DNA of 64,000 nt from Alphaproteobacteria bacterium (GTDB lineage Bacteria > Pseudomonadota > Alphaproteobacteria > Micavibrionales > Micavibrionaceae). Every line of letters starts with the position of its first letter. The stretch's first letter is position 1. Made by a program: the position numbers and the translations under genes. The notes under the pieces were generated by a model, which was not told the origin of the DNA, searched no databases, and saw only the letters and a list, made by a program, of their open reading frames with translations. The stretch covers positions 1 through 64,000 of the forward strand of contig JAJRSA010000028.1 in NCBI GenBank assembly GCA_024279035.1, written 5' to 3'. This document shows, piece by piece, positions 1-64,000 of this stretch.

Positions 1-73
1 CGTCCTCCCGCAACATTGCGAGAACAGCTGCCGCTTTGAATTTTGGGGGATGGTTTTTTCGTGTTCCAGTCAT
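1..73 (-). CDS. IS3-family transposase OrfA, N-terminal fragment (continues past the left edge)
   Basis: Reading leftwards from an ATG at 73-71, the frame stays open to the window edge and begins MTGTRKNHPPKFKAAAVLAM, then LRED. This is the start typical of the small IS3-type OrfA protein, a helix-turn-helix DNA-binding subunit made upstream of, and frameshifted into, the OrfB integrase. A strong Shine-Dalgarno, AGGAGGGT, lies just upstream on the same strand (about 80-87). Only about 24 residues are visible, so the family is recognised from the N-terminal signature alone and intactness cannot be judged. Confidence 0.72.
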   Translation of the reverse strand, partial: MTGTRKNHPPKFKAAAVLAMLRED

Positions 74-142
74 ATTGTTGACCCTCCTATGGTCATAATA
101 TGGAACTTAGCACCCTGTCCGAATTTTTGGTACCACCTCTGA
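1..142 (-). mobile_element. Left end of an IS3-family insertion sequence (partial)
   Basis: The orfA start at 73 is preceded on its strand by about 65 bases of leader, the usual distance from an IS3-type terminal repeat to its first gene. The exact tip is not determined. The stretch around 117-140, which reads GGTACCAAAAATTCGGACA on the minus strand, is a candidate terminal inverted repeat, but the matching right end is outside the window. Confidence 0.5.
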
Positions 143-154
143 TTGGAAGATGTT

Positions 155-532
155 ATGATCACTGCAATAAGATGGTTTTTATTTGTCCCTATGGCTCTTG
201 TTTCGGCCATAATAGTAGCACAAGTTGGTCACTGGTTTGGCAACTACGGTTTATGGTTTATTGAAGGAAATAATTTTTGGGGATGGACAATAAGCGGATT
301 ATATTCTGCTCTTACACTTGTAGGAGTTGGGATGAAGGTCGCTCCTAAGGTCGATAAAGTTTCAAAATGGATTTTAATGTTTATTGTGATATTTTGGGGG
401 ATTATTTCTCTGGTTGGTGGGGTAGTTAGTAGGGAAGATGATTCTCTTTTTATGTTTGGTTTAATGTTTATTTTTGTAGGATGGACATGCTTTAAATCCA
501 AACCAGAAAAAATGAACTTTTTTAAAGGATAA
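155..532 (+). CDS. Small integral membrane protein of unknown function
   Basis: About 125 residues, largely hydrophobic, with four probable membrane helices (roughly residues 5-25, 38-58, 72-90 and 96-112 of the ATG form) and a short basic tail. I do not recognise the family. The ATG at 155 is preferred over an in-frame TTG at 143 because GGAAG at 145-149 sits about five bases before the ATG. The gene starts almost at the presumed IS end, so its original 5' part may have been replaced. It lies in the accessory stretch left of the possible attachment site. Confidence 0.5.
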   Translation: MITAIRWFLFVPMALVSAIIVAQVGHWFGNYGLWFIEGNNFWGWTISGLYSALTLVGVGMKVAPKVDKVSKWILMFIVIFWGIISLVGGVVSREDDSLFMFGLMFIFVGWTCFKSKPEKMNFFKG

Positions 533-679
533 AGCTGAGAAAGTAGCAACCTATATTTTCATATTATTTATACCTACCCACGATAGAAACAAACCCCTCA
601 ACCAAAGGTGACCAACTTTTATTACACTAACAACAGAAGCTATTAAGCGTTTAAAAGATTCTTCCTAATTTCACTTTGG

Positions 680-773
680 GGGCATAAATGTGGGCATAAA
701 AGAACAATAGAACTGTATAAATAAAGCTAAAACATAAAGTTAATATCTAAACCCAATCCCTACCGCGCCACCA
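680..773 (+). other. Possible attachment site: tRNA-3'-end-like sequence with GGGCATAAA direct repeats
   Basis: Within the 270-base gap between the membrane protein and the next gene, 755-773 reads AATCCCTACCGCGCCACCA. This matches the layout of a tRNA 3' end (T-loop end, T-stem CCCTA, acceptor strand CCGCGCC, discriminator A, CCA), but the upstream bases do not complete a tRNA. Two direct copies of GGGCATAAA lie at 680-688 and 692-700. Together this resembles the far attachment site left when an island integrates into a tRNA gene. No integrase is visible; it would be to the left of the window. Confidence 0.35.
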
Positions 774-801
774 TTTTTCTCTTCATAGACATTCATTGAC
801 A

Positions 802-1353
802 TTACTGCACGCACACAAACCCCGCCTTTAAAATGGCGGTATCAAGCTTTGAGATATAGGATTCCATTATGGATATGATCTGAATATCTCTTTTATAGAG
901 GCTATAATGGTTAGGAATTTTAATGCCTTTTACAACGGTAAATACTTGTCCTTTTCCTTCGTCCTGGCACGTCAGATCAAGCTTAATATCTGCTTTGAAC
1001 ATATATTGATCGTAGGATGTCCACGGAGACAAGAGCGCGCTTTTCTTTTCATCTTTGAGATATGTTTTTTCGACTGTAACACTTAAAGGTTCTATTTTTA
1101 AAGTCCCTACCCCCTTATCATGCGATTGAAAACGGACGTTGAAGTAGGAGGACAGGGCATCTTTTAACTGAGATTCAACCTCGTGAGAGGATCTGGAAAA
1201 AGGGAGTGTCTTAACCTCTACATTTTGAAAATAGAGAGGGGCTTGGGCATATTGATGAAAAGTAAGCGAAGGCAATATGGTCTCGGAAGGTGTTAGACAT
1301 CCTGAAAAGGCAAGAAGACACACAAAGAGAAGGAGGTTTTTAAACAAGATCAT
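802..1353 (-). CDS. Putative lipoprotein of unknown function
   Basis: About 183 residues from the chosen ATG at 1353; an ATG at 1371 would add six. The N-terminus has a lysine, a hydrophobic run and LLAFSGC, a lipobox-like end whose -3 position (Phe) is unusual, so lipidation is likely but not certain. The mature part has no motif I recognise. It is the last gene of a minus-strand run permease-hslO-lipoprotein, and its start overlaps the end of hslO, suggesting translational coupling. Confidence 0.6.
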   Translation of the reverse strand: MILFKNLLLFVCLLAFSGCLTPSETILPSLTFHQYAQAPLYFQNVEVKTLPFSRSSHEVESQLKDALSSYFNVRFQSHDKGVGTLKIEPLSVTVEKTYLKDEKKSALLSPWTSYDQYMFKADIKLDLTCQDEGKGQVFTVVKGIKIPNHYSLYKRDIQIISIMESYISKLDTAILKAGFVCVQ

Positions 1354-2278
1354 CAGGAGGAATGATAGCATAGTTTGTCTTGCAAAACTCGCATGTCATC
1401 AAAATTTTTCCATCTTCTATAATATGCTCAATATCATCCTTTGTCATATTGCTCAAAACACCCAGCAAACGATCTTCTGAACATCGACATTTTGCCTGAA
1501 AGTTTTTAGTCTCTAACACGCGCACACCTTCCTCATGAAACAAGCGCAACAGCAATGTATTTTCATGGAGTTTTTCATCTAAGAGCTCTTCATCTTTACA
1601 GCTTTTGAGTAGGATAGAAGCCCGCACCCAATCCTCTTCATCTTGGTCTCTGATCTCATTTTGAAGTTCTCTCTCTTCCAAAGGCATACGCTGAATCATA
1701 ATGCCTCCCGCACGCCACGCCCCCTCACTCTGATCGACCGCCAAGCGAATAATTGTTTCCACCTGCTCGGATTGCTCAAAATAATGTTGCACACATTCTT
1801 CGAGTGTTTTTCCTTCCAGAGCGACAATACCTTGATATCTCTCGGCATGGACTCCTTGATCCACTGTAAATGCCAAGTAACCCTTTCCAAACAGGTTTTT
1901 GAGTGTCAAAGGTTTGCCCTTCTTTTTCTTTTGGGCTTTAAGGAGTCCTTCGTATTTTTCTTCGTTATAATTACTGCACGCGCGCACATGGCCTTCGGAA
2001 TTCACATCGCACACAACCATACTCACAGGCCCATCACCTTGGATTTGGAGGATAAACACACCTTCATATTTCAACATAGACGACAACAGAGAAGAGAGCG
2101 CAATTGTCTCTGCCATTACTTTTGAGAGAGGCTCTGGTGTCTCGTGAGGAGGAATAATCTTATCCAAAAGAGTACCCAGACGAATAACGCGCCCCCGTAT
2201 GGAGGAACTCTCAAGAATAAAGTTTTGGATTACATTCTGATCCGGCAGAGGAAATTTGATAATTGTATCTTCAGGCAT
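1340..2278 (-). CDS. hslO: Hsp33 family redox-regulated chaperonin
   Basis: 312 residues, close to the normal length for Hsp33. The protein is a cytoplasmic holdase that is inactive when reduced and zinc-bound, and unfolds to bind clients under oxidative plus heat stress. The redox switch is visible at the C-terminus: CxC at about residues 264-266 (CRC) and CxxC at 296-299 (CEFC), the four zinc ligands. It starts 10 bases after the ABC-2 permease gene on the same strand, so the two are probably co-transcribed. Confidence 0.95.
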   Translation of the reverse strand: MPEDTIIKFPLPDQNVIQNFILESSSIRGRVIRLGTLLDKIIPPHETPEPLSKVMAETIALSSLLSSMLKYEGVFILQIQGDGPVSMVVCDVNSEGHVRACSNYNEEKYEGLLKAQKKKKGKPLTLKNLFGKGYLAFTVDQGVHAERYQGIVALEGKTLEECVQHYFEQSEQVETIIRLAVDQSEGAWRAGGIMIQRMPLEERELQNEIRDQDEEDWVRASILLKSCKDEELLDEKLHENTLLLRLFHEEGVRVLETKNFQAKCRCSEDRLLGVLSNMTKDDIEHIIEDGKILMTCEFCKTNYAIIPPDDLV

Positions 2279-2288
2279 CGTCTTATTT

Positions 2289-3083
2289 TTATGATTTAAG
2301 CTTATAGCCTGTCTTTAAAACACGAAGTGCCACAAAAATCAAAACAAGATTTGTACCTGTTAAGATCATAATACTCAACAGTGTGTTGAATTCACTCACT
2401 CCTGTCATTCCAGAGCGAAACCCGTCGATCATATGAAAAAATGGATTGAACATCGCTAAAGTTTTCCAGATCCCTGATAATTGATCCAAGCCGTAGAATG
2501 TTCCTGATAAAAAGGTCAATGGGGTAATGATGAAATTGGTCACGGCGGCGATATGATCAAAGCGGTCTGCCCATATCCCTCCAATAATCCCCATGATCCC
2601 GAGCATAGACGAGCCTAAAATACCAAAAACGAACAAGATCAGAATATTATCTGGCATATAGCCCTTAAACAGAGCAAACGCGATTAAGCATACCGCCCCA
2701 ATCATCATGCCTCGTAAAACAGCGCCAATCATATAGCCTAAAAATATCTCTATATGAGACAACGGAGGCATTAAAATATCAAGGATACTCCCTTGGACTT
2801 TGGCAATAAGAAGTGAAGAGGAGCTATTGGAAAAAGAATTTTGTGCCATGGCCATCATAATCAGCCCCGGAGCAATAAACTCCATATAAGGAAGAGCATT
2901 CATCATGCGTGCATCTCCACCTAGCGCCAAGGCAAACACCATATAAAAAAGAAGCGTTGTGACTACTGGCGCAATAATAGTCTGCATATACACACTCATA
3001 AAGCGCAAGACTTCTTTTTGGATCAAGGTCGTGAGCCCAATTGTATTAAAGAAGCCGAATGTGCGGACTGTTAATTTCTTCAT
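2289..3083 (-). CDS. ABC-2 type transporter permease
   Basis: About 264 residues with six hydrophobic segments and the ABC-2 pattern ending in a TFLSGTFYGLDQL-like loop, as in YadH/NodJ-type permeases. It would form the membrane part of an exporter driven by a separate ATPase, which is not encoded next to it here; the upstream gene is divergent recX. The ATG at 3083 is preferred to an in-frame TTG at 3095. The substrate is unknown. It heads the operon with hslO. Confidence 0.85.
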   Translation of the reverse strand: MKKLTVRTFGFFNTIGLTTLIQKEVLRFMSVYMQTIIAPVVTTLLFYMVFALALGGDARMMNALPYMEFIAPGLIMMAMAQNSFSNSSSSLLIAKVQGSILDILMPPLSHIEIFLGYMIGAVLRGMMIGAVCLIAFALFKGYMPDNILILFVFGILGSSMLGIMGIIGGIWADRFDHIAAVTNFIITPLTFLSGTFYGLDQLSGIWKTLAMFNPFFHMIDGFRSGMTGVSEFNTLLSIMILTGTNLVLIFVALRVLKTGYKLKS

Positions 3084-3197
3084 ATTATGGAGCAACAGTT
3101 AAAAACGGCACTGTCTTCATTTTGCGTAAAGGGCGCCAATTGAAGGGGACGCCGAAATGATGTACAATCTTGAGAGTTCACTTTATTCATTTCATTC

Positions 3198-3779
3198 ATG
3201 TTTTCAGAAAAATCATCACAGTCAAAAAAATCCGCGCCCAAGAAGATAACAGAAAATTATCTGAAAAACGCAGGGCTTTACTATTTACAGCGCTTCCCTG
3301 CCAGTTGCGCGCATTTTCAGTTTATCATGATGCGCAAAATACACAAATCCATCGCGCACCATACCACACCTTCCCTCGAAGAGGCAGAGATACGTCTTAA
3401 AGATGTCACGTCCTACTTTGAAGAATTGGGCTTTTTAAATGATAAAAATTATGCGCTTGGACTTTCTGGCTCTCTCTTTCGCAAAGGCCTCTCTCCCAAG
3501 AGAATAGAAGGTCGCCTAAAAGAAAAAGGCATAGAGTCACAGATCATTAAAGACTGCTTGGATGAAGTTCTCCCCGACAACGCCGAGCGTATCTCTGGCC
3601 TAACTCTTCTCAAACGTCGCCGTTACGGTGTTTTTTCATCTCATAAGGCCCATAAAGACAGACAAGAGCCTCAAAAAATATTAGGGATCCTCGCCCGTGC
3701 GGGCTTCTCCTATCAAACAGCGCAAGAGATTTTAGCGTTTTCCCTCAAAGAGGCAGAGGATATCCTTGATACAGTTTAA
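3198..3779 (+). CDS. recX: RecX family regulatory protein
   Basis: 193 residues, mostly charged helices arranged as the tandem three-helix repeats of RecX: a first repeat around residues 20-60 (YLKNAGLYYLQRFPAS), a second with YFEELGFLNDKNYA and the basic GLSPKRIEGRLKEKGI, and a third ending in GILARAGFSYQTAQEIL. RecX binds RecA filaments and limits recombinase activity. It is not beside recA here. No strong ribosome-binding site precedes the ATG, so the exact start is uncertain. Confidence 0.8.
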   Translation: MFSEKSSQSKKSAPKKITENYLKNAGLYYLQRFPASCAHFQFIMMRKIHKSIAHHTTPSLEEAEIRLKDVTSYFEELGFLNDKNYALGLSGSLFRKGLSPKRIEGRLKEKGIESQIIKDCLDEVLPDNAERISGLTLLKRRRYGVFSSHKAHKDRQEPQKILGILARAGFSYQTAQEILAFSLKEAEDILDTV

Positions 3780-3792
3780 GAACGACTATAGT

Positions 3793-3829
3793 CGTTTAGA
3801 ATAAGACCAAGGCATTCTTATTCTAAACG
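3793..3829. terminator. Perfect inverted repeat downstream of recX
   Basis: CGTTTAGAATAAG (3793-3805) pairs with CTTATTCTAAACG (3817-3829), a 13-bp perfect stem with an 11-base loop. A further palindrome ACGACTATAGTCGT covers 3782-3795. It lies between convergent recX and adk and could stop transcription in both directions, but there is no T-run, so it may instead belong to the repeat next to it. Confidence 0.4.
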
Positions 3830-3830
3830 G

Positions 3831-3885
3831 CGCTCAAGCCACGCAGGATTTCGGCGAACTCCCGCCACCTCGCAGTCGCTCGGGT
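3831..3885 (-). repeat. Divergent relative of the 57-nt palindromic repeat
   Basis: The plus strand CGCTCAAG then CCACGCAGGATT matches the conserved end of the 57-nt repeat found at 13258, 24503 and 62025, with two bases missing after CAAG. The hairpin part is strongly diverged: a short GGCG/CGCC stem replaces the normal second hairpin and the first is barely recognisable. It lies between convergent recX and adk. Confidence 0.45.
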
Positions 3886-3926
3886 CATCTTCAAAGAATG
3901 TACTATTCTTAATGAAAATGACTCTA

Positions 3927-4496
3927 TTATGCATCTCTCTCTAATACTGCATGGAGATCTTCACTGACGCACTCAACACTCTGCATCCCATTGACAGGTC
4001 GACGTATCCCCTTACCTTGATAATAAGGAAGAACATCAGCGGCATAATTTCGATACGCATCCAATCGTACTTTAAACGCCTTTAGAGTGTCATCACTACG
4101 TCCTTCTTCATGGGCACGGTTTTGAATGCGGGCAATCAATTGCTCATCTTCCACTTGAAGTTCAACAACAATATCAATTGTCCGTCCTAAATCCGAAAGC
4201 ATAAGATCCAAAGCTTCTGCTTGTGCAATTGTACGCGGAAACCCATCAAAGACAGCGCCTTTTACACAGGCCCCTGACTCAACATAGGAACGGATCATCC
4301 CAATCACAATCTCGTCAGAGACAAGTCTCCCCTGATCCATGACCGTTTTAGCTTGAAGCCCAAGCTCTGTTCCCTCTGCGATTTGGGCACGGAGCATATC
4401 TCCTGTTGAGAGTTGCTTAAAGCCATATTCTCGTTCAAGAATTTTGGCTTGTGTCCCTTTTCCTGCCCCTGGAGGGCCAAACAGAATGATATTCAT
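3927..4496 (-). CDS. adk: Adenylate kinase
   Basis: 189 residues, the short form common in Alphaproteobacteria, which lacks the long LID insert. It interconverts ATP + AMP and 2 ADP in the cytoplasm. Visible motifs are the P-loop GPPGAGKGTQ at residue 7, the AMP-binding STGDMLR, the DGFPRT motif near residue 85 and the arginines of the LID. It starts five bases after the stop of secY and is surely co-transcribed with it. In most Alphaproteobacteria rpsM-rpsK-rpoA follow; here only a repeat and the convergent recX do. Confidence 0.95.
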   Translation of the reverse strand: MNIILFGPPGAGKGTQAKILEREYGFKQLSTGDMLRAQIAEGTELGLQAKTVMDQGRLVSDEIVIGMIRSYVESGACVKGAVFDGFPRTIAQAEALDLMLSDLGRTIDIVVELQVEDEQLIARIQNRAHEEGRSDDTLKAFKVRLDAYRNYAADVLPYYQGKGIRRPVNGMQSVECVSEDLHAVLERDA

Positions 4497-4501
4497 ATAT
4501 G

Positions 4502-5866
4502 CTACGCCCTGCCCTTACGTTTGTTCCGACGAGAATTACGCAGATTACTTTTCTTAATTAATCCCTCATATTGATGCGCAATCAAGTGAGATTGCACTTG
4601 CCCGACAGTATCAAGCGTTACTGACACCACAATCAACAAGGACGTCCCCCCGAAGTAAAAGGGCAAGGAATATTTTGAAATCATAAATTCAGGTAAAAGA
4701 CAGATAAACACGAGGTAAAGCGCCCCCACTGTCGTAATCCGAGTCATAATATGATCAAGGTGATCAGCGGTGCTCTTTCCGGGGCGGATCCCTGGAATAA
4801 AGCCTCCATTTTTACGGAGCATATCAGCATTTTCCTCTGGATTAAACACAATGGCTGTGTAGAAAAAACAGAAAAATGTGACAAGTGCCCCATATAAAAT
4901 CATGTATGTAATGGTTCCATTTTGGAGATATCTGGAAATCGTCGCCGTAAATTCTCCTCCATCAGACCCACTAAAACCTACAATTGTTAAAGGCAAAAGC
5001 AAAAGAGACGAGGCAAAAATGGGTGGAATAACACCTGCGGTGTTTAATTTAAGAGGAATATGATTTGTATCTCCTTGCGCCATCCCATTGGCCATTTGGC
5101 GTTTGGGATATTGGACAACCACACGGCGATGCGCCCTCTCCATAAAGACAATAAAGGCCACAACCCCGATAATCCCCAGAAAAATCAAGGCTAATCCGAT
5201 AAAACTAAATTGTCCTTGTCGTCCAAGCTCTAACGTAGAGGCAAACGCGCGGGGCAATTCCGCAACAATCCCTGCAAAGATAATAAGAGAAATTCCATTT
5301 CCAATGCCTCGGGCTGTAATTTGCTCGCCCAACCACATCAAAAACACTGTTCCTCCTACAATTGTAATCACCGTAGAGACACGGAAAAACAGCCCCGGAT
5401 CAATCACAGCAGAGCCTGTCGCGCCTTGAAGATTTTCAAGCCCGACAGCCAAGCCATACGCTTGTACTGTCGCTAAGACCACTGTCAAATAGCGCGTATA
5501 TTGGTTGATTTTCATCCGCCCAAGCTCGCCCTCTTTTTTCATCGCCTCAATAGAAGGCACCATAGCAGCCGCTAATTGCATAATAATCGACGCAGAAATG
5601 TAGGGCATAATATTCAACGCAAAAATCGTCATCCGTGCCAATGCCCCTCCAGAGAAGAGGTTAAACATATCAAGGATCCCGCCCGCTTTCTGGTCAAAAA
5701 TCTCATTCCAAATATGCGGATCAATTCCAGGGACAGGGATATACGTTCCCAAACGGTAGATGAGCAATGCACCCAACACGAATAAAATACGCTGTTTCAG
5801 TTCAGTAGCTTTCGAAAAAGCGCCCCAACTTCCATTACTTGCCAATTGCTCGACGGCTGATGCCAT
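4502..5866 (-). CDS. secY: Protein translocase subunit SecY
   Basis: 454 residues with ten membrane helices and clear SecY signatures: RILFVLGALLIYRLGTYIPV in helix 1, the plug-region sequence GGALARMTIFALNIMPYISA, and the NPEENADMLRKNGGFIPGI loop before helix 9, with the basic C-tail NLRNSRRNKRKGRA. It forms the SecYEG channel. Upstream on the same strand is an unrelated membrane protein rather than rplO, so secY-adk sits outside the usual spc ribosomal-protein operon and must have its own promoter, presumably in 5867-5984. Confidence 0.97.
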   Translation of the reverse strand: MASAVEQLASNGSWGAFSKATELKQRILFVLGALLIYRLGTYIPVPGIDPHIWNEIFDQKAGGILDMFNLFSGGALARMTIFALNIMPYISASIIMQLAAAMVPSIEAMKKEGELGRMKINQYTRYLTVVLATVQAYGLAVGLENLQGATGSAVIDPGLFFRVSTVITIVGGTVFLMWLGEQITARGIGNGISLIIFAGIVAELPRAFASTLELGRQGQFSFIGLALIFLGIIGVVAFIVFMERAHRRVVVQYPKRQMANGMAQGDTNHIPLKLNTAGVIPPIFASSLLLLPLTIVGFSGSDGGEFTATISRYLQNGTITYMILYGALVTFFCFFYTAIVFNPEENADMLRKNGGFIPGIRPGKSTADHLDHIMTRITTVGALYLVFICLLPEFMISKYSLPFYFGGTSLLIVVSVTLDTVGQVQSHLIAHQYEGLIKKSNLRNSRRNKRKGRA

Positions 5867-5984
5867 GATTGTTTATCCTTTTATTCTATAGTTTTTGAAC
5901 CCTACTGATGTAGACGAAACAAAAGCTGATTTCAAGGCTAAAGATGAAAAGAAAGAGAACTGTGCAAGCCTTTTTCTCTGTAGC

Positions 5985-6518
5985 CTACAACACAAAGAAC
6001 CCATACATCATCAACGACAGTGCCACCGCACTCAGCGTCGTGGATTGAATCGTTTCTAACCCCCCATGACGAAAGAACCAATATTGAATGACATGGACAG
6101 GAATGGCCGCCGCAATAAACAGGCGCACAGTTGCCCAGTAGATATTGGCCTGACCGCTAGGAGGAAAGAGCATAAAGCTTCCAATAAGAATAGAAACCAT
6201 CATAATGGTCGTTGATTTATACCAATTATTTGCAAATTGTTCGAGCGCGCCCACACCGCGCATAAAAATCCAGATCACAGCAGGGATAGAGACCCATCCT
6301 GCAACAATCAACGCCAACCAATAGATAGACTTATCCCTTAGAAAGTAATCAAGGAAATACACCCCTCCTCCTTTTTTTAAGGCCAACCCAATGACTGTTG
6401 CTACATACGTACAACTTAAAATTGGGAAATAACGGTTAACTAAAACATCAAAGAAATCAACAGGAATAATCCCATCTCGATCACTCACAGTTAATTCTGG
6501 CTTATACATGTCTTTCAT
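5985..6518 (-). CDS. Integral membrane protein of unknown function
   Basis: 177 residues with about five hydrophobic helices (around residues 32-48, 68-85, 103-118, 125-145 and 157-176) and a hydrophilic start MKDMYKPELTVSDRDG. I do not recognise the family. Its ATG overlaps the stop of the preceding helicase-like gene (TAATG), so the two are translationally coupled. It is followed by secY after about 120 bases. Confidence 0.65.
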   Translation of the reverse strand: MKDMYKPELTVSDRDGIIPVDFFDVLVNRYFPILSCTYVATVIGLALKKGGGVYFLDYFLRDKSIYWLALIVAGWVSIPAVIWIFMRGVGALEQFANNWYKSTTIMMVSILIGSFMLFPPSGQANIYWATVRLFIAAAIPVHVIQYWFFRHGGLETIQSTTLSAVALSLMMYGFFVL

Positions 6519-7582
6519 TATTTGAGTTGCTCTAAAATAGAAAAAGGATTGTCTTCTGGACGCGTTTCAGCCTGCGCACTGATAACTCTTGGTTTATCAT
6601 CAGTTTTTTTATAAGGCTTTTTCTTGAATGGTTTTTTCTCTTTTGTTTTTATTTTAGGTTTTTGGTGACGCCCTGATTCCTTATGTGCCTGCCCTTTTTT
6701 TAACCAAAAAAGATCAAGAACTGGTTTTTCTTGCCCTTCTTTTTTTTCAACTGCATCAGACACAATTCGTTTATGCCCCATAGCAGATAAAATATCGTAG
6801 AGATCATCAATCGAACATCCCAACCATTCCGCCATCGCATGCTGCGCTTGAAACTTTCCTTCTTTGGCACTTTCATAGATAGCATTAATCACTCGATCCA
6901 GCATATCAATACGAATCGCCCGATTGGCAAATACAGGGTAACTCACAGCCAAGTGGAGGTCTTTGTTTACGCTCTCTGGTTCAATTCTCACAGAAACAGC
7001 ACCATCAGCAGGAAGCGGGGCTGGCAATGGTTGATCATTCCATACAGACCATAAAAGACCTCGCAAACGGACAGTCTTGGGTTTATTTAACTCTGGAAGA
7101 AAAACAAGTATAGGGCCTAACCTAACACGCTTAGCACGCAAAATACGGCGAGACTCTTCATCAAGTTTTTGAATATCCTCTTCCAAGGCCGTGCGATGAA
7201 GAATACCCATATGAGCGTGAATTTTATCCATAATCACTTTAGCATTCTTTTGAGCCTCTTCTGGAAAGACAACTGGCTCAAGATCATCACTATCTTCTTT
7301 CTTACGTAAGATTTCTGTATTCTCTAAACGTTTTAAAGGTTCTAAAACTATTCCAATATGGGATAAGATCCATTTGGATAGAATGTCCATAGAGATCTCT
7401 TGTCCTGTGCCTTTTATATGATCAGACTCAAGAAGTTCTATTTTAGGCGTGTATATGGTTTCTCCTCTGACAATTTTTGCCACAAGATCGCCTAATGTTG
7501 GATTATTAAGCGTTCGTTGAAACAGAATATGTCCCGTTTCCGTCAATTGAAATTGTGAAGGGTCAGCGTGGGATAAAGTCAT
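6518..7582 (-). CDS. Stand-alone C-terminal domain of a SUV3-like (MgpS-type) helicase
   Basis: 354 residues that resemble only the C-terminal third of the large alphaproteobacterial SUV3-like helicases. Visible landmarks are the early IVRGETIYTPKIELL segment, RILRAKRVRLGPILVFLPEL with KTVRLRGLLWSVWN, the AMAEWLGCSIDDLYDILSAM helix pair, a Lys-rich linker (about 300-335) and the terminal DNPFSILEQLK. No Walker motifs or helicase core are present, and no such region lies upstream: beyond 7582 there is a 140-base gap and then a divergent gene. It could be a decayed remnant, or a functional split-off RNA-binding domain, as the clean frame and coupled downstream gene suggest. Confidence 0.6.
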   Translation of the reverse strand: MTLSHADPSQFQLTETGHILFQRTLNNPTLGDLVAKIVRGETIYTPKIELLESDHIKGTGQEISMDILSKWILSHIGIVLEPLKRLENTEILRKKEDSDDLEPVVFPEEAQKNAKVIMDKIHAHMGILHRTALEEDIQKLDEESRRILRAKRVRLGPILVFLPELNKPKTVRLRGLLWSVWNDQPLPAPLPADGAVSVRIEPESVNKDLHLAVSYPVFANRAIRIDMLDRVINAIYESAKEGKFQAQHAMAEWLGCSIDDLYDILSAMGHKRIVSDAVEKKEGQEKPVLDLFWLKKGQAHKESGRHQKPKIKTKEKKPFKKKPYKKTDDKPRVISAQAETRPEDNPFSILEQLK

Positions 7583-7722
7583 TATAATATTTTGTTATCT
7601 TTTTATCTTACAAAAAAAGTATTTCATGCATATACTCGCAAAGAATGTAGGATGTCTAGCATAACCAGACACAACATAATAGATAATTTATAATCGATAT
7701 TGATACAAAAGGACACAAACTT

Positions 7723-9270
7723 ATGAAACGCTCCCTTCTTCTTTCCATTTCAGTACTTGCCCTTATCGCCTCCCCTGCCTATGCCGTAGATCTCTCTGAC
7801 GCCAAGGCGCAAGAACTTAAAGACATGCTCAACAGTTTTGTAGACATCTATAAACAAAATCCTCTTGTCAATAACAAGTATACATTCAACGGAGAGGTTT
7901 CTGTTGAACAAGGTGATGGTTTTTTTAAAGCCAGCCTTCCTTCTGTAACCTATAATAACGAAGATAAAATCCGCCTCGATATTGGCCAAATTGCAATTAA
8001 TGCAATCCCCATGGAGAAAAACAATGAATGGCAAATGGCAATCTCATTGCCTTCAAATATCACCGCATATGACGACACAAACACAGCCATAGGATCCATT
8101 GACATTGGGAAACAACAGTTTGGAGGAGTTTTCAACAAAGACTTTAAAAATTTTTCAAAATTAAAAGCAAGCTACGACAACGTTGTCATGACCTCGCTAA
8201 AGAATAATCTAAAAGCAACCCTTCCAGAACTCTCTCTCTTTTACAAATTTGAGGATAGTAAAGAAGGATTTCTTTCTGGCCCCATGGAATACACCCTCAC
8301 AGGGCTAAACATAAAAGAAGATAATAATGTTATTTTTAAAGCCGAAGAGCTGGTTCTTTCTGGAGCATTTAAAGATTTTGATATAAAGATGCAGGAAAAT
8401 ATACTCTCTCAATTAGAGGGCATAGATTCTGAGCAAGAAGATCCTTCTGAACTCAATACACAGACTCTTTTCAACTTACTTACGGACTCTTATTTCAAAG
8501 GAAGCGATGCTTTTTCTATAAATCTTAGTGGAAAAAATATTGCCTTCACCCCACCACAACCCTCTCTTAATTCTTCTCTGAGTACAGAATCTAGTCCTGA
8601 TAGCTCTACCCAATTAAATGCTTTCAATTTTGGACTTGCTATGAGTGATCTCAGACAAGAAAAATCAAAAATTAACCTATCTGTTGGATATGACAAACCT
8701 CAGGACGCCAAATCTAGACCTCCTCACGAAATTGCCCTTTTATCGCTGATTCCAAATAACACTAATATAGATATCAACTTTAATAATATCCCTGTCCAGA
8801 AACTCGTACAAATAGGACAAAATGCTTTCAAGCAAGCTACTCTTCTAACACAACAAGGGCAAAGTCCGGCAGATGCTCTTAAAATGCAACTGCTAATGTC
8901 TCTTCCACAAATACTTACGACATCAGGAGCTCAAATAGAGATTAAAGACATTTCTGCAGAAAACTCAAAATACACTGCTAAAATTTCAGGAACAGCGATT
9001 GCAAATTCAACAGCCTCAAAAATGGTGACGGCCTCTTTAAATGCTGAATTATCTGGATTGTCCACAATGGCTTCTTTGCTTGGTAAAACACCCAGAACCC
9101 AACCCTTTGTTGCACCTCTTTCCATGCTTCAAATGATGGGACAGAAAAAAGGAAACACTGATAAATATAGCTATGACTTAAAACTTAATGAACAAGGCAC
9201 TCTTACTGTTAATGATGTTGATGTTTTAACAATGCTTGGCATGGGATCTAATCCAGCCAGTGGGCAATAA
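7723..9270 (+). CDS. Exported protein of unknown function
   Basis: 515 residues with a clear Sec signal peptide, MKRSLLLSISVLALIASPAYA, probably cut after AYA at 21. The mature protein is beta-rich in appearance, with many alternating hydrophobic segments and amphipathic repeats, and ends without an outer-membrane Phe signature, so it is probably periplasmic. I do not recognise a domain. The DNA looks AT-richer than its neighbours. It is transcribed divergently from the helicase-like gene and runs towards convergent hemW. Confidence 0.65.
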   Translation: MKRSLLLSISVLALIASPAYAVDLSDAKAQELKDMLNSFVDIYKQNPLVNNKYTFNGEVSVEQGDGFFKASLPSVTYNNEDKIRLDIGQIAINAIPMEKNNEWQMAISLPSNITAYDDTNTAIGSIDIGKQQFGGVFNKDFKNFSKLKASYDNVVMTSLKNNLKATLPELSLFYKFEDSKEGFLSGPMEYTLTGLNIKEDNNVIFKAEELVLSGAFKDFDIKMQENILSQLEGIDSEQEDPSELNTQTLFNLLTDSYFKGSDAFSINLSGKNIAFTPPQPSLNSSLSTESSPDSSTQLNAFNFGLAMSDLRQEKSKINLSVGYDKPQDAKSRPPHEIALLSLIPNNTNIDINFNNIPVQKLVQIGQNAFKQATLLTQQGQSPADALKMQLLMSLPQILTTSGAQIEIKDISAENSKYTAKISGTAIANSTASKMVTASLNAELSGLSTMASLLGKTPRTQPFVAPLSMLQMMGQKKGNTDKYSYDLKLNEQGTLTVNDVDVLTMLGMGSNPASGQ

Positions 9271-9276
9271 TTCACT

Positions 9277-10398
9277 TTAACCATAGAGGTAAGACAAAAC
9301 AGAATTGAGACGAAGGCGACCTTGTGGGGTCGCCTTTAGTGTATAAAGAGAGAGCTCTAAATCCCCTTCCTCTATCAAATGATTTAAACGTCCTTTATCA
9401 AGGTTAATCTCTTCAATATGAACGCCTTCATTCAAACGTAGCCCCATCATGAGCGCTTCACTTTGCTGTACCTCTTGAGAAAGTGGGTCACAGGCTTGAA
9501 GCCCATGTCCCTTCTCACGCACACGCTCAAGCCAAATCGCAGGCGCGCAATGAATGCGAGTGGCATGTTTTTGCCCTTGAATACTCACTCGTCCATGAGC
9601 CCCTGGTCCAACACCAATATAGCTTCCATAGCGCCAATAGGTTAAATTATGCGCTGATTCTTGTCCTTTGATGGCATGATTAGACACCTCATAGGCAGGC
9701 ATTCCTGCTCTCTCCATCATAGCTTGCGTGAGCTCATAGAAATCTGCGCCTTTATCTGATTGCGGAACGGAAAAATCGCCGCGTTTATGAGCTGTATAAA
9801 AGGGTGTGCCTTGTTCAATCGTTAATTGATACAAAGAGACATGCCCTTTTATTATTTTTAACGCCCGCGTGAGCTCTTCTTCCCACCCTTGAAGCGTTTG
9901 ATCTGGACGTGCATAGATCAAATCAAGTGAGCGTCGTTCAAAAATTTTATCCGCAATTTCAATAGCCTTTATAGCCTCTTGCGCACTATGCGTGCGTCCT
10001 AAAAACTTGAGGTCCTGATCATTGAGGGATTGGACTCCAATAGAGACACGGTTAATTCCAGCCTCTCTAAAAGCCTGAAACTTATCTGCTTCAATAGAGG
10101 TAGGATTAGCTTCCAATGTGATTTCACACCCTGCCTCCACCTCCCACAGATCATGAATATGAGTAAGAATACCCTCGACAACAAAAGGCTTCATCAAAGA
10201 GGGTGTCCCCCCTCCAAAAAAGATAGAGACCACCCGCCCTCCCTCAACAGTGTTTTTAAAATAAGACAATTCTGTTTTAAAGGAGTCCAACCACACATCA
10301 TGATCCACATGATCTGCCACATGAGAATTAAAATCACAATAAGGACATTTAGAGAGACAAAAGGGCCAGTGGATATAGAGGGAGAGAGGCTTATTCAT
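9277..10398 (-). CDS. hemW: Radical SAM heme chaperone HemW
   Basis: About 373 residues from the ATG at 10398. The frame is open 15 codons further upstream, but this ATG gives the conserved start MNKPLSLYIHWPFC and overlaps the end of rdgB (ATGAATAA). The radical-SAM cluster motif CLSKCPYC (CxxxCxxC), then GGGTPSL and a HemN-type C-terminal domain are present. The fourth residue pattern CDFN marks HemW rather than the oxidase HemN; HemW family members bind heme and deliver it to respiratory enzymes. Last gene of rph-rdgB-hemW. Confidence 0.9.
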   Translation of the reverse strand: MNKPLSLYIHWPFCLSKCPYCDFNSHVADHVDHDVWLDSFKTELSYFKNTVEGGRVVSIFFGGGTPSLMKPFVVEGILTHIHDLWEVEAGCEITLEANPTSIEADKFQAFREAGINRVSIGVQSLNDQDLKFLGRTHSAQEAIKAIEIADKIFERRSLDLIYARPDQTLQGWEEELTRALKIIKGHVSLYQLTIEQGTPFYTAHKRGDFSVPQSDKGADFYELTQAMMERAGMPAYEVSNHAIKGQESAHNLTYWRYGSYIGVGPGAHGRVSIQGQKHATRIHCAPAIWLERVREKGHGLQACDPLSQEVQQSEALMMGLRLNEGVHIEEINLDKGRLNHLIEEGDLELSLYTLKATPQGRLRLNSVLSYLYG

Positions 10399-10990
10399 TC
10401 TGCTCTTCAACACATGCCAAAAACTTTTTGAGCGCACATGCACGGTGAGAGAGAGATTGCTTTTGAGAGGGGTTCATTTCTCCAAAGGTAAGAGTATGGC
10501 CTGTGGGTTGAAACATTGGATCATAGCCAAACCCTCCTTCTCCACGAGGAGGCCAAACTAAATCTCCCTCAATACGCCCTTCAAAAATCTCTTCTCGTCC
10601 ATTAGGACAGACAAGCGCCATTATACACACAAAAAAAGCCGAACGATCCTGCTCATCAGTAATCTTTTCTTCTATGGTATGCATCGCTTTTTTAAAATCC
10701 CCCTCTTCACCTGCCCAACGTGCGGAATGAACCCCAGGAGCACCACTCAGAGCATTGACACATATCCCACTATCATCCGCCAAACAGGTTAACCCAGAGA
10801 GCTTCATCGCCATACGTGCCTTTAAAAGAGCATTACCAGTAAAACTCTTTTCTATTTCTTCTGGTGCAGGCAAATTAAGATCATGTGCAGAGAGAATATT
10901 TATAGAGTCTCCCTGCAACATATTCTTAATTTCAGAAATTTTCCCTTGATTATGTGTTGCAAGAACCAATTTATTCTGAGGAAACAGCAT
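10391..10990 (-). CDS. rdgB: Non-canonical purine NTP pyrophosphatase (RdgB/HAM1)
   Basis: 199 residues, usual length. It removes dITP, ITP and XTP from the nucleotide pool. The substrate-binding LATHNQGKISEI near the N-terminus, the LADDSGICVNALSGAPGVHSARWAG catalytic segment (quoted motif spans about residues 70-92, Asp-Asp-Ser-Gly core) and the FGYDPMF motif near residue 150 are all visible. It starts four bases after rph and overlaps hemW. Confidence 0.95.
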   Translation of the reverse strand: MLFPQNKLVLATHNQGKISEIKNMLQGDSINILSAHDLNLPAPEEIEKSFTGNALLKARMAMKLSGLTCLADDSGICVNALSGAPGVHSARWAGEEGDFKKAMHTIEEKITDEQDRSAFFVCIMALVCPNGREEIFEGRIEGDLVWPPRGEGGFGYDPMFQPTGHTLTFGEMNPSQKQSLSHRACALKKFLACVEEQNE

Positions 10991-10994
10991 TAAG

Positions 10995-11711
10995 CTACCC
11001 TTCTAACACTTGTCTTTGCAAAATATCCAATTCTCCACATCCTTTTTGAGCCAGTTTAAGAAGACTCATAAGTTCCTCTTCACTGAAGGGTTTTTGTTCC
11101 GCAGTCCCTTGGATTTCGACAATCCCTCCTTGTCCTGTGAGGACAAAATTGGCATCAGTAGCGGCATTAGAATCTTCTATATAATCCAGATCCAAAACAG
11201 GCTGTCCTTTGTAGACACCACAAGAAATTGCCGACACTGTATCCGTGAAGGGGATGTCTTTGAGGAGACCAATAGTCACCAGATGTTGAAAGGCAAGATG
11301 GAGGGCAATATAAGCGCCTGTAATCGAGGCAGTACGGGTACCTCCATCGGCTTGGATAACATCACAATCCACACAGACTTGGCGCTCACCCAGAGCCGTA
11401 AGATCAACGACAGCGCGCAATGCTCGACCAATAAGGCGCTGAATTTCTTGGGTACGACCCGATTGCTTCCCACGGGTTGCTTCTCGATTCATACGCTCGG
11501 ATGTTGAACGAGGAAGCATACCATATTCTGCAGTTATCCAGCCTTGTCCTGTCCCACGCATCCACCCCGGAACTTTTTCTTGGACACTGGCAGTACATAA
11601 AACATGAGTATCTCCACATTTTACCAAGCAAGACCCTTCGGCATGTTTTGAATAGTGGGGGATAAATTCAATGTCTCGCATTTGATCGAGGGAACGGTTG
11701 GAGGGGCGCAT
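10995..11711 (-). CDS. rph: Ribonuclease PH
   Basis: 238 residues, full length. It is a phosphorolytic 3'-5' exoribonuclease that trims tRNA 3' ends. [11 protein letters not shown] at the start, [38 protein letters not shown] and [19 protein letters not shown] are the family landmarks and include the phosphate- and metal-binding residues. First gene of the rph-rdgB-hemW operon, transcribed away from grpE; no hrcA lies between them, although hrcA-grpE is the common arrangement. Confidence 0.97.
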
Positions 11712-11833
11712 AGATAAGATCCTTTATATTGTTTATTTGATGATGAATAGAAACAAATGTGGTTGAATTGTCAATTGATCTTGATCTCTGAGGCAAAATT
11801 TTCTAAAAAAGAAGAATAAATGAAGGAATAAAA

Positions 11834-12529
11834 ATGTCTGAACCCACAAAAAAACAAGAAGAGAATGAACCAACCCTCCCAGAAGGGTTCGATAAGCCAA
11901 CAGGACCTTATGCAGGACGAAGTACGCCTTCTTTTGCAGAGGAGACAGAAGATATTAGTTCTGTAGAGACAAGTGAAGACTCTCCAGAGAATCAAGCGTC
12001 TGAACGCATTTCTGCTCTGGAAACCGAACTGGCCTCTATCAAAGATCAAGCGCTCCGTGCCATGGCAGAAACAGACAATATCCGCAAACGTGCCGAGCGG
12101 GAACAAACCAACACCCGTAAATACGCCATCACTGGCTTTGCCACAGAGCTTCTTAATGTAGCAGACAATCTCCGCCGTGCCTTGGACGCTGTCCCAGAGG
12201 AGTCTAAAGAAGATAATGAAGATCTCGTAACACTCCTCACAGGGATTGAAGCCACAGAACGAGAACTTTTAAAAATATTTAAACAACGACATATCCAAAA
12301 AATAGAGCCTCTAGAAGAAAAATTTGATCCAAATTTTCATGAAGTTATATTTGAGGCACCAAGTACGGATCATCCTGCAGGAATTATTATACAAGTAGTA
12401 GAGGCAGGATACCTCCTCAATGACCGTATTCTCCGCCCTGCCCGCGTTGGAGTCTCAAAAGGCGCACCTGAAACACCTCCAGACTCTCCAGAAGACAGCA
12501 CAGATCATCACATAGATCGAGAAGTTTGA
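11834..12529 (+). CDS. grpE: Nucleotide exchange factor GrpE
   Basis: 231 residues. The first 55 are acidic and disordered in appearance, then a long coiled-coil helix (SERISALETELASIKDQALR to about 100), and the beta domain with FDPNFHEVIFE and GYLLNDRILRPARVGVSK. It releases ADP from DnaK. AAGGAATAAAA precedes the ATG. It stands alone; dnaK and dnaJ are not in the window. A heat-shock promoter would be expected in 11712-11833, but I could not identify one with confidence. Confidence 0.95.
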   Translation: MSEPTKKQEENEPTLPEGFDKPTGPYAGRSTPSFAEETEDISSVETSEDSPENQASERISALETELASIKDQALRAMAETDNIRKRAEREQTNTRKYAITGFATELLNVADNLRRALDAVPEESKEDNEDLVTLLTGIEATERELLKIFKQRHIQKIEPLEEKFDPNFHEVIFEAPSTDHPAGIIIQVVEAGYLLNDRILRPARVGVSKGAPETPPDSPEDSTDHHIDREV

Positions 12530-12642
12530 GAGCGTTATTCTAAATTCTGTCATGATAAAACAATATATTGAGCGTTAAACCTCAATAATTTACCTCCTCA
12601 AATTAGTACTGAGAAAGGGTTTCGTGCTATAATATAACTATT

Positions 12643-13230
12643 ATGATAGTACAAAATTGGAGGAAACACGACACAAGAAATAATATCTGTTCTGACCCCA
12701 TACTCAAAGGATCAGGTATATGCCTCATGCTATTTATTTTATGTATAATTGGAGGGTGTACCTCCGCACCCAAAAGAGAAAACCAAGCGTCTCCTCCTCC
12801 TCAATTTGAGTCTATTGAGCTCTCTATGATAGAAAATTCTACTCTTGGAGGCGCTGGATCAGCACAACAAACAAGTGATTCCCTTTCTTTAACAACAAGT
12901 AAAGTGCTTAAAAAGTGCCGTATGAAGGATCGTTTTGATCGGAAATCTTTGTGGGCGTATGAATGGGTAGATGGGGCACGGTTGGGCTTGGATGTCGATG
13001 GTCTTAATCTGAGTAACACAAAAATCAATAAAGTACGGTTTGAGTATAAAATCAGCCTCCAGCCAGAGCTTAAAAAGAAAGATCATTGTAAATATGCGTC
13101 TCCCTATCAAGGGATATTAGGGTCAGGATATAATGAGCTTGTCCTTCGAGAAGACGATACGATCTGGGAAGAAATTGATGGCATTCAAGCTGAAATCAGT
13201 CATCACATTGCCACTTTTATAGAAGAATAG
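12643..13230 (+). CDS. Putative lipoprotein of unknown function
   Basis: 195 residues. A 28-residue hydrophilic lead is followed by LMLFILCIIGGC, a hydrophobic run with a lipobox (IGGC) near residue 39, so it is probably a lipoprotein. An internal ATG at 12727 would give a more typical short signal but has no good ribosome-binding site. The mature part has Cys residues in VLKKCRM and KKDHCKYAS and no domain I recognise. It converges on the antiporter gene across a 57-nt repeat copy. Confidence 0.55.
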   Translation: MIVQNWRKHDTRNNICSDPILKGSGICLMLFILCIIGGCTSAPKRENQASPPPQFESIELSMIENSTLGGAGSAQQTSDSLSLTTSKVLKKCRMKDRFDRKSLWAYEWVDGARLGLDVDGLNLSNTKINKVRFEYKISLQPELKKKDHCKYASPYQGILGSGYNELVLREDDTIWEEIDGIQAEISHHIATFIEE

Positions 13231-13257
13231 AGGTAAGATCAAAATGATCATACCTCT

Positions 13258-13314
13258 AGGGACACGACCGTGTTTCCACCCCATATGGGGTGAAGCCTGC
13301 GTGACGTTTGAACG
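13258..13314 (+). repeat. 57-nt double-hairpin palindromic repeat, copy B
   Basis: By eye it aligns without gaps with the copies at 62025-62081 and 24503-24559, with about seven differences from the former. Hairpin 1 is GACACG/CGTGTT around 13261-13274 and hairpin 2 is CACCCC ATAT GGGGTG around 13277-13292. The tail TGCGTGACGTTTGAACG is shared. It sits in the roughly 100-base gap between convergent genes and might also act as a transcription stop. Confidence 0.75.
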
Positions 13315-13334
13315 CCCATAAAAATGGTCTCATT

Positions 13335-15146
13335 TTATATGGGAGAATTTTTAGCGTCTTCTTCAAAGACAATCAAAACATCATCGTTTTTAAGAGAGTC
13401 TTGAGTCTCTGGCTCATGAAACTGGATATATTTTCCTGATGTGAGCGCGCCGACAATATAGAGCTTTTCTTGCTTTTTTTGGTGTAGGATTTCCTCCAGA
13501 TTAAACTCTTCATTTACACGCGTTCTTTTAAAGCGCCAGCCTTGGCGATAGAGGCGTGAGAACGCCCAAAAATCCATGTGGTCTGTTGCAAAAACACGTC
13601 CGCGCATTGTTTCTGTTATTTGCTTGCTCTCATGGTCGTCTTCCTCACGAGCAGAAATTTGAAAAACGCATTCGCGTCCAAATTCATGGGCAAAATGCGC
13701 GCAGACAAGAGCGTTATAGGCCGAGTTATCCGTGGCCGCGAGGAGTTTGTTATATTGTCCCATCTCTAGATTAAACTCTGTTTCTTCCGAGAGTGTTTCC
13801 CCGTAATAGGATGGAATATCTGCCATACGCACAGGTTTAAGGGCGTGGAAGGAGCGATCTGTGATCATTACAGCCAGCCCTTCTTCTTTTAGAATTTGTG
13901 CAAATTGGAGACTCCATTCGGTGGCGCCAACAATGATTAGCCCATCTCCTTCTTTATGAGAAAGACCAAGTTTTTTGGCGAGAGGTTTGGCAGTCAATCC
14001 ATGCAAGATCACCGTGGTGAGAACAATGGCAAAGGCAAGCGGGAGGAGCTGTGCTCCATCTGAATAGCCAGCCTCCACCAATAAAGGCCCCATCAACCCT
14101 GCTACAGCGGCACAGACAATTCCTCGCGGGGCAATCCAGCTTGCAAGGATGATTTCATTGCGCGTGAGCGTTGTCCCAATGCTTGAAATGAGAACGGTTA
14201 AGGGGCGAACAATGAACAAGATCACAAAAATAAAGCCATAGCCTCTCCAATCAATATTGAGCAAAATGGTGGGATCAATTTGAGCGGTGAGCAAAATGAA
14301 AAGCCCTGAGACGAGCATAAGAGTGAGCGTCTCTTTAAAGCGCTTGAGGTCATTAATACTCGTCACCCCAAGATTAGCCAGCGTCACACCCAGAAGTGTC
14401 ACACCAATCAAGCCAGACTCGTGGAGAATAGTATTACACCCAATAAATAAAAGGATAACCATAGAGGTCAGAAAGGCCGATTTCATATATTCGGGGACAA
14501 ACCCTCGATTTAGAATTTTGGCGAGCGCAAATCCAGAGACAATACTGAGACCACTCACAAGAACGAGACTGCTTCCTGTATGAATAAAGAAATGGCTAGG
14601 GCTTACGTTTTGCCCATGGGTGAGATGAAAATACTCATAGGCTAAAACAGCAAGAACCGCTCCAATAGGATCATTGATAATGCCTTCCCATTTTAGAAGA
14701 GATCCGGCGCGATCATTTAAACGGGCTTGTTTAAGAAGAGGCATAATAACGGTTGGGCCTGTGACAATAAGAAGCGCTCCAAATGTAATGGCGACAGGCC
14801 ACTCTAATCCTCCCACATAATGTCCCGCCAGTGTCATGAAGATCCATCCCACGGGCGCTCCAATTAAAACAATATGACGAATGGCAAAGCGTGCTTTTTT
14901 AACCTCTTTAAAATTGAGCGTTAAACTTCCTTCAAAAAGGATAATCGCAACGGCAATAGAAATCGCAGGCTGAAGAAAATCTCCCAGAAGAGCTTGAGGA
15001 TCAATAAGTCCTAATAGTGGCCCTGCTAAAAACCCAGAGAGCAAAAGAAGGACAATCGCTGGAATTTTAAGGCGCCAGCCCACCCATTGAGAGGCAATAC
15101 TAAAAAAGGCAATTAAGCCGACTTGGAGGAGAGGATCATGTGTCAT
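13335..15146 (-). CDS. CPA1-type sodium/proton antiporter with C-terminal nucleotide-binding domain
   Basis: About 603 residues from the ATG at 15146 (an in-frame GTG lies three codons earlier). The first 390 residues form 11-13 membrane helices. The WEGIINDPIGAVLAVL motif carries the Asn-Asp pair of electroneutral CPA1 (NhaP) antiporters. Residues from about 400 form a TrkA-N-like Rossmann domain, but its glycine motif is degenerate (IIVGATEWSLQFA), and a TrkA-C-like region follows. It exchanges Na+ or K+ for protons at the inner membrane; the ion preference cannot be read from sequence. Confidence 0.88.
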   Translation of the reverse strand: MTHDPLLQVGLIAFFSIASQWVGWRLKIPAIVLLLLSGFLAGPLLGLIDPQALLGDFLQPAISIAVAIILFEGSLTLNFKEVKKARFAIRHIVLIGAPVGWIFMTLAGHYVGGLEWPVAITFGALLIVTGPTVIMPLLKQARLNDRAGSLLKWEGIINDPIGAVLAVLAYEYFHLTHGQNVSPSHFFIHTGSSLVLVSGLSIVSGFALAKILNRGFVPEYMKSAFLTSMVILLFIGCNTILHESGLIGVTLLGVTLANLGVTSINDLKRFKETLTLMLVSGLFILLTAQIDPTILLNIDWRGYGFIFVILFIVRPLTVLISSIGTTLTRNEIILASWIAPRGIVCAAVAGLMGPLLVEAGYSDGAQLLPLAFAIVLTTVILHGLTAKPLAKKLGLSHKEGDGLIIVGATEWSLQFAQILKEEGLAVMITDRSFHALKPVRMADIPSYYGETLSEETEFNLEMGQYNKLLAATDNSAYNALVCAHFAHEFGRECVFQISAREEDDHESKQITETMRGRVFATDHMDFWAFSRLYRQGWRFKRTRVNEEFNLEEILHQKKQEKLYIVGALTSGKYIQFHEPETQDSLKNDDVLIVFEEDAKNSPI

Positions 15147-15254
15147 GTCTCCCACGGTAACAGAACAGAGATGTTATTTAAGGTTTTTTATCATTTTTTG
15201 TTTGATGAATATCAATTATGATGTAGTGTCAGAAAAATACAAAGGAGATTACTT

Positions 15255-15569
15255 ATGAATATAAAGAGAGCAACATTACTTACGTTGGCTTTTGTCGCTT
15301 TTTCTGGAGGGGTCTTTTCTGCGCACGCAGAAGAGGTTGCAGATATAAAAGCGTTTTTAACGATTTCAAAAGAAGGAGAGACAGGAGGCCTTGAAACCTC
15401 TTCCGTCGTTGGAGATCTCAAGAACACAAAAAGCTGTTACGATCTCGCAAAAAACGCGAGTTTTCTCCTCAATGTCTATGTCAGCGTGTCCTGCATCAAT
15501 GGAAGCGGAAATGTCGTAGGCGCCAGCCTCTGCAAGGCAGGAAAATGCAAAGAAATCCCTGATTCATAA
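15255..15569 (+). CDS. Small exported protein of unknown function
   Basis: 104 residues with a clear signal peptide ending SAHA-EE at about residue 25 and a good Shine-Dalgarno (AAAGGAG) before the ATG. The mature protein is about 79 residues with four cysteines (SCYDLAK, SVSCING, SLCKAGKCKE), enough for two disulfides in the periplasm. I do not recognise the family. It has its own promoter region, shared with the divergent antiporter gene, and a strong terminator. Confidence 0.65.
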   Translation: MNIKRATLLTLAFVAFSGGVFSAHAEEVADIKAFLTISKEGETGGLETSSVVGDLKNTKSCYDLAKNASFLLNVYVSVSCINGSGNVVGASLCKAGKCKEIPDS

Positions 15570-15616
15570 GAAGTGCCTAATTCATAAGAAGTGATGGGCA
15601 CTCTAGAGGTTCTTTC

Positions 15617-15649
15617 ATCATCCTGAACTTGTTTCAGGATGATTTTTTT
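15617..15649 (+). terminator. Intrinsic terminator after the small exported protein
   Basis: ATCATCCTGAA (15617-15627) pairs with TTCAGGATGAT (15633-15643) across the loop CTTGT, followed by a run of seven T to 15649. It stops the plus-strand gene and, read the other way, lies just past the end of the convergent lipoprotein gene. Confidence 0.85.
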
Positions 15650-15657
15650 AGTGCCGA

Positions 15658-16572
15658 TTACTTCGCGCCACCCATCTCATCCAGCGTCTCAGGATCGAAA
15701 GGAACAGCCTCTAAAGGCTTCGCAGGGGCATCACAGGTAAAAGGAAGTATACGGAGTTTGCTCCATTGTTCAGCCCAGCCACTTGTGTGTGTAGCATCAG
15801 GAACAAGAGTGATTTGCGAGCAAGAGGTGTCTCCCATGGCTTGAGCAAAGCTGTGATAGATCGCAGGAGGGACTTGCTCGTCCAATTGTCCTACGAAGTG
15901 ATGTTGGGGCATGGAGGCAAGGTCTGAGGCTATATTGATGGGGTTGAGGGCTTTATCTTCAAATGCTGTGCCGTTGATATGGGCATAAAACTGAGTATCC
16001 AGAATACCTGCCACAGTGCGCAGAGATAAAACATCTTGACGCTCGACCGCAAGAGCGGCTGCAATCGCTGCGCCTCCATCATAGCCTACAATATGAAAGC
16101 CTGTGACGTCGTGATATCCTCGAATATTATTCAGAGCCGTATTAAACGCCGCCATTACTTCAGGCGTGTGGCGCTTGCCTTTCATATAGTCTGTGGGGCA
16201 ATCCTCAGCATGTCCCACATATTGACAGGCTTGAGCAAGATAGATCACATTTGATTTAGGATCTTGTGCGGCAAGGCGAAGAGCGGTGGGGTTAGGGTCT
16301 TCTGGAGAACCTGATATATTTGAAAGATCACTATTCCCTCCAATATATAAGATGACTGGTTGGTCTTTCTCATAAACACGTTCATAGGCTTGTAAGTTGA
16401 ATTCATTGGCTTTGATAATGCGCGGGAGCATGAACACAGGCCCTGCAATCCGCTTGGCGGTTTCTTCTTTAAAATACCCGAATTGATCCAAAATATTAGG
16501 GATGCCATTGTTGCTATTGGTACATGCAGAAAGCGTCAAAAGGGAGAGGGAGACAAAAATAATTTTTTTCAT
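15658..16572 (-). CDS. Lipoprotein with alpha/beta-hydrolase-like fold and Asp at the nucleophile position
   Basis: About 304 residues. The ATG at 16572 (MKKIIFVSLSLLTLSAC) gives a classic lipobox LSAC; an upstream in-frame TTG is less likely. The order of motifs fits an alpha/beta hydrolase: a strand with ILYIGGNSD, a nucleophile-elbow-like segment IVGYDGGAAIAAALA near residue 165, and a late histidine in LVPDATHTSGW. The elbow has Asp rather than Ser (GYDGG). Asp nucleophiles occur in dehalogenase-type members, so activity is possible but unproven. Conserved exported protein, substrate unknown. Confidence 0.6.
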   Translation of the reverse strand: MKKIIFVSLSLLTLSACTNSNNGIPNILDQFGYFKEETAKRIAGPVFMLPRIIKANEFNLQAYERVYEKDQPVILYIGGNSDLSNISGSPEDPNPTALRLAAQDPKSNVIYLAQACQYVGHAEDCPTDYMKGKRHTPEVMAAFNTALNNIRGYHDVTGFHIVGYDGGAAIAAALAVERQDVLSLRTVAGILDTQFYAHINGTAFEDKALNPINIASDLASMPQHHFVGQLDEQVPPAIYHSFAQAMGDTSCSQITLVPDATHTSGWAEQWSKLRILPFTCDAPAKPLEAVPFDPETLDEMGGAK

Positions 16573-16645
16573 GAGAAAATCCAAATAATGTAAAAGCGAT
16601 TCAATTAAGTCACAGCGAGGAGTCTATCATGGATTTTTTATAAAA

Positions 16646-17266
16646 TCACTCTTCAAATCCGCTCTTTTTTGGAAACCATCGATGCATCCACTCTTTGAGG
16701 GGGACAATATGGGCTGGTGCGCCATTATCCTCAAACCAAGAATCAACAACATAGCCCGTCTGGGTCTCTGTCTCTCTTATCACGGCGGCTTGATGCCACC
16801 ACGGGTTTCCAGACAGAAAAGGAGGGCGCGCAGTTGGTGCGTTCAAGTCATGAAACATGAGATGCCCTCGTTCTTTCAAGAGGGCGAGATAAATCGTTGT
16901 ATTGATGCTTTCATCCACACAATCAAGTTGATCATCGCCTAGCGCGTAAAACGTGCCGTGAACATCCGTCTCTGTTCCTGTGATAGGCCCAACAATGCGC
17001 TCAAAAAGACCAATGGAGTACCCAATGCGTTGCTGTTCCTCCCGCGCATTTTCAGAGGGCGGTATAAAAATCTGATCAATTTGCGTCCATGCATGTGCGT
17101 CAAAGATAACATGATCCATAAGACGGCACCCATAGCCTTTACAGTGATCAAACCCTTCTGAGGTGTAATTTTCAATTTTCCATTGTGTAAGGACATTTTT
17201 GTAATCTTGGGGCGTGCTCGTACACCCACAGAGAAGAAGGGAGAGCAGAATAAGGATGTATTTCAT
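16646..17266 (-). CDS. Lipoprotein, possible transglutaminase/papain-like domain
   Basis: 206 residues beginning MKYILILLSLLLCGCTS, a signal with a lipobox LCGC, so lipid-anchored. The order Cys (DCVDESINTTIYL, about residue 116), His (WWHQAAVIRE, about 158) and Asp (YVVDSWFED, about 175) resembles the catalytic triad layout of transglutaminase-like or papain-like domains; this is an inference from spacing. Its ATG overlaps the stop of xthA in an ATGA, so the two are coupled. Confidence 0.55.
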   Translation of the reverse strand: MKYILILLSLLLCGCTSTPQDYKNVLTQWKIENYTSEGFDHCKGYGCRLMDHVIFDAHAWTQIDQIFIPPSENAREEQQRIGYSIGLFERIVGPITGTETDVHGTFYALGDDQLDCVDESINTTIYLALLKERGHLMFHDLNAPTARPPFLSGNPWWHQAAVIRETETQTGYVVDSWFEDNGAPAHIVPLKEWMHRWFPKKSGFEE

Positions 17267-18024
17267 GTGAGTTCCAAAATAATCGGGGTGTGATCAGATG
17301 GGCGCTCCCAACTTCGAGGATCGGGGGCTATTGTGCAGGTGTGTGCGCGGTGAGTCACAGCGGGAGAAAGCAGAAAATGATCAATGCGGATTCCTTCATT
17401 TTTTTGCCAAGCGCCTCGTTGATAATCCCAAAAAGAGTACTTTTCACTAGATTTATCAAATATACGAAACGAATCGTATAGTCCTAGATTTTTAAGGGCT
17501 CTATATTTCTCATGTGTTTCTGGTCGAAAAAGGGCATCACCCTCCCATGCTTTGGGGTCATAACAATCTTGATCCTCAGGGATCACATTAAAATCCCCCC
17601 CAATGACAAAAGGCACTCTGTCATGAACAAGTTTTTGCACGTAGGTATAGAGGCGCTCCATCCATGCAAGCTTATACTCATATTTTTCGGTGCCCACAGG
17701 ATTTCCGTTAGGGAGATAAATATTAAGATATCGTGTTCCTTCCACATCAACATCCAGAAAACGCGCTTGTTCATCCAAAGAATCATCAGGAAGTACATCT
17801 GCAATAAGTGTGACAGGTTTCTTACTCAAAATAGCGACACCGTTATAGGCTTTTTGCGCTTTTACGATGCAATTATAACCAAGATCTTCAAAGCGTTCAG
17901 AGGGAAAAATCATCCCTTTGAGTTCTTGAAGCATCAGAAGATCAGGGCTCTGCATACCAATCCATTTCTCAACATGATCTGCACGTGCCTTGATTGAATT
18001 CACATTCCATGAGGCGATTTTCAT
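17263..18024 (-). CDS. xthA: Exodeoxyribonuclease III
   Basis: 253 residues, normal for the family. It is the AP endonuclease and 3'-5' exonuclease of base-excision repair. Visible active-site motifs are SWNVNSIKAR at the start, LMLQELKG (metal-binding Glu), YLPNGNP, GGDFNVIPEDQDCYDP, and the terminal RIDHFLLSP and ERPSDHTPIILEL carrying the catalytic Asp-His. It lies 12 bases after serS on the same strand and overlaps the following lipoprotein gene. Confidence 0.95.
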   Translation of the reverse strand: MKIASWNVNSIKARADHVEKWIGMQSPDLLMLQELKGMIFPSERFEDLGYNCIVKAQKAYNGVAILSKKPVTLIADVLPDDSLDEQARFLDVDVEGTRYLNIYLPNGNPVGTEKYEYKLAWMERLYTYVQKLVHDRVPFVIGGDFNVIPEDQDCYDPKAWEGDALFRPETHEKYRALKNLGLYDSFRIFDKSSEKYSFWDYQRGAWQKNEGIRIDHFLLSPAVTHRAHTCTIAPDPRSWERPSDHTPIILELT

Positions 18025-18036
18025 TGTTATAATCCT

Positions 18037-19302
18037 TTAAAGAATTTTTTCTACTCCACCCATATAGGGTTTAAGCACATCAGGGATAACAATTCCGCCA
18101 TCTTGAGGGTCGTAGTAATTTTCCATGACAGCCACCAACGCACGTCCCACAGCTACACCAGAACCATTGAGTGTATGAAGAAAATGCGTGTCTTTTTCTC
18201 CTGTCCGTTTAAAGCGCGCCTTCATCCGACGAGCCTGAAAATCTCCACAGTTGGAACAGCTTGAAACCTCACGATATTTTTGTTGCCCTGGGAGCCAGAC
18301 TTCCAAATCATAGGTTTTATTTGCCCCAAAGCCTGTATCTCCAGAACATAAAACAACCGTTCTAAAAGGCAATTCCAGCTTTTTCAAAACAGTCTCCGCA
18401 CACTCTAGCATTCGCTTATGCTCGGCGTCACTTTGATCAGGCGTGACAATACTCACCATTTCAACTTTGTAGAATTGGTGCATACGGATCATCCCCCGTG
18501 TGTCACGCCCTGCAGATCCTGCCTCTGATCGAAAACAGGGTGTAAAGGCTGTATAGCGATAAGGAAGATCCTTTGCATCCTGAATAGAATTTGCAACCAT
18601 ATTCGTTAAAGGGACTTCAGCCGTGGGAATCAACCAGTGCCCTGATGTTGCCTCAAAAAGATCTTCTGCGAATTTAGGAAGTTGGTTCGTCCCATACAGC
18701 GCATTATCTTTCACCAACAACGGAGGAGATATTTCTGTATAGCCATGGTCTTGCGTATGTACATCAAGAAAGAAAAGCCCAAGAGCCCTCTCTAAACGTG
18801 CAAGAGCTCCTTTAAGAATTACAAACCGTGATCCAGATATTTTAGCTGCTGTCTCAAAATCAAGAAGCCCCAGTTTTTCACCAATCTCTACATGATCAGG
18901 GCTTTCTTTGACTTTAATCTCGCCGACAACACGAATTTCAATATTTTCCTCTTCATCCGCTCCATCTGGGACATCATCAGACATGATATTAGGAAGAGAA
19001 GAGAGGCGCATATGAAGGGTTTGAGCCAATTCATCCTCCTCTTCCTCTAAAAGCCCAATTTCGTATTTAATCTTAGAGACGTTATCCATCACCGCACGTG
19101 CATCTTTCCCTTGAGATTTAAGACTCCCAATTTCTTTTGATGCTTCATTACGCTTTTGTTGCAAAGATTGAATCTCTGTTTGAAGAGCACGCCGAGATTC
19201 ATCAAGAGCAAGGAGTTCGGTAGAAAGCACAGGAAGCCCACGACGCGCCATAGCTTTGTCAAACGCTTCGGGGTTTTCACGAATAAATCTTAGATCATGC
19301 AT
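18037..19302 (-). CDS. serS: Seryl-tRNA synthetase
   Basis: 421 residues, full length for a class II SerRS. The N-terminal 110 residues hold the long antiparallel coiled coil that binds the tRNA-Ser variable arm (from [20 protein letters not shown]). The catalytic core shows [30 protein letters not shown] (motif 2, near residue 260) and [17 protein letters not shown] (motif 3). It charges tRNA-Ser in the cytoplasm. Followed closely by xthA. Confidence 0.97.
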
Positions 19303-19339
19303 AATTGTATCTTTCTGTCTTTAACGGCTTAGATTTCTT

Positions 19340-19975
19340 TTAGAGTGCGGAGAAAACCTTTTCAAGGTTTTCCTTGAAGGCATTATCAAATTCTTCAACT
19401 GAAACACACACACCCAGAGCTTCAAAAGAGGTCACGCCGTACTCGGAAATCCCACACGGCACAATCCCAGAGAAATGAGATAAATCAGGGTTCAAATTCA
19501 CCGATACACCATGATAGGCCACCCAGTGACGGACACGCACGCCAATGGCAGCGATCTTTCGTTCTTTCTGATCAGGACACACAACCCAGATTCCAATGCG
19601 CCCTTCTCGACGTTCTCCCTGAATTTTAAAATGGGAGAGAGAGAGAAGGATAGACTCCTCTAACATCCATATATATTTTTTGATATCAGGATCTTGAAAT
19701 CTATTTCTAAGATTACATATAAAATAGTATATGCGCTGTCCTACACCATGGTAGGTATATTGCCCCCCTCGCCCTGTTTCAAAAACAGGGAACTGTGGAG
19801 ATTTTAAATCTTCAGGCTTTGCACTTGTTCCTGCTGTGTAGAGAGAGGGATGTTCTAGTGCCCAGAGGAGATCTTTTTTGCCATCTTCATGAATAACCCG
19901 CACGCGTTCCTCCATAAAAGACACAGCTTCAAGATAAGGGATAGGATTAGAACTCTCTTTATATTCAAAAAACAT
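19340..19975 (-). CDS. lipB: Octanoyl-[acyl-carrier-protein] transferase LipB
   Basis: The frame is open up to 20104, but the conserved part begins at MFFEYKESSNPIPYLEAV, giving about 211 residues, the usual LipB length. Earlier ATGs would also run into the divergent gene that starts at 20040. The protein moves the octanoyl group from ACP to lipoate-dependent enzymes. Visible motifs are the substrate-binding GRGGQYTYHGVGQRIYY and the catalytic PCGISEYGVTS with its Cys, preceded by the Lys-containing KIAAIGVRVRHW. No clear Shine-Dalgarno was found for any candidate start. Confidence 0.88.
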   Translation of the reverse strand: MFFEYKESSNPIPYLEAVSFMEERVRVIHEDGKKDLLWALEHPSLYTAGTSAKPEDLKSPQFPVFETGRGGQYTYHGVGQRIYYFICNLRNRFQDPDIKKYIWMLEESILLSLSHFKIQGERREGRIGIWVVCPDQKERKIAAIGVRVRHWVAYHGVSVNLNPDLSHFSGIVPCGISEYGVTSFEALGVCVSVEEFDNAFKENLEKVFSAL

Positions 19976-20039
19976 ATATTGACATATTCTATAAAATGGT
20001 AAATAATACCCCTTCATAACAACATAAGGATTTTTTACA

Positions 20040-20557
20040 ATGTCAGAGTTTGATAAAGTAGCACAAGACCCAAGACAAACACTCTCCATTGCTTCTGACC
20101 TCAATGGGACAATAGACCTAACAGACCCAAAAATATCCTTAAGACATTGTCTTTGTTAGCATTAAAAGGCGACACAATTGGGGTGTATTCCAAAGGAGGG
20201 GACAATTATATTGCATCACTTTTAATAGAAAGTACCTTAAACACTCTTTTTTTTGATGAACCCTCTCTCATACATTTGAATACTCAAAAAACTAAACAAC
20301 TCACTCACATTTCTTTTAAGGCTGGCCTCCAAGACACCTATTTCGACATCGTCTTTGATGATGAGCCTGTTGATTGGTGTCATTATGGGATTCATATCCA
20401 AGCAGGAACTCTTGTCTGTGATACTATTATAGAAGAATTCAATAAAAACCCAGACCAAGATTTTTTAGCTCTTGTAGAACGCCACGCAGACCAAGAAGGC
20501 ATTTGCTTTGGAATTCATAATCATACTTCTGTAGAAAACACCCTCACTCCCAAATAA
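20040..20557 (+). CDS. Uncharacterised gene read in two frames (-1 frameshift at a C_CCA_AAA heptamer)
   Basis: An ATG at 20040, with AAGGA about nine bases upstream, opens a frame of 39 codons beginning MSEFDKVAQDPRQTL and ending at TAG near 20157. A second frame, one base back, runs to 20557 but has only a poor TTG start at 20147. Joining them at 20126-20132 (zero-frame C CCA AAA) gives a 172-residue protein reading DPKNILKTLSLLALKGD through the junction, which looks like a natural helix. AAGAC/GTCTT forms a small stem eight bases downstream. It may be programmed frameshifting, a recent mutation or a sequencing error. I do not recognise the family. An earlier start would collide with lipB. 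Confidence 0.6.
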
Positions 20558-20627
20558 AACGGATTTCCCTCTCTGTCCTCTTGCAATCACATTATATTTC
20601 AGTAAAGTCTTTTTCACGATCTAGCGT

Positions 20628-20716
20628 GCGGCCGTGGCGGAATTGGTAGACGCGCAGCGTTGAGGTCGCTGTGGACTTATTTGTCCGTGGAAGTTCGAGT
20701 CTTCTCGGCCGCACCA
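20628..20716 (+). tRNA. tRNA-Leu (anticodon GAG)
   Basis: An 89-base class II tRNA. Acceptor strands GCGGCCG and CGGCCGC, discriminator A and an encoded CCA. The anticodon stem-loop CAGCG TTGAGGT CGCTG places GAG at 20662-20664. The long variable arm (TGGACTTATTTGTCCG) and T-arm GTTCGAGTC are typical of tRNA-Leu. It reads CTC/CTT leucine codons and lies just before maeB. Confidence 0.96.
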
Positions 20717-20749
20717 TTTTCTTATCCAATAGAGACAAGTGAGAGACTT

Positions 20750-23086
20750 ATGCCCCCCACAAAACAAGAAAAAAAAGAAGCTAATTTGAAGGAAGAGGCT
20801 CTTCGTTATCATATCTACCCTACCCCTGGTAAAATATCAATTACACCTACAAAAGCTCTGACCACACAACGAGATCTCTCTTTGGCCTATTCACCAGGTG
20901 TGGCTGCGCCCTGTGAAGAGATTGCAAAAGACCCTCTGAAAGCCCTTGATTATACGTCTCGCGGAAATCTAGTGGCTGTCATTACAAATGGAACGGCTGT
21001 TCTCGGATTAGGTGCCATTGGAGCACTTGCCGCCAAGCCCGTCATGGAAGGCAAAGCCTGTCTCTTTAAAAAATTTGCAGGAATTGATTCCGTTGATCTT
21101 GAAGTCAATGAGACAGATATTGATAAATTTGTCGACATTATTGCGCCTCTTGAGCCAAGTTTTGGAGGCATTAATCTTGAAGACATCAAAGCCCCTGAGT
21201 GCTTTGAGATTGAAAGAAAACTCAAAGAGCGTATGAATATTCCCGTCTTCCACGATGACCAACATGGGACAGCGATTATCGTGGGGGCAGCTTTCTTGAA
21301 TTGGATGGAACTCACAGGACGAGATATAAGAAAGACAAGACTTGTTGCCTCTGGTGCAGGAGCTGCCTCCATTGCCTGCCTCCGTCTTCTTGTTGGAGCA
21401 GGTCTTCCCAAGAAAAATATTATAGTCACGGATCGCGATGGAGTCATCTATAAAGGACGGAATAAGGGCATGGATCCTTATAAAGAAGAATTTGCCACTG
21501 ACTCATCCCACAGAACATTGGCAGACGCCCTCAAAAAAGCGCATGTCTTTTTAGGATTGTCTGGGCCGGGCGTTCTCAACACAAAGCTTGTCTCAACAAT
21601 GTCCAAAGCGCCTCTGATTATGGCCATGGCCAACCCAACGCCTGAAATTATGCCTGAAGATGCTCGTAAGGGACAGCCAAAAGCTGTGATCTGCACAGGG
21701 CGCTCCGACTATCCCAATCAAGTTAATAATGTGCTTTGCTTTCCTTTTATTTTCCGAGGGGCGCTCGATGTCGGCGCGACAACCATCAATGAAGAAATGA
21801 AACTCGCCTGCGTGAAAGCCATTGCGGCGCTTGCCCGTAAAGAGGCCACGGCTGAAGTTGCGACTATTTACAGTGGAGAAGAACTTGAATTTGGAGAAAA
21901 CTATCTGATCCCCAAACCTTTTGACCCACGCCTTATTGTGGATGTCTCTATGGCTGCCGCCCAAGCTGCTATGGACACAGGCGTTGCAACGCGACCGATT
22001 AAAGATATGGAGGCCTATAAAGAAAAACTCAAACAATTTTTCTACAAATCAGATCTCTTGATGAAGCCTGTGTTTGATAAAGCCAAAGCCGATCCAAAGC
22101 GTATTGTCTTTTGTGAAGGCGAAGAAGAGAAAATATTGCGCGCTGTTCAAGTGGTTGTGGATGAAGGCTTAGCCCAACCAATTGTTATTGGACGTCGTAA
22201 AGTTGTTGCGACACGGATCGAACGTCTAGGATTACGTATGGAGATCGGTACAGATTTTGAGCTTGTCGATCCTGAAAATGATTCTCGCTACAAAGATTAC
22301 TGGCAAACTTATCACAAAATCATGGCGCGCCGTGGCATTACACCCTCTCATGCCAAAGCCACTGTGCGTACGAATACAACGGTCATTGGCGCGCTCTTTG
22401 TCCATAAAGGGGAGGCGGATGGCCTCATCACAGGCACAGTCGGACGTCATCATAAACATGTCCAACGAATTGTCGATGTCATCGGTTTAAAACCAGACAT
22501 TGAAAACCCTGCTGCTTTGATTGCGGTGATGCATGATAATGGCACGATTTTTCTCTCGGACACTCATATCAATAAAAATCCAAGCCGTGCACAATTGGTT
22601 GAAACCACAATGTTGGGCGCTGATTTGATTCGTCATTTTGGGATTACGCCAAAAGTAGCCATGCTCTCCCATTCAAACTTTGGAACCTATAACGATGAAG
22701 AAAGCTGTAAAATGCGCCTCGCCGCTCAAGATATCAAACGCCGAGATCCTAAGCTTGAAATTGACGGAGAAATGCAAGGAGACACCGCCCTCTCAGAGGC
22801 TATCAGAAACGAAATCATGCCCGATTCAACCCTCACAGGAGAAGCCAACCTCCTCATCATGCCCAATGTGGAGGCCGCTAATATTTCCTACAACCTCATC
22901 AAAATGCTTACAAATGGAGTCGTCATTGGCCCACTTCTCCTCGGGGTTGCCCACCCCGCCAACGTCCTTACGCCTGCCTCAACAGTACGAGGTATTGTGA
23001 ATGTCACCGCCTTAACAACCGTAGAAGCACAAATTGCTGAGAAAGAGAATAAAGGGAAAGTGGTGCGGAAGAAGAAAAGAACGTGA
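20750..23086 (+). CDS. maeB: NADP-dependent malic enzyme with C-terminal phosphotransacetylase-like domain
   Basis: 778 residues from the ATG at 20750, just after the tRNA; the frame is open back into the tRNA, but this ATG precedes the conserved EEALRYHIYPTPGKI. Residues to about 430 form the malic enzyme (SLAYSPGVAAPC, FHDDQHGTAIIVGAAFLNW, GAGAASIACLRLL nucleotide site). The rest is a PTA-like domain (FCEGEEEKILRAVQVV, ADGLITGTVGR), which in such fusions is catalytically altered and thought to act in acetyl-CoA regulation. It decarboxylates malate to pyruvate, supplying NADPH. Confidence 0.95.
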   Translation: MPPTKQEKKEANLKEEALRYHIYPTPGKISITPTKALTTQRDLSLAYSPGVAAPCEEIAKDPLKALDYTSRGNLVAVITNGTAVLGLGAIGALAAKPVMEGKACLFKKFAGIDSVDLEVNETDIDKFVDIIAPLEPSFGGINLEDIKAPECFEIERKLKERMNIPVFHDDQHGTAIIVGAAFLNWMELTGRDIRKTRLVASGAGAASIACLRLLVGAGLPKKNIIVTDRDGVIYKGRNKGMDPYKEEFATDSSHRTLADALKKAHVFLGLSGPGVLNTKLVSTMSKAPLIMAMANPTPEIMPEDARKGQPKAVICTGRSDYPNQVNNVLCFPFIFRGALDVGATTINEEMKLACVKAIAALARKEATAEVATIYSGEELEFGENYLIPKPFDPRLIVDVSMAAAQAAMDTGVATRPIKDMEAYKEKLKQFFYKSDLLMKPVFDKAKADPKRIVFCEGEEEKILRAVQVVVDEGLAQPIVIGRRKVVATRIERLGLRMEIGTDFELVDPENDSRYKDYWQTYHKIMARRGITPSHAKATVRTNTTVIGALFVHKGEADGLITGTVGRHHKHVQRIVDVIGLKPDIENPAALIAVMHDNGTIFLSDTHINKNPSRAQLVETTMLGADLIRHFGITPKVAMLSHSNFGTYNDEESCKMRLAAQDIKRRDPKLEIDGEMQGDTALSEAIRNEIMPDSTLTGEANLLIMPNVEAANISYNLIKMLTNGVVIGPLLLGVAHPANVLTPASTVRGIVNVTALTTVEAQIAEKENKGKVVRKKKRT

Positions 23087-23122
23087 GGTTAACACGTCTG
23101 CACGGGAGGGGATAATACACAC

Positions 23123-24499
23123 ATGTTAGATCACACAGACTCCACTCTTGACATGGTTCGCCTCTCGGATGAGCGGATTGCAGAGATTATTGTTCAGCTT
23201 GAAGGAAAAGAACCTTCTGTTGCCCAACAGATCTTTCAAGAAGATCTGAGTGCCAGTGAAACTGCTGATTTTCTCTCTAAAATTACGCCAGAAGAGCGTC
23301 AGGCTTGTTTGGAAAACTATGCCTCCTCCCTTCAAGTCGAAAGTTTTTCTTATCTCAATGAAGATCTCCTCAAAGAGTCTCTCTCCACACTCTCCCCCTC
23401 AGAGGTGGCCTATATCATTCGTGATTTGGAAAGTGATGATGCCCTTGAAATTATCTCCTGCCTTGAGGAGGATAAACAAAAAGTTATCATTAAGAAACTC
23501 TCCAAAAAGACACGTGTCGTTTTGGAGGAAGGGCTTAGTTTTCCAGAAGATAGCGCCGGACGATTAATGCAAAGGAACTTGGTTTCGGTGCCTCAATTTT
23601 GGACAGCGGGACGCACCATTGATTATCTCCGCGCGGCAAAAGATGAGCTTCCTGATTATTTTTTTGATATTATTGTGATCACCCCCACCTATCATGTCCT
23701 TGGAGAAGTCCCTCTGAATATACTTGTGCGCGCAGATAGGACAGAAAAAATTGAAGATTTAACACTGGAAGCCCCCCACCCTATTCCTGTCGATATGGAT
23801 CAAGAGGACGTGGCCCATATTTTCCAACGAGAAGATTTATCTTCCGCCCCTGTCATTGATGACGAAGGACGCCTCATTGGAGTCATTATGGTTGATGACA
23901 TTATTGATGTTATTCAAGAAGAAGCCCAAGAAGACATCTTGAAAATGGGGGGTGTGGGGCAAGATGATCTATATCGTGCCGTCCTCTCCACAACGGGCTC
24001 TCGTTTTAGTTGGCTGTTTGTCAATCTCCTCACCGCCATTCTTGCCTCTCTTGTTATTTCCTTCTTTGAAGGTACGATTCAACAAGTGGTCGCTCTGGCG
24101 ATCCTCATGCCCATTGTGGCCTCCATGGGAGGAAACGCAGGCACACAAGCCTTAACCGTTGCGGTGCGTGCGATTGCCACCAATGAAATTTCTGATACAA
24201 ATGCCGTGCGGATCATCTGGAAAGAAAGCCTTGTCGGGCTTTTAAACGGGATTGCCTTTGCCCTCATTTCTGGGAGCATTACAGCGCTTTGGTTTGGAGA
24301 TCCCATGCTTGGGTTTGTAATCGGATGCGCCATGATTATCAACCTCATCACCGCAGGACTCTTTGGCTCTCTGATCCCCATTCTTCTTAACAAAACAGGA
24401 CATGACCCTGCCCTCGCCTCAACCGTCCTCCTCACAACCCTCACAGATGTAATCGGCTTTATGGCCTTTTTGGGCTTGGCAGCTATTTTTATACTTTAA
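23123..24499 (+). CDS. mgtE: Magnesium transporter MgtE
   Basis: 458 residues with the standard order: N-terminal superhelical domain (about 15-135), two CBS domains (about 140-260, with DDEGRLIGVIMVDDIIDVI) and five membrane helices at the C-terminus. The pore signature PIVASMGGNAGTQALTVAVR and the final LTDVIGFMAFLGLA helix are clear. It is an inner-membrane Mg2+ channel gated by Mg2+ on the cytoplasmic CBS domains. It begins 36 bases after maeB and may be co-transcribed. Confidence 0.95.
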   Translation: MLDHTDSTLDMVRLSDERIAEIIVQLEGKEPSVAQQIFQEDLSASETADFLSKITPEERQACLENYASSLQVESFSYLNEDLLKESLSTLSPSEVAYIIRDLESDDALEIISCLEEDKQKVIIKKLSKKTRVVLEEGLSFPEDSAGRLMQRNLVSVPQFWTAGRTIDYLRAAKDELPDYFFDIIVITPTYHVLGEVPLNILVRADRTEKIEDLTLEAPHPIPVDMDQEDVAHIFQREDLSSAPVIDDEGRLIGVIMVDDIIDVIQEEAQEDILKMGGVGQDDLYRAVLSTTGSRFSWLFVNLLTAILASLVISFFEGTIQQVVALAILMPIVASMGGNAGTQALTVAVRAIATNEISDTNAVRIIWKESLVGLLNGIAFALISGSITALWFGDPMLGFVIGCAMIINLITAGLFGSLIPILLNKTGHDPALASTVLLTTLTDVIGFMAFLGLAAIFIL

Positions 24500-24502
24500 G
24501 AG

Positions 24503-24559
24503 CGTTCAAACGCCACGCAGGCTTCACTCCATGCGGAGCGGAGGCGCAGTCGCACCTCT
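24503..24559 (-). repeat. 57-nt double-hairpin palindromic repeat, copy C
   Basis: Starts three bases after the mgtE stop. Read on the minus strand it aligns without gaps with copies at 62025 and 13258, and ends with the shared TGCGTGGCGTTTGAACG. Both hairpins differ from copy A by paired substitutions: A-T to G-C twice in hairpin 1, and T-A to C-G plus C-G to T-A in hairpin 2. The stems are thus conserved although the bases are not. Read on the plus strand as codons it is free of stops. Confidence 0.72.
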
Positions 24560-24622
24560 ATAATCATGGCTATTTACAATGAAAACTATTGATTATTCCC
24601 CTTATATCCCCTAGAAGACGCT

Positions 24623-26605
24623 ATGGTGACAAAGACAAAAAGCAAGAAAAAACAGAATAAGAAGACAAAGAGCAAGACTAAAAAATCTTCTCTTCTCCGT
24701 CGCTTGTTTAAAGCCTGTTTTGTTTTGGGGTTGTGGTGCGCCATAGCCCTAGGACTCACCCTTGCGTGGTTCGGAAAAGATCTTCCTAATATTACCCGTA
24801 AAGCTACATTTGAGCGTCGGACAGCTATCACTGTTTTGGCCAATGATGGATCGGTGATTGCCCGCTATGGCGATCATAAAGGGGACAATCTAACCATTGA
24901 TGAAATTCCTATTGATCTCGTGAATGCTCTTTTGGCCATTGAAGATCGTCGCTTTTATTACCATTTTGGACTTGACCCTCTTGGGATAGCCCGTGCCATG
25001 TTTATTAACGCCAAGAGTAAGCGCTATGTTCAAGGAGGCTCCACGATTACACAGCAATTGGCTAAAAATCTCTTCCTCACCAAAGAACGTAAATTGAGTC
25101 GAAAAATCCAAGAAGCGATGCTTGCGATCTGGCTAGAATATGAGCTCTCGAAAGATGAAATTATTGCAGCTTATTTGAACCGTGTGTATCTGGGGTCTGG
25201 TGCCTATGGCGTTGATGCAGCGTCTCGTGTGTATTTTGATAAATCTGCCATTGACTTAACGCTCAGAGAATCTGCGCTTATTGCAGGGCTTTTAAAAGCT
25301 CCCTCCAAATATTCCCCACGGAGCAATCCAGCCGCCGCAGAAGCCCGTACAGATGTTGTCATGAATTCAATGCGTGATGCAGGTTTTTTAAAAGGCCAAA
25401 AAATAGAAACGATCCACATCGTTAAGCCTGCTAAAAAACCTATTGGAAATAATACAAATCGATATTTCTCTGATTGGATCATGGAAGAAATCAGTAATAT
25501 TATTGGAGTCCCCGACAAAGACTTGATCATAGAAACAACAATGGATCCCCAAATCCAATCAAGCACCGCCAAAATCATTGCTGAAACTATACGTTCAAAG
25601 GGAGACGGCTCTGGGTTTTCACAAGGCGCCTCCATTGTTATGCGTTCAGATGGCTCTGTTCTCGCCATTGTAGGGGGTAAAAACTATGGACGCAGTCAAT
25701 TTAATCGCGCGACAAAGGCTCTGAGACCTCCTGGGTCTTCCTTTAAACCGATTGTGTATCTGACCGCTCTTAATAATGGGTGGCATCCAGAGTCCTTGAT
25801 TATGGATGAGCCTATTACACAAGGACGATACAAGCCCAAAAATTTTGGAGGGAAATATCACGGAGAAATTACACTCTATGAGGCGCTCACATGGTCAATC
25901 AACACTGTCTCTGTCAATCTTGCCAAAGATGTAGGGATCGGGGAAGTGCTCTCCACAGCACGCCTTTTAGGGATTAAAGCAGACCTTGAACCTGACCTCA
26001 GCCTTGCCTTAGGAAGCAGTGGAATCCCAATGATTGAAATGGTGAGCGCCTATGCCTCTATTGCCACGGGAGGCCTCTCCGTTGAACCGTTTGGAATTGT
26101 ACGCATTAAAGACAAAGAGGGCAAAATTCTCTATGAATATTCTTCCAAAGGACAGCATACCCAAGTCATTTCAAGCTATTCCGTGGCAGAGTTGAAAGAA
26201 ATGATGAATAGCGTTGTGGTCAATGGCACGGGACAAGCTGCTAATCCCGGTTTTTTTGCCGCAGGAAAAACAGGGACAAGCCAAGAGTATCGAGATGCAT
26301 GGTTTACTGGATTTTCAAACCAGTATATTGCCTCTGTCTGGTATGGAAATGATGATAACAGCGCCACAAAGCGCCTCACAGGAGGAAGCTTCCCCGCACA
26401 ATCATGGCGCAAAATTATTCACGCCGCGCATAGCGATCCCTCCCCGTCGCGCTATGCCCATATCAAGAGCAAAGAGTCTGGATTCGAAGGCTTTCTCGCC
26501 CGTCTCCTCCAAAGAGACTTTTTAGACGAGAGACCAGAACTTTCCTCAGGGTCTTATAAAGAGAACAGACATAACTCAAAATCGTCCTATCGATTGAATG
26601 ACTGA
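24623..26605 (+). CDS. Class A penicillin-binding protein (PBP1A family)
   Basis: 660 residues. A very Lys-rich cytoplasmic start (residues 1-30), one membrane anchor (about 32-52), a GT51 glycosyltransferase domain with EDRRFYYHFGLDPLGIARAM and GGSTITQQLAKNLFLT, then a transpeptidase domain with SSFKP (SxxK, Ser nucleophile), SINTVSVN (SxN) and GKTGTSQ (KTG). It polymerises and cross-links peptidoglycan on the outer face of the inner membrane. Shorter than E. coli PBP1A, lacking its long insert, as in other alphaproteobacterial members. Confidence 0.93.
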   Translation: MVTKTKSKKKQNKKTKSKTKKSSLLRRLFKACFVLGLWCAIALGLTLAWFGKDLPNITRKATFERRTAITVLANDGSVIARYGDHKGDNLTIDEIPIDLVNALLAIEDRRFYYHFGLDPLGIARAMFINAKSKRYVQGGSTITQQLAKNLFLTKERKLSRKIQEAMLAIWLEYELSKDEIIAAYLNRVYLGSGAYGVDAASRVYFDKSAIDLTLRESALIAGLLKAPSKYSPRSNPAAAEARTDVVMNSMRDAGFLKGQKIETIHIVKPAKKPIGNNTNRYFSDWIMEEISNIIGVPDKDLIIETTMDPQIQSSTAKIIAETIRSKGDGSGFSQGASIVMRSDGSVLAIVGGKNYGRSQFNRATKALRPPGSSFKPIVYLTALNNGWHPESLIMDEPITQGRYKPKNFGGKYHGEITLYEALTWSINTVSVNLAKDVGIGEVLSTARLLGIKADLEPDLSLALGSSGIPMIEMVSAYASIATGGLSVEPFGIVRIKDKEGKILYEYSSKGQHTQVISSYSVAELKEMMNSVVVNGTGQAANPGFFAAGKTGTSQEYRDAWFTGFSNQYIASVWYGNDDNSATKRLTGGSFPAQSWRKIIHAAHSDPSPSRYAHIKSKESGFEGFLARLLQRDFLDERPELSSGSYKENRHNSKSSYRLND

Positions 26606-26612
26606 GCAAACA

Positions 26613-26725
26613 CGTCATTCCTGCGGAGGCAGAAATCCATTCTTTTGTTATAAAGACAGTGGCTTTGCCACTGACCTGTGGATTCCCGATGTTTAAGACA
26701 TGCTCTGCATGTCCTCGGGGATGAC
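26613..26725 (+). repeat. 113-bp MITE-like repeat, copy E
   Basis: Begins CGTCATTCCTGCG and ends CTCGGGGATGACG, so the tips are inverted (CGTCAT/ATGACG). Inner hairpins include CAGTGGCTTTGCCACTG (about 26658-26674) and GACATGCTCTGCATGTC (about 26697-26713). A second copy of the same 113-base length lies in reverse orientation at 62162-62274. It fills the gap between the PBP gene and convergent rnhA, with no protein gene. Confidence 0.8.
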
Positions 26726-26740
26726 GGTGTGAGAAAATAT

Positions 26741-27184
26741 TTACTCTATCCTCTCAATCCCATCGCGTGCCAATTGATCCGCACGGTCATTGCCTGCGTC
26801 CCCTGAATGGCCTTTGACCCAATGGAAATGAACATCATGTTTTTGAACAAGCGCATCAAGAGGCTCCCATAGATCTCTGTTCTTCACAGGTTTCTTGGAC
26901 GCATTTTTCCACCCCTTTGCTTTCCAGCCTGCAATCCACTCGGTGATCCCCTGCATCACATATTTACTGTCCGTATAGAGCTCCACACGACACGGCTCTT
27001 TCAAAGACTCTAACCCTTTAATCGCCGCCATCAATTCCATCCGATTATTCGTGGTCTCAGCCTCTCCCCCATTCAAGTCTTTCTCATGCCCATTCCAAGC
27101 AATAAACACCCCCCACCCTCCAGGTCCAGGATTCCCACTGCATGCACCGTCCGTGTAGAGTGTGATTGTCTTTGTGTGAGTCAT
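26741..27184 (-). CDS. rnhA: Ribonuclease HI
   Basis: 147 residues. It cuts the RNA strand of RNA-DNA hybrids. The catalytic carboxylates are all visible: Asp in [17 protein letters not shown], Glu in [10 protein letters not shown], Asp in ELYTDSKYV and Asp in GNDRADQLA. Its ATG overlaps the stop of dapF (ATGA), so it is the coupled last gene of the ispH-dapF-rnhA run. Confidence 0.96.
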
Positions 27185-27981
27185 AAGAATGGCTTTCTTT
27201 TGAGCGCTATTGTGTCAAATCCATTGATCTCACCTTCATATACCATTTCTGCTGGAGCAGACATACACATATAACCTTCTTCATCTAACCAAATTTTAGC
27301 CTCCCCACCCAGCACCTCTACCGTCAAAGGAGATGTTGTTTTATTAAGTTGAGATGTCACGGCAGAAACGGCAACCATACCTGTCCCACAGGCCAGCGTT
27401 TCCCCAACACCACGTTCCCAAATTCGTATTTTTACATGAAAACGATTTACTATTTCAACGAACTCAACATTTGTTCTATAGGGAAAAAGTGCGTGTGTTT
27501 CTATCTTTTGACCTAGTATTTCTACTGGAGCAGACATGATATCATCTACGAACATAACAGCATGAGGATTTCCAACATCAACGATATAAAATTCTTTCTC
27601 ATAGATTTTAATTGGTTGGGGAGTGACTATCGCTTTTCCAACTTGAATTTCTATTTTATTGTGATCCACTCCATTCCATCTAACCTTAAGAGCGCCAATC
27701 CCTGTTGAAATAGTATTTACTCCATACTTCATCATCTTGTTGTCTGTTGCAAATCTCACAGCACATCGTAAACCATTTCCACACATCTCTGCGGTAGAGC
27801 CATCACTATTCCAATACTCCATTTTAATAGAATCTTTTTCTTGACTGATAAGCAGTATAGCATCTGCCCCAATCCCAGTATGTCGATTACATAGCTTAGA
27901 AATATGATCAGAGGTTAAATTTAAAGGGGCTTTAAAGACAATAAAGTCATTTCCCAACCCATGCATTTTTGTAAATTTCAT
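27181..27981 (-). CDS. dapF: Diaminopimelate epimerase
   Basis: About 266 residues from the ATG at 27981, which gives the conserved start [18 protein letters not shown]; the frame is open 23 codons further but with no family-like sequence. It converts LL- to meso-diaminopimelate for lysine and peptidoglycan. The two catalytic cysteines are in [12 protein letters not shown] and [11 protein letters not shown]. Its DNA is AT-richer than ispH. The ispH-thrB-rnhA order is common in Alphaproteobacteria; here dapF occupies the middle place. Confidence 0.94.
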
Positions 27982-28068
27982 AAAAGGTTTTTGGCATTCT
28001 TTTAAAAAAATGTAAAGAAAGATGATTTCTAAAAATGGTGCAACTCTCACAAATTCAACACGAATGGC

Positions 28069-29031
28069 TTACGCCGCCTTCTCCCGCAAAATCTTTGGAA
28101 TATTAAAAACTACATTTTCTTTTTGAATAACAATCTCTTCTACGACAATATTAAACTTACGTCTAAGGTATAAAACAACCTCATCAATCAAAATATCGGG
28201 GGCTGAGGCGCCTGCGGTTAAGCCTAGATTTTGGACATTTTTTAGCCAGTCTTCTTGTATATCATACGCACGCTGAACCAGATAGGCCTCTCGACATCCA
28301 TAATCTTTGGCAACCTCCACCAAACGGTTTGAGTTTGAAGAATTCGGCGCGCCAATTACAAACATCACATCACATTTTTGAGCAATTTGCTTCACTGCCT
28401 CTTGGCGATTGGTTGTGGCGTAGCAAATATCCCCTTTCGGAGGTTCTATAATGTCTGGGAATTTAGATTTTAGAGCCTGTACAATCTCTGCCGTATCATC
28501 AATCGACAAGGTCGTCTGCGTACAATACGCCAAACCCTGCGGGTTTTTGGTTTTTAGATTTCTGATATCTTTGACCGTTTCGACGAGAGACACACTGCCT
28601 TCTGGGAGTTGCCCCATTGTGCCTTCAACTTCGGGGTGGCCTTTATGGCCAATGAGGATAATGTGATAGCCTTTGGCATGGTATTTCTCTGCTTCGCGAT
28701 GAACCTTACTCACCAAGGGACATGTAGCATCGATATAAAACATGTTTCTCTGGGAGGCGGTCTCTGGCACGTGTTTGGGAACACCATGGGCAGAGAAAAT
28801 AACGGGTTGCCCATCATCTGGGATTTCATCCAGCTCATCCACAAAGAGAGCGCCCTTCTCTTTCAAGCCATCCACCACAAATTTATTATGCACAATTTCA
28901 TGGCGCACATAGACAGGTGCTCCATATTTTTCCAGCGCCCGCTCAACAATTTGAATCGCACGATCTACTCCTGCGCAAAAACCACGAGGCGCAGCTAAAA
29001 AGACATTTAATGGCTTTAAGGCCTTATCCAT
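28069..29031 (-). CDS. ispH: 4-hydroxy-3-methylbut-2-enyl diphosphate reductase
   Basis: 320 residues, usual length. Last step of the MEP isoprenoid pathway, making IPP and DMAPP with an iron-sulfur cluster. The three cluster cysteines are in [23 protein letters not shown] and [12 protein letters not shown], with [13 protein letters not shown] near the C-terminus. It overlaps the end of the upstream phosphoesterase gene by 16 bases. dxs and ispA of the same supply route are encoded nearby on the other strand. Confidence 0.97.
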
Positions 29032-29831
29032 GGATTGAATATCTCCTTTTGAATTTGCAAAATATCAACACGCTCTTTTTCAAGCACCCCACAGCTCAAA
29101 CGCCCTGTCTCAAAAAAACCTGTGTCCAGTCCAATTCTATTGTCTTTGATAACAACATCAGGTGTAATCGTATGGCCATGTACAACACGATACTCATGCG
29201 CATGAGTATACGCCAAGAAATCATCACGAATCCGCATTAAATCCTGTGGATCTTGCTCTTTCAAAGGGACTTTTGGCCTTATCCCAGCATGAACGAACAG
29301 ATACCCTCCGATTTGAAGAGAATATTCCAGAGAGTCTAAAAATTCTATATGATGGGGGGGGATTTTTTCTTTCAAAGAGAGAGATAAACGCTCATACTCA
29401 GCTGGCAAGATTGCGCCTTGAATAATAGCGCTTTGCGTGACATGAGAGGGGATCTCCACCCCATAACTCTCCACTGTTTCTAGCCCGCCCCACTTTAGAT
29501 AGTACGGCCCACATTGCAAAGGATGCTCTAAAAATTCTTGCAGAGCCCACTCATGATTTCCTTTGATGAAATGGCGAGATATAGGAGAAATTTCTTTTTG
29601 TAACAGAGACAGACGCTCTACGATTTGAGCACTTTCAGGACCTCGATCGATATAGTCTCCAAGGTAAATAATCACTGCTTTTTCAATAGGGTAATCACTC
29701 AGGTGCATATCTATTTTCAAATGCATGGCCTGTAATGCCTCTAAATGCCCATGGAGATCACCAATGGCATAGACACGCATGTTATCTGGTATAGAATAAG
29801 GAAGATTGGAGTCTGTCATGCCCGTTACCAT
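29016..29831 (-). CDS. Metallophosphoesterase (Ser/Thr protein phosphatase-like)
   Basis: 271 residues with the PPP/calcineurin-type metal motifs in order: GDLHGH near residue 22, GDYIDRG near 58, GNHEWAL near 90, and late histidines in LFVHAGIRP and VVHGHT. The active site binds two metals; the substrate (protein phosphate, Ap4A or other) is not readable. The ATG at 29831 has AAGGA upstream; another ATG at 29819 is possible. Either start overlaps the divergent HDAC gene. Confidence 0.88.
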
Positions 29832-30708
29832 ATACGCTCATCCTTTATTTATCAAACATGAAACGCCCCCGTCTCATCCAGAAAGTCCTGCGCGCTATGA
29901 GACCCTTCTTACAGCCCTCTCCCCCTTTCCTCAAATCACACCAGAGCCTCGACCCATAGAGGATCTCATTTTAAAAGCACATACCTTGAGCCACCTTGCC
30001 TTCCTCAAAGAATCTACCATCGAAGACGAGATCACCTGTATTGATGGGAAAGATATTTTTCTCTCCACATATTCGATTGACTCTGCCAAGCAGGCCGTAA
30101 TCAATATCTGCCAAGCCATCACAGATTTGAAAGACGGGAGAATTGAACATGCCTTTTGCCTCTCTCGTCCTCCAGGGCATCATGCTGAAGCTAATAAAGC
30201 CATGGGGTTTTGCCTTTTCAACACCGTTTTTCTAGGGGCTCTTCATGCCAAAGAGAGTGGCTTTACGCGCGTTGCCATTCTAGATTTTGATGTCCATCAT
30301 GGGAATGGAACAGACACTATGATCAGAGCACATGAGGAGGAGAATTTATTCTTCATTTCCACACATCAATCCCCTCTCTACCCATGGACAGGCGACGCAG
30401 AGACGAGCACGTCCAAAATCTTAAACTACCCCTTAGCTCCTGATACAGGAAGCACAGAAATGAGGACTCTCTACACAGAAAAAATCTTTCCCGCCCTCAA
30501 AGACTTTGCCCCAGATATCCTCCTTCTTTCCGCAGGGTTTGATGCCCATGAAGCCGACCCACACGGCGGGCTAAACTGGACAACAGATGATTACAGATGG
30601 CTCGGAGAACAGTTAAAGCCTTACAAAACAGTTTCAACCCTAGAAGGCGGATACAATCTCCCTGCCCTGAGAGACTCTGTTCTTGCGTTCATTGAAGGAG
30701 TGGGGTGA
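29818..30708 (+). CDS. Histone deacetylase family protein (class II type)
   Basis: About 296 residues from the ATG at 29818, which has TTGGAG six bases upstream. The zinc deacetylase motifs are present: RPPGHHAEANKAMGFCLFN (His-His), DFDVHHGNGT (Asp, His metal ligands), STHQSPLYPWTG and SAGFDAHEADPHGG. Bacterial relatives deacetylate small acetylated amines or acetyl-lysine; the target here is unknown. It heads the HDAC-xseB-ispA(-dxs) run typical of Alphaproteobacteria. Confidence 0.93.
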   Translation: MPVTIYAHPLFIKHETPPSHPESPARYETLLTALSPFPQITPEPRPIEDLILKAHTLSHLAFLKESTIEDEITCIDGKDIFLSTYSIDSAKQAVINICQAITDLKDGRIEHAFCLSRPPGHHAEANKAMGFCLFNTVFLGALHAKESGFTRVAILDFDVHHGNGTDTMIRAHEEENLFFISTHQSPLYPWTGDAETSTSKILNYPLAPDTGSTEMRTLYTEKIFPALKDFAPDILLLSAGFDAHEADPHGGLNWTTDDYRWLGEQLKPYKTVSTLEGGYNLPALRDSVLAFIEGVG

Positions 30709-30778
30709 ATAATCACCTTGAAAAAATACATAATTTCAGATACACTTTCGCAGTTATAAAACACAGAGAACAACACAC

Positions 30779-31015
30779 ATGACCAACATACAGCCCCTAG
30801 ACTCCCTTTCTTTCGAAGACGCCATGGGAGAACTTGAAACGATTGTGCGCGGACTAGACTCTGGACAAGCCAAATTAGAAGACTCTATTTCTTCTTATGA
30901 ACGAGGCACCGCCCTTAAGAATCATTGTGAAAAACTTCTCAAACAAGCCCAACTTAAAATTGAAAAAATATCCCTTCACGCTGACGGTACTGTAAAAACA
31001 GAAACAATCGGATAA
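30779..31015 (+). CDS. xseB: Exodeoxyribonuclease VII small subunit
   Basis: 78 residues forming two helices, with the family core SFEDAMGELETIVRGLDSGQ and LEDSISSYERGTALKNHCEKL (given as separate motifs around residues 9-28 and 32-52). It partners XseA, which is not in the window, in single-strand DNA degradation. It lies 28 bases before ispA. Confidence 0.94.
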   Translation: MTNIQPLDSLSFEDAMGELETIVRGLDSGQAKLEDSISSYERGTALKNHCEKLLKQAQLKIEKISLHADGTVKTETIG

Positions 31016-31043
31016 TATCAACCAACACAAGGACACGCCAATC

Positions 31044-31952
31044 ATGCCCTCACAACGTGATGCCTCCCCCGAACTTCAATTGGCTATGGATGACTGCCGA
31101 GAGGCTGTTAATAAAACGTTAGAACGCCTCCTTCCTCAAACAGACCTGCCAGAAGAAGTTCTTTATAAAGCCATGCGCTATGGAACCATGAATGGCGGAA
31201 AGCGTCTACGTCCCTTTATGGTTGTTCAATCGGCTAAATTATTTGGAGTTGACGGGATGCGCGCCCGTCGCGCGGCAGCTGCCCTTGAGATTTTACACTC
31301 TTATTCCCTGATCCACGATGATCTTCCCGCTATGGATAATTCTAATTTACGCCGAGGAAAACCCTCCACCCACAAGGAATTTGATGAAGCCACCGCCATT
31401 CTCGCAGGAGATGGGCTTCTCACATTTGCCTTTGAAATTCTTACTCAACCCGAAACTCATGAAGACCCTCGGGTGCGCTGTGAGCTTGTGAATGCACTCG
31501 CCAAAGCCTCAGGATCAAACGGGATGGTTGGAGGTCAAATGCTTGATTTAATCGGCGAAAGCGAGGATTTCGATTTTGGAACAATCTCACGTATGCAACG
31601 GATGAAAACAGGGCGTCTTATGGCTTTTGCCTGTGAAGCAGGCGCTATTTTGGGGAAAGCATCAGAAACAAACCGTAAAGCTCTCAGAAACTATGCCTAT
31701 GATTTAGGGTTTGCCTTCCAAGTTACCGATGACATTCTCGACGTTGAATCCGACTCTGATGTCCTCGGCAAACCTGCCAATCAAGATGATGACGCTGGAA
31801 AATCCACCTTTGTCTCCACCATGGGAAAAGCGCAAGCCAAACAACGCGCCGAAATGCTCGTCCACCAATCCATCAGACATCTGCGCGTCTTCGATAAACG
31901 CGCCGATGTGTTACGGGAGTTGGCCTCTTATGTGTTGGAAAGACGGGCTTAG
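31044..31952 (+). CDS. ispA: Polyprenyl synthetase (geranyl/farnesyl diphosphate synthase)
   Basis: 302 residues. Both aspartate-rich motifs are visible: first SLIHDDLPAMDNSNLRRGKP with DDxxxxD near residue 93, and second FQVTDDILDVESD near residue 230, plus GGKRLRPFMV for IPP binding and a KPANQDD segment. It condenses IPP with DMAPP and GPP to make FPP for quinones and undecaprenyl carriers. Confidence 0.93.
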   Translation: MPSQRDASPELQLAMDDCREAVNKTLERLLPQTDLPEEVLYKAMRYGTMNGGKRLRPFMVVQSAKLFGVDGMRARRAAAALEILHSYSLIHDDLPAMDNSNLRRGKPSTHKEFDEATAILAGDGLLTFAFEILTQPETHEDPRVRCELVNALAKASGSNGMVGGQMLDLIGESEDFDFGTISRMQRMKTGRLMAFACEAGAILGKASETNRKALRNYAYDLGFAFQVTDDILDVESDSDVLGKPANQDDDAGKSTFVSTMGKAQAKQRAEMLVHQSIRHLRVFDKRADVLRELASYVLERRA

Positions 31953-32220
31953 TTAAGCATTCAGATTCAAAGCTGTGACGTTGTGTTGAATCTAATGTTA
32001 TATATTCCTAAAATCCAGACTGCTCAGAGACAGCTCTAAACACATCGTGAATAATCGTACGCAACGCCTCTCCGTTTTCATCAAAACTATAGAATACACT
32101 CTCCCTTAAAAAATCCTATTTGGACATACACATCACACAAATTCATTACGTCAATGTATTTAGCTAATCCTCGACAAAAACGCATGACAAGTGACTCTCT
32201 TATGGTTTATAAACATTTTC
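31953..32220. other. Intergenic region ispA-dxs with a possible coding remnant
   Basis: A 268-base gap in a normally tight operon. On the minus strand 32008-32114 reads an open, protein-like frame ending SVFYSFDENGEALRTIIHDV then FRAVSEQSGF and a stop, but it has no start codon. It may be the 3' end of a lost gene. Otherwise I see no promoter or terminator I would commit to. Confidence 0.25.
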
Positions 32221-34122
32221 ATGTCTAAAACCTCAAAAATCCAAAATCCAGCTCAAACAGAGTCCCTGCTAGAGTGTATTCACCTCCCCTCAGACATCAA
32301 AGCCCTCTCTGACTCTCAGATTAAACAGTTGGCCGATGAGGTGCGGGCGGAGTTAATTGAGGTCTGTTCAAAAACAGGCGGACATCTTGGCTCTGGGCTG
32401 GGGGTTGTGGAGCTGACGACCGCTATTCATGCGGTGTTTGACACGCCTGAGGATCGTTTGATCTTTGATGTGGGGCATCAATGTTATCCGCATAAAATTT
32501 TAACGGGCAGGCGAGATCGTATCCATACATTGCGTCAAGGTGGAGGGCTTTCAGGGTTCACCAAACGTATGGAGAGTGCCTATGATCCCTTTGGGGCGGC
32601 GCATGCGTCGACCTCCATCTCAGCAGGGTTGGGGATGGCTGTGGCGCGCGATTTATCGGGCGAAGACAATGATGTGATCTGTGTGATTGGGGATGGGTCT
32701 ATGAGTGCTGGCATGGCATATGAGGCCATGAATAATGCGGGGGCGATGCATTCGCGCCTGATTGTCATCCTCAATGATAACGATATGTCGATTGCCCCTC
32801 CCGTGGGAGCCCTCAATAAACATTTGAGCAAGCTTGTCTCCTCTGCGCCTTATATCAATGCCCGAGACCTTGCCAAACAGGTGAGTGAATTCCTTCCTGC
32901 CCCCCTCAAAGCCGTGGCCAAAAAAGCAGAAGAACATGCGCGACATGCGATGGGCAGTGGGACGCTCTTTGAAGAGCTTGGATTTTACTATGTAGGGCCT
33001 ATTGACGGGCATAGTATGGATCACCTTCTCCCTGTCTTGCGTAATATTAAAGACAGCACACGCAAAGGGCCTGTCCTTATTCACGTCATCACGAAAAAGG
33101 GGAAAGGCTATGCGCCGGCTGAAAACTCTGCGGATAAAATGCATGGCGTGGCTCAGTTTGATGTGGTGACGGGCACACAAAACAAGCCTAAAAGCCTTCT
33201 CCCGAGCTATACAAAAACATTCGCCGAGACGCTCATTGCAGAGGCTAAAACAGATCCTAAAATTGTTGCCATTACCGCAGCCATGCCCTCTGGGACAGGA
33301 TTAGACCTCTTTGAAAAAGAGTTTCCGGACCGTATGTTTGATGTCGGCATTGCCGAGCAACATGCCGTCACCTTTGCCGCAGGATTGGCCACGGAAGGCT
33401 ACAAACCCTTTTGCGCGCTCTATTCCACCTTTCTCCAACGTGGCTATGACCAAGTGGTGCATGATGTCGCCATCCAAAATTTACCTGTGCGCTTTGCCAT
33501 TGATCGTGCGGGGCTTGTGGGGGCAGATGGCTCTACCCATGCGGGCTCCTTTGATATCGCCTATCTCGGATGCCTTCCTAATTTTGTGTTGATGGCCGCG
33601 AGTGACGAGGCCGAGCTCATCCACATGACTCATACGGCTGCCCTGTATAATGAAGGCCCCATTGCTTTCCGCTTTCCACGAGGGAATGGTGTCGGCGTTG
33701 ACCTCCCCGACACGCCAACATGTTTAGAGATTGGAAAAGGACGCCTTGTCAAAGAAGGCACACAATCCGCTATTCTCAGCTATGGCACACGCCTTGCCGA
33801 AGCCCTCAAAGCCTCAGAGCAAACAGACAGCACCGTCGCCGATGCCCGCTTTGCAAAACCTTTAGACACAAATTTAATTGACCAGCTTGTGAACACCCAC
33901 GAGATCCTTATCACCATAGAAGAAGGCGCACGCTGTGGATTTGGCGCAATGGTCTTAGAATATCTCGCACAAGCAGGGCATTTAGACACAGGCAAACTTA
34001 AAGTCCGCACCATGACCCTCCCCGATATTTTTCAAGAGCAAGACAAGCCTGAGAAACAATATGAAGAGGCTGGGTTAATGGCGAGAGATATTGAGAGAAC
34101 AATCTTTTCCTTGCTAAAATAA
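32221..34122 (+). CDS. dxs: 1-deoxy-D-xylulose-5-phosphate synthase
   Basis: 633 residues from the ATG at 32221 ([10 protein letters not shown]); an in-frame GTG lies ten codons earlier. First enzyme of the MEP pathway, joining pyruvate and glyceraldehyde-3-phosphate with thiamine diphosphate. Motifs: [17 protein letters not shown], the ThDP site [32 protein letters not shown] and [16 protein letters not shown] with its catalytic Glu. The usual tight link to ispA is broken by the 268-base gap. Confidence 0.97.
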
Positions 34123-34165
34123 AAAAATATTGACACTCCACTTTAAATATTGTTAGGCTGTTCTC

Positions 34166-34246
34166 ATGAAAACTTTAACTTTGATCATTACAAACATCTC
34201 AACTGTTTCTATCATTATTAGAAACATTGCGAGGCTGTTTGTGTGA
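34166..34246 (+). promoter_or_regulatory. Possible regulatory leader peptide (Ile/Thr-rich)
   Basis: A 26-codon frame, MKTLTLIITNISTVSIIIRN then IARLFV, has seven Ile and four Thr. It follows a TTGACA at 34131 and is followed by the palindrome GAAGTTAACTTC and an intrinsic terminator at 34274-34303. The order leader peptide, alternative stem, terminator is that of amino-acid attenuators (ilv, thr type). The gene downstream, however, is a small unknown protein rather than a biosynthetic enzyme, so the role is uncertain. Confidence 0.4.
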
Positions 34247-34273
34247 AGTGAAGTTAACTTCATATAGTAAAAC

Positions 34274-34303
34274 AAGCCTTGCTTTTTAGCGGGGCTTTTT
34301 TTT
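34274..34303 (+). terminator. Intrinsic terminator between dxs and a small gene
   Basis: AAGCCTTGC (34274-34282) pairs with GCGGGGCTT (34289-34297), including two G-T pairs, over a six-base loop, and an eight-base T-run ends at 34303. It could end dxs transcripts or act as the conditional terminator behind the leader peptide. Confidence 0.8.
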
Positions 34304-34335
34304 GGCTTATTTTTAAAATAAAGAGGGTAAAATTT

Positions 34336-34620
34336 ATGACGACACTAAAAGACGACCATAACTCTACAGTTCGCTTAACAAAAGAAAATTTAACAACATA
34401 TAACGTTGCACATGCTTTGCTGAACTCTGCGCCCCAAGAAGTTATTAATCAGCTCAATCAATTTATAGGAGAGACGAAAGCAGGGTATATAGCACAAGCC
34501 TCTATAAATGAATGTAATTTCAATGCAATCATCAAAGACACACTAGAAAACCGTGTAGAGAACCTCTCAAAAACCATTCAGGTATTGGATGTTCTTCCTG
34601 CTTTACAACCCGCTCTCTAA
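34336..34620 (+). CDS. Small protein of unknown function
   Basis: 94 residues from the ATG at 34336, which has GAGGGT about eight bases upstream; the frame is open earlier through the terminator but without a good start. It is soluble, mostly helical (FNAIIKDTLENRVENLSKTI), and I do not recognise it. Its 3' end overlaps the 3' end of convergent sppA by 18 bases. A leader peptide and terminator lie directly upstream. Confidence 0.55.
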   Translation: MTTLKDDHNSTVRLTKENLTTYNVAHALLNSAPQEVINQLNQFIGETKAGYIAQASINECNFNAIIKDTLENRVENLSKTIQVLDVLPALQPAL

Positions 34621-36459
34621 CCCAGAATGCACCAAAACACCTTTGGGTTCAAAAAAAACGGAGAGGCTCTCAAGCATAGGTTGAATTTTTACCATCGCCC
34701 CCATAAACACCGCTTGCTGTTCTATGAACTCTAGGATTTCTTGGTAGGTGTGTTTAGGCCTTGGGAATTGAACGAGAGCAAGATCTCTTTGGTTTTCGTG
34801 GCCGAGTTCTTTGGCAAGGATATCCAGTGTAATACCAAGCCCCCCCAATCCATCGATCAAATTCCGATCAAGCGCTTGTGTTCCTGTCCAAACGCGTCCT
34901 TTTGCAGAGGCTTCGGCCTCTTCAATGCTCATCCCTCGGCCCTCTGCGACAAGAGTTATAAAATCTTCATACGTGGCATCTAACATTGCTTCAAAGCGCT
35001 CAATTTGCTCTGCATTAAAAGGTTCGATCATAGACCAAAACCCTGCATTTTTACCATATCGAACCGTTTCGAAATTAATGTCAAGTTTCTTCGCTAGCTC
35101 TTGAATGGTTACTTTGCCGCCAACAACACCAATGGAGCCTGTTAAGGTTGCAGGCAACGCAAAAATCTTATCCGCATCCGCAGAGAGCCAATAGCCTCCA
35201 CTGGCCGCAACGCCTGCCATGGAGACATAGACTATCTTTCCTGCCTCTTGGGCTTTCACAACCGCATGGCGGATAACTTCTGCTGCGGCGGGCGTGCCTC
35301 CGGGGCTATCCACGCGCAAAACAATAGCTTTGATATAGCCTTGACGCGCCGCATCTTGAATAGCGGCGGCAATGTCAGACCCTGAGGTTAAAAGATCCTT
35401 ATCTCCGTAATCCCCATACGGATCAGGCGAAAGCCTGAGGGTGCCTCCAATTCGAATATATGCCACCTCTTCGGCGGCTTCTCGCTTGGCCATTACATGC
35501 CCGACATATTTTGAAAAATTAACGATTTCAATCTCTTCAAGCCCAGATGTCTCTTCAATATACTCTAAAATATCATCCCCATAGCCCAGTTCATCCACAA
35601 GGTTCTTGGCAAGGGCTTCTCGTGCAGGAATGAGCACATCATTCATAAAGCCTTTGACCGTTTCACTCTCAACTCCTCGCCCCTGCGCAATGCCTTGAGT
35701 GATTTGTTCTCCCAATTCATTCACAACAGCTTGCATAGCCTCCCGATTGGCTTTGGACATGCCCTCAGAGGTAAAACTCTCAAACGCGGATTTAAACTCT
35801 TTGCGTTGGAAAAATTGAGGCGTTATCCCAAGCTTATCCAACACTTTTTTCACATACGGGGTCTCCATAGAAAGACCCGCCAAAGACACAATGCCCACAG
35901 GATGCATCCAAATACGGTCAAAGACAGACGCCAGATAATAAGACCCTCCTGCTCCATTTGAGCCGTACGCTGGTGCAATCACATACGCAAATTTCCCTGC
36001 GCGTTGAATATCTTTGATCGCCTGACGGAATTCTTGAATGTAAGACAAACCCAAAGGCTGTCCGTGCAACGACACAACAACCCCTTTCACACGCTCATCA
36101 TATTCCACAGCACTCAATGTCCGCACCAGTTGAGGCATTGTAATCTCTTTCATCGGAAAAGGATCCATGAGAGAGGGCTTCATATTTTCTTCTTTTATGC
36201 CTCCATCCAACCTGTAATAGAGCACCATTTCATCAGGAAGTTTAATGGAAATTGTTGGAACACTCATCATAGAAAAAAAGATCAAAGAGCTACACACAGA
36301 AATAAGAATCATCGCGCCCAACGCCATACACAGGCGCTTTATTCCTTTTCCAAAAAAACCTACCATCCATTTTAGCTTAGATTTTTTAGGAGGTTCAACT
36401 TTCATTTGAGGCTTACGAAAGAGGGATCTGTGTGTGTGTCTATGCATTATAACTCTCAT
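34603..36459 (-). CDS. sppA: Signal peptide peptidase SppA, 67K type
   Basis: 618 residues, the long two-domain form, with one N-terminal membrane anchor (about residues 42-65). The catalytic pair is visible: Lys in RKEFKSAFESF in the N-terminal half and Ser in SMAGVAASGGYWLSADADKI in the C-terminal half. It digests cleaved signal peptides in the inner membrane. An ATG four codons downstream (36447) is an alternative start. Upstream 36460-36579 holds no gene. Confidence 0.93.
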   Translation of the reverse strand: MRVIMHRHTHRSLFRKPQMKVEPPKKSKLKWMVGFFGKGIKRLCMALGAMILISVCSSLIFFSMMSVPTISIKLPDEMVLYYRLDGGIKEENMKPSLMDPFPMKEITMPQLVRTLSAVEYDERVKGVVVSLHGQPLGLSYIQEFRQAIKDIQRAGKFAYVIAPAYGSNGAGGSYYLASVFDRIWMHPVGIVSLAGLSMETPYVKKVLDKLGITPQFFQRKEFKSAFESFTSEGMSKANREAMQAVVNELGEQITQGIAQGRGVESETVKGFMNDVLIPAREALAKNLVDELGYGDDILEYIEETSGLEEIEIVNFSKYVGHVMAKREAAEEVAYIRIGGTLRLSPDPYGDYGDKDLLTSGSDIAAAIQDAARQGYIKAIVLRVDSPGGTPAAAEVIRHAVVKAQEAGKIVYVSMAGVAASGGYWLSADADKIFALPATLTGSIGVVGGKVTIQELAKKLDINFETVRYGKNAGFWSMIEPFNAEQIERFEAMLDATYEDFITLVAEGRGMSIEEAEASAKGRVWTGTQALDRNLIDGLGGLGITLDILAKELGHENQRDLALVQFPRPKHTYQEILEFIEQQAVFMGAMVKIQPMLESLSVFFEPKGVLVHSGLESGL

Positions 36460-36579
36460 CTGTTGGACGCTAACAGGACAAGGATAATAGAGCTGAGCAC
36501 AACAAGCAAACCCGCAATTTCATTTGTGTCCTCTTTGTCCCCTTTTAATCGATAAAAGAAGATGAAAAAAGATCGGAAC

Positions 36580-37662
36580 TCACAAGCATTGTGCTTTGTA
36601 TCTTAGCCAATGATCTGCCAACACACACGCCATCATCGCCTCACACACAGGAGTCCCACGCAGTCCCACGCACGGATCATGGCGTCCTTTGGTGATAATA
36701 TCCGTTTCTTGTCCAGATATATCTATTGTTTTTCGGGGGGTTAAAATAGAGCTTGTCGGTTTAAACGCAACGCGAACAACAATATCCTGCCCAGACGAAA
36801 TACCTCCGAGAATCCCCCCTGCGTTATTGGATTGAAACTCAGCCTCCCCCTCTACAGAACGGATTTCATCTGCATTCTCTTCTCCCCCAAGGGCAACAGC
36901 CTCAAATCCGCTTCCAATTTCAACGGCTTTTGTGGCATTGATCGACATCATGGCTTTGGCAATATCCGCATCGAGCTTATCATAAACAGGCGCTCCTAAC
37001 CCCACAGGAACACCACTGGCATGGATTTCTACAACAGCGCCCACACTCGAGCCTGCTTTACGGCGCTCATCAAGAAACTCTGTCCATAATTTCGTCGCCT
37101 CTGGATCAGGAGACCAAAAAGGATTCTCCCCCACATGATCCCAATTCCAGTTTTTTGGATTTATTGTGTGAGGGCCGACTTGGACAACAGCACCTCGCAC
37201 AGAGACACTCTGTTCTATTTGAGTCTCTAGCACTTTCCGCGCGATCGCCCCTGCGGCCACACGACACGCAGTTTCTCGTGCAGAGGCACGCCCTCCTCCT
37301 CGATAATCCCGAATCCCGTATTTCTCATGATAGGTATAATCCGCATGCCCAGGACGAAATTTATCTTTAATCTCCTTATAATCTTTTGAACGATGATCCG
37401 TATTTTGAATCATCAAAGAAATAGGAGTCCCCGTGGTCATCCCCTCAAACACACCAGACAGAATTTGAACCTGATCAGCTTCTTGTCTTTGTGTTGTAAA
37501 GCGAGATTGCCCCGGCTTGCGTTGGTCGAGATAGGTTTGAATATCGGCTTCACTCAAAGGAATACGAGGCGGAACCCCATCCACCACAACCCCAATCGCC
37601 ACCCCATGAGACTCTCCCCATGTGTGATACTGAAATAATGTTCCGAAACGATTACCTGACAT
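36580..37662 (-). CDS. aroC: Chorismate synthase
   Basis: 360 residues. It makes chorismate from EPSP using reduced FMN, the last common step to aromatic amino acids and folate. Motifs: [18 protein letters not shown] at the start, [20 protein letters not shown] (about residue 105), [19 protein letters not shown], and the C-terminal [20 protein letters not shown]. fabI with two small genes lies just upstream, a grouping seen in other Alphaproteobacteria. Confidence 0.97.
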
Positions 37663-37728
37663 TTTATCTCCTTACTCCCTTATTTATTCTAATTTTGAGA
37701 GATCTTAAAATTTCCTGTTCACCATCAC

Positions 37729-38175
37729 TTAATCTTTTTGAGCACTCAATGTCCCCTGCTCTATAATTGCAATGGTCAAACGGCTGAGGCACACTCTTTT
37801 ACCTGTTACATCTTCGGTGATATCCGTTTGCCAGACTTGGGTTCTTCGTCCAACATGAATCGGAGAGGCATGGCCTGTGACTGTGCCTTGTGTGACCGCA
37901 CGAATATGGTTGGCATTGATTTCTATGCCGACTGCACGGTATTTGTCTGGATCAATAGTCATCCATGCAGCAACACTTCCTAATGTTTCGGAGAGAACAC
38001 AAGAGGCACCTCCATGTAAAATGCCAAAGGGTTGGCGTGTCCGCTCATCAACAGGCAAAGTTCCTTCTAAAAAATTCTCTCCAATTTTGGTAAAATCAAA
38101 CCCTATATGTGTGCCCATACCCGTATCACGTAAGCCTTTAAGGTCAGAAAGTGTATAGGATTTAAACCAGATCAT
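37729..38175 (-). CDS. Hotdog-fold acyl-CoA thioesterase, PaaI/YdiI type
   Basis: 148 residues, the size of a single hotdog domain. The active-site helix and loop RQPFGILHGGASCVLSETLG contains the HGG and the catalytic carboxylate (Glu in SETLGS) of the PaaI/YdiI group. Likely hydrolyses an acyl- or aryl-CoA. Its start overlaps the stop of the preceding YciI-like gene by four bases, so fabI, the YciI-like gene and this gene form one unit. Confidence 0.85.
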   Translation of the reverse strand: MIWFKSYTLSDLKGLRDTGMGTHIGFDFTKIGENFLEGTLPVDERTRQPFGILHGGASCVLSETLGSVAAWMTIDPDKYRAVGIEINANHIRAVTQGTVTGHASPIHVGRRTQVWQTDITEDVTGKRVCLSRLTIAIIEQGTLSAQKD

Positions 38176-38483
38176 TTTTCTAAAATATGTTGAAAGCTTG
38201 GGCCGATTTTACAAGGAATCACTTCAACTTTTTCCCATACTTTTCCTGTAATATAGGGCTCTTTTTTGAGCCACTCATCCAGTTCAACACGGGAGGGGAA
38301 ATTGACGATCATGGCAGATCCACACATTTGACCCTCATCATTAAGAAGGGCAACGCCTACAATCTGCTCTCCTTTTTGAACAGCCTCATCTCCCAATTCT
38401 ATATGTTTTTCTCGGGAGGCTAATCGACGCTCTAGGGCTTGTTCATCCGTGTCATCTCGCCCAATCACCAGAAACTGCATCAT
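38172..38483 (-). CDS. YciI-like protein
   Basis: 103 residues with a ferredoxin-like alpha/beta pattern: strand MMQFLVIGRD, the RLASREKHIELGDE helix with the conserved His, SAMIVNFPSRVELDEWLKKE and PYITGKVWEKVEVIPCKI. These are the features of the YciI/DGPF family, whose members are enzymes or small-molecule binders of mostly unknown role. It sits between fabI (TAATG overlap) and the thioesterase. Confidence 0.85.
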   Translation of the reverse strand: MMQFLVIGRDDTDEQALERRLASREKHIELGDEAVQKGEQIVGVALLNDEGQMCGSAMIVNFPSRVELDEWLKKEPYITGKVWEKVEVIPCKIGPSFQHILEK

Positions 38484-39346
38484 TAAGCTGCCTCATCCGC
38501 GCTTTTCTTAGGGGCAATGCTAGATAATAGCTCTGCGGTCTCTCCTGCAGACTCAATAGACACCATCCCAACTGTATGATAGCCAGAATCAACATGGAGG
38601 ATTTCTCCTGTCACTCCACTCCCAAGGTCTGAGAGAAGATAAAGCCCAGATTTTCCAACATCTTCTAACGTCACATTGCGCTTAAGAGGAGAGTTGAGCT
38701 CATTCCATTTTAAGATATAACGAAAATCTCCGATCCCACTGGCTGCAAGCGTCTTAATTGGTCCTGCAGAAATAGCGTTCACACGAATGTTTTTTCCGCC
38801 CAGATCAACAGCCAAATAACGAACGGACGCTTCAAGAGCCGCTTTTGCGACTCCCATCACATTATAATGGGGCATGACACGTTCTGCTCCATAATAAGTC
38901 AATGTAACAAGGCTACCTCCGTCCTTCATCAAAGGCACCGCACGTTGAGCTATAGAGGTGAATGAATAGACAGAGATATCCATTGTTTTCAAGAAATTAT
39001 CACGACTTGTGTCCAGATACATCCCATCAAGCTCGTTCTTATCAGAGAAAGCGATCGCATGAACAAGAAAATCAAATTGTCCCCATTTTTCTTCCAAAGC
39101 CTTAAAGGTTGCATCAATACTAGACTCATCTGTGACATCGCACGGCAACACAATGTCTGATCCCACAGACTCTGCGAGAGGTTTGACACGTTTTTCAAGC
39201 GCGCCCCCTTGATATGTGAACGCCAGCTCTGCGCCTTGCGCATGAACGGCTTTGGCCATTCCCCATGCGATAGAGCGCTCATTGGCAACGCCCATAATAA
39301 GTCCACGCTTCCCCTTCATTAAAGACCCTTGTGATGTCTGCGTCAT
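38483..39346 (-). CDS. fabI: Enoyl-[acyl-carrier-protein] reductase (NADH)
   Basis: 287 residues, short-chain dehydrogenase fold. It reduces enoyl-ACP in fatty acid elongation. The nucleotide site reads GKRGLIMGVANERSIAWGMA and the active site TYYGAERVMPHYNVMGVAKA supplies the Tyr-x6-Lys pair. A C-terminal extension (SAGETAELLSSIAPKK) is somewhat longer than in E. coli. First gene of the fabI-yciI-thioesterase run; a 179-base gap separates it from the divergent next gene. Confidence 0.96.
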   Translation of the reverse strand: MTQTSQGSLMKGKRGLIMGVANERSIAWGMAKAVHAQGAELAFTYQGGALEKRVKPLAESVGSDIVLPCDVTDESSIDATFKALEEKWGQFDFLVHAIAFSDKNELDGMYLDTSRDNFLKTMDISVYSFTSIAQRAVPLMKDGGSLVTLTYYGAERVMPHYNVMGVAKAALEASVRYLAVDLGGKNIRVNAISAGPIKTLAASGIGDFRYILKWNELNSPLKRNVTLEDVGKSGLYLLSDLGSGVTGEILHVDSGYHTVGMVSIESAGETAELLSSIAPKKSADEAA

Positions 39347-39525
39347 AAAAAACCTCTTATCATCCTATTTTTCTTTGTATCCGAGGGGTATCCTACACCA
39401 TTGCATAAAAATATCCAGAGCCATAAGCGACTTTCCCTTCCTTAAAAAACATGAAATAATCCTCTGTAAGGAGTTTATTAACTTTTCTCCGTTATTTCTA
39501 TTCCTAGACAAAGGAGAATTCGATC

Positions 39526-41127
39526 ATGCCACTCAGACAAGACTATATCCACGAAATGTGCCAAGGCTTTACATCTTTTGTAGAACAACTCCCTTATACG
39601 CTCTCTTTGAAATATATATTCCATCATCGTGGACAAAGAAATGATGCGATTGCGCTAGAAAACCGCTTTTTTCAATCTCATCCTGCAGGTTCTATTGCTC
39701 TCAACATTCTTCGTAAATGTCAAAGCACCCAAAACTCAAGTTTTCATGGTCTTGCCGTTGAAACGACGCAATCCATGATGGGTTTAAAAGAACAAAGAAA
39801 CGCCCTTGGTCTCATTACAATTAATCTGGACAATCACAGCACAACGGAATCAGCACTTCATGAGGCCTATCATTTAGGGTGGATGGCGATCGATACCGCT
39901 CGACTTCTTCAACACCCTAAATATAAAAATAGCTTAAAATCAGGATCTCTTATCCCTAAACGAAGCGCTTTAAACTTTACTAAATCCTCTCTTCAGGCTG
40001 ATATTTTTTCTGTTCTTATTCTTGCAGATCAAGGATTTGACAATATGATAAAATCCATAGCCACACAACGGTGCCTCGATACAATGCTTCCTAAAATAAA
40101 TGGACATCCGTGGGACTACCCTTACCCTCTTGCCTATGAGACAACATGGCACACATGGAAAAATGTCATAGATAAAAAGAGTCCTACATATCATTCAATT
40201 TCAACAGCTCTTCAATTTTCAGCCTCTATTGCTTCTACAATCGAAGAAGAGGCCTATCAACACTGGTGGAATTTTTGTAAGCCGGCGCAGGCGATGGCTT
40301 GGCATGATGAAACACCCGACTATATTCTCTCTGCAGCCAGCCAGACCAGCGAAGACCCTATTATCAAAGTGACCTCTTTTCTTATTCAAGATTGTACGAA
40401 CTTAGACCCTTCTAAGGAAACTCTTGAGACAGACCGCTATAACGCATTTATATCTGTTAAACAAAATAAAATATATCATGAGAAAGCCGTTGACGAAACG
40501 TTTGAGCTTGTCCTTCAAAAGAGTCTTCAAGAGCAAAGCGCCCAAGCTTTCATTGATACCGCTAATAGTCAAAACAAAAACCTGAGTGAAGGAAAAGTTT
40601 TTGGGTGGTGTGCCTCTGCCCTTCATGCCGTTGCACGCATATATGAAACCGCACAAAAAGAGGGTCTAGGAGATGCATCAAGAATGATCACTCTTGGATT
40701 TAAAGCCTCTCAGCAAGAAATAAAATATAGCACTCTTGTCAATTTAGGGGAGAACATAATTGAAAAACGACGAAAAGGAGAAGTCATCACCCTCGAAGAT
40801 GTTGAAAAAATGGCGCGCTCTCAGATCAAGACAGAATTTGTCTCCGCGTCTCTTCAAAAAACCATTAAAGATCCCGCCTATGTGCAGAGCTTAAAAATCA
40901 CCCAAGAGCTTGATCATGTCCATATTTTAGAGCCTCAAACCTCCCCTCCAAAAGTAGCGCCAGCAATGGCACAAACAGCCCCTACTTCCATCCCTCAAGT
41001 TGCTATTGGAGGCATGGGCGGGCGTATGGGCGGAGGCATGATGGGTGGCACATCTACTACAGCCCCTCCCCTCTCCTCAACAGATCTTGTAGATACAGAA
41101 GAGACAAAACGAAAAAAAGCCGAGTAA
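39526..41127 (+). CDS. Uncharacterised protein with HExxH motif and Gly/Met-rich tail
   Basis: 533 residues, no signal peptide or membrane segment. ESALHEAYHLGWMAID holds HEAYH at residues 112-116, a zinc-peptidase-type HExxH in a plausible helix. The rest is helical, and the C-terminus (about 490-520) is low complexity with PPKVAPAMAQTAPTS and then GGMGGRMGGGMMGG, like the GGM tail of GroEL. I do not recognise a named family with certainty; it resembles putative alphaproteobacterial metallopeptidases of unknown function. AAAGGAG precedes the ATG. Transcribed alone with its own terminator. Confidence 0.7.
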   Translation: MPLRQDYIHEMCQGFTSFVEQLPYTLSLKYIFHHRGQRNDAIALENRFFQSHPAGSIALNILRKCQSTQNSSFHGLAVETTQSMMGLKEQRNALGLITINLDNHSTTESALHEAYHLGWMAIDTARLLQHPKYKNSLKSGSLIPKRSALNFTKSSLQADIFSVLILADQGFDNMIKSIATQRCLDTMLPKINGHPWDYPYPLAYETTWHTWKNVIDKKSPTYHSISTALQFSASIASTIEEEAYQHWWNFCKPAQAMAWHDETPDYILSAASQTSEDPIIKVTSFLIQDCTNLDPSKETLETDRYNAFISVKQNKIYHEKAVDETFELVLQKSLQEQSAQAFIDTANSQNKNLSEGKVFGWCASALHAVARIYETAQKEGLGDASRMITLGFKASQQEIKYSTLVNLGENIIEKRRKGEVITLEDVEKMARSQIKTEFVSASLQKTIKDPAYVQSLKITQELDHVHILEPQTSPPKVAPAMAQTAPTSIPQVAIGGMGGRMGGGMMGGTSTTAPPLSSTDLVDTEETKRKKAE

Positions 41128-41142
41128 TCTCGGCTTTTCTTT
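41114..41142 (+). terminator. Intrinsic terminator of the HExxH protein gene
   Basis: AAGCCGAG (41117-41124) pairs with CTCGGCTT (41129-41136) over the loop TAAT, flanked by A- and T-runs. The stop codon TAA lies in the loop. Confidence 0.9.
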
Positions 41143-41163
41143 AAAACTTTAAAGCATTCTTAA

Positions 41164-41658
41164 CTACCCAACAATCTGCCATGTTCCATCAGGGTTTTGA
41201 CACGCTGATCCAACAGCTTCTTCCTGACGTCCATCGACAGTAATTGTTTGCTTATATTCTCGGCAATAGCGTCCAGTCTCATTCCCATATCCTTCATTGA
41301 CAGATGTATAGGTTCCAGAATTTCCACTCTCAGGATTTGCCCAAGAAACAGTTTCTCCAACAGGTGCCTCATATGATTGTTGTATTGCACGATTAGCATA
41401 CATCTGATCGGCACGATCCAAAGACTTCCCAAGCTCACTTCCTGCTAATGCTCCAAGGAGTGTTCCCACCCCAACAGCGACAAGTTGCCCTTTGCCACCT
41501 CCTACATTTGATCCAAGAATGCCACCAATCACAGCGCCTGTTGCCGCGCCAACCTGTTGTTTATTGAGTGATCCACCAAATGGGCTTTGTCCATTTTGCG
41601 CACATCCCGCCACAAACAAAGCGATAACTGCTAAAGATAGTGTAAAAATATTTTTCAT
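41164..41658 (-). CDS. 17 kDa surface antigen family lipoprotein
   Basis: 164 residues. Signal and lipobox LFVAGC at about residues 13-19, then a glycine-zipper double hairpin (VGAATGAVIGGILGSNVGGG and GVGTLLGALAGSELGKSLD) and a C-terminal beta domain with RYCREYKQTITVDGR and the GSACQNPDGTWQIV end. This is the layout of the Rickettsia 17 kDa antigen family, anchored to the outer membrane. Divergent from htpG, with a 204-base shared upstream region. Confidence 0.92.
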   Translation of the reverse strand: MKNIFTLSLAVIALFVAGCAQNGQSPFGGSLNKQQVGAATGAVIGGILGSNVGGGKGQLVAVGVGTLLGALAGSELGKSLDRADQMYANRAIQQSYEAPVGETVSWANPESGNSGTYTSVNEGYGNETGRYCREYKQTITVDGRQEEAVGSACQNPDGTWQIVG

Positions 41659-41862
41659 GTTTTAACCTCATTATTTCTATTGAACGGCGTGATCACCGAA
41701 TCTTGCTTATAAGGTTAAGGCGAAACAGACGTAATGCCAATAAATTTACACAACATTTTATTACAACATACAAATTACACAATGAATCTTGCACAACATC
41801 ATTGTTTACTTTACCTTGCAACGATATTTTAGAGATAACTCATTTATAAGGAAAACCAAACA

Positions 41863-43764
41863 ATGACGACAGAAACACTTTCTTTTGGAACAGACGTTGG
41901 ACGTCTTTTGGATATTGTGGCCAATGCGCTCTACTCGAACAAGGATGTCTTTTTGAGGGAATTGATTTCTAATGCCTCTGATGCGTGTGATCGTCTACGC
42001 TATGAGCTTGTTTCAAATAAAAAGCTCAAAGGGAATAAAGAAGAGTCCCATATTCGTGTTTTTGTGGATACGGACACACGTACTGTCAGTATTATTGATA
42101 ACGGTATTGGCATGACGCGTCAGGATTTAATTGATCATTTAGGGACAATTGCAAAATCAGGCACAAGTGCCGTGATGGACGAGCTTTCTAAGTCTAAGAA
42201 TAAGGACAATACGCTAGATCTTATTGGTCAGTTTGGGGTGGGGTTTTATGCCTCTTTCATGGTGGCGCACAAAGTAGAGGTCATCTCTCGTAAAATTGGA
42301 GAAAAAGACTCTCATCTGTGGTCTTCGGACGGACAAACGGGATTTACCCTTGAGACACCCTCAAAAGAGCAACAAGAGCTCATTGACCAAAGTGGAACAG
42401 TGATTATCCTCCATATTAAAGATGAAGCCTGTGAATACCTCATTGAACCTAAACTCAAAGATATTATTGAAACATGGTCAGATCATATTGATGTCCCTAT
42501 TTATCTTGGGCGCATTGACGAAGACAGCGACGAAGAAGAAACGCCAATCAACGAAGCCAATGCGCTCTGGGCGCGCCCAAAATCAGAGATCAGTGAAGAT
42601 GACTATCGTGGATTTTTCCATCATCTCTCTATGGGTTTTACGATGGATGAAGCCCTCATGACAACGCATTGGAAAGCCGAAGGGATGATTGAATATACAG
42701 GTCTTTTGTATACCCCAAGCATGCGCCCATGGGATCTCTTTGACCCTGCCCGCAAACACGCCGTAAAGCTTTACGTAAAGCGTGTGTTCATTACAGATGG
42801 ATGTGAAGATCTGATGTATCCATGGCTTCGGTTCTTACGTGGCGTAATTGACAGCCAAGATTTGCCCTTAAATATCAGCCGTGAGATGCTCCAAACCAAC
42901 CCTGTGCTCACTAAAATTAAAAATGGGATTGCGAAGAAAGTTTTGAAAGAACTCGATACGCTCTCTACAAAAGAAGAAGATAAATTCCTCGCCTTTTGGC
43001 AACAATTTGGCTCTGTGATTAAAGAAGGACTATATGAACCGACAGAACATCGGGAAGCCCTTCTCAAAATATGTCGTTTTTCTTCCACAGAGTCCAAGGC
43101 AGAAACAGTCTCGTTCAAAGATTATCTCTCTCGGATGAAAGAAGGGCAAGACGATATTTATTATATTAGTGGAGAGAATATAGATACACTTCAAAATTCT
43201 CCTCAACTTGAAGGCTTTAGAGCCAAAGGGTTGGAAGTTCTTCTCTTCAAAGATACGATTGATGATTTTTGGTTACAATCTGTCCCAGACTATGAGAGCA
43301 AAAAATTTGTGTCTGTGACCAAAGGGTCTATTGACCTTAATGTCTTTGAACCCTCAGAAAAGTCCAAAGATAAGACCAAGAAAACGCCTAAAACCAGCAA
43401 GAAAGTCGAAGATCTTATTACTCTTATGAAAGAAACTCTGTCTGAGGATGTAAGCGATGTTAAAATTTCTACACGTTTAACAAACTCTCCCTCCTGTCTT
43501 ATTGCCGCAGACAATGAAGTTGACCTCAAAATGGAACGGATTCTAAAAACCCAACAACAATATGAAGCCTCAGGAAAACGCATTTTAGAGATCAATGGCA
43601 CGCACCCTTTGATTAAAAAACTAGCGGGCGATATCGCCAACGACCATACCAAAGACGCAGCCTACCTCCTCCTCGACCAAGCCAAAATCGCCTTGGGAGA
43701 GCCCGTCACCAACCCCACAGAGTTTGCCCAAAGGTTGAATTACTTTATTGAGAACGGGAGTTAA
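41863..43764 (+). CDS. htpG: Molecular chaperone HtpG (Hsp90)
   Basis: 633 residues, complete. The GHKL ATPase motifs are clear: RELISNASDACDRLR, DNGIGMT, LGTIAKSGTSA and GQFGVGFYASFMVA, then the middle domain with LPLNISREMLQ and the C-terminal dimer domain (RILEINGTHPLIKKL). A cytosolic ATP-dependent chaperone. AAGGAAA precedes the ATG. The upstream region holds CTTGCA at about 41817, which might be part of a heat-shock promoter, but this is weak. Confidence 0.97.
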   Translation: MTTETLSFGTDVGRLLDIVANALYSNKDVFLRELISNASDACDRLRYELVSNKKLKGNKEESHIRVFVDTDTRTVSIIDNGIGMTRQDLIDHLGTIAKSGTSAVMDELSKSKNKDNTLDLIGQFGVGFYASFMVAHKVEVISRKIGEKDSHLWSSDGQTGFTLETPSKEQQELIDQSGTVIILHIKDEACEYLIEPKLKDIIETWSDHIDVPIYLGRIDEDSDEEETPINEANALWARPKSEISEDDYRGFFHHLSMGFTMDEALMTTHWKAEGMIEYTGLLYTPSMRPWDLFDPARKHAVKLYVKRVFITDGCEDLMYPWLRFLRGVIDSQDLPLNISREMLQTNPVLTKIKNGIAKKVLKELDTLSTKEEDKFLAFWQQFGSVIKEGLYEPTEHREALLKICRFSSTESKAETVSFKDYLSRMKEGQDDIYYISGENIDTLQNSPQLEGFRAKGLEVLLFKDTIDDFWLQSVPDYESKKFVSVTKGSIDLNVFEPSEKSKDKTKKTPKTSKKVEDLITLMKETLSEDVSDVKISTRLTNSPSCLIAADNEVDLKMERILKTQQQYEASGKRILEINGTHPLIKKLAGDIANDHTKDAAYLLLDQAKIALGEPVTNPTEFAQRLNYFIENGS

Positions 43765-43791
43765 TGGATAAAAGACAACGCACACTCCGTG

Positions 43792-43824
43792 CTTTAACTC
43801 TTTAAAAAAAATAAAGAGTTAAAG
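43792..43824. terminator. AT-rich perfect hairpin between convergent genes
   Basis: CTTTAACTCTTT (43792-43803) pairs perfectly with AAAGAGTTAAAG (43813-43824). It lies between the ends of htpG and the convergent gene and overlaps the stop of the latter. No separate T-run, so its strength as a terminator is uncertain. Confidence 0.45.
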
Positions 43825-44277
43825 AATCCCTTGATGATGACAGTTGATCATTTCTTCAATTTCATCCTCTGAAAAATCTTGTTTGCTCGCAATTTCTTCA
43901 ATCATAATTTGACGCAGGACGAGTTCCAACTGCTCTCCTGATTCACACCAATAATCAAGAATAGGACGACGGTAGAGGATCAATGTATCACAGCCCTCAG
44001 CATTTTTCTTTTCTACGCCAGGCGTTACTTCCTTTGCGGATTGATACAGAGCGACTAAATCATAAGGGTCTTCAAGATTTTGATCCATGGACGCTACCTC
44101 ATCAGGAAAATCTTGTATATCCAGTTCTAAATCTTCTATGAAATCTGTAAGTTCATCAGGGACAGAGGCAAGAATCGACTGAGCAATCATGAGTACATCA
44201 TCCAACGAGGGCGCTGCCCCGAAATTCATAATAATTTCTTGTCGCTCTGACACACTCATAAACGTGTCTCCTCTCAA
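43819..44277 (-). CDS. Metallopeptidase-family (zincin-like) protein lacking the HExxH histidines
   Basis: 152 residues. The segment TLILYRRPILDYW followed by LELVLRQIMIEEIASKQDF and SEDEIEEM matches the small MPN-like zincin family usually annotated as metallopeptidase family protein, where that place reads VHEIxHHFG. Here both metal-binding His are replaced (IEEIASK), while the flanking family pattern is kept. It is therefore probably not a zinc peptidase; it may be a binding protein. The rest is acidic (SDVPDELTDFIEDLELDIQD-like region). Confidence 0.68.
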   Translation of the reverse strand: MRGDTFMSVSERQEIIMNFGAAPSLDDVLMIAQSILASVPDELTDFIEDLELDIQDFPDEVASMDQNLEDPYDLVALYQSAKEVTPGVEKKNAEGCDTLILYRRPILDYWCESGEQLELVLRQIMIEEIASKQDFSEDEIEEMINCHHQGIL

Positions 44278-44336
44278 ACGGAATCATAGTGTATAGAGTT
44301 TAGTTTACGGCAAATTCTAAATTTTGCAACGGAGGA

Positions 44337-45254
44337 TCACATCTCTACGAGAAGCTCTTCGATATCATTCAAATAGGGATAAGACTCCTGCGCACCCTCT
44401 GCCCGCACAGACAACGACGCCGCCGCACTGGCAAAACGCATAGACTCTTCCAATGATTTACCCGCATGAAGGCAGGCCACCAACGTTCCACAATAGCAAT
44501 CTCCAGCCCCCGTTGTGTCTACAAGGTCATCCCCTTCAACCCGAGAGGCCTCAACGTTGATGATTTTTCCCTTTTGGGTTACTGCAATGGAGCCTTCAAT
44601 GCCGCCTGTCACGATACATGTCAGCTTTCCAACCTGAGACAGAGCCTGCGCAAGATTTTCAGCGCTTAATCCTGCCCCAATGCCTAATTTTTCAGCAATC
44701 TGTGTGGCTTCAATACTATTCACAATCAAATAATCCAGACATTCAATCGCTTTTTGAGGAATCATAATCGCAGGCGCAAGGTTGAGAACTGTGATAACGC
44801 CTGCCTCTTTCGCCCGTTCAAGAATCGCCACCGTTTCAGACACAGGCAACTCCATTTGCAACAAAAGGTAATTCCCTTCAATAAGGATGGCATCAGGCAC
44901 TTGTTCGGCTTTTGCATCCAAATTAGCCCCAGACGCCACAATAATCTGATTTTCTCCTTGAGAATCTCGCGTAACAACCGCCGTCCCCGTCGGCTTTGTG
45001 GATTTAGCCACCCCAGAGGTCATCGCCCCATTGCGTCGCAAATTATCCGTCAAAGTCCGTCCAAAATCATCATCCCCCACAACACCGACCATGGCCGTTT
45101 TTTCCCCAAGTCGTGCCGCCGCAAACGCTTGATTGGCGCCCTTCCCTCCTGCCGAAACACTCATCTCCGAAGACAACACCGTCTCCCCTGCCCGTGGCAA
45201 ACGTTCAACGTGTAAGGACATATCCATGTTGAGGGAACCGAAGATGATAATCAT
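44337..45254 (-). CDS. rbsK: PfkB-family sugar kinase, ribokinase type
   Basis: 305 residues. GSLNMDMSLHVERLPRAGET and SAGGKGANQAFAAARLG are the N-terminal PfkB/ribokinase signature, and DTTGAGDCYCGTLVACLHAG carries the catalytic Asp and anion hole. It probably phosphorylates ribose or a similar pentose or nucleoside sugar. No ribose transporter is adjacent. It is divergent from the ROK kinase gene across a 113-base AT-rich region. Confidence 0.85.
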   Translation of the reverse strand: MIIIFGSLNMDMSLHVERLPRAGETVLSSEMSVSAGGKGANQAFAAARLGEKTAMVGVVGDDDFGRTLTDNLRRNGAMTSGVAKSTKPTGTAVVTRDSQGENQIIVASGANLDAKAEQVPDAILIEGNYLLLQMELPVSETVAILERAKEAGVITVLNLAPAIMIPQKAIECLDYLIVNSIEATQIAEKLGIGAGLSAENLAQALSQVGKLTCIVTGGIEGSIAVTQKGKIINVEASRVEGDDLVDTTGAGDCYCGTLVACLHAGKSLEESMRFASAAASLSVRAEGAQESYPYLNDIEELLVEM

Positions 45255-45367
45255 GGATTTATCTTTCTATATTAATTAAAGAATAGATCTTTAATATAAT
45301 GATTGCACTACTATTATAAAAAATACTATACCTCTTGAGATCACAAACATCAAAGATAGAGTTAAGA

Positions 45368-46396
45368 ATGAAAATAGGTATAGATTTTGGAGGAACAAAA
45401 ACAGAAGTTATTTGTTTACAAGACAATGGTAAAGAGCTTTACCGAAAGCGTATACCAACTGCTCGAGAGAGCTACCAAAAAACTATTCAAGACTTTGTTT
45501 CTTTGATTAAGGAAGCAGAAGAATCTGTTGGAGAAACAGCAAGTGTAGGCATTGCCATTCCTGGGAACATTTCAACAGAAACTGGTATTATAAAGAGTGC
45601 AAACACAACATGGATTGTCGGAAAGCCTTTTCGAGATGATCTTTCTCAAGCTCTAAATCGAGAAATACGTATAGACAATGATGCCAATTGTTTTGCCATT
45701 TCAGAAGCTGTTGACGGAGCAGGAATGGGGCATGATCTTGTTTTTGCCGTTATTATAGGGACAGGATGCGGGGGAGGACTTGCTATAAATAAAAAACCAT
45801 GGGCTGGTAAAAATGAGATCGCAGGAGAATGGGGACATAACCCTCTCCCTTTCCCTCGCGTCTATGTAGATAAACTCCCCGAAGACAATCTCTATTTAAC
45901 GCATCCACATGAAGATGATCTTTTATCTAAAGATATTTTTCCAAAAAAAGAAAAGATACCTCATTACACAACAGATCCTAATTGGAACGAATATCCTGGG
46001 CCTCTCTGTTATTGTGGGAAGAGAGGATGCTTAGAACGCTGGATTTCAGGCACAGGCCTAAAGCGTGACTATGAGTACATAACAAACACACCATTATCAA
46101 CACATAGCATCATTGAGAATGCAAAAGAAGGTGAGCCCCTCGCCTCTCAGGCCTTTGAGAGATACATTGACCGTATAGCACGTGGATTAGCTTACATTGT
46201 AGATGCAATAGACCCTGATGTTATTGTCCTTGGTGGAGGGATGAGTAATGTAGAAGAAATATACACTCAAGTTCCTAAAGTTTGGAATAAATACATACAC
46301 ATCCAAAAATGTAATACAGAAATTTTACCAGCAAAGCACGGGGACTCATCAGGTATACGGGGGGCTGCTTGGCTGTGGAATGAAAAAGAGACTTAA
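45368..46396 (+). CDS. ROK-family hexokinase (fructokinase/glucokinase-like)
   Basis: About 342 residues from the ATG at 45368 (MKIGIDFGGTKTEVICL, the phosphate-1 ATP site); upstream in-frame codons lack a better start. The substrate Asp is in IDNDANCFA, the metal-binding ROK motif in GPLCYCGKRGCLERWISGTG supplies the cysteines and GEWGHNPLPFPR the zinc His. There is an insertion of about 40 residues after that motif (VYVDKLPEDNLYL and on). It likely phosphorylates fructose, glucose or mannose released by the neighbouring GH13 enzymes. Confidence 0.88.
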   Translation: MKIGIDFGGTKTEVICLQDNGKELYRKRIPTARESYQKTIQDFVSLIKEAEESVGETASVGIAIPGNISTETGIIKSANTTWIVGKPFRDDLSQALNREIRIDNDANCFAISEAVDGAGMGHDLVFAVIIGTGCGGGLAINKKPWAGKNEIAGEWGHNPLPFPRVYVDKLPEDNLYLTHPHEDDLLSKDIFPKKEKIPHYTTDPNWNEYPGPLCYCGKRGCLERWISGTGLKRDYEYITNTPLSTHSIIENAKEGEPLASQAFERYIDRIARGLAYIVDAIDPDVIVLGGGMSNVEEIYTQVPKVWNKYIHIQKCNTEILPAKHGDSSGIRGAAWLWNEKET

Positions 46397-46397
46397 T

Positions 46398-48017
46398 CTA
46401 TTTTTCAATAAATGCATACCCATAGGGATCTAGCTTTAAGCTATTTTCGCTTAAAACTGCTTTTCTGCTTACTTCATCAATAATCCTACCGCTATCTAAT
46501 GAAACGCTCTCCGACACATTTCCGCTGTTAAAATAACATTCAAAACATCCTTCATCATCATGGCGAGAAAAGGCAATAATGTGGTTATTGGTTTCAATAA
46601 AAGTAAAATCCCCAACTTTCATAGCGCTCTTATTTTTACGCCAAGCTAAAAATCGTCGATAATGATTAAGAACAGAGCTTTTATCATTTTCCTGTTGGTC
46701 AACAGATTTTTTTCTATGAGAATCTGGTATAGGAAGCCATGTGTTTTCCCCTGTCGTAAAACCAGCATTAAGAGAATCTTTAACCCAAGGTATTGGAGTA
46801 CGACAACCATCACGCCCTTTTATTTTTGGATAAAACATTTTTCCTAAAGGGTCTTGTAAGTCTTCATAGGCAACATCAACATCTTCAAGGCCAAGCTCTT
46901 CCCCCTGATACATACAAAAAGAACCACGTAAGGACAACCCTAAAGCCATAGCATACAGAGCAAAATCTTTTTTAGAGAGGTCTTTGTGTTGTTGTCGTGA
47001 TCCAACACGTGTTACATCGTGATTACCGCTAGACCAACACCACCAATCATCTTCGTCCTGAACTTTTTCAAACGCACGGATAATAGATTCTACACTTTTT
47101 TTATCGAGTGATGAGGCAAGAAGGTCAAAGGAGTAGGAAAAATGAAAGCGTGTATTAACATCGCTATAATCCGCCATGAGCTGCATTCCATCTTCTCCAC
47201 CAACTTCTCCAAGTAAACATCTATCATCATACCTATTAACAAAAGATCGTATTTCTTCAATCAATTGAATTGATTCAGGCTGTTGCCCACTGTTCAATCT
47301 CATTTGATATGATTGTGGGTTATCTGATGATATATCTACAGAAACAAGATCACCTTTAGGACGAGGTGGATTATCTTTCAGATCTCTATCGTAGAGAAAC
47401 GTATGTGTTGCATCAACTCGAAAACCATCAACACCCATACCAAACCAAAAAGATGCACTATTAAGAATAGCCCCCCTAACCTCTTGGTTCCATAAATTTA
47501 ATGTTGGTTGCTCGATAAGAAACTGATGAAAGTAATATTGTTTTCTTTCACTGCTCCATGTCCAAGAACTCCCTCCACCGAAATAAGGTAGCCAGTTATT
47601 GGGAGGGGTTCCATCTGGTTTAGGATCAGCCCAAACATACCAATCAGATTTTTCATTATTAGTGCTTGAAGCACTTTCTATAAACCAAGGGTGTTCATCA
47701 GATGTATGTGACCAAACTTGATCAATAATTACTTTTAGTCCAAGAGAATGCGCCTTTTGAACAAGACCCTTAAAATCATCAATTGTTCCAAAGATAGGAT
47801 CAACATCACAGTAGTCAGAGACATCGTATCCAAAATCTTTCATTGGTGACTTAAAAAATGGAGAAATCCATATGGCATCAACACCAAGAAAAGAAATATA
47901 CTCTAATTTATCTGTAATTCCGCATAGATCACCAATTCCATCTCCATTGGAATCAAAAAAACTACGAGGGTAAATCTGGTAGATTACAGCACCTTTCCAC
48001 CAATTCCCATCTGACAT
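46398..48017 (-). CDS. GH13 alpha-glucosidase (oligo-1,6-glucosidase/alpha-glucosidase type)
   Basis: About 539 residues from the ATG at 48017 (MSDGNWWKGAVIYQIYPRSF); an ATG two codons earlier is possible. Conserved GH13 regions are in order: DQVWSHTSDEHPWF, GFRVDATHTF with the Asp nucleophile, LLGEVGG with the Glu acid/base and SGNHDVTR with the transition-state Asp. No signal peptide, so it acts inside the cell on imported maltose, sucrose or isomalto-oligosaccharides. It converges with the ROK kinase gene, one base apart. AT-rich codon use. Confidence 0.9.
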   Translation of the reverse strand: MSDGNWWKGAVIYQIYPRSFFDSNGDGIGDLCGITDKLEYISFLGVDAIWISPFFKSPMKDFGYDVSDYCDVDPIFGTIDDFKGLVQKAHSLGLKVIIDQVWSHTSDEHPWFIESASSTNNEKSDWYVWADPKPDGTPPNNWLPYFGGGSSWTWSSERKQYYFHQFLIEQPTLNLWNQEVRGAILNSASFWFGMGVDGFRVDATHTFLYDRDLKDNPPRPKGDLVSVDISSDNPQSYQMRLNSGQQPESIQLIEEIRSFVNRYDDRCLLGEVGGEDGMQLMADYSDVNTRFHFSYSFDLLASSLDKKSVESIIRAFEKVQDEDDWWCWSSGNHDVTRVGSRQQHKDLSKKDFALYAMALGLSLRGSFCMYQGEELGLEDVDVAYEDLQDPLGKMFYPKIKGRDGCRTPIPWVKDSLNAGFTTGENTWLPIPDSHRKKSVDQQENDKSSVLNHYRRFLAWRKNKSAMKVGDFTFIETNNHIIAFSRHDDEGCFECYFNSGNVSESVSLDSGRIIDEVSRKAVLSENSLKLDPYGYAFIEK

Positions 48018-48126
48018 AAACAAATCTTTCTGTAAATATTTGAACTTTTTTTCTAAAATAAATATTCTATTAAGTTTTCTATTTTGTACAACTCTTTTTT
48101 ATCTCTCTAAATAAAAAAATAAGAAC

Positions 48127-49830
48127 TTAAGAACAAATAGAATATGTGCTTTTTTTACTTCCAAATACCTCTGTAAAGATAGCCGTATCAAAGATTTTCA
48201 AACAAGGGTTGCCTACAGATTCATCAGACAGTGTTTTTAGAGGGCTTCCTGCAATAATAGTAGCCTCCTTAAAATGAGCCGTAGTAGTATTACATACAAG
48301 TTCTTCTGGGCCATTTTCAGGATCAATATTTTGAAAAACAAACATTTTTCCACAGTCAGGGCGTTTCTTAGAGGCCTCTCTTAACATCAAAGTATAGCGA
48401 AGAAGCTTATTATTCTTTCCATCTTGAATAGCATAGTCAGTAGGATCAAATTCTGGAACTAAACCACGTTCTGAAAGACTATCTAAGTGATTAAGAACCG
48501 TCCAGACCCTGCTCTCTATGTTAAGTAGGTGCCCTTCTGGACGATCCTCCATTAATCTTCGTCGTTCTATAAATATATCTGGTTCATCAAATATACTAGA
48601 CTGCACTTCGATACACTTAAGTGTACCATATTCAATGCAGCTCCCCGTCGTACCAAGCAATGCTGAAGCAATAACCATATTAAAACAACGAGCCGCAATT
48701 GCCTCATTACTCTGTCCTGCAAAGCACTCAGATAACATTTTTTCTGTATCATGGTTTTCAGGAACACCCAGCCCTCCAAAATGGGCAATTTTATGCGCGT
48801 GAAGACTCGCTGCCATATAGTCATCACGATTCTCATCATTAACCCAATGAGTCCACAGCATGCTGTCATCGAAAGCCTGTCTTTTTGTACCATTAATACA
48901 GATCTTTGCCGCTCCTATACGTTCTTCTAACTGATTTGGGTTACCACCTAAGGTTTCAGCTATCCATATAGGGCGTTTTAATAATGGAGTTTTCTTTATG
49001 ACGTAGCTGTCATGGGAATATTGGATAATTTCAGACCAAACATCTTTATCAATCTTGTAAGCAGCATCACAGCGAAACCCAGAAATACCTAAATCCAGAA
49101 ACCACGCCACCTGATCTTTCCATAACTGTATAAAAAGGGCCTTTGTTTCCGGATTAGAGTAATTAATTTTTGCAACATCTGACCACGTCTTACCAAGTGA
49201 AGAATCTTGATATGCCTGTAAGTCCCCACCATATACAAATTTAAGGTTATAAAAATATCTCCCCCCTTCTCTTTTTTCTCCTGGCATTTGAGAGCCTTCT
49301 GAAATATAGGAAAGAGATAGAATGTACTGTCCATCACAGTACTCATTTGAAGAGATTTCTTTTTGAACTCCGTCCTCTTCAATAATAAACTTTATATCTT
49401 TCCCCCATTCTTGAATAGCGTCCAAATCGCTTCTTTCCTTCATAGCAATAGGGTGATCAGAGGCCACATGATTTAAGACAAGGTCTCCCATGATAAGAAT
49501 CCCTTTTTGAGCCGCAATTTTACAAAAAGATTTCAGGGTTTTTTCATCTTTTTCTTTACGGTAAAGGTCATTAGGATGATCACTAAATCTAGGATCGACC
49601 TCCAAATGATTAACTGACGCATAGAGACTTCCAGATCTAGGGTATTTATTATAAGTATACTTTTGAGTTGCTGTCGTGAAGGGACTAATCCAAATCGTAT
49701 TAAGCACAGGGTTGCCTGTATCAAATCGTTTATCCGTACCTCCTGTTTCTGCATAAGAAATTATTTTTTTCCACTCTGAGAGAGAGCCCAAATCACCTGG
49801 GGTAGCATGAAGAACGCGTAAACCTGTCAT
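48127..49830 (-). CDS. GH13-type alpha-amylase family enzyme
   Basis: 567 residues, no signal peptide. The GH13 triad can be placed: GFRCDAAYKID (Asp nucleophile), IWIAETLGGNP (Glu) and GVPENHDTEKM (Asp), with DLVLNHVASDHP as region I. The sequence around these is unlike common alpha-glucosidases and closer to amylases of the maltosyl-transferase type, but I cannot assign a subfamily. Upstream of the alpha-glucosidase on the same strand, 109 bases away, so probably the same regulon for glucan or maltodextrin use. Confidence 0.8.
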   Translation of the reverse strand: MTGLRVLHATPGDLGSLSEWKKIISYAETGGTDKRFDTGNPVLNTIWISPFTTATQKYTYNKYPRSGSLYASVNHLEVDPRFSDHPNDLYRKEKDEKTLKSFCKIAAQKGILIMGDLVLNHVASDHPIAMKERSDLDAIQEWGKDIKFIIEEDGVQKEISSNEYCDGQYILSLSYISEGSQMPGEKREGGRYFYNLKFVYGGDLQAYQDSSLGKTWSDVAKINYSNPETKALFIQLWKDQVAWFLDLGISGFRCDAAYKIDKDVWSEIIQYSHDSYVIKKTPLLKRPIWIAETLGGNPNQLEERIGAAKICINGTKRQAFDDSMLWTHWVNDENRDDYMAASLHAHKIAHFGGLGVPENHDTEKMLSECFAGQSNEAIAARCFNMVIASALLGTTGSCIEYGTLKCIEVQSSIFDEPDIFIERRRLMEDRPEGHLLNIESRVWTVLNHLDSLSERGLVPEFDPTDYAIQDGKNNKLLRYTLMLREASKKRPDCGKMFVFQNIDPENGPEELVCNTTTAHFKEATIIAGSPLKTLSDESVGNPCLKIFDTAIFTEVFGSKKSTYSICS

Positions 49831-49907
49831 TTAAATACACCCTTTTTCTTTTCTAAATAATAAGATTTAATCTATTACTTCTATTTTCATAAAAAGTCAA
49901 TAAAATT

Positions 49908-50468
49908 CTACTTCAAGAAAAATTTTTCACACTGCCCCAGCACTTTATCCAAAGAAGCCATGGTTTTAGAGAGATCTGGACTCTCGTCCTTACACCAAAC
50001 ACCAAGTACTTTTAAATAAGCGCCCGTTAACCCCATAATTTTTAAAGCACCATGCATCCCATTTGTATTTTCTCCTGCGGCTTCTAAAGCCCAGATCATG
50101 GATTTACATACATGAGGGAGAGTTATGACAGCCTGTTTAGGGTCGAGTTTGAAAGAAGAGACGATAGAGACAACGGCCTCTCGGTCTGCATTGAGGGCAT
50201 CAAAGCGCGCCATTAGGATATCGAAGAGGCGCTCTTTGACGGAGAGAGAGAGATCAGGATCAGACACAGAGTCTAGCATTTTTTGATCGACACGCCGTCC
50301 ATAGCTTGCAAGGATATCTGTCTTATCCTCAAAATAGCCTCGCACATCGCTCAGAGATACCTGCGCCTCACGTGCAATATCGGTCAACGTTACAAACTGC
50401 CAATTCATCTCAGACGCCACAGAGAGCGCCGCATCAATAATTTTATCTTTTGGGGATGGTTTTACCAT
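49908..50468 (-). CDS. TetR family transcriptional regulator (COQ9-like C-terminal part)
   Basis: 186 residues. The N-terminal DNA-binding region reads DKIIDAALSVASEMNWQFVT, then LTDIAREAQVSLSDVRGYF as the helix-turn-helix. The C-terminal half, with WCKDESPDLSKTMASLDKVL, is similar to the COQ9 end found in many alphaproteobacterial TetR-like proteins. It could regulate the divergent adenosine kinase or the neighbouring sugar genes; no operator was identified. Confidence 0.85.
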   Translation of the reverse strand: MVKPSPKDKIIDAALSVASEMNWQFVTLTDIAREAQVSLSDVRGYFEDKTDILASYGRRVDQKMLDSVSDPDLSLSVKERLFDILMARFDALNADREAVVSIVSSFKLDPKQAVITLPHVCKSMIWALEAAGENTNGMHGALKIMGLTGAYLKVLGVWCKDESPDLSKTMASLDKVLGQCEKFFLK

Positions 50469-50538
50469 TTTACTTGGACTTTCCTCTGGAGTCTTTTAGT
50501 AAGAGAGAGGTTGTAACATAAAAAACAGGGCAAAAACA

Positions 50539-51525
50539 ATGACAGATAAATATGGTGTGCTGGGGATAGGGAATGCAATTGTGGATATTATTGCGCAAGT
50601 AGACGACTCCTTTTTGGAAAAACATGACATGAGCAAAGGAGCGATGATCTTGATTGATCAAGAGACTTCCGAGCGTCTCTCTTCTGATATGCCAGACACA
50701 ACCCAAACACCAGGGGGGACAACCTCAAATACATTGGCATGTTTTGCGTCTTTTGGAGGCACGGGGGCGTATATTGGAACAACAGGGGCGGACACCCTCG
50801 GGGACGCGTTTCGGACAGGGATGAGCTCTCAAAATATGCATTTTACAACTGCGCCTGTCACTGATGGCACCCCCACAGCCCAATGCATGATTTTTGTGAC
50901 CCCCGATGCAGAACGAACAATGAATACATATTTAGGAGCAGCGGGGCTGGTTTCTCCTGATCACATTGACGAGAATTTGATTAAAAATGCGACAGTCACG
51001 CATTTGGAGGGCTATCTCTTTGACCGTGATGAGTCTAAACAAGCCTTCTATAAAGCTTCAGATCTTGTCAAGAAACACGGAAAAACGCTCTCTCTAAGCC
51101 TCTCTGATACATTTTGCGTGGAACGCTATAAAGAAGAGTTCCTCGATCTTGTTAAAAACCATGCCGATATTGTGTTTGCCAATGAGGCTGAAATTTTAGC
51201 CCTCTACGACACAACAGATCTTGACTATGCCCGTACTCAGCTTCAAAAAGACTGTGCCATCGGGATTATCACACGCAGTGAACAAGGCTCTCTTATTACA
51301 ACGCCCGATGAAATCTTTGACATTGACGCGATTGCCCCCGCGCACCTCATTGATACAACAGGCGCAGGAGATGCCTATGCTGGTGGGTTTTTATATGGCT
51401 ACACCACGGGGCAAGGCTTCAAAGACTGCGGACGCCTAGGCGCACTCGCCGCCAGCGAAGTGATCAGCCATATAGGCCCTCGCCCTGAAGTGGTTTTGGC
51501 GGAGTTCACAGAGAAAGTAGCGTAG
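50539..51525 (+). CDS. Adenosine kinase (PfkB family)
   Basis: 328 residues with VLGIGNAIVDIIAQVDD at the start, TPGGTTSNTLACFASFGG, and the active-site DTTGAGDAYAGGFLYGY. The sequence is of the type annotated as adenosine kinase in Alphaproteobacteria, though related sugar kinases cannot be excluded. It phosphorylates adenosine to AMP in purine salvage. Divergent from tetR; followed by a terminator. Confidence 0.88.
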   Translation: MTDKYGVLGIGNAIVDIIAQVDDSFLEKHDMSKGAMILIDQETSERLSSDMPDTTQTPGGTTSNTLACFASFGGTGAYIGTTGADTLGDAFRTGMSSQNMHFTTAPVTDGTPTAQCMIFVTPDAERTMNTYLGAAGLVSPDHIDENLIKNATVTHLEGYLFDRDESKQAFYKASDLVKKHGKTLSLSLSDTFCVERYKEEFLDLVKNHADIVFANEAEILALYDTTDLDYARTQLQKDCAIGIITRSEQGSLITTPDEIFDIDAIAPAHLIDTTGAGDAYAGGFLYGYTTGQGFKDCGRLGALAASEVISHIGPRPEVVLAEFTEKVA

Positions 51526-51539
51526 AAAATAATATAAAA

Positions 51540-51568
51540 CGCCCTTAATACAACGTGGATTAAGGGCG
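51540..51568 (-). terminator. Intrinsic terminator
   Basis: CGCCCTTAAT (51540-51549) pairs with ATTAAGGGCG (51559-51568) over a nine-base loop. On the minus strand it is followed by a T-rich run, so it mainly ends the gene at 51595; read the other way it can also end the adenosine kinase message. Confidence 0.8.
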
Positions 51569-51594
51569 TATACATTCAGATAAAGGGTTAAATT

Positions 51595-51849
51595 CTACCC
51601 AAAACACCCTAACGTTTGATGAGGGTACACACCTGCCGTTAATTTAGTTACACGGACACCTTTAACGTTAATACCTTGATCAAAATGCACATCATCATCC
51701 ATATACTGCATAATATCTGCAACAGATTGTAGAGCAAAATCAGAGCCTTCTTCTAACAATAACGCTAAACCGTCACTGATTGCATAAGCAACATTCTGCC
51801 ACGCATCGCCTGCAATTTCATAAACATCGTCCTCATTTGTATTCGTCAT
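51595..51849 (-). CDS. Small acidic protein of unknown function
   Basis: About 84 residues from the ATG at 51849, which has GAGGTGAT just upstream. It is acidic and largely helical (AWQNVAYAISDGLALLLEEG), with a C-terminal beta-like part GINVKGVRVTKLTAG. I do not recognise it. It carries its own terminator and an AT-rich upstream region to the macro-domain gene. Confidence 0.6.
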   Translation of the reverse strand: MTNTNEDDVYEIAGDAWQNVAYAISDGLALLLEEGSDFALQSVADIMQYMDDDVHFDQGINVKGVRVTKLTAGVYPHQTLGCFG

Positions 51850-51943
51850 TATTATCACCTCTTATTAAATTAAAGTTTCTAAAAAAGGGTAAATAAACTA
51901 TTTTTATTACTTTGTCAATAAAATAGTTATACATAAGATAGCT

Positions 51944-52489
51944 TTAAGTTTGAGTTTTCCTTAACGGTCTAATCTTCTCCAGATACACTTCAAACGACTT
52001 CTCATCTCTACAGACAATTGAGAGTTCATCCAATGTTTCAGGCATATTCTGAAACAGAATATTCATTGTCATCCGCGCCACACGCCGTTGGGGGAAAGAG
52101 CGTTGTCCTGCCCCAAGAGCAGGGAGAGCAATCGAGTCTATCTCATGCTCTTCAAGAGATTTCATTAGATTTCTATAGCAACGCACCAAAAGTTGTTCTT
52201 CATCAAACAAGCCATCTCGCCACTGCGGAAGGATACCGAGGAGAATTTTATCCACAGGCGCACCAAACGCAGGAAGGCAATAGACAGCCCCTACTTTTGG
52301 TTGAACAACATGATCGAGGACATGTGCATCAAAGGCCTCTCCTGCCTCTTCCAAAATGCGTTGGTTCAACGCCCCCTCCCACGACATATCCTGTGTAATA
52401 AAACATCCCCACGCCTGCACATCCGTGACCGAGATAAAATCTCCGCGTATTACTTTTATACGATTATATGAGTCTTGAGTGGTGTTCAT
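51944..52489 (-). CDS. Macro-domain protein (divergent)
   Basis: 181 residues. The fold pattern is that of a macro domain: IKVIRGDFISV, then PKVGAVYCLPAFGAP, a KSLEEHEIDSIALPALGAGQ segment and the RRVARMTMNILFQ helix. SIALPALGAGQRSFP corresponds to the phosphate loop. However the usual NAAN after the first strand is replaced by WGCFITQDM. It should bind ADP-ribose or a related ligand, but hydrolase activity is doubtful. Divergent from the binding-protein gene, with only 24 bases between starts. Confidence 0.8.
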   Translation of the reverse strand: MNTTQDSYNRIKVIRGDFISVTDVQAWGCFITQDMSWEGALNQRILEEAGEAFDAHVLDHVVQPKVGAVYCLPAFGAPVDKILLGILPQWRDGLFDEEQLLVRCYRNLMKSLEEHEIDSIALPALGAGQRSFPQRRVARMTMNILFQNMPETLDELSIVCRDEKSFEVYLEKIRPLRKTQT

Positions 52490-52513
52490 GGGTGCTTCTG
52501 CTATAAATAAAAC

Positions 52514-54199
52514 ATGATAAAATTATGCCTTACAATTCTTATTATTGTCTTAACGTCTCTGAGTGTCCATGCCAAACCTTACGGCGTCGCCATGCATGGG
52601 ATGCCTAAATACGACCAGACGATGACGCATTTAGATTACGCCAATCCCAACGCGCCCAAAGGGGGCACCTTAAAACATGCACAAAGAGGGACATTTGACT
52701 CGGTCAACCCGTTTGCGCTGAAAGGCAAAGCTGCTCAAGGGCTTCATCTTGTCTATGATCGCCTGATGCGTCGTGTTTGGGATGAGCCTTTTACACTCTA
52801 CCCTCTCATTGCCGAATATGTTGAGATTCCCAAAGACAGATCCTCCATCACCATTCATATTGATCCACGCGCACGTTTTAATGATGGGTCTGCGATTACG
52901 GCAGACGATATTCTCTTTACCTATGAAACCCTTAAAACACAGGGACGCCCGAATATGCGTCGTGTTTATAAGCTGATAGACAAGACAGACAAACTCACCC
53001 CCTTAAGTCTCAAATTTTCTTTTGGAGAGGGATATGATCAAGAAACAGCCATGATCCTTGCCATGATGCCTGTCTTGTCTAAAGCTTACTGGGAGAACAA
53101 AACATTTGATTCTGCCACTCTCACTCCCCCTGTCTCGTCTGGACCCTATACAATTAAATCCATCGATGTAGGTAAAAATATAGTCTATGAACGCAACCCT
53201 CACTATTGGGCCAAAGACTTTCCTGTGAATATCGGACATTACAATTTTGAAACCATTAGCTATGAGTATTACAGAGATGACAGCGTCGCTCTTGAATCTT
53301 TCTTAAAAGGCGACATTGATCTACGCCGAGAAACAGACTCTGCCAAATGGCATAGCCTCTATAATGATTATCCCGCTATTCTTAAAACAGCCTTCCCCCA
53401 TGGACGCCCCGTTAAAATTCAGTCGTTTATTTTTAACACACGCCGCCCCCCTTTCGACGATATTAATGTCAGAAAAGCACTCAATCTCGCCTTTGATGGA
53501 GACTGGATCAACACAAATCTCTATTACGGACACAAAAAACGGATCACCAGTTTTTTTGAAAATTCAGAGCTTGCAGCTCCTGCTTCAAACACAATATGGC
53601 CCCCCCCATCCTCCAAAACTTTGCGCCAAAACTTGCGAGACGCCTCAAAGCTTCTCTCTCAAGCAGGGTGGGATACTGTGGATGGTGTAAGAGTCCACAG
53701 ACAGACAGGGACACAGCTCTCCTTTGAAATTCTTGTCCAAACGACTGACCATGAGAAGAGTGCTCTTAATTTTATCTCTCACCTCAAACGCCTCGGGATC
53801 ACAGCCACCATCCGAACCCTCGACAGTGCTGCCTTCAGAGATCGTCTTAACGGCTATGAATATGACATGATAGCCTATCACTGGACCTCCAGCCTGTCTC
53901 CTGGCACAGAGCAATATCAATATTGGAGCTGTGAGGCCGCCACGCAAGAGAGACGTTGGAACTTCGCAGGCATTTGTGACCCAGACATTGATACGATCCT
54001 CAAAACCATCCCCGAAACAACAACAAGAGAGTCCCTCATCTCCTCCGTCCGATCTCTAGATCAAAAGCTCCGCAACCACGTCCTCACCATTCCTCTCTTC
54101 AGCACCCCTACAGATAACTATCTCTACAGAGAGTCTTTAAAGCACACTGAGACAACACCTCTTTATGGAGCGGTAATTGAAACATGGTGGCGAGAATAA
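52514..54199 (+). CDS. Extracellular solute-binding protein family 5 (YejA-like)
   Basis: 561 residues with a signal peptide ending SVHA-KP at about residue 20. LDYANPNAPKGGTLKHAQRGTFDSVNPFALKG-like text after residue 35 (two motifs, NPNAPKGG and SVNPF) and the PDYRLDQKL-type end mark the YejA branch of the oligopeptide-binding proteins. It would bind peptides or a peptide antibiotic in the periplasm for an ABC importer. No permease or ATPase genes follow, so its transporter is encoded elsewhere. Confidence 0.9.
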   Translation: MIKLCLTILIIVLTSLSVHAKPYGVAMHGMPKYDQTMTHLDYANPNAPKGGTLKHAQRGTFDSVNPFALKGKAAQGLHLVYDRLMRRVWDEPFTLYPLIAEYVEIPKDRSSITIHIDPRARFNDGSAITADDILFTYETLKTQGRPNMRRVYKLIDKTDKLTPLSLKFSFGEGYDQETAMILAMMPVLSKAYWENKTFDSATLTPPVSSGPYTIKSIDVGKNIVYERNPHYWAKDFPVNIGHYNFETISYEYYRDDSVALESFLKGDIDLRRETDSAKWHSLYNDYPAILKTAFPHGRPVKIQSFIFNTRRPPFDDINVRKALNLAFDGDWINTNLYYGHKKRITSFFENSELAAPASNTIWPPPSSKTLRQNLRDASKLLSQAGWDTVDGVRVHRQTGTQLSFEILVQTTDHEKSALNFISHLKRLGITATIRTLDSAAFRDRLNGYEYDMIAYHWTSSLSPGTEQYQYWSCEAATQERRWNFAGICDPDIDTILKTIPETTTRESLISSVRSLDQKLRNHVLTIPLFSTPTDNYLYRESLKHTETTPLYGAVIETWWRE

Positions 54200-54309
54200 C
54201 CTTTTCAAAGAAACAAAGGCAAGAGCATTGAGGTTCTTAAAACAAGCTGATACACTCTGTAAAAGATGCATGAATCACGTTTTTAATATTTAGTATAGGC
54301 TTACACATT

Positions 54310-54873
54310 ATGAAGAAAAAACTTTCCCTTTCTCTCCTTGCTCTCTCTGCAACTACCCTTGTTGCTTGTGGAGGACAAAAGATTGATTTTACTCAGGCGC
54401 AATACTGGCAACGGACGAATACATCAGAAGCTATTTATCAACGTGGACCAAAGGCACAACAAATGGTTCAGCGTGATATCTCTCGATGTGTCTCTGAACT
54501 TCATGAATTAGAACGTATTGGCTATATAAAACATGCTTTTCCAGAACCTAATACACGACCAAACTTAAAAGACGAAGAAATAAGGCTCAAAAAATGGGAG
54601 ACACCGGAAAGAGACGGATATCTCCTCAATGAAGTCTCTGTTTATTATGATTTTGAAGAATGCATGGATGCCCGTGGGTGGGAACGTGTTGCCTACCTCC
54701 CTTATAAAACAAAAGTCCGTGCTGAAGAAAACTACCTCAATGCTCTTTATGATGCGCAGCATAAGAAAAGATCTGGCACACAGGCAGAGACCAACTATCA
54801 AGGATTTGGTCAAGATAAACTCCCCAAGGACAAACAAATGGGAGATCCTGATTATCAAAACTTAAATGACTAA
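54310..54873 (+). CDS. Putative lipoprotein of unknown function
   Basis: 187 residues beginning MKKKLSLSLLALSATTLVAC, a clear lipobox LVAC with Cys at 20. The mature part has Cys in RDISRCVSELHEL and FEECMDARGWERV; the latter resembles segments in other small alphaproteobacterial lipoproteins. The tail is Gln/Asp/Pro-rich. Its stop overlaps the ygfZ start (ATGACTAA), so the two are coupled. Confidence 0.7.
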   Translation: MKKKLSLSLLALSATTLVACGGQKIDFTQAQYWQRTNTSEAIYQRGPKAQQMVQRDISRCVSELHELERIGYIKHAFPEPNTRPNLKDEEIRLKKWETPERDGYLLNEVSVYYDFEECMDARGWERVAYLPYKTKVRAEENYLNALYDAQHKKRSGTQAETNYQGFGQDKLPKDKQMGDPDYQNLND

Positions 54874-55555
54874 TTTAGAGTCTTTTTTTGTTCAGCTTCC
54901 TGCGCGCGGTCTTATTCATATAGAAGGAGAGGATCGTTTTGATTTTCTTCAAAGGCTTGTATCAAACGATATAGATCTTTTAAAAACACAACCAGTTCTT
55001 TATGCTTGTCTTTTAACTCCTCAAGGCAAATTTCTTCATGATTTTTTTATCTCGGAGGGCCCTGATGTTCTTATATTAGACTGCGAAGGACATGAACGCG
55101 CTTATGATCTCTTTGATCGGCTAAAAAAATATAAACTGAGATCAGATATCTGCTTATCCGTAGAAGAGATTTCCCCCGTCTATGCCTGTTTTGGAGAATA
55201 TCCTCGCCCTGGGTATCAAGATCCTCGTCACCCTGACTTGGGGTGGAGAAGCTTTACAAAACCTACAGAGATCAAAAAAGGCTCTTTTGATACATGGGAC
55301 ACAATACGGATCAAACTTGAGATTGCCGATGGAAGCCGTGATGCCATCCTTGAACGCTCCACCTTAGAAGAGCTTAATATCACCAAATGGAATGGGGTTT
55401 CTTATCAGAAAGGCTGTTATGTCGGGCAAGAACTGACCGCGCGTGTTGAGAACAGAGGGCTCGCCAAAAAACATTTAAAAATGGTCAAGAGCAATGAGTG
55501 TAAAGACATGCGCTCCTCATGTGGAGACATTGGACTCGCCGTTGTAAAAGATTAA
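54866..55555 (+). CDS. ygfZ: Folate-binding YgfZ family protein
   Basis: 229 residues, on the short side for the family. The fold is of the GcvT/aminomethyltransferase type with the YgfZ signature KGCYVGQELTARVENR near residue 190 containing its conserved Cys. The C-terminal beta-barrel is reduced. It supports maturation or repair of iron-sulfur enzymes, such as MiaB, in the cytoplasm. It overlaps the stop of the convergent gene by four bases. Confidence 0.9.
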   Translation: MTNLESFFVQLPARGLIHIEGEDRFDFLQRLVSNDIDLLKTQPVLYACLLTPQGKFLHDFFISEGPDVLILDCEGHERAYDLFDRLKKYKLRSDICLSVEEISPVYACFGEYPRPGYQDPRHPDLGWRSFTKPTEIKKGSFDTWDTIRIKLEIADGSRDAILERSTLEELNITKWNGVSYQKGCYVGQELTARVENRGLAKKHLKMVKSNECKDMRSSCGDIGLAVVKD

Positions 55556-55839
55556 CCCTCCATAATCTCTGCTATTTTTTTCTCAAGATTTAAATTGGGT
55601 TGATAGCCAAATTTTTCTGTAAGAGCTTGCTCTTCTTCCTCTGTGGGATATTTTTCTCCAATCTTGTACGCCAGAACATCTCCATATGAATTGATATCCA
55701 ACGCTTTCTTTGCCTCAACATCTTCCTTATACGCAAGATATTTTTCTGGAGAAATGGACAGCAATGCCCATGCCTCCTGCTCATCCTCTAAGCTCATCTC
55801 AATGAGTTCTAAAAGATTTATTTCTGCTGTCTCTGTCAT
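55552..55839 (-). CDS. Small acidic protein of unknown function
   Basis: 95 residues, Glu-rich and helical (ISPEKYLAYKEDVEAKKALD, PTEEEEQALTEKFGYQPNL). I do not recognise a family. Possibly co-transcribed with the gene at 55854 upstream (about 15 bases apart on the same strand). Confidence 0.55.
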   Translation of the reverse strand: MTETAEINLLELIEMSLEDEQEAWALLSISPEKYLAYKEDVEAKKALDINSYGDVLAYKIGEKYPTEEEEQALTEKFGYQPNLNLEKKIAEIMEG

Positions 55840-55853
55840 CCTATATGCTCCTT

Positions 55854-56741
55854 TTATGTTGGCTGTATAATAAGCCCATCCATGTTTGGTTGATCTGTTA
55901 TTTGTCCACTGGCTGTTCCTTCTGTAGAATTGTCCAATGCTGTTTCTGCGGAGGGGTCTTGTCCCGACCTATATCGATAAAATGCGCCCCCCATTAAAAG
56001 TGCACCATAGCTCACCATAAGCGGATTAGCTGTTACCACACCTCCAGCTGTTGTTAATACCGCACGTGCACCAAGACCTTGTCCAGGAAATTTTTCTCCT
56101 ACCTGTGTTAAAAATTTACCTGTTAACTCCGTTGCATGCTCAAGTGATTTTTGTGTATCTTCAGAAATATAGCCAGAAAATTTTGATTTAAGAGCTTTGA
56201 TTTTATCGAACGGAAATGTCTTTTCTGTATCAGAGCCAGAGACCTTATGATCTAGGAGTTTATAAGCATTGTATCCTGCCTGAACTCCATAGGCAGAGAC
56301 AGCTAACAATCCTGATACACCTCTCACAACATCCCCTGTCACACCACTTTCTACAACATCAACAAGCGCATTAAAATTTGTCGCCAATTGAGGAACATTT
56401 GTTCCAATACTCATGACAGACGAAGCAGTATCCGCTATTAACGTCGCGTCTGGTTCTTTGAACTTCTTCTTGAGCGCTTTTTTAATGGGGAAAAACGCTA
56501 TATTTTTCCCCGTATTCCCAACCCCCGTTACAAATGTCCCAACATCTCCCGCAAGAAGACCATCCACAGCCATCAATGCTGTCCCTGACGATTGCATAAG
56601 ATAAAATTTTGAGGTGTCTGGTAGATTCTCCCAATTCTCTTGTGTACAATACCCCGCACACTCATTCACCTTTGCTTTCACATTAGAAAGAGCATCAATC
56701 ATAGTGTTTGTATTGGGTACAGTAAAACCTAGCATGTCCAT
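55854..56741 (-). CDS. Protein of unknown function with Gly/Ala-rich helices
   Basis: About 295 residues starting at MDMLGFTVPNTNT (56741); 56735 and 56765 are other possible starts, none with a good ribosome-binding site. No signal peptide. Two cysteines (NECAGYCTQENW) near the N-terminus, alternating small-residue helices (ALMAVDGLLAGDVGTFVTGV, VVRGVSGLLAVSAYGVQAGY, NPLMVSYGALLMGGAFYRY) and an acidic, Gly/Thr-rich tail. It could insert in or line a membrane, but I cannot assign a function. Confidence 0.5.
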   Translation of the reverse strand: MDMLGFTVPNTNTMIDALSNVKAKVNECAGYCTQENWENLPDTSKFYLMQSSGTALMAVDGLLAGDVGTFVTGVGNTGKNIAFFPIKKALKKKFKEPDATLIADTASSVMSIGTNVPQLATNFNALVDVVESGVTGDVVRGVSGLLAVSAYGVQAGYNAYKLLDHKVSGSDTEKTFPFDKIKALKSKFSGYISEDTQKSLEHATELTGKFLTQVGEKFPGQGLGARAVLTTAGGVVTANPLMVSYGALLMGGAFYRYRSGQDPSAETALDNSTEGTASGQITDQPNMDGLIIQPT

Positions 56742-56795
56742 ATTATAAACATAACATATTAACAAGGCATTAACAAAAACAAGACGTAAAAATAG

Positions 56796-56895
56796 TTGCT
56801 TATGTACAATAGTTGATGCTATACTTAGTATATTCTTTTAACACAAGAAGACACATTTAAATGGCTGACCTTATCTAGAGGTCGGCCATTTTTTT
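56796..56895 (+). ncRNA. Candidate small RNA with intrinsic terminator, antisense to the frmB 3' end
   Basis: On the plus strand a promoter-like pair, TTGCTT (about 56796) and TATACT (about 56820, spacing 18), is followed by a perfect terminator: ATGGCTGACCT (56861-56871) with AGGTCGGCCAT (56879-56889, one G-T pair), loop of seven and a T-run to 56895. No plus-strand gene is nearby, so this terminator would end a transcript of about 70 bases. It may equally be only a terminator for frmB, though its T-run is on the plus side. Confidence 0.3.
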
Positions 56896-57714
56896 GTGCC
56901 AGTCCAAGTGATCATTGATAAAGCTTTGAATAAAGAAATAGCTGTGATCATAGCCGACATGACGGCGGAGCATAAGATCTTGACCTGCATTTTGACACGC
57001 CGTTTCAAATAGCTCTGGTTTGAGACTAACCCTTAAAAATTCATCGTCCATCCCCTGATCAATGAGGATCGTTTTGTTTGTATCCGCACAGGCCGATCTT
57101 TGGACACATTCTGTGGCATCATGGGGTGCCCAAAGCTCTTCATCTTCTCCAAGATACGCCTTAAAAACATCTCGCCCCCATGAAACTTGGGTTGGCGCCA
57201 CAAGAGGCGCAAGCGCTGAGCAGGACACAAATTTTTGGGGGTACTTAAAATAGAGCGTTAATGCCCCGTGCCCGCCCATGGAATGTCCCATGATTGATTT
57301 TTTTGTAGCATCAAGGTCAAAATGTGTCTCACACGCAGGCAAAAGCTCTTTAATCAAATAGCTTTCCATTCGAAAGTTTTTTGCCCATGGTGCTTGAGTT
57401 GCATCAATATAAAACCCAGCCCCCTGCCCCAACCAATAATTTTCATCATCTGGTACATCTTTACCGCGTGGAGAAGTATCAGGCACAAGAATACTCATGC
57501 CCAATTCTGCTGCCTTTTTATACGCCCCTGCTTTCGTCGTAAAATTATCCTCGGTACAGGTTAAGCCAGACAGAAAGATAAGATAGCCTCCTGTCTTTAT
57601 CTCCTCAGGTGGTGTAAACAGACTAAAGCGCATCGGCGTGCCTGTCTCTTGGCTTTGGTGCGTGTAGTAGCTAAGAGTACCCCCGTGACACTTGTGCTGT
57701 TTGATTTGTTCCAT
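56875..57714 (-). CDS. frmB: S-formylglutathione hydrolase
   Basis: About 279 residues from the ATG at 57714 ([14 protein letters not shown]); ATGs at 57723 and 57732 are possible. An esterase-D type alpha/beta hydrolase with [18 protein letters not shown], the nucleophile [10 protein letters not shown] and the catalytic His in YDHSYFFI. It turns S-formylglutathione into formate and glutathione, the second step after FrmA. Its 5' end overlaps frmA by 44 bases. Confidence 0.95.
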
Positions 57715-58825
57715 TATTCCCATACTCCACAATACTGCGAATACATTTACCTTCTCGCATTAAGTTAAAGGCTTCATTAATATTTTCCAGAGGCATTTTA
57801 TGGGTGATCAAATCATCAATATTAATTTTACCCTCCATATACCAATCCACAATTGTAGGCACATCCGTCCGTCCTCTTGCACCTCCAAAGGCAGAGCCCC
57901 TCCACACACGACCCGTAACAAGCTGAAAAGGACGTGTTGTAATTTCCTGTCCTGCACCTGCAACACCGATGACTATACTCTCTCCCCAGCCCTTGTGGCA
58001 ACACTCCAGTGCATCACGCATCACATCGACATTTCCGATACACTCAAAGGAATAATCCACCCCTCCGTTTGTGAGATCCGTAATCGCCTCTACCAGATTA
58101 TCAACCTTACTTGGATTGATAAAATCAGTCATGCCAAATTTCTTGGCCAGAGAAACTTTATGTTCATTCAAGTCAATGCCTATAATTTTACTCGCCCCTA
58201 CCATTTGAGCACCTTGAATAACATTGAGGCCAATGCCCCCCAAACCAAAAACAGCCACAGTTGATCCTTCTTCAACTTTCGCCTCGAATACGACAGCTCC
58301 AATCCCCGTTGTGACCCCACATCCGATATAACAGATTTTATCAAAGGGCGCATCTTTACGGACTTTGGCCAAAGCGATTTCAGGCAATACTGTAAAGTTA
58401 GAAAAAGTTGAACACCCCATATAATGCAAAAGAGGTTTTCCTTTCAGAGAAAAACGAGATGTTCCATCAGGCATCAGCCCCTTCCCTTGAGTTTCCCTAA
58501 TTTTCTGGCATAGATTTGTTTTAGGATTTAGGCAGAAATCACACTCACCACATTCAGGCGTGTAGAGAGGAATAACATGATCATCCACACTCACGGAGGT
58601 TACACCTGCCCCCACTTCTCGCACAATCCCTGCCCCTTCATGCCCAAGAATAGACGGAAATGCGCCTTCAGGATCATTTCCTGAGAGCGTAAAAGCATCC
58701 GTATGACACACGCCTGTTGCCATAATTTCAACTAAGACTTCCCCTGCCTTTGGCCCGTCAAGATCCACCATTTCAATCTCTAGAGGCGCCCCTGCGCTCA
58801 TTGCAATTGCCGCTTGTGTTTTCAT
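57671..58825 (-). CDS. frmA: S-(hydroxymethyl)glutathione dehydrogenase (class III alcohol dehydrogenase)
   Basis: 384 residues. The zinc alcohol dehydrogenase motifs are clear: catalytic zinc Cys in [24 protein letters not shown], structural zinc Cys cluster [15 protein letters not shown], and the coenzyme site [13 protein letters not shown]. It oxidises the glutathione-formaldehyde adduct with NAD+. The normal family end is near IRSIVEY; here 16 extra residues ([16 protein letters not shown]) read through the frmB start. Confidence 0.96.
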
Positions 58826-58911
58826 AAAAAATAAACTCCTTTGCTTTAAAGGATTTTACAATACACAACAATTATGCCAACTGCAACTTTTAAAGTAAAA
58901 AAATATAAGCT

Positions 58912-59781
58912 CTACCGCCCAGCCAATTTTCTTTTGGCCTGCGTGATAATTTTCCCGACATAACGGGCTATTTTTTCGACGTCTTCGGCCGCTTCTGAGT
59001 TGGGAGAACGAATAAGGAGGGGGGTTTGGTGACGGATAGTGTCTTTAACACGAGGATCCAAGCGAATAATCCCTGCCAGTGGTGGCGCGAGGCGGAGGAA
59101 GTTTTCACAGGCCTTGAGGAGGGTTTTATAAGTCTTTTCGCCCTCGGACACACTTGAAGATTGATTAACAACAACACTGACATTCTTTGACAGGCCTGCG
59201 GCGTTCCCAAGTTTAATAAAGGCATAGGCATCCGTTAAAGAGGTGGGCTCATCGGTTGTGATGAGCAATGTTTGTGTCGCAGAAGCAGAGAGCATCCGTA
59301 CAGTGCGATCCACGCCTGCGCCTAAATCAATGAGAACCACATCATACTGAGAACAAATATCGGTGATTTGCTCTCGAAGGGCGGATAATCTTTGGCTTGG
59401 GAGAGAGGAGAGAGAGGCTTGCCCAGAACGCCCTGCCACAATATCAAAATTGCCCTCTTCGTAATGTTGAGTGACTTTATCAAGACTTAAACGCCCTCGG
59501 ATCACGTCATTGAGGTCTCGTTTAGGCATCAAACCCAGCTGTACATCGACATTGGCCAGCCCTAAATCTCCATCAAACAAAAGAACTTTTTTCCCTTCAT
59601 TCGCCAAAGCATGCGCGAGAGTCACAGAAAACCATGTTTTCCCAACGCCTCCTTTTCCAGAAGCGATTGCAATAAGATTAGGGACAGAGTCTGCTCCCCC
59701 CGTCTTTGTGTCTCTCTCTATTTTCATTTCAGAGGAACGCTCTGATTGTGCTTTTTGGGATCGTCTCCGTTCTTCTCTCAT
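58912..59781 (-). CDS. flhG: FlhG-type MinD/ParA ATPase (flagellar number regulator)
   Basis: 289 residues. After a basic lead (MREERRRSQKAQSERSS) comes the deviant Walker A ASGKGGVGKTWFSVTLAHAL, DGDLGLANVDVQLGL and the switch VVLIDLGAGVDRT. This is the MinD/FlhG group. FlhG sets polar flagellum number together with FlhF. The start overlaps the flhF stop (ATGA). Confidence 0.9.
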   Translation of the reverse strand: MREERRRSQKAQSERSSEMKIERDTKTGGADSVPNLIAIASGKGGVGKTWFSVTLAHALANEGKKVLLFDGDLGLANVDVQLGLMPKRDLNDVIRGRLSLDKVTQHYEEGNFDIVAGRSGQASLSSLPSQRLSALREQITDICSQYDVVLIDLGAGVDRTVRMLSASATQTLLITTDEPTSLTDAYAFIKLGNAAGLSKNVSVVVNQSSSVSEGEKTYKTLLKACENFLRLAPPLAGIIRLDPRVKDTIRHQTPLLIRSPNSEAAEDVEKIARYVGKIITQAKRKLAGR

Positions 59782-60788
59782 CTGCGCTCTCTTATGTTTG
59801 GCATTAAATAATGGGCTAATTTTTTAGGAGTTAAACGATCTAGGCCTCCTGCGACATTTTGACTGATCCCAGCCTCAATAAAAGACAGTTTACCTGCATA
59901 GGCCGCCGACAGCAATCCCCCATAGCGTCGTGCCATGTCCAAACGTGTGGGCAATAGTGCACGTACGCCCAAAGGTTGATAAATTTCTGATAAATCTTCT
60001 GACTCATACGCATCGATAGCCGCTGGTAGAACAAGGACTGGCTCGCAGGCACTGGCCACAATGTAATCATCAAGACTATTAATATCTCGTGGGTCAAATG
60101 GATTGAGTCCCGGCATATCCACAAAGATATAATCAATATCATCGTATTCTTTAATCGTATCTGCAAGCTCTTGCGCAGAATTTGTGCGGATCAAAGGCAC
60201 ATCTAAAATACGGGTAAACGACTCAAGCTGTTCAACGCCTCCGGCGCGCTGTGTATCTGCCGTCATAACCGCCACAGAGTGCCCATCCATCACCGCTTGG
60301 GCGGCGTATTTAGCCACACTCAATGTTTTCCCTGCCCCTGCGGATCCAATAAAGAGAAAATGATTTTTGTGGGTGATTTCAAATAAACTGCTAAAGGAAA
60401 ATACATCCTCAAGCGCCGCCAAAAGCGCCACACGAGGCTCTTCCAAACCCATAATGGTCACATGGGATAAAATCTCATCAGTGATATCTTCGGGGACACC
60501 ATGTTGGATCATCGAATCTGTGATCATATCCACAACAGCGTTATGATCTTCCTCTTCCTCATCATATTGCAGCCATGTGTCGTCTGAGGCCACAGCCTGA
60601 TCTCGCCCGATTTCAAATGCAGGATCATGCACATACCCACGTCGATTATCAATCGCCGCTGTCACGCACACAGACTTGCCCTCGTTTTCCTCACGAGTCG
60701 CCACAATGATGGCATCTTCTCCCAAAGACTCTCGAATCATTTTCATCGCCTCTGTCATTGTTTTTGCATTAAAAGATTTGAGCCGCAT
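59778..60788 (-). CDS. flhF: FlhF, SRP-type GTPase for flagellar placement
   Basis: 336 residues. The N-terminal basic segment MRLKSFNAKTMTEAMKMIRE, a linker, then the NG domain: P-loop FIGSAGAGKTLSVAKYAAQA, DTQRAGGVEQLESF (usually DTYRIGA) and FVDMPGLNPFDPRD (usually DTAGR). The G-motifs are somewhat degenerate, as in many alphaproteobacterial FlhF. It directs the flagellar basal body to a pole. flhA and fliA are not adjacent; upstream is an unrelated outer-membrane protein gene. Confidence 0.9.
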   Translation of the reverse strand: MRLKSFNAKTMTEAMKMIRESLGEDAIIVATREENEGKSVCVTAAIDNRRGYVHDPAFEIGRDQAVASDDTWLQYDEEEEDHNAVVDMITDSMIQHGVPEDITDEILSHVTIMGLEEPRVALLAALEDVFSFSSLFEITHKNHFLFIGSAGAGKTLSVAKYAAQAVMDGHSVAVMTADTQRAGGVEQLESFTRILDVPLIRTNSAQELADTIKEYDDIDYIFVDMPGLNPFDPRDINSLDDYIVASACEPVLVLPAAIDAYESEDLSEIYQPLGVRALLPTRLDMARRYGGLLSAAYAGKLSFIEAGISQNVAGGLDRLTPKKLAHYLMPNIRERR

Positions 60789-60885
60789 GGCCTTAAAGAA
60801 TCACTTACATATTAGAGTATAACTTGAACACAGCCATAGTTCTAGGAAATTCCCCGAAAAAACACAAGGATATTTTTCTGTAAAC

Positions 60886-60908
60886 ACCCACTCCCTAAGG
60901 GAGTGGGT
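60886..60908 (-). terminator. GC-rich hairpin after the outer-membrane protein gene
   Basis: ACCCACTCCC (60886-60895) pairs with GGGAGTGGGT (60899-60908) over TAA, a perfect 10-bp stem. It lies between flhF and the end of the outer-membrane protein gene and probably ends the latter's transcript; the minus-strand T-run is weak. Confidence 0.65.
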
Positions 60909-60929
60909 TAACTTTGTAAGGGTGTTTCT

Positions 60930-62114
60930 CTAAAAAGCCTTCTGCCACCCCACTGTCACAGCCCAATTCCTCTCTAACTGAACTCCGTTAAGGTCTTGGT
61001 AAACAGGCGCACTCAGCTCAAAAGCCAAACGATGGTCTTTGAGTACACCTGTTTTAAAAGCATAGTTTGTACCAACCCCTACTGTCACACGCTCTCCTCC
61101 ATAATGATCAGGGTCAGCTGTTTGGACAGGCGCAACAATACTCGGATCAATTCCATCAATAGCCTCTTCTGTTTCAGCTATAACGCGCAATGAAGAGCTC
61201 AGATTGTGTGTCCAATCATAACTTCCCCATACACTGAATTCATGCTTATCTCCCCAACTATAGTTCTCACTATTGTCTCCTAGATGAAATGTTGCATTAT
61301 ATTGCCCGCCCCATCCCAAGCGGCCATGATGCCCTGTGTATGTAATATTAGGCTCCAGATCATATGTCCCCGACCCCAATTGCATTGCGTAGGGCAAACG
61401 AAGAACAGGCGTTGCCCCATTAGGCGCAAGAACATCATCATCCTCATCAATCGACCCTGTTGGAAGACTTACACCTGCTTTGACATGAAGAACATGCCTA
61501 CCATCTTGGTAGAGACTTATTAAGCCTGCAATCTTGGTATCCCCCCATCCGCTTGTCTTGGTGTTAAATTCTCCACGCTGAGTTGTTCCTGCTCCGCCTT
61601 GAAAAGTGATATGATCCATATCTTTAGACAAATGATTGACCATTCCCACAAGCGTCAAGCGATCTGTAGGCGCAAACATAGCCCCCACCATCTGCATATC
61701 CATTGTCATCTGGGTGGGGACAATACGCAATGTTGCAGGTTGCCCTGCTGTGCCAAAAAAGCGATTAGCCTCTGTCGTTACAATGGTTTCGGGCGAAATA
61801 TTACGCGACCCTTTTTGACTCCCCGCCATATCCATATGCATCGCACGATAAGAGAGCATCCACTCTCCTTTCTTATGCATATGATCCCCCATCACACCAA
61901 TAGGCGCATGAGACGATGCATGTGTAACTGTTCCTTCATGCCCATGAAGAGAAACTTCTTGTGCAAGAACGGAGATGGAGAGCAGGGGTAATAAAGCCAA
62001 AGTCATAGACAATAATTTTGGCGTAGAGACACGGCCGTGTCTCCATCCCATATGGGATGAATCCTGCGTGGCGTTTGAACGTATATATAAGCTTGTTCGT
62101 AAAAAATATTTCAT
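60930..62114 (-). CDS. Outer-membrane beta-barrel protein (transporter-like, phenol-degradation MetA type)
   Basis: About 394 residues from the ATG at 62114, which has GAGGAAAA five bases upstream. The frame is open to 62228, but that part only translates repeat DNA. The protein reads MKYFLRTSLYI, then 19 residues encoded by a 57-nt repeat, then TPKLLSMTLALLPLLSISVLA as the hydrophobic signal core (cut near VLA-QE). The mature part is a Met/His-rich start followed by alternating beta strands and a C-terminal VTVGWQKAF, ending in Phe as outer-membrane proteins do. Paired with a DUF2946 protein, which may suggest a metal role. Confidence 0.78.
   Translation of the reverse strand: MKYFLRTSLYIRSNATQDSSHMGWRHGRVSTPKLLSMTLALLPLLSISVLAQEVSLHGHEGTVTHASSHAPIGVMGDHMHKKGEWMLSYRAMHMDMAGSQKGSRNISPETIVTTEANRFFGTAGQPATLRIVPTQMTMDMQMVGAMFAPTDRLTLVGMVNHLSKDMDHITFQGGAGTTQRGEFNTKTSGWGDTKIAGLISLYQDGRHVLHVKAGVSLPTGSIDEDDDVLAPNGATPVLRLPYAMQLGSGTYDLEPNITYTGHHGRLGWGGQYNATFHLGDNSENYSWGDKHEFSVWGSYDWTHNLSSSLRVIAETEEAIDGIDPSIVAPVQTADPDHYGGERVTVGVGTNYAFKTGVLKDHRLAFELSAPVYQDLNGVQLERNWAVTVGWQKAF
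62025..62081 (+). repeat. 57-nt double-hairpin palindromic repeat, copy A, inside a coding region
   Basis: Hairpin 1 is the perfect palindrome AGACACGGCCGTGTCT (62027-62042) and hairpin 2 is CATCCCATATGGGATG (62044-62059), with the tail TCCTGCGTGGCGTTTGAACG. Exactly 19 codons long and in frame within the outer-membrane protein gene, encoding RSNATQDSSHMGWRHGRVS. The two outer copies at 13258 and 24503 lie between genes. Confidence 0.85.
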
Positions 62115-62161
62115 TTTTTCCTCTTTTTTAAATAGATGATTAGAATTAGACCTTCGTTCAT

Positions 62162-62274
62162 CGTCATCCCCGAGGACATGCACCGCATGTCTTAACGTCG
62201 GGGATCCATATGTCAGTGGCAAAGCCACTGTCTTTATAATAAAAGACTAGATTCCTGCCTTCGCAGGAATGACG
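62162..62274 (-). repeat. 113-bp MITE-like repeat, copy F
   Basis: The reverse complement aligns with the copy at 26613-26725 over the same 113 bases. Hairpins include ATTCCTGCCTTCGCAGGAAT (62251-62270), CAGTGGCAAAGCCACTG and ACATGCACCGCATGT. It lies between the DUF2946 gene and the start of the outer-membrane protein, 80 bases from a 57-nt repeat copy. In frame it is open, which is why the gene could be extended wrongly to 62228. Confidence 0.82.
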
Positions 62275-62296
62275 GAAGGAAGCGTATTGGCGTTAT

Positions 62297-62707
62297 TTAA
62301 ACAAAAGAGGGTGGCGCACGCGCACCAAAAGAACGGGAAATATTGCGGAGAAGAATATGGTCTTGTAACGGGGAAAAGATATGCCCCGTACTAAAAAACA
62401 AGTCCCCCTGCACATTCATCACATCAAAGAGCCCTACTCCCTGCACATGCGTGGCAAAAGTACATAGTCCATCATTTTGATCTTGCTCGGGGTGATCTTG
62501 TGTTTCTCCAAGAAGAGAGGCCAACGCCTTTTCAACCTGCTTTGCTTCGGAAGAGATCTGAGAATCACTCCCCTGACAAATCTCAAGCGTAAAGCCTTGA
62601 CCCTCCGAAAAAGCCGGCATCACTCCAAAGGGGAGCAATGATTTTAATACAAAAAGAAATAAAATCGAAATGAGTGTTACATGACGATAGCTAGAGACTC
62701 TGCACAT
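62297..62707 (-). CDS. DUF2946 family protein
   Basis: About 136 residues from the ATG at 62707 (MCRVSSYRHVTLISILFLFV); a TTG at 62728 is a weaker choice. One N-terminal hydrophobic segment, then the family pattern PFGVMPAFSEGQGFTLEICQG, a Cys in DGLCTFATHVQG and the end SFGARAPPSFV, typical of DUF2946. The function is unknown; relatives are often next to metal-related outer-membrane proteins. Just downstream of the SulP gene on the same strand. Confidence 0.75.
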   Translation of the reverse strand: MCRVSSYRHVTLISILFLFVLKSLLPFGVMPAFSEGQGFTLEICQGSDSQISSEAKQVEKALASLLGETQDHPEQDQNDGLCTFATHVQGVGLFDVMNVQGDLFFSTGHIFSPLQDHILLRNISRSFGARAPPSFV

Positions 62708-62714
62708 AAAAGGA

Positions 62715-64000
62715 TTATAACGGAACAAGATTCCCTTCCGCCGCTTCCAGAGCCTCTGGCCTTGTCAAAAAATTATGCTTTTTATCAAAATTTATGTTTG
62801 AGCTCAGCCCCTTAAGGGTTGCCAGTACTTTGGGCTTAATCCCAACCGTATAAACGTCTTGTCCTGAATATTGAGCATCAACAATAATACTTTCTAAGGC
62901 CTTGGCAGCAGAGACATCAATATAAGGTATAGCTGAAAAATCCAAAACAAGGGCACATGTATGCGCCTTGGCTTTCATCCGCGCACGGTGAACAAGATCA
63001 GCCGCCGCTCCGAAACTTAAAGGACCAGAAAAACTAAAAAAGAGAATACGTCCCTCAGATTTCTCTATCATTTTTTGCTCTGCCTGTGTTAGAGATTCGA
63101 ATTCTGAATTTTCAAAATCTTTCACTTGCTCATCGGCAATTTGCTTAACAAAAGCCAACGCACCAAGAACAACACCAACAATCACCGCCGTAATCAAATC
63201 AACAAAAACCGTCAGAAAAAGCACTAAGGCCATAAGGGCAAGATCCCATCGTGGCCCTTTATGTGCACGTTTTATATACGAGAAATCTATAATATCATAC
63301 CCAACCTTAATCAAAATCCCCGCCAACACGGCATGTGGAATATGTGCTGCATAAGGCCCCAAAATCAATATAACAGCCAAAAGAAAAAGAGCATGAGTCA
63401 TCCCTGATATTTTTGTCCGGCCACCAGCTTCAATATTAACAACCGTGCGCATTGTTGCTCCCGCCCCAGGAATTCCCCCAAAGAGTCCTGCCAGCGCATT
63501 ACCAACCCCTTGGCCAAATAGCTCTTTGTTTGAATTATGGCGCGTTCTGGTCTTATTATCGGCAACAAGAGAGGTCAACAAGCTATCAATGGCGCCTAAA
63601 ACAGCCAAAATAAAAGCCGATTCCAAAACAAGAAGAATCGTGTCGTTCGTAAACCCTGGTACGATAAGTTTAGGAAACCCCGTTGGAATACCACCAAGAA
63701 CCGGAATTTGAGCAGGGAGAAACAAAGCTGTGAGAGTCCCTATAATCAGGGCACCAAGTGCAGCAGGGACAAAACGCGCCAGTTTTTTAGGCCAAATAAA
63801 CACCAAAACAAGCGTTAAAAGAGACACACCAAAGGCATAGAGATTCGGATCACTTAAAGCTTCAGGTACAGCCTTCAACGCATTGATCGTGCCTCCTCCA
63901 TCTGGCTCATGCCCAAACAAACGTGAGAGCTGTAATGCGATAATAATCACACCGATTCCAGTCATAAACCCTGAAATAACGGGATAGGGAACAAGTTTTA
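62715..64000 (-). CDS. SulP family inorganic anion transporter (partial, N-terminus beyond the window)
   Basis: At least 427 residues; the frame continues past the window edge (KLVPYPVISGFMTGIGVIII). It has several membrane helices with the SulP-type GGIPGAGATMRTVVNIEAGGRTK, then a STAS domain at the C-terminus (LVLDFSAIPYIDVSAAKALE, about 310-400). Such proteins move sulfate, bicarbonate or other anions across the inner membrane; the substrate is not evident. The neighbouring genes do not identify it. Confidence 0.9.
   Translation of the reverse strand, partial: KLVPYPVISGFMTGIGVIIIALQLSRLFGHEPDGGGTINALKAVPEALSDPNLYAFGVSLLTLVLVFIWPKKLARFVPAALGALIIGTLTALFLPAQIPVLGGIPTGFPKLIVPGFTNDTILLVLESAFILAVLGAIDSLLTSLVADNKTRTRHNSNKELFGQGVGNALAGLFGGIPGAGATMRTVVNIEAGGRTKISGMTHALFLLAVILILGPYAAHIPHAVLAGILIKVGYDIIDFSYIKRAHKGPRWDLALMALVLFLTVFVDLITAVIVGVVLGALAFVKQIADEQVKDFENSEFESLTQAEQKMIEKSEGRILFFSFSGPLSFGAAADLVHRARMKAKAHTCALVLDFSAIPYIDVSAAKALESIIVDAQYSGQDVYTVGIKPKVLATLKGLSSNINFDKKHNFLTRPEALEAAEGNLVPL

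Follow-up and report, generated by a model that had tools for sequence, protein, structure and literature searches.

The question raised by positions 20040 to 20557 of the window (the whole stretch of 64,000 bases that was analysed, part of contig C34 of a 1.82-Mb genome in 40 contigs) is whether two overlapping reading frames on the forward strand are one gene joined by programmed -1 ribosomal frameshifting, one gene with a damaged frame, or two genes. The preliminary description had reported two ORFs in a -1 relation, the first with a ribosome-binding site and the second without, an exact in-phase slippery heptamer, and an AAGAC/GTCTT stem beginning eight bases past it; each of these elements is indeed present, as listed here together with the neighbouring features.

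19340-19975, - strand: lipB-like gene (presumably lipB), left border of the slot; start position estimated by eye from ORFs of the congeners
19979-20007, + strand: promoter-like site TTGACA-17-AATAAT, 11/12 consensus matches
20025-20030, + strand: Shine-Dalgarno-like TAAGGA, nine bases 5' of ATG 20040
20040-20159, + strand: zero-frame ORF, ATG 20040, stop TAG 20157-20159, 39 aa
20099-20159, + strand: overlap in which both frames are open and inside which the frame change must fall
20126-20132, + strand: CCCAAAA heptamer, in phase as C CCA AAA and part of CCC-A5; codon scores place the best frame switch here
20141-20153, + strand: AAGAC/GTCTT five-pair stem, AAGACATTGTCTT, -1.7 kcal/mol, outside the minimum-energy fold
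20147-20557, + strand: -1-frame ORF, 136 aa from TTG 20147, no Shine-Dalgarno core
20628-20716, + strand: tRNA-Leu (gag), right border of the slot
20750-23086, + strand: malic enzyme/phosphotransacetylase-like gene, syntenic anchor; we take it to be maeB, a name given from sequence

Reading frames and codon usage

The -1 frame has a stop at 20096-20098, is open from 20099 and ends with TAA at 20555-20557, and no ATG, GTG or TTG occurs in it between 20099 and 20147. Regarding translation starts, neither TTG 20147 nor TTG 20153 is preceded by a Shine-Dalgarno core, and GTG 20183 has AAGG 13 bases upstream. The promoter-like site ahead of the first ORF is not significant by number, two such sites having been found where shuffled sequences give 2.2. 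Inside the -1 ORF there is a near-perfect Shine-Dalgarno sequence, AAAGGAGG, at 20192-20199 (Lys-Gly-Gly codons), after which the first ATG, GTG or TTG in this frame is TTG 20276.

Codon scores were trained on 41 ORFs (15,514 codons) and, as a larger set, on 130 ORFs that are 200 aa or longer (50,363 codons). The zero-frame ORF has a coding appearance in its first 29 codons and lacks it in the last ten: 20040-20126 averages +0.14 bit/codon, a value that is reached by 1.0% of wrong-frame windows and not exceeded by 26% of true gene windows, and the tail at 20127-20156 falls to -0.56 bit/codon. From 20129 onward the -1 frame holds +0.12 to +0.13 bit/codon, and its codons at 20129-20146, ahead of any usual start codon, contribute +2.4 bits. 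Coding signal is present in two frames, with one break between them. With the 130-ORF set the best frame switch lies at 20126-20132 (38.3-39.0 bits), all switch points from 20099 to 20138 being within about 3 bits of it. The -1 ORF by itself carries 29.7 bits of coding signal and the whole zero-frame ORF just 1.9 bits, because its tail is anti-coding.

Given that the codon scores favour a switch at 20126-20132, the pair of ORFs probably makes up a single gene of 172 codons, which is the likeliest reading of 20040-20557 but not a proven one, and the frame switch itself is fairly above chance. The fused ORF gains 9.8 bits over the separate ORFs; across 213 kb, however, 36 of the 5,811 segment pairs that overlap pass the same fusion filter, ordinary neighbouring genes included, so that this stricter pair test does not single out the locus. 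It had taken the place of an ab initio scan for frameshifts whose penalty was lax; that scan placed breaks in 142 of 258 predicted genes and was set aside for telling too little. GC content at the locus is low (37.6%, against a mean of 44.1% for the 130 ORFs). Of the earlier proposal of one gene split by a -1 shift, the codon scores thus uphold a single gene joining at or near 20126-20132; the part that made the shift a programmed one fared worse, for the reasons that follow.

The heptamer and its surroundings

The 130 intact ORFs contain 267 in-phase heptamers of the form XXXYYYZ (Y being A or T), nine of which are CCCAAAA. The probability of at least one such heptamer in a 19-codon overlap is 0.096 when estimated from intact ORFs and 0.069 from shuffles of the overlap itself, 22% of which contain a run of at least five identical bases. 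Runs of at least five bases number 1,227, and those of exactly five 846, in these ORFs, which were selected as intact. The heptamer is at chance level, and intact ORFs of this genome tolerate it. Runs of this kind are where indels occur as well as where slippery sites lie, and the coincidence of heptamer and break therefore does not separate the two.

The motif belongs to a class that can shift the ribosome. In the part of the E. coli survey considered here (PMC4066793), C_CC.A_AA.A is one of 18 selected motifs whose frameshifting exceeds 0.10% with no stimulator present, and the V_VV.A_AA.R motifs rank with the most efficient ones when combined with a strong IS3 pseudoknot; frameshift-prone motifs without stimulators are given there as reaching 2.1 to 10 times a background of 0.055%. 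The minimum-energy fold pairs other bases than those of the AAGAC/GTCTT stem, and the sequence after the heptamer is only slightly more stable than its shuffles, with z values of -0.91 (50 bases), -1.29 (60 bases) and -1.12 (80 bases), and +0.14 for a stretch across the heptamer. The best structure starting 4-10 bases downstream is a two-tier one that begins 4 nt after the heptamer, with -10.6 kcal/mol, and an equally stable structure follows 83 of 244 control heptamers (those of the 267 in-phase heptamers of intact ORFs with enough sequence downstream). Its energy per base is matched by 54 of 175 controls, a further 40 without a structure having been dropped. Local contrast to the surrounding windows, measured per base as in PMC4066793, is 0.146 kcal/mol/nt and is reached by 13 of the 175; the lowest value among 20 IS3 elements is reported in the same source as 0.09 kcal/mol/nt, a threshold that 34 of the 175 controls pass as well. 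This contrast is the sole structural result favouring recoding, and it is a mild one. None of seven Shine-Dalgarno cores, an optional feature of such sites, was found in the 30 nt upstream of the heptamer. The proposal that stem and heptamer together make a programmed -1 shift is therefore not sustained, the stem being worth -1.7 kcal/mol and lying outside the fold, the heptamer being at chance level, and a Shine-Dalgarno core being absent upstream.

Genomic setting, relatives and predicted product

The maeB gene has its best named match in a Micavibrio metagenome assembly (71% identity), which makes a Micavibrio-like alphaproteobacterium the probable host. The order lipB, tRNA-Leu, maeB is kept in both congeners, whose lipB-tRNA spacers are 182 and 137 bases long and contain no ORF like this one. 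Among 30 maeB loci (L009-L038), lipB and tRNA-Leu are both within reach at 26; the spacer measures 45-198 bases in 19 of these and exceeds 350 bases in seven, this window included, where it is 558-1081 bases long and carries small ORFs on the + strand. At the six other long-spacer loci (L013, L014, L015, L027, L031 and L038) these ORFs are of 125-295 aa, and none resembles the gene in the window, the best blastp match having an E-value of 0.088 and being to a minus-strand ORF. Occupants in different genera differ from each other by eye, and the proteins of five of the six slots gave no Pfam match of weight. By eye, the ORFs of L013-L015, which belong to one genus, are alike. lipB and the tRNA-Leu-maeB pair diverge from the spacer at 20008-20628, a variable site that accommodates small accessory genes. 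A dispensable gene would be in keeping with this, and the site may be of interest to those studying how plastic the genomes of Micavibrio relatives are. Judged by eye, tRNA-Leu is preceded by similar sequence, of the form cttgcaat..ttatatttnagtaaagtc, both in G002 contig C203 (L040, about 2890-2950) and at 20580-20627 of the window; this is perhaps the conserved promoter of the tRNA and marks where the slot ends on the right.

Searches of the 136-aa product against Pfam, PHROGs, NCBIfam and PDB sequences returned nothing credible. Among 94 genomes of relatives two were matched, the window's own and G053 (E 0.0077), and the same two were matched among 142 genomes of the order; only the genome itself was matched in samples of 385 genomes from the class and 398 from the phylum (the window's own genome is part of every count, and the searches share some genomes). 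The G053 match was rejected, as it sits in a 204-aa ORF with HVTxA motifs, which we take to be a 2H phosphoesterase/LigT-like protein. Six peptide patterns run against the genome and viral contigs, an exact 26-base pattern run against viral contigs, and a search of phages and plasmids revealed no relative, nor was similarity to a mobile element or to dnaX found. The joined 172-aa protein gave nothing in PADLOC, NCBIfam or PDB, and in the order it matched 6 of 142 genomes at E up to 0.1, the five non-self matches (E 0.015-0.081) being taken as noise. The gene is absent from both congeners, genome-wide as well as at the syntenic place; this absence and the lack of any other relative in these searches are as expected of a dispensable gene.

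The joined product of 172 aa is acidic (pI 4.6) and has no strongly hydrophobic 19-residue stretch; AlphaFold predictions from single sequences had mean pLDDT values of 39.5 and 39.7. Its residues 27-83 match PilZN, the N-terminal domain of YcgR (PF07317), with an E-value of 0.031, and the hydrophobic spacing is alike by eye. The match is weak: it scores 14.6 bits against a Pfam cut-off of 23, and the locus product has neither the PilZ half nor RxxxR. By eye, neither RxxxR nor [DN]xSxxG, presumably the motifs of the PilZ domain, occurs in the 172 residues. A profile was also built from the first 125 residues of E. coli YcgR and of seven Burkholderiales relatives, two of the seven being identical there. 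The joined protein scores 7.4 bits with it and the next ORF of the genome 6.2 bits, and 7.4 bits was reached by none of 3,000 shuffles (2,087 scored) and none of the genome's 302 ORFs of at least 100 aa (192 scored). The -1 frame scores 6.4 bits from 20126, 8.0 from 20099 and 2.6 from 20147, and the zero-frame ORF -2.0 bits. The signal is almost wholly in the -1 frame and therefore does not bridge the junction. An hhalign comparison of the joined protein with the YcgR N-terminal profile gave a probability of 0.7% and an E-value of 0.037. In a PilZN scan of the genus one of three genomes was matched, at the window's own locus (E 0.07, 13.7 bits), and in its control three archaea were matched besides E. 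coli; in a scan of the class, 12 of 289 genomes had matches of 12.5-18.2 bits, none above the cut-off, and the window's locus was absent at E up to 0.1. These class matches place 14.6 bits within genome-scale noise. Chance Pfam matches of an unrelated kind were also obtained for two of the five slot proteins from other genera (E 0.084 and 0.094). The possible PilZN resemblance, seen in sequence profiles, is a weak and unproven lead only.

Explanations of the frame break

The probabilities worded here are judgements and not computed values. The locus would, in the preferred reading, be a small lineage-specific accessory gene of 172 codons whose frame was broken once, at or near CCC-A5, by a one-base change in length. 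This change may be a real and recent mutation, the protein then being truncated to 39 aa; alternatively, the gene may be intact and the assembled consensus wrong. We infer that the break is recent and, since the heptamer is at chance level and has no clear stimulator, probably an unprogrammed single-base indel; the earlier description had named a change in homopolymer length as the main alternative to programming, and such a change in the A run is here judged the more likely of the two. As for its origin, a real, recent mutation falls a little short of an even chance and a consensus error is rather unlikely. How common frame breaks are in conserved genes was gauged by comparing contigs C34 and C37 with 348 ORFs (each 100 aa or longer) taken from contig C11 of G001 and from 340 kb of G005: for 70 of these ORFs the best match had at least 40% identity, 68 covering at least 80% and two being partial, and none of the 70 was split between frames (48 intervals, 51 kb). 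The assembly is not riddled with indels, which argues against frequent consensus error and moves weight from consensus error to real mutation. Several findings tell against an indel of either origin. The break coincides with an in-phase heptamer whose motif class is proven; it is single, and codon bias is kept on both sides of it, so that there is no accumulated decay; 1,227 runs of at least five bases lie in ORFs that are intact, and a T8 run within the same gene has not broken its frame; the local contrast is reached by no more than 13 of 175 controls, and the fusion gain has counterparts elsewhere (36 of 5,811 pairs pass the filter). The T8 run, at 20247-20254 inside the -1 ORF, has an intact frame through it and is a longer slippage candidate than A5.

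That the locus instead comprises two independent ORFs, with a leader or short ORF in front and then a gene starting at TTG 20147, TTG 20153 or GTG 20183, perhaps with translational coupling at TAG 20157-20159, is unlikely. The two TTG codons just ahead of the upstream stop resemble the starts of coupled genes, the 3' ORF alone holds most of the coding signal (29.7 bits), and neighbouring gene pairs in the genome reach similar fusion gains, with 36 of 5,811 overlapping pairs passing the filter. The missing Shine-Dalgarno sequence is not decisive here, given that in 57 of 130 ORFs none of the possible starts within the first 60 codons is preceded by a core. Yet the upstream ORF amounts to 1.9 bits overall with an anti-coding tail, the -1 codons at 20129-20146 score +2.4 bits before any usual start, and some of the weak PilZN signal falls on these same codons (6.4 bits when the frame is taken from 20126, 2.6 bits from 20147). 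Programmed -1 frameshifting at C CCA AAA, which would yield a 172-aa trans-frame protein besides the 39-aa product, is improbable. An exact in-phase heptamer at the best switch point, of a class that functions in E. coli according to the part of PMC4066793 considered, the two-tier structure of -10.6 kcal/mol 4 nt past it with a contrast of 0.146 against 0.09 for the lowest IS3 element, and the lack of ATG, GTG or TTG in the -1 frame between 20099 and 20147 all suit it; but the heptamer is at chance level, the stability is matched by 83 of 244 controls, the energy per base by 54 of 175 and the 0.09 contrast by 34 of 175, the shuffle z is about -1, no Shine-Dalgarno core lies upstream, no mobile-element similarity was found, and motifs without stimulators give, in the same source, only 2.1 to 10 times the 0.055% background. 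The fuller version, a young species-specific gene of a Micavibrio-like bacterium that may encode a stand-alone PilZN-like protein through a -1 shift at C CCA AAA helped by a two-tier hairpin, is quite improbable. That the spacer of 620 bases holds chance open frames and no gene is very improbable: no homologue was found and GC is 37.6% against a mean of 44.1%, but the -1 ORF has 29.7 bits of codon signal and the congeners' spacers are just 182 and 137 bases. Least probable, and extremely so, is a rescue of the frame during transcription, with RNA polymerase slipping on A5 in a share of the transcripts. A homopolymer does lie at the junction; A5 is short, however, with 846 five-base runs in intact ORFs, and high-efficiency slippage in vivo is reported in PMC5009743 for runs of nine A or T.

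Regarding known systems, the locus is like the orphan 'singleton' fs-genes (Antonov et al., 2013, PMC3711429) in having an ab initio frame transition at a single site and no detected homologues, and as far as the part of that work considered here describes them there is no difference in principle, the locus adding an in-phase heptamer at the junction. With the bacterial -1 cassettes of dnaX and of IS3/IS911 orfA-orfB, as presented in part of PMC4066793, it shares ORFs overlapping in -1 and an in-phase X XXZ ZZN heptamer; it differs from them in having no clear stimulator, no upstream Shine-Dalgarno core, no orthologue found in the searches made and no similarity found to mobile elements or dnaX. 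Were the shift real, recoding would here be used by an orphan gene that is not mobile. The locus serves as a worked example of how little an in-phase heptamer says for recoding when it stands at a frame break, because indels, too, fall on homopolymer-rich heptamers.
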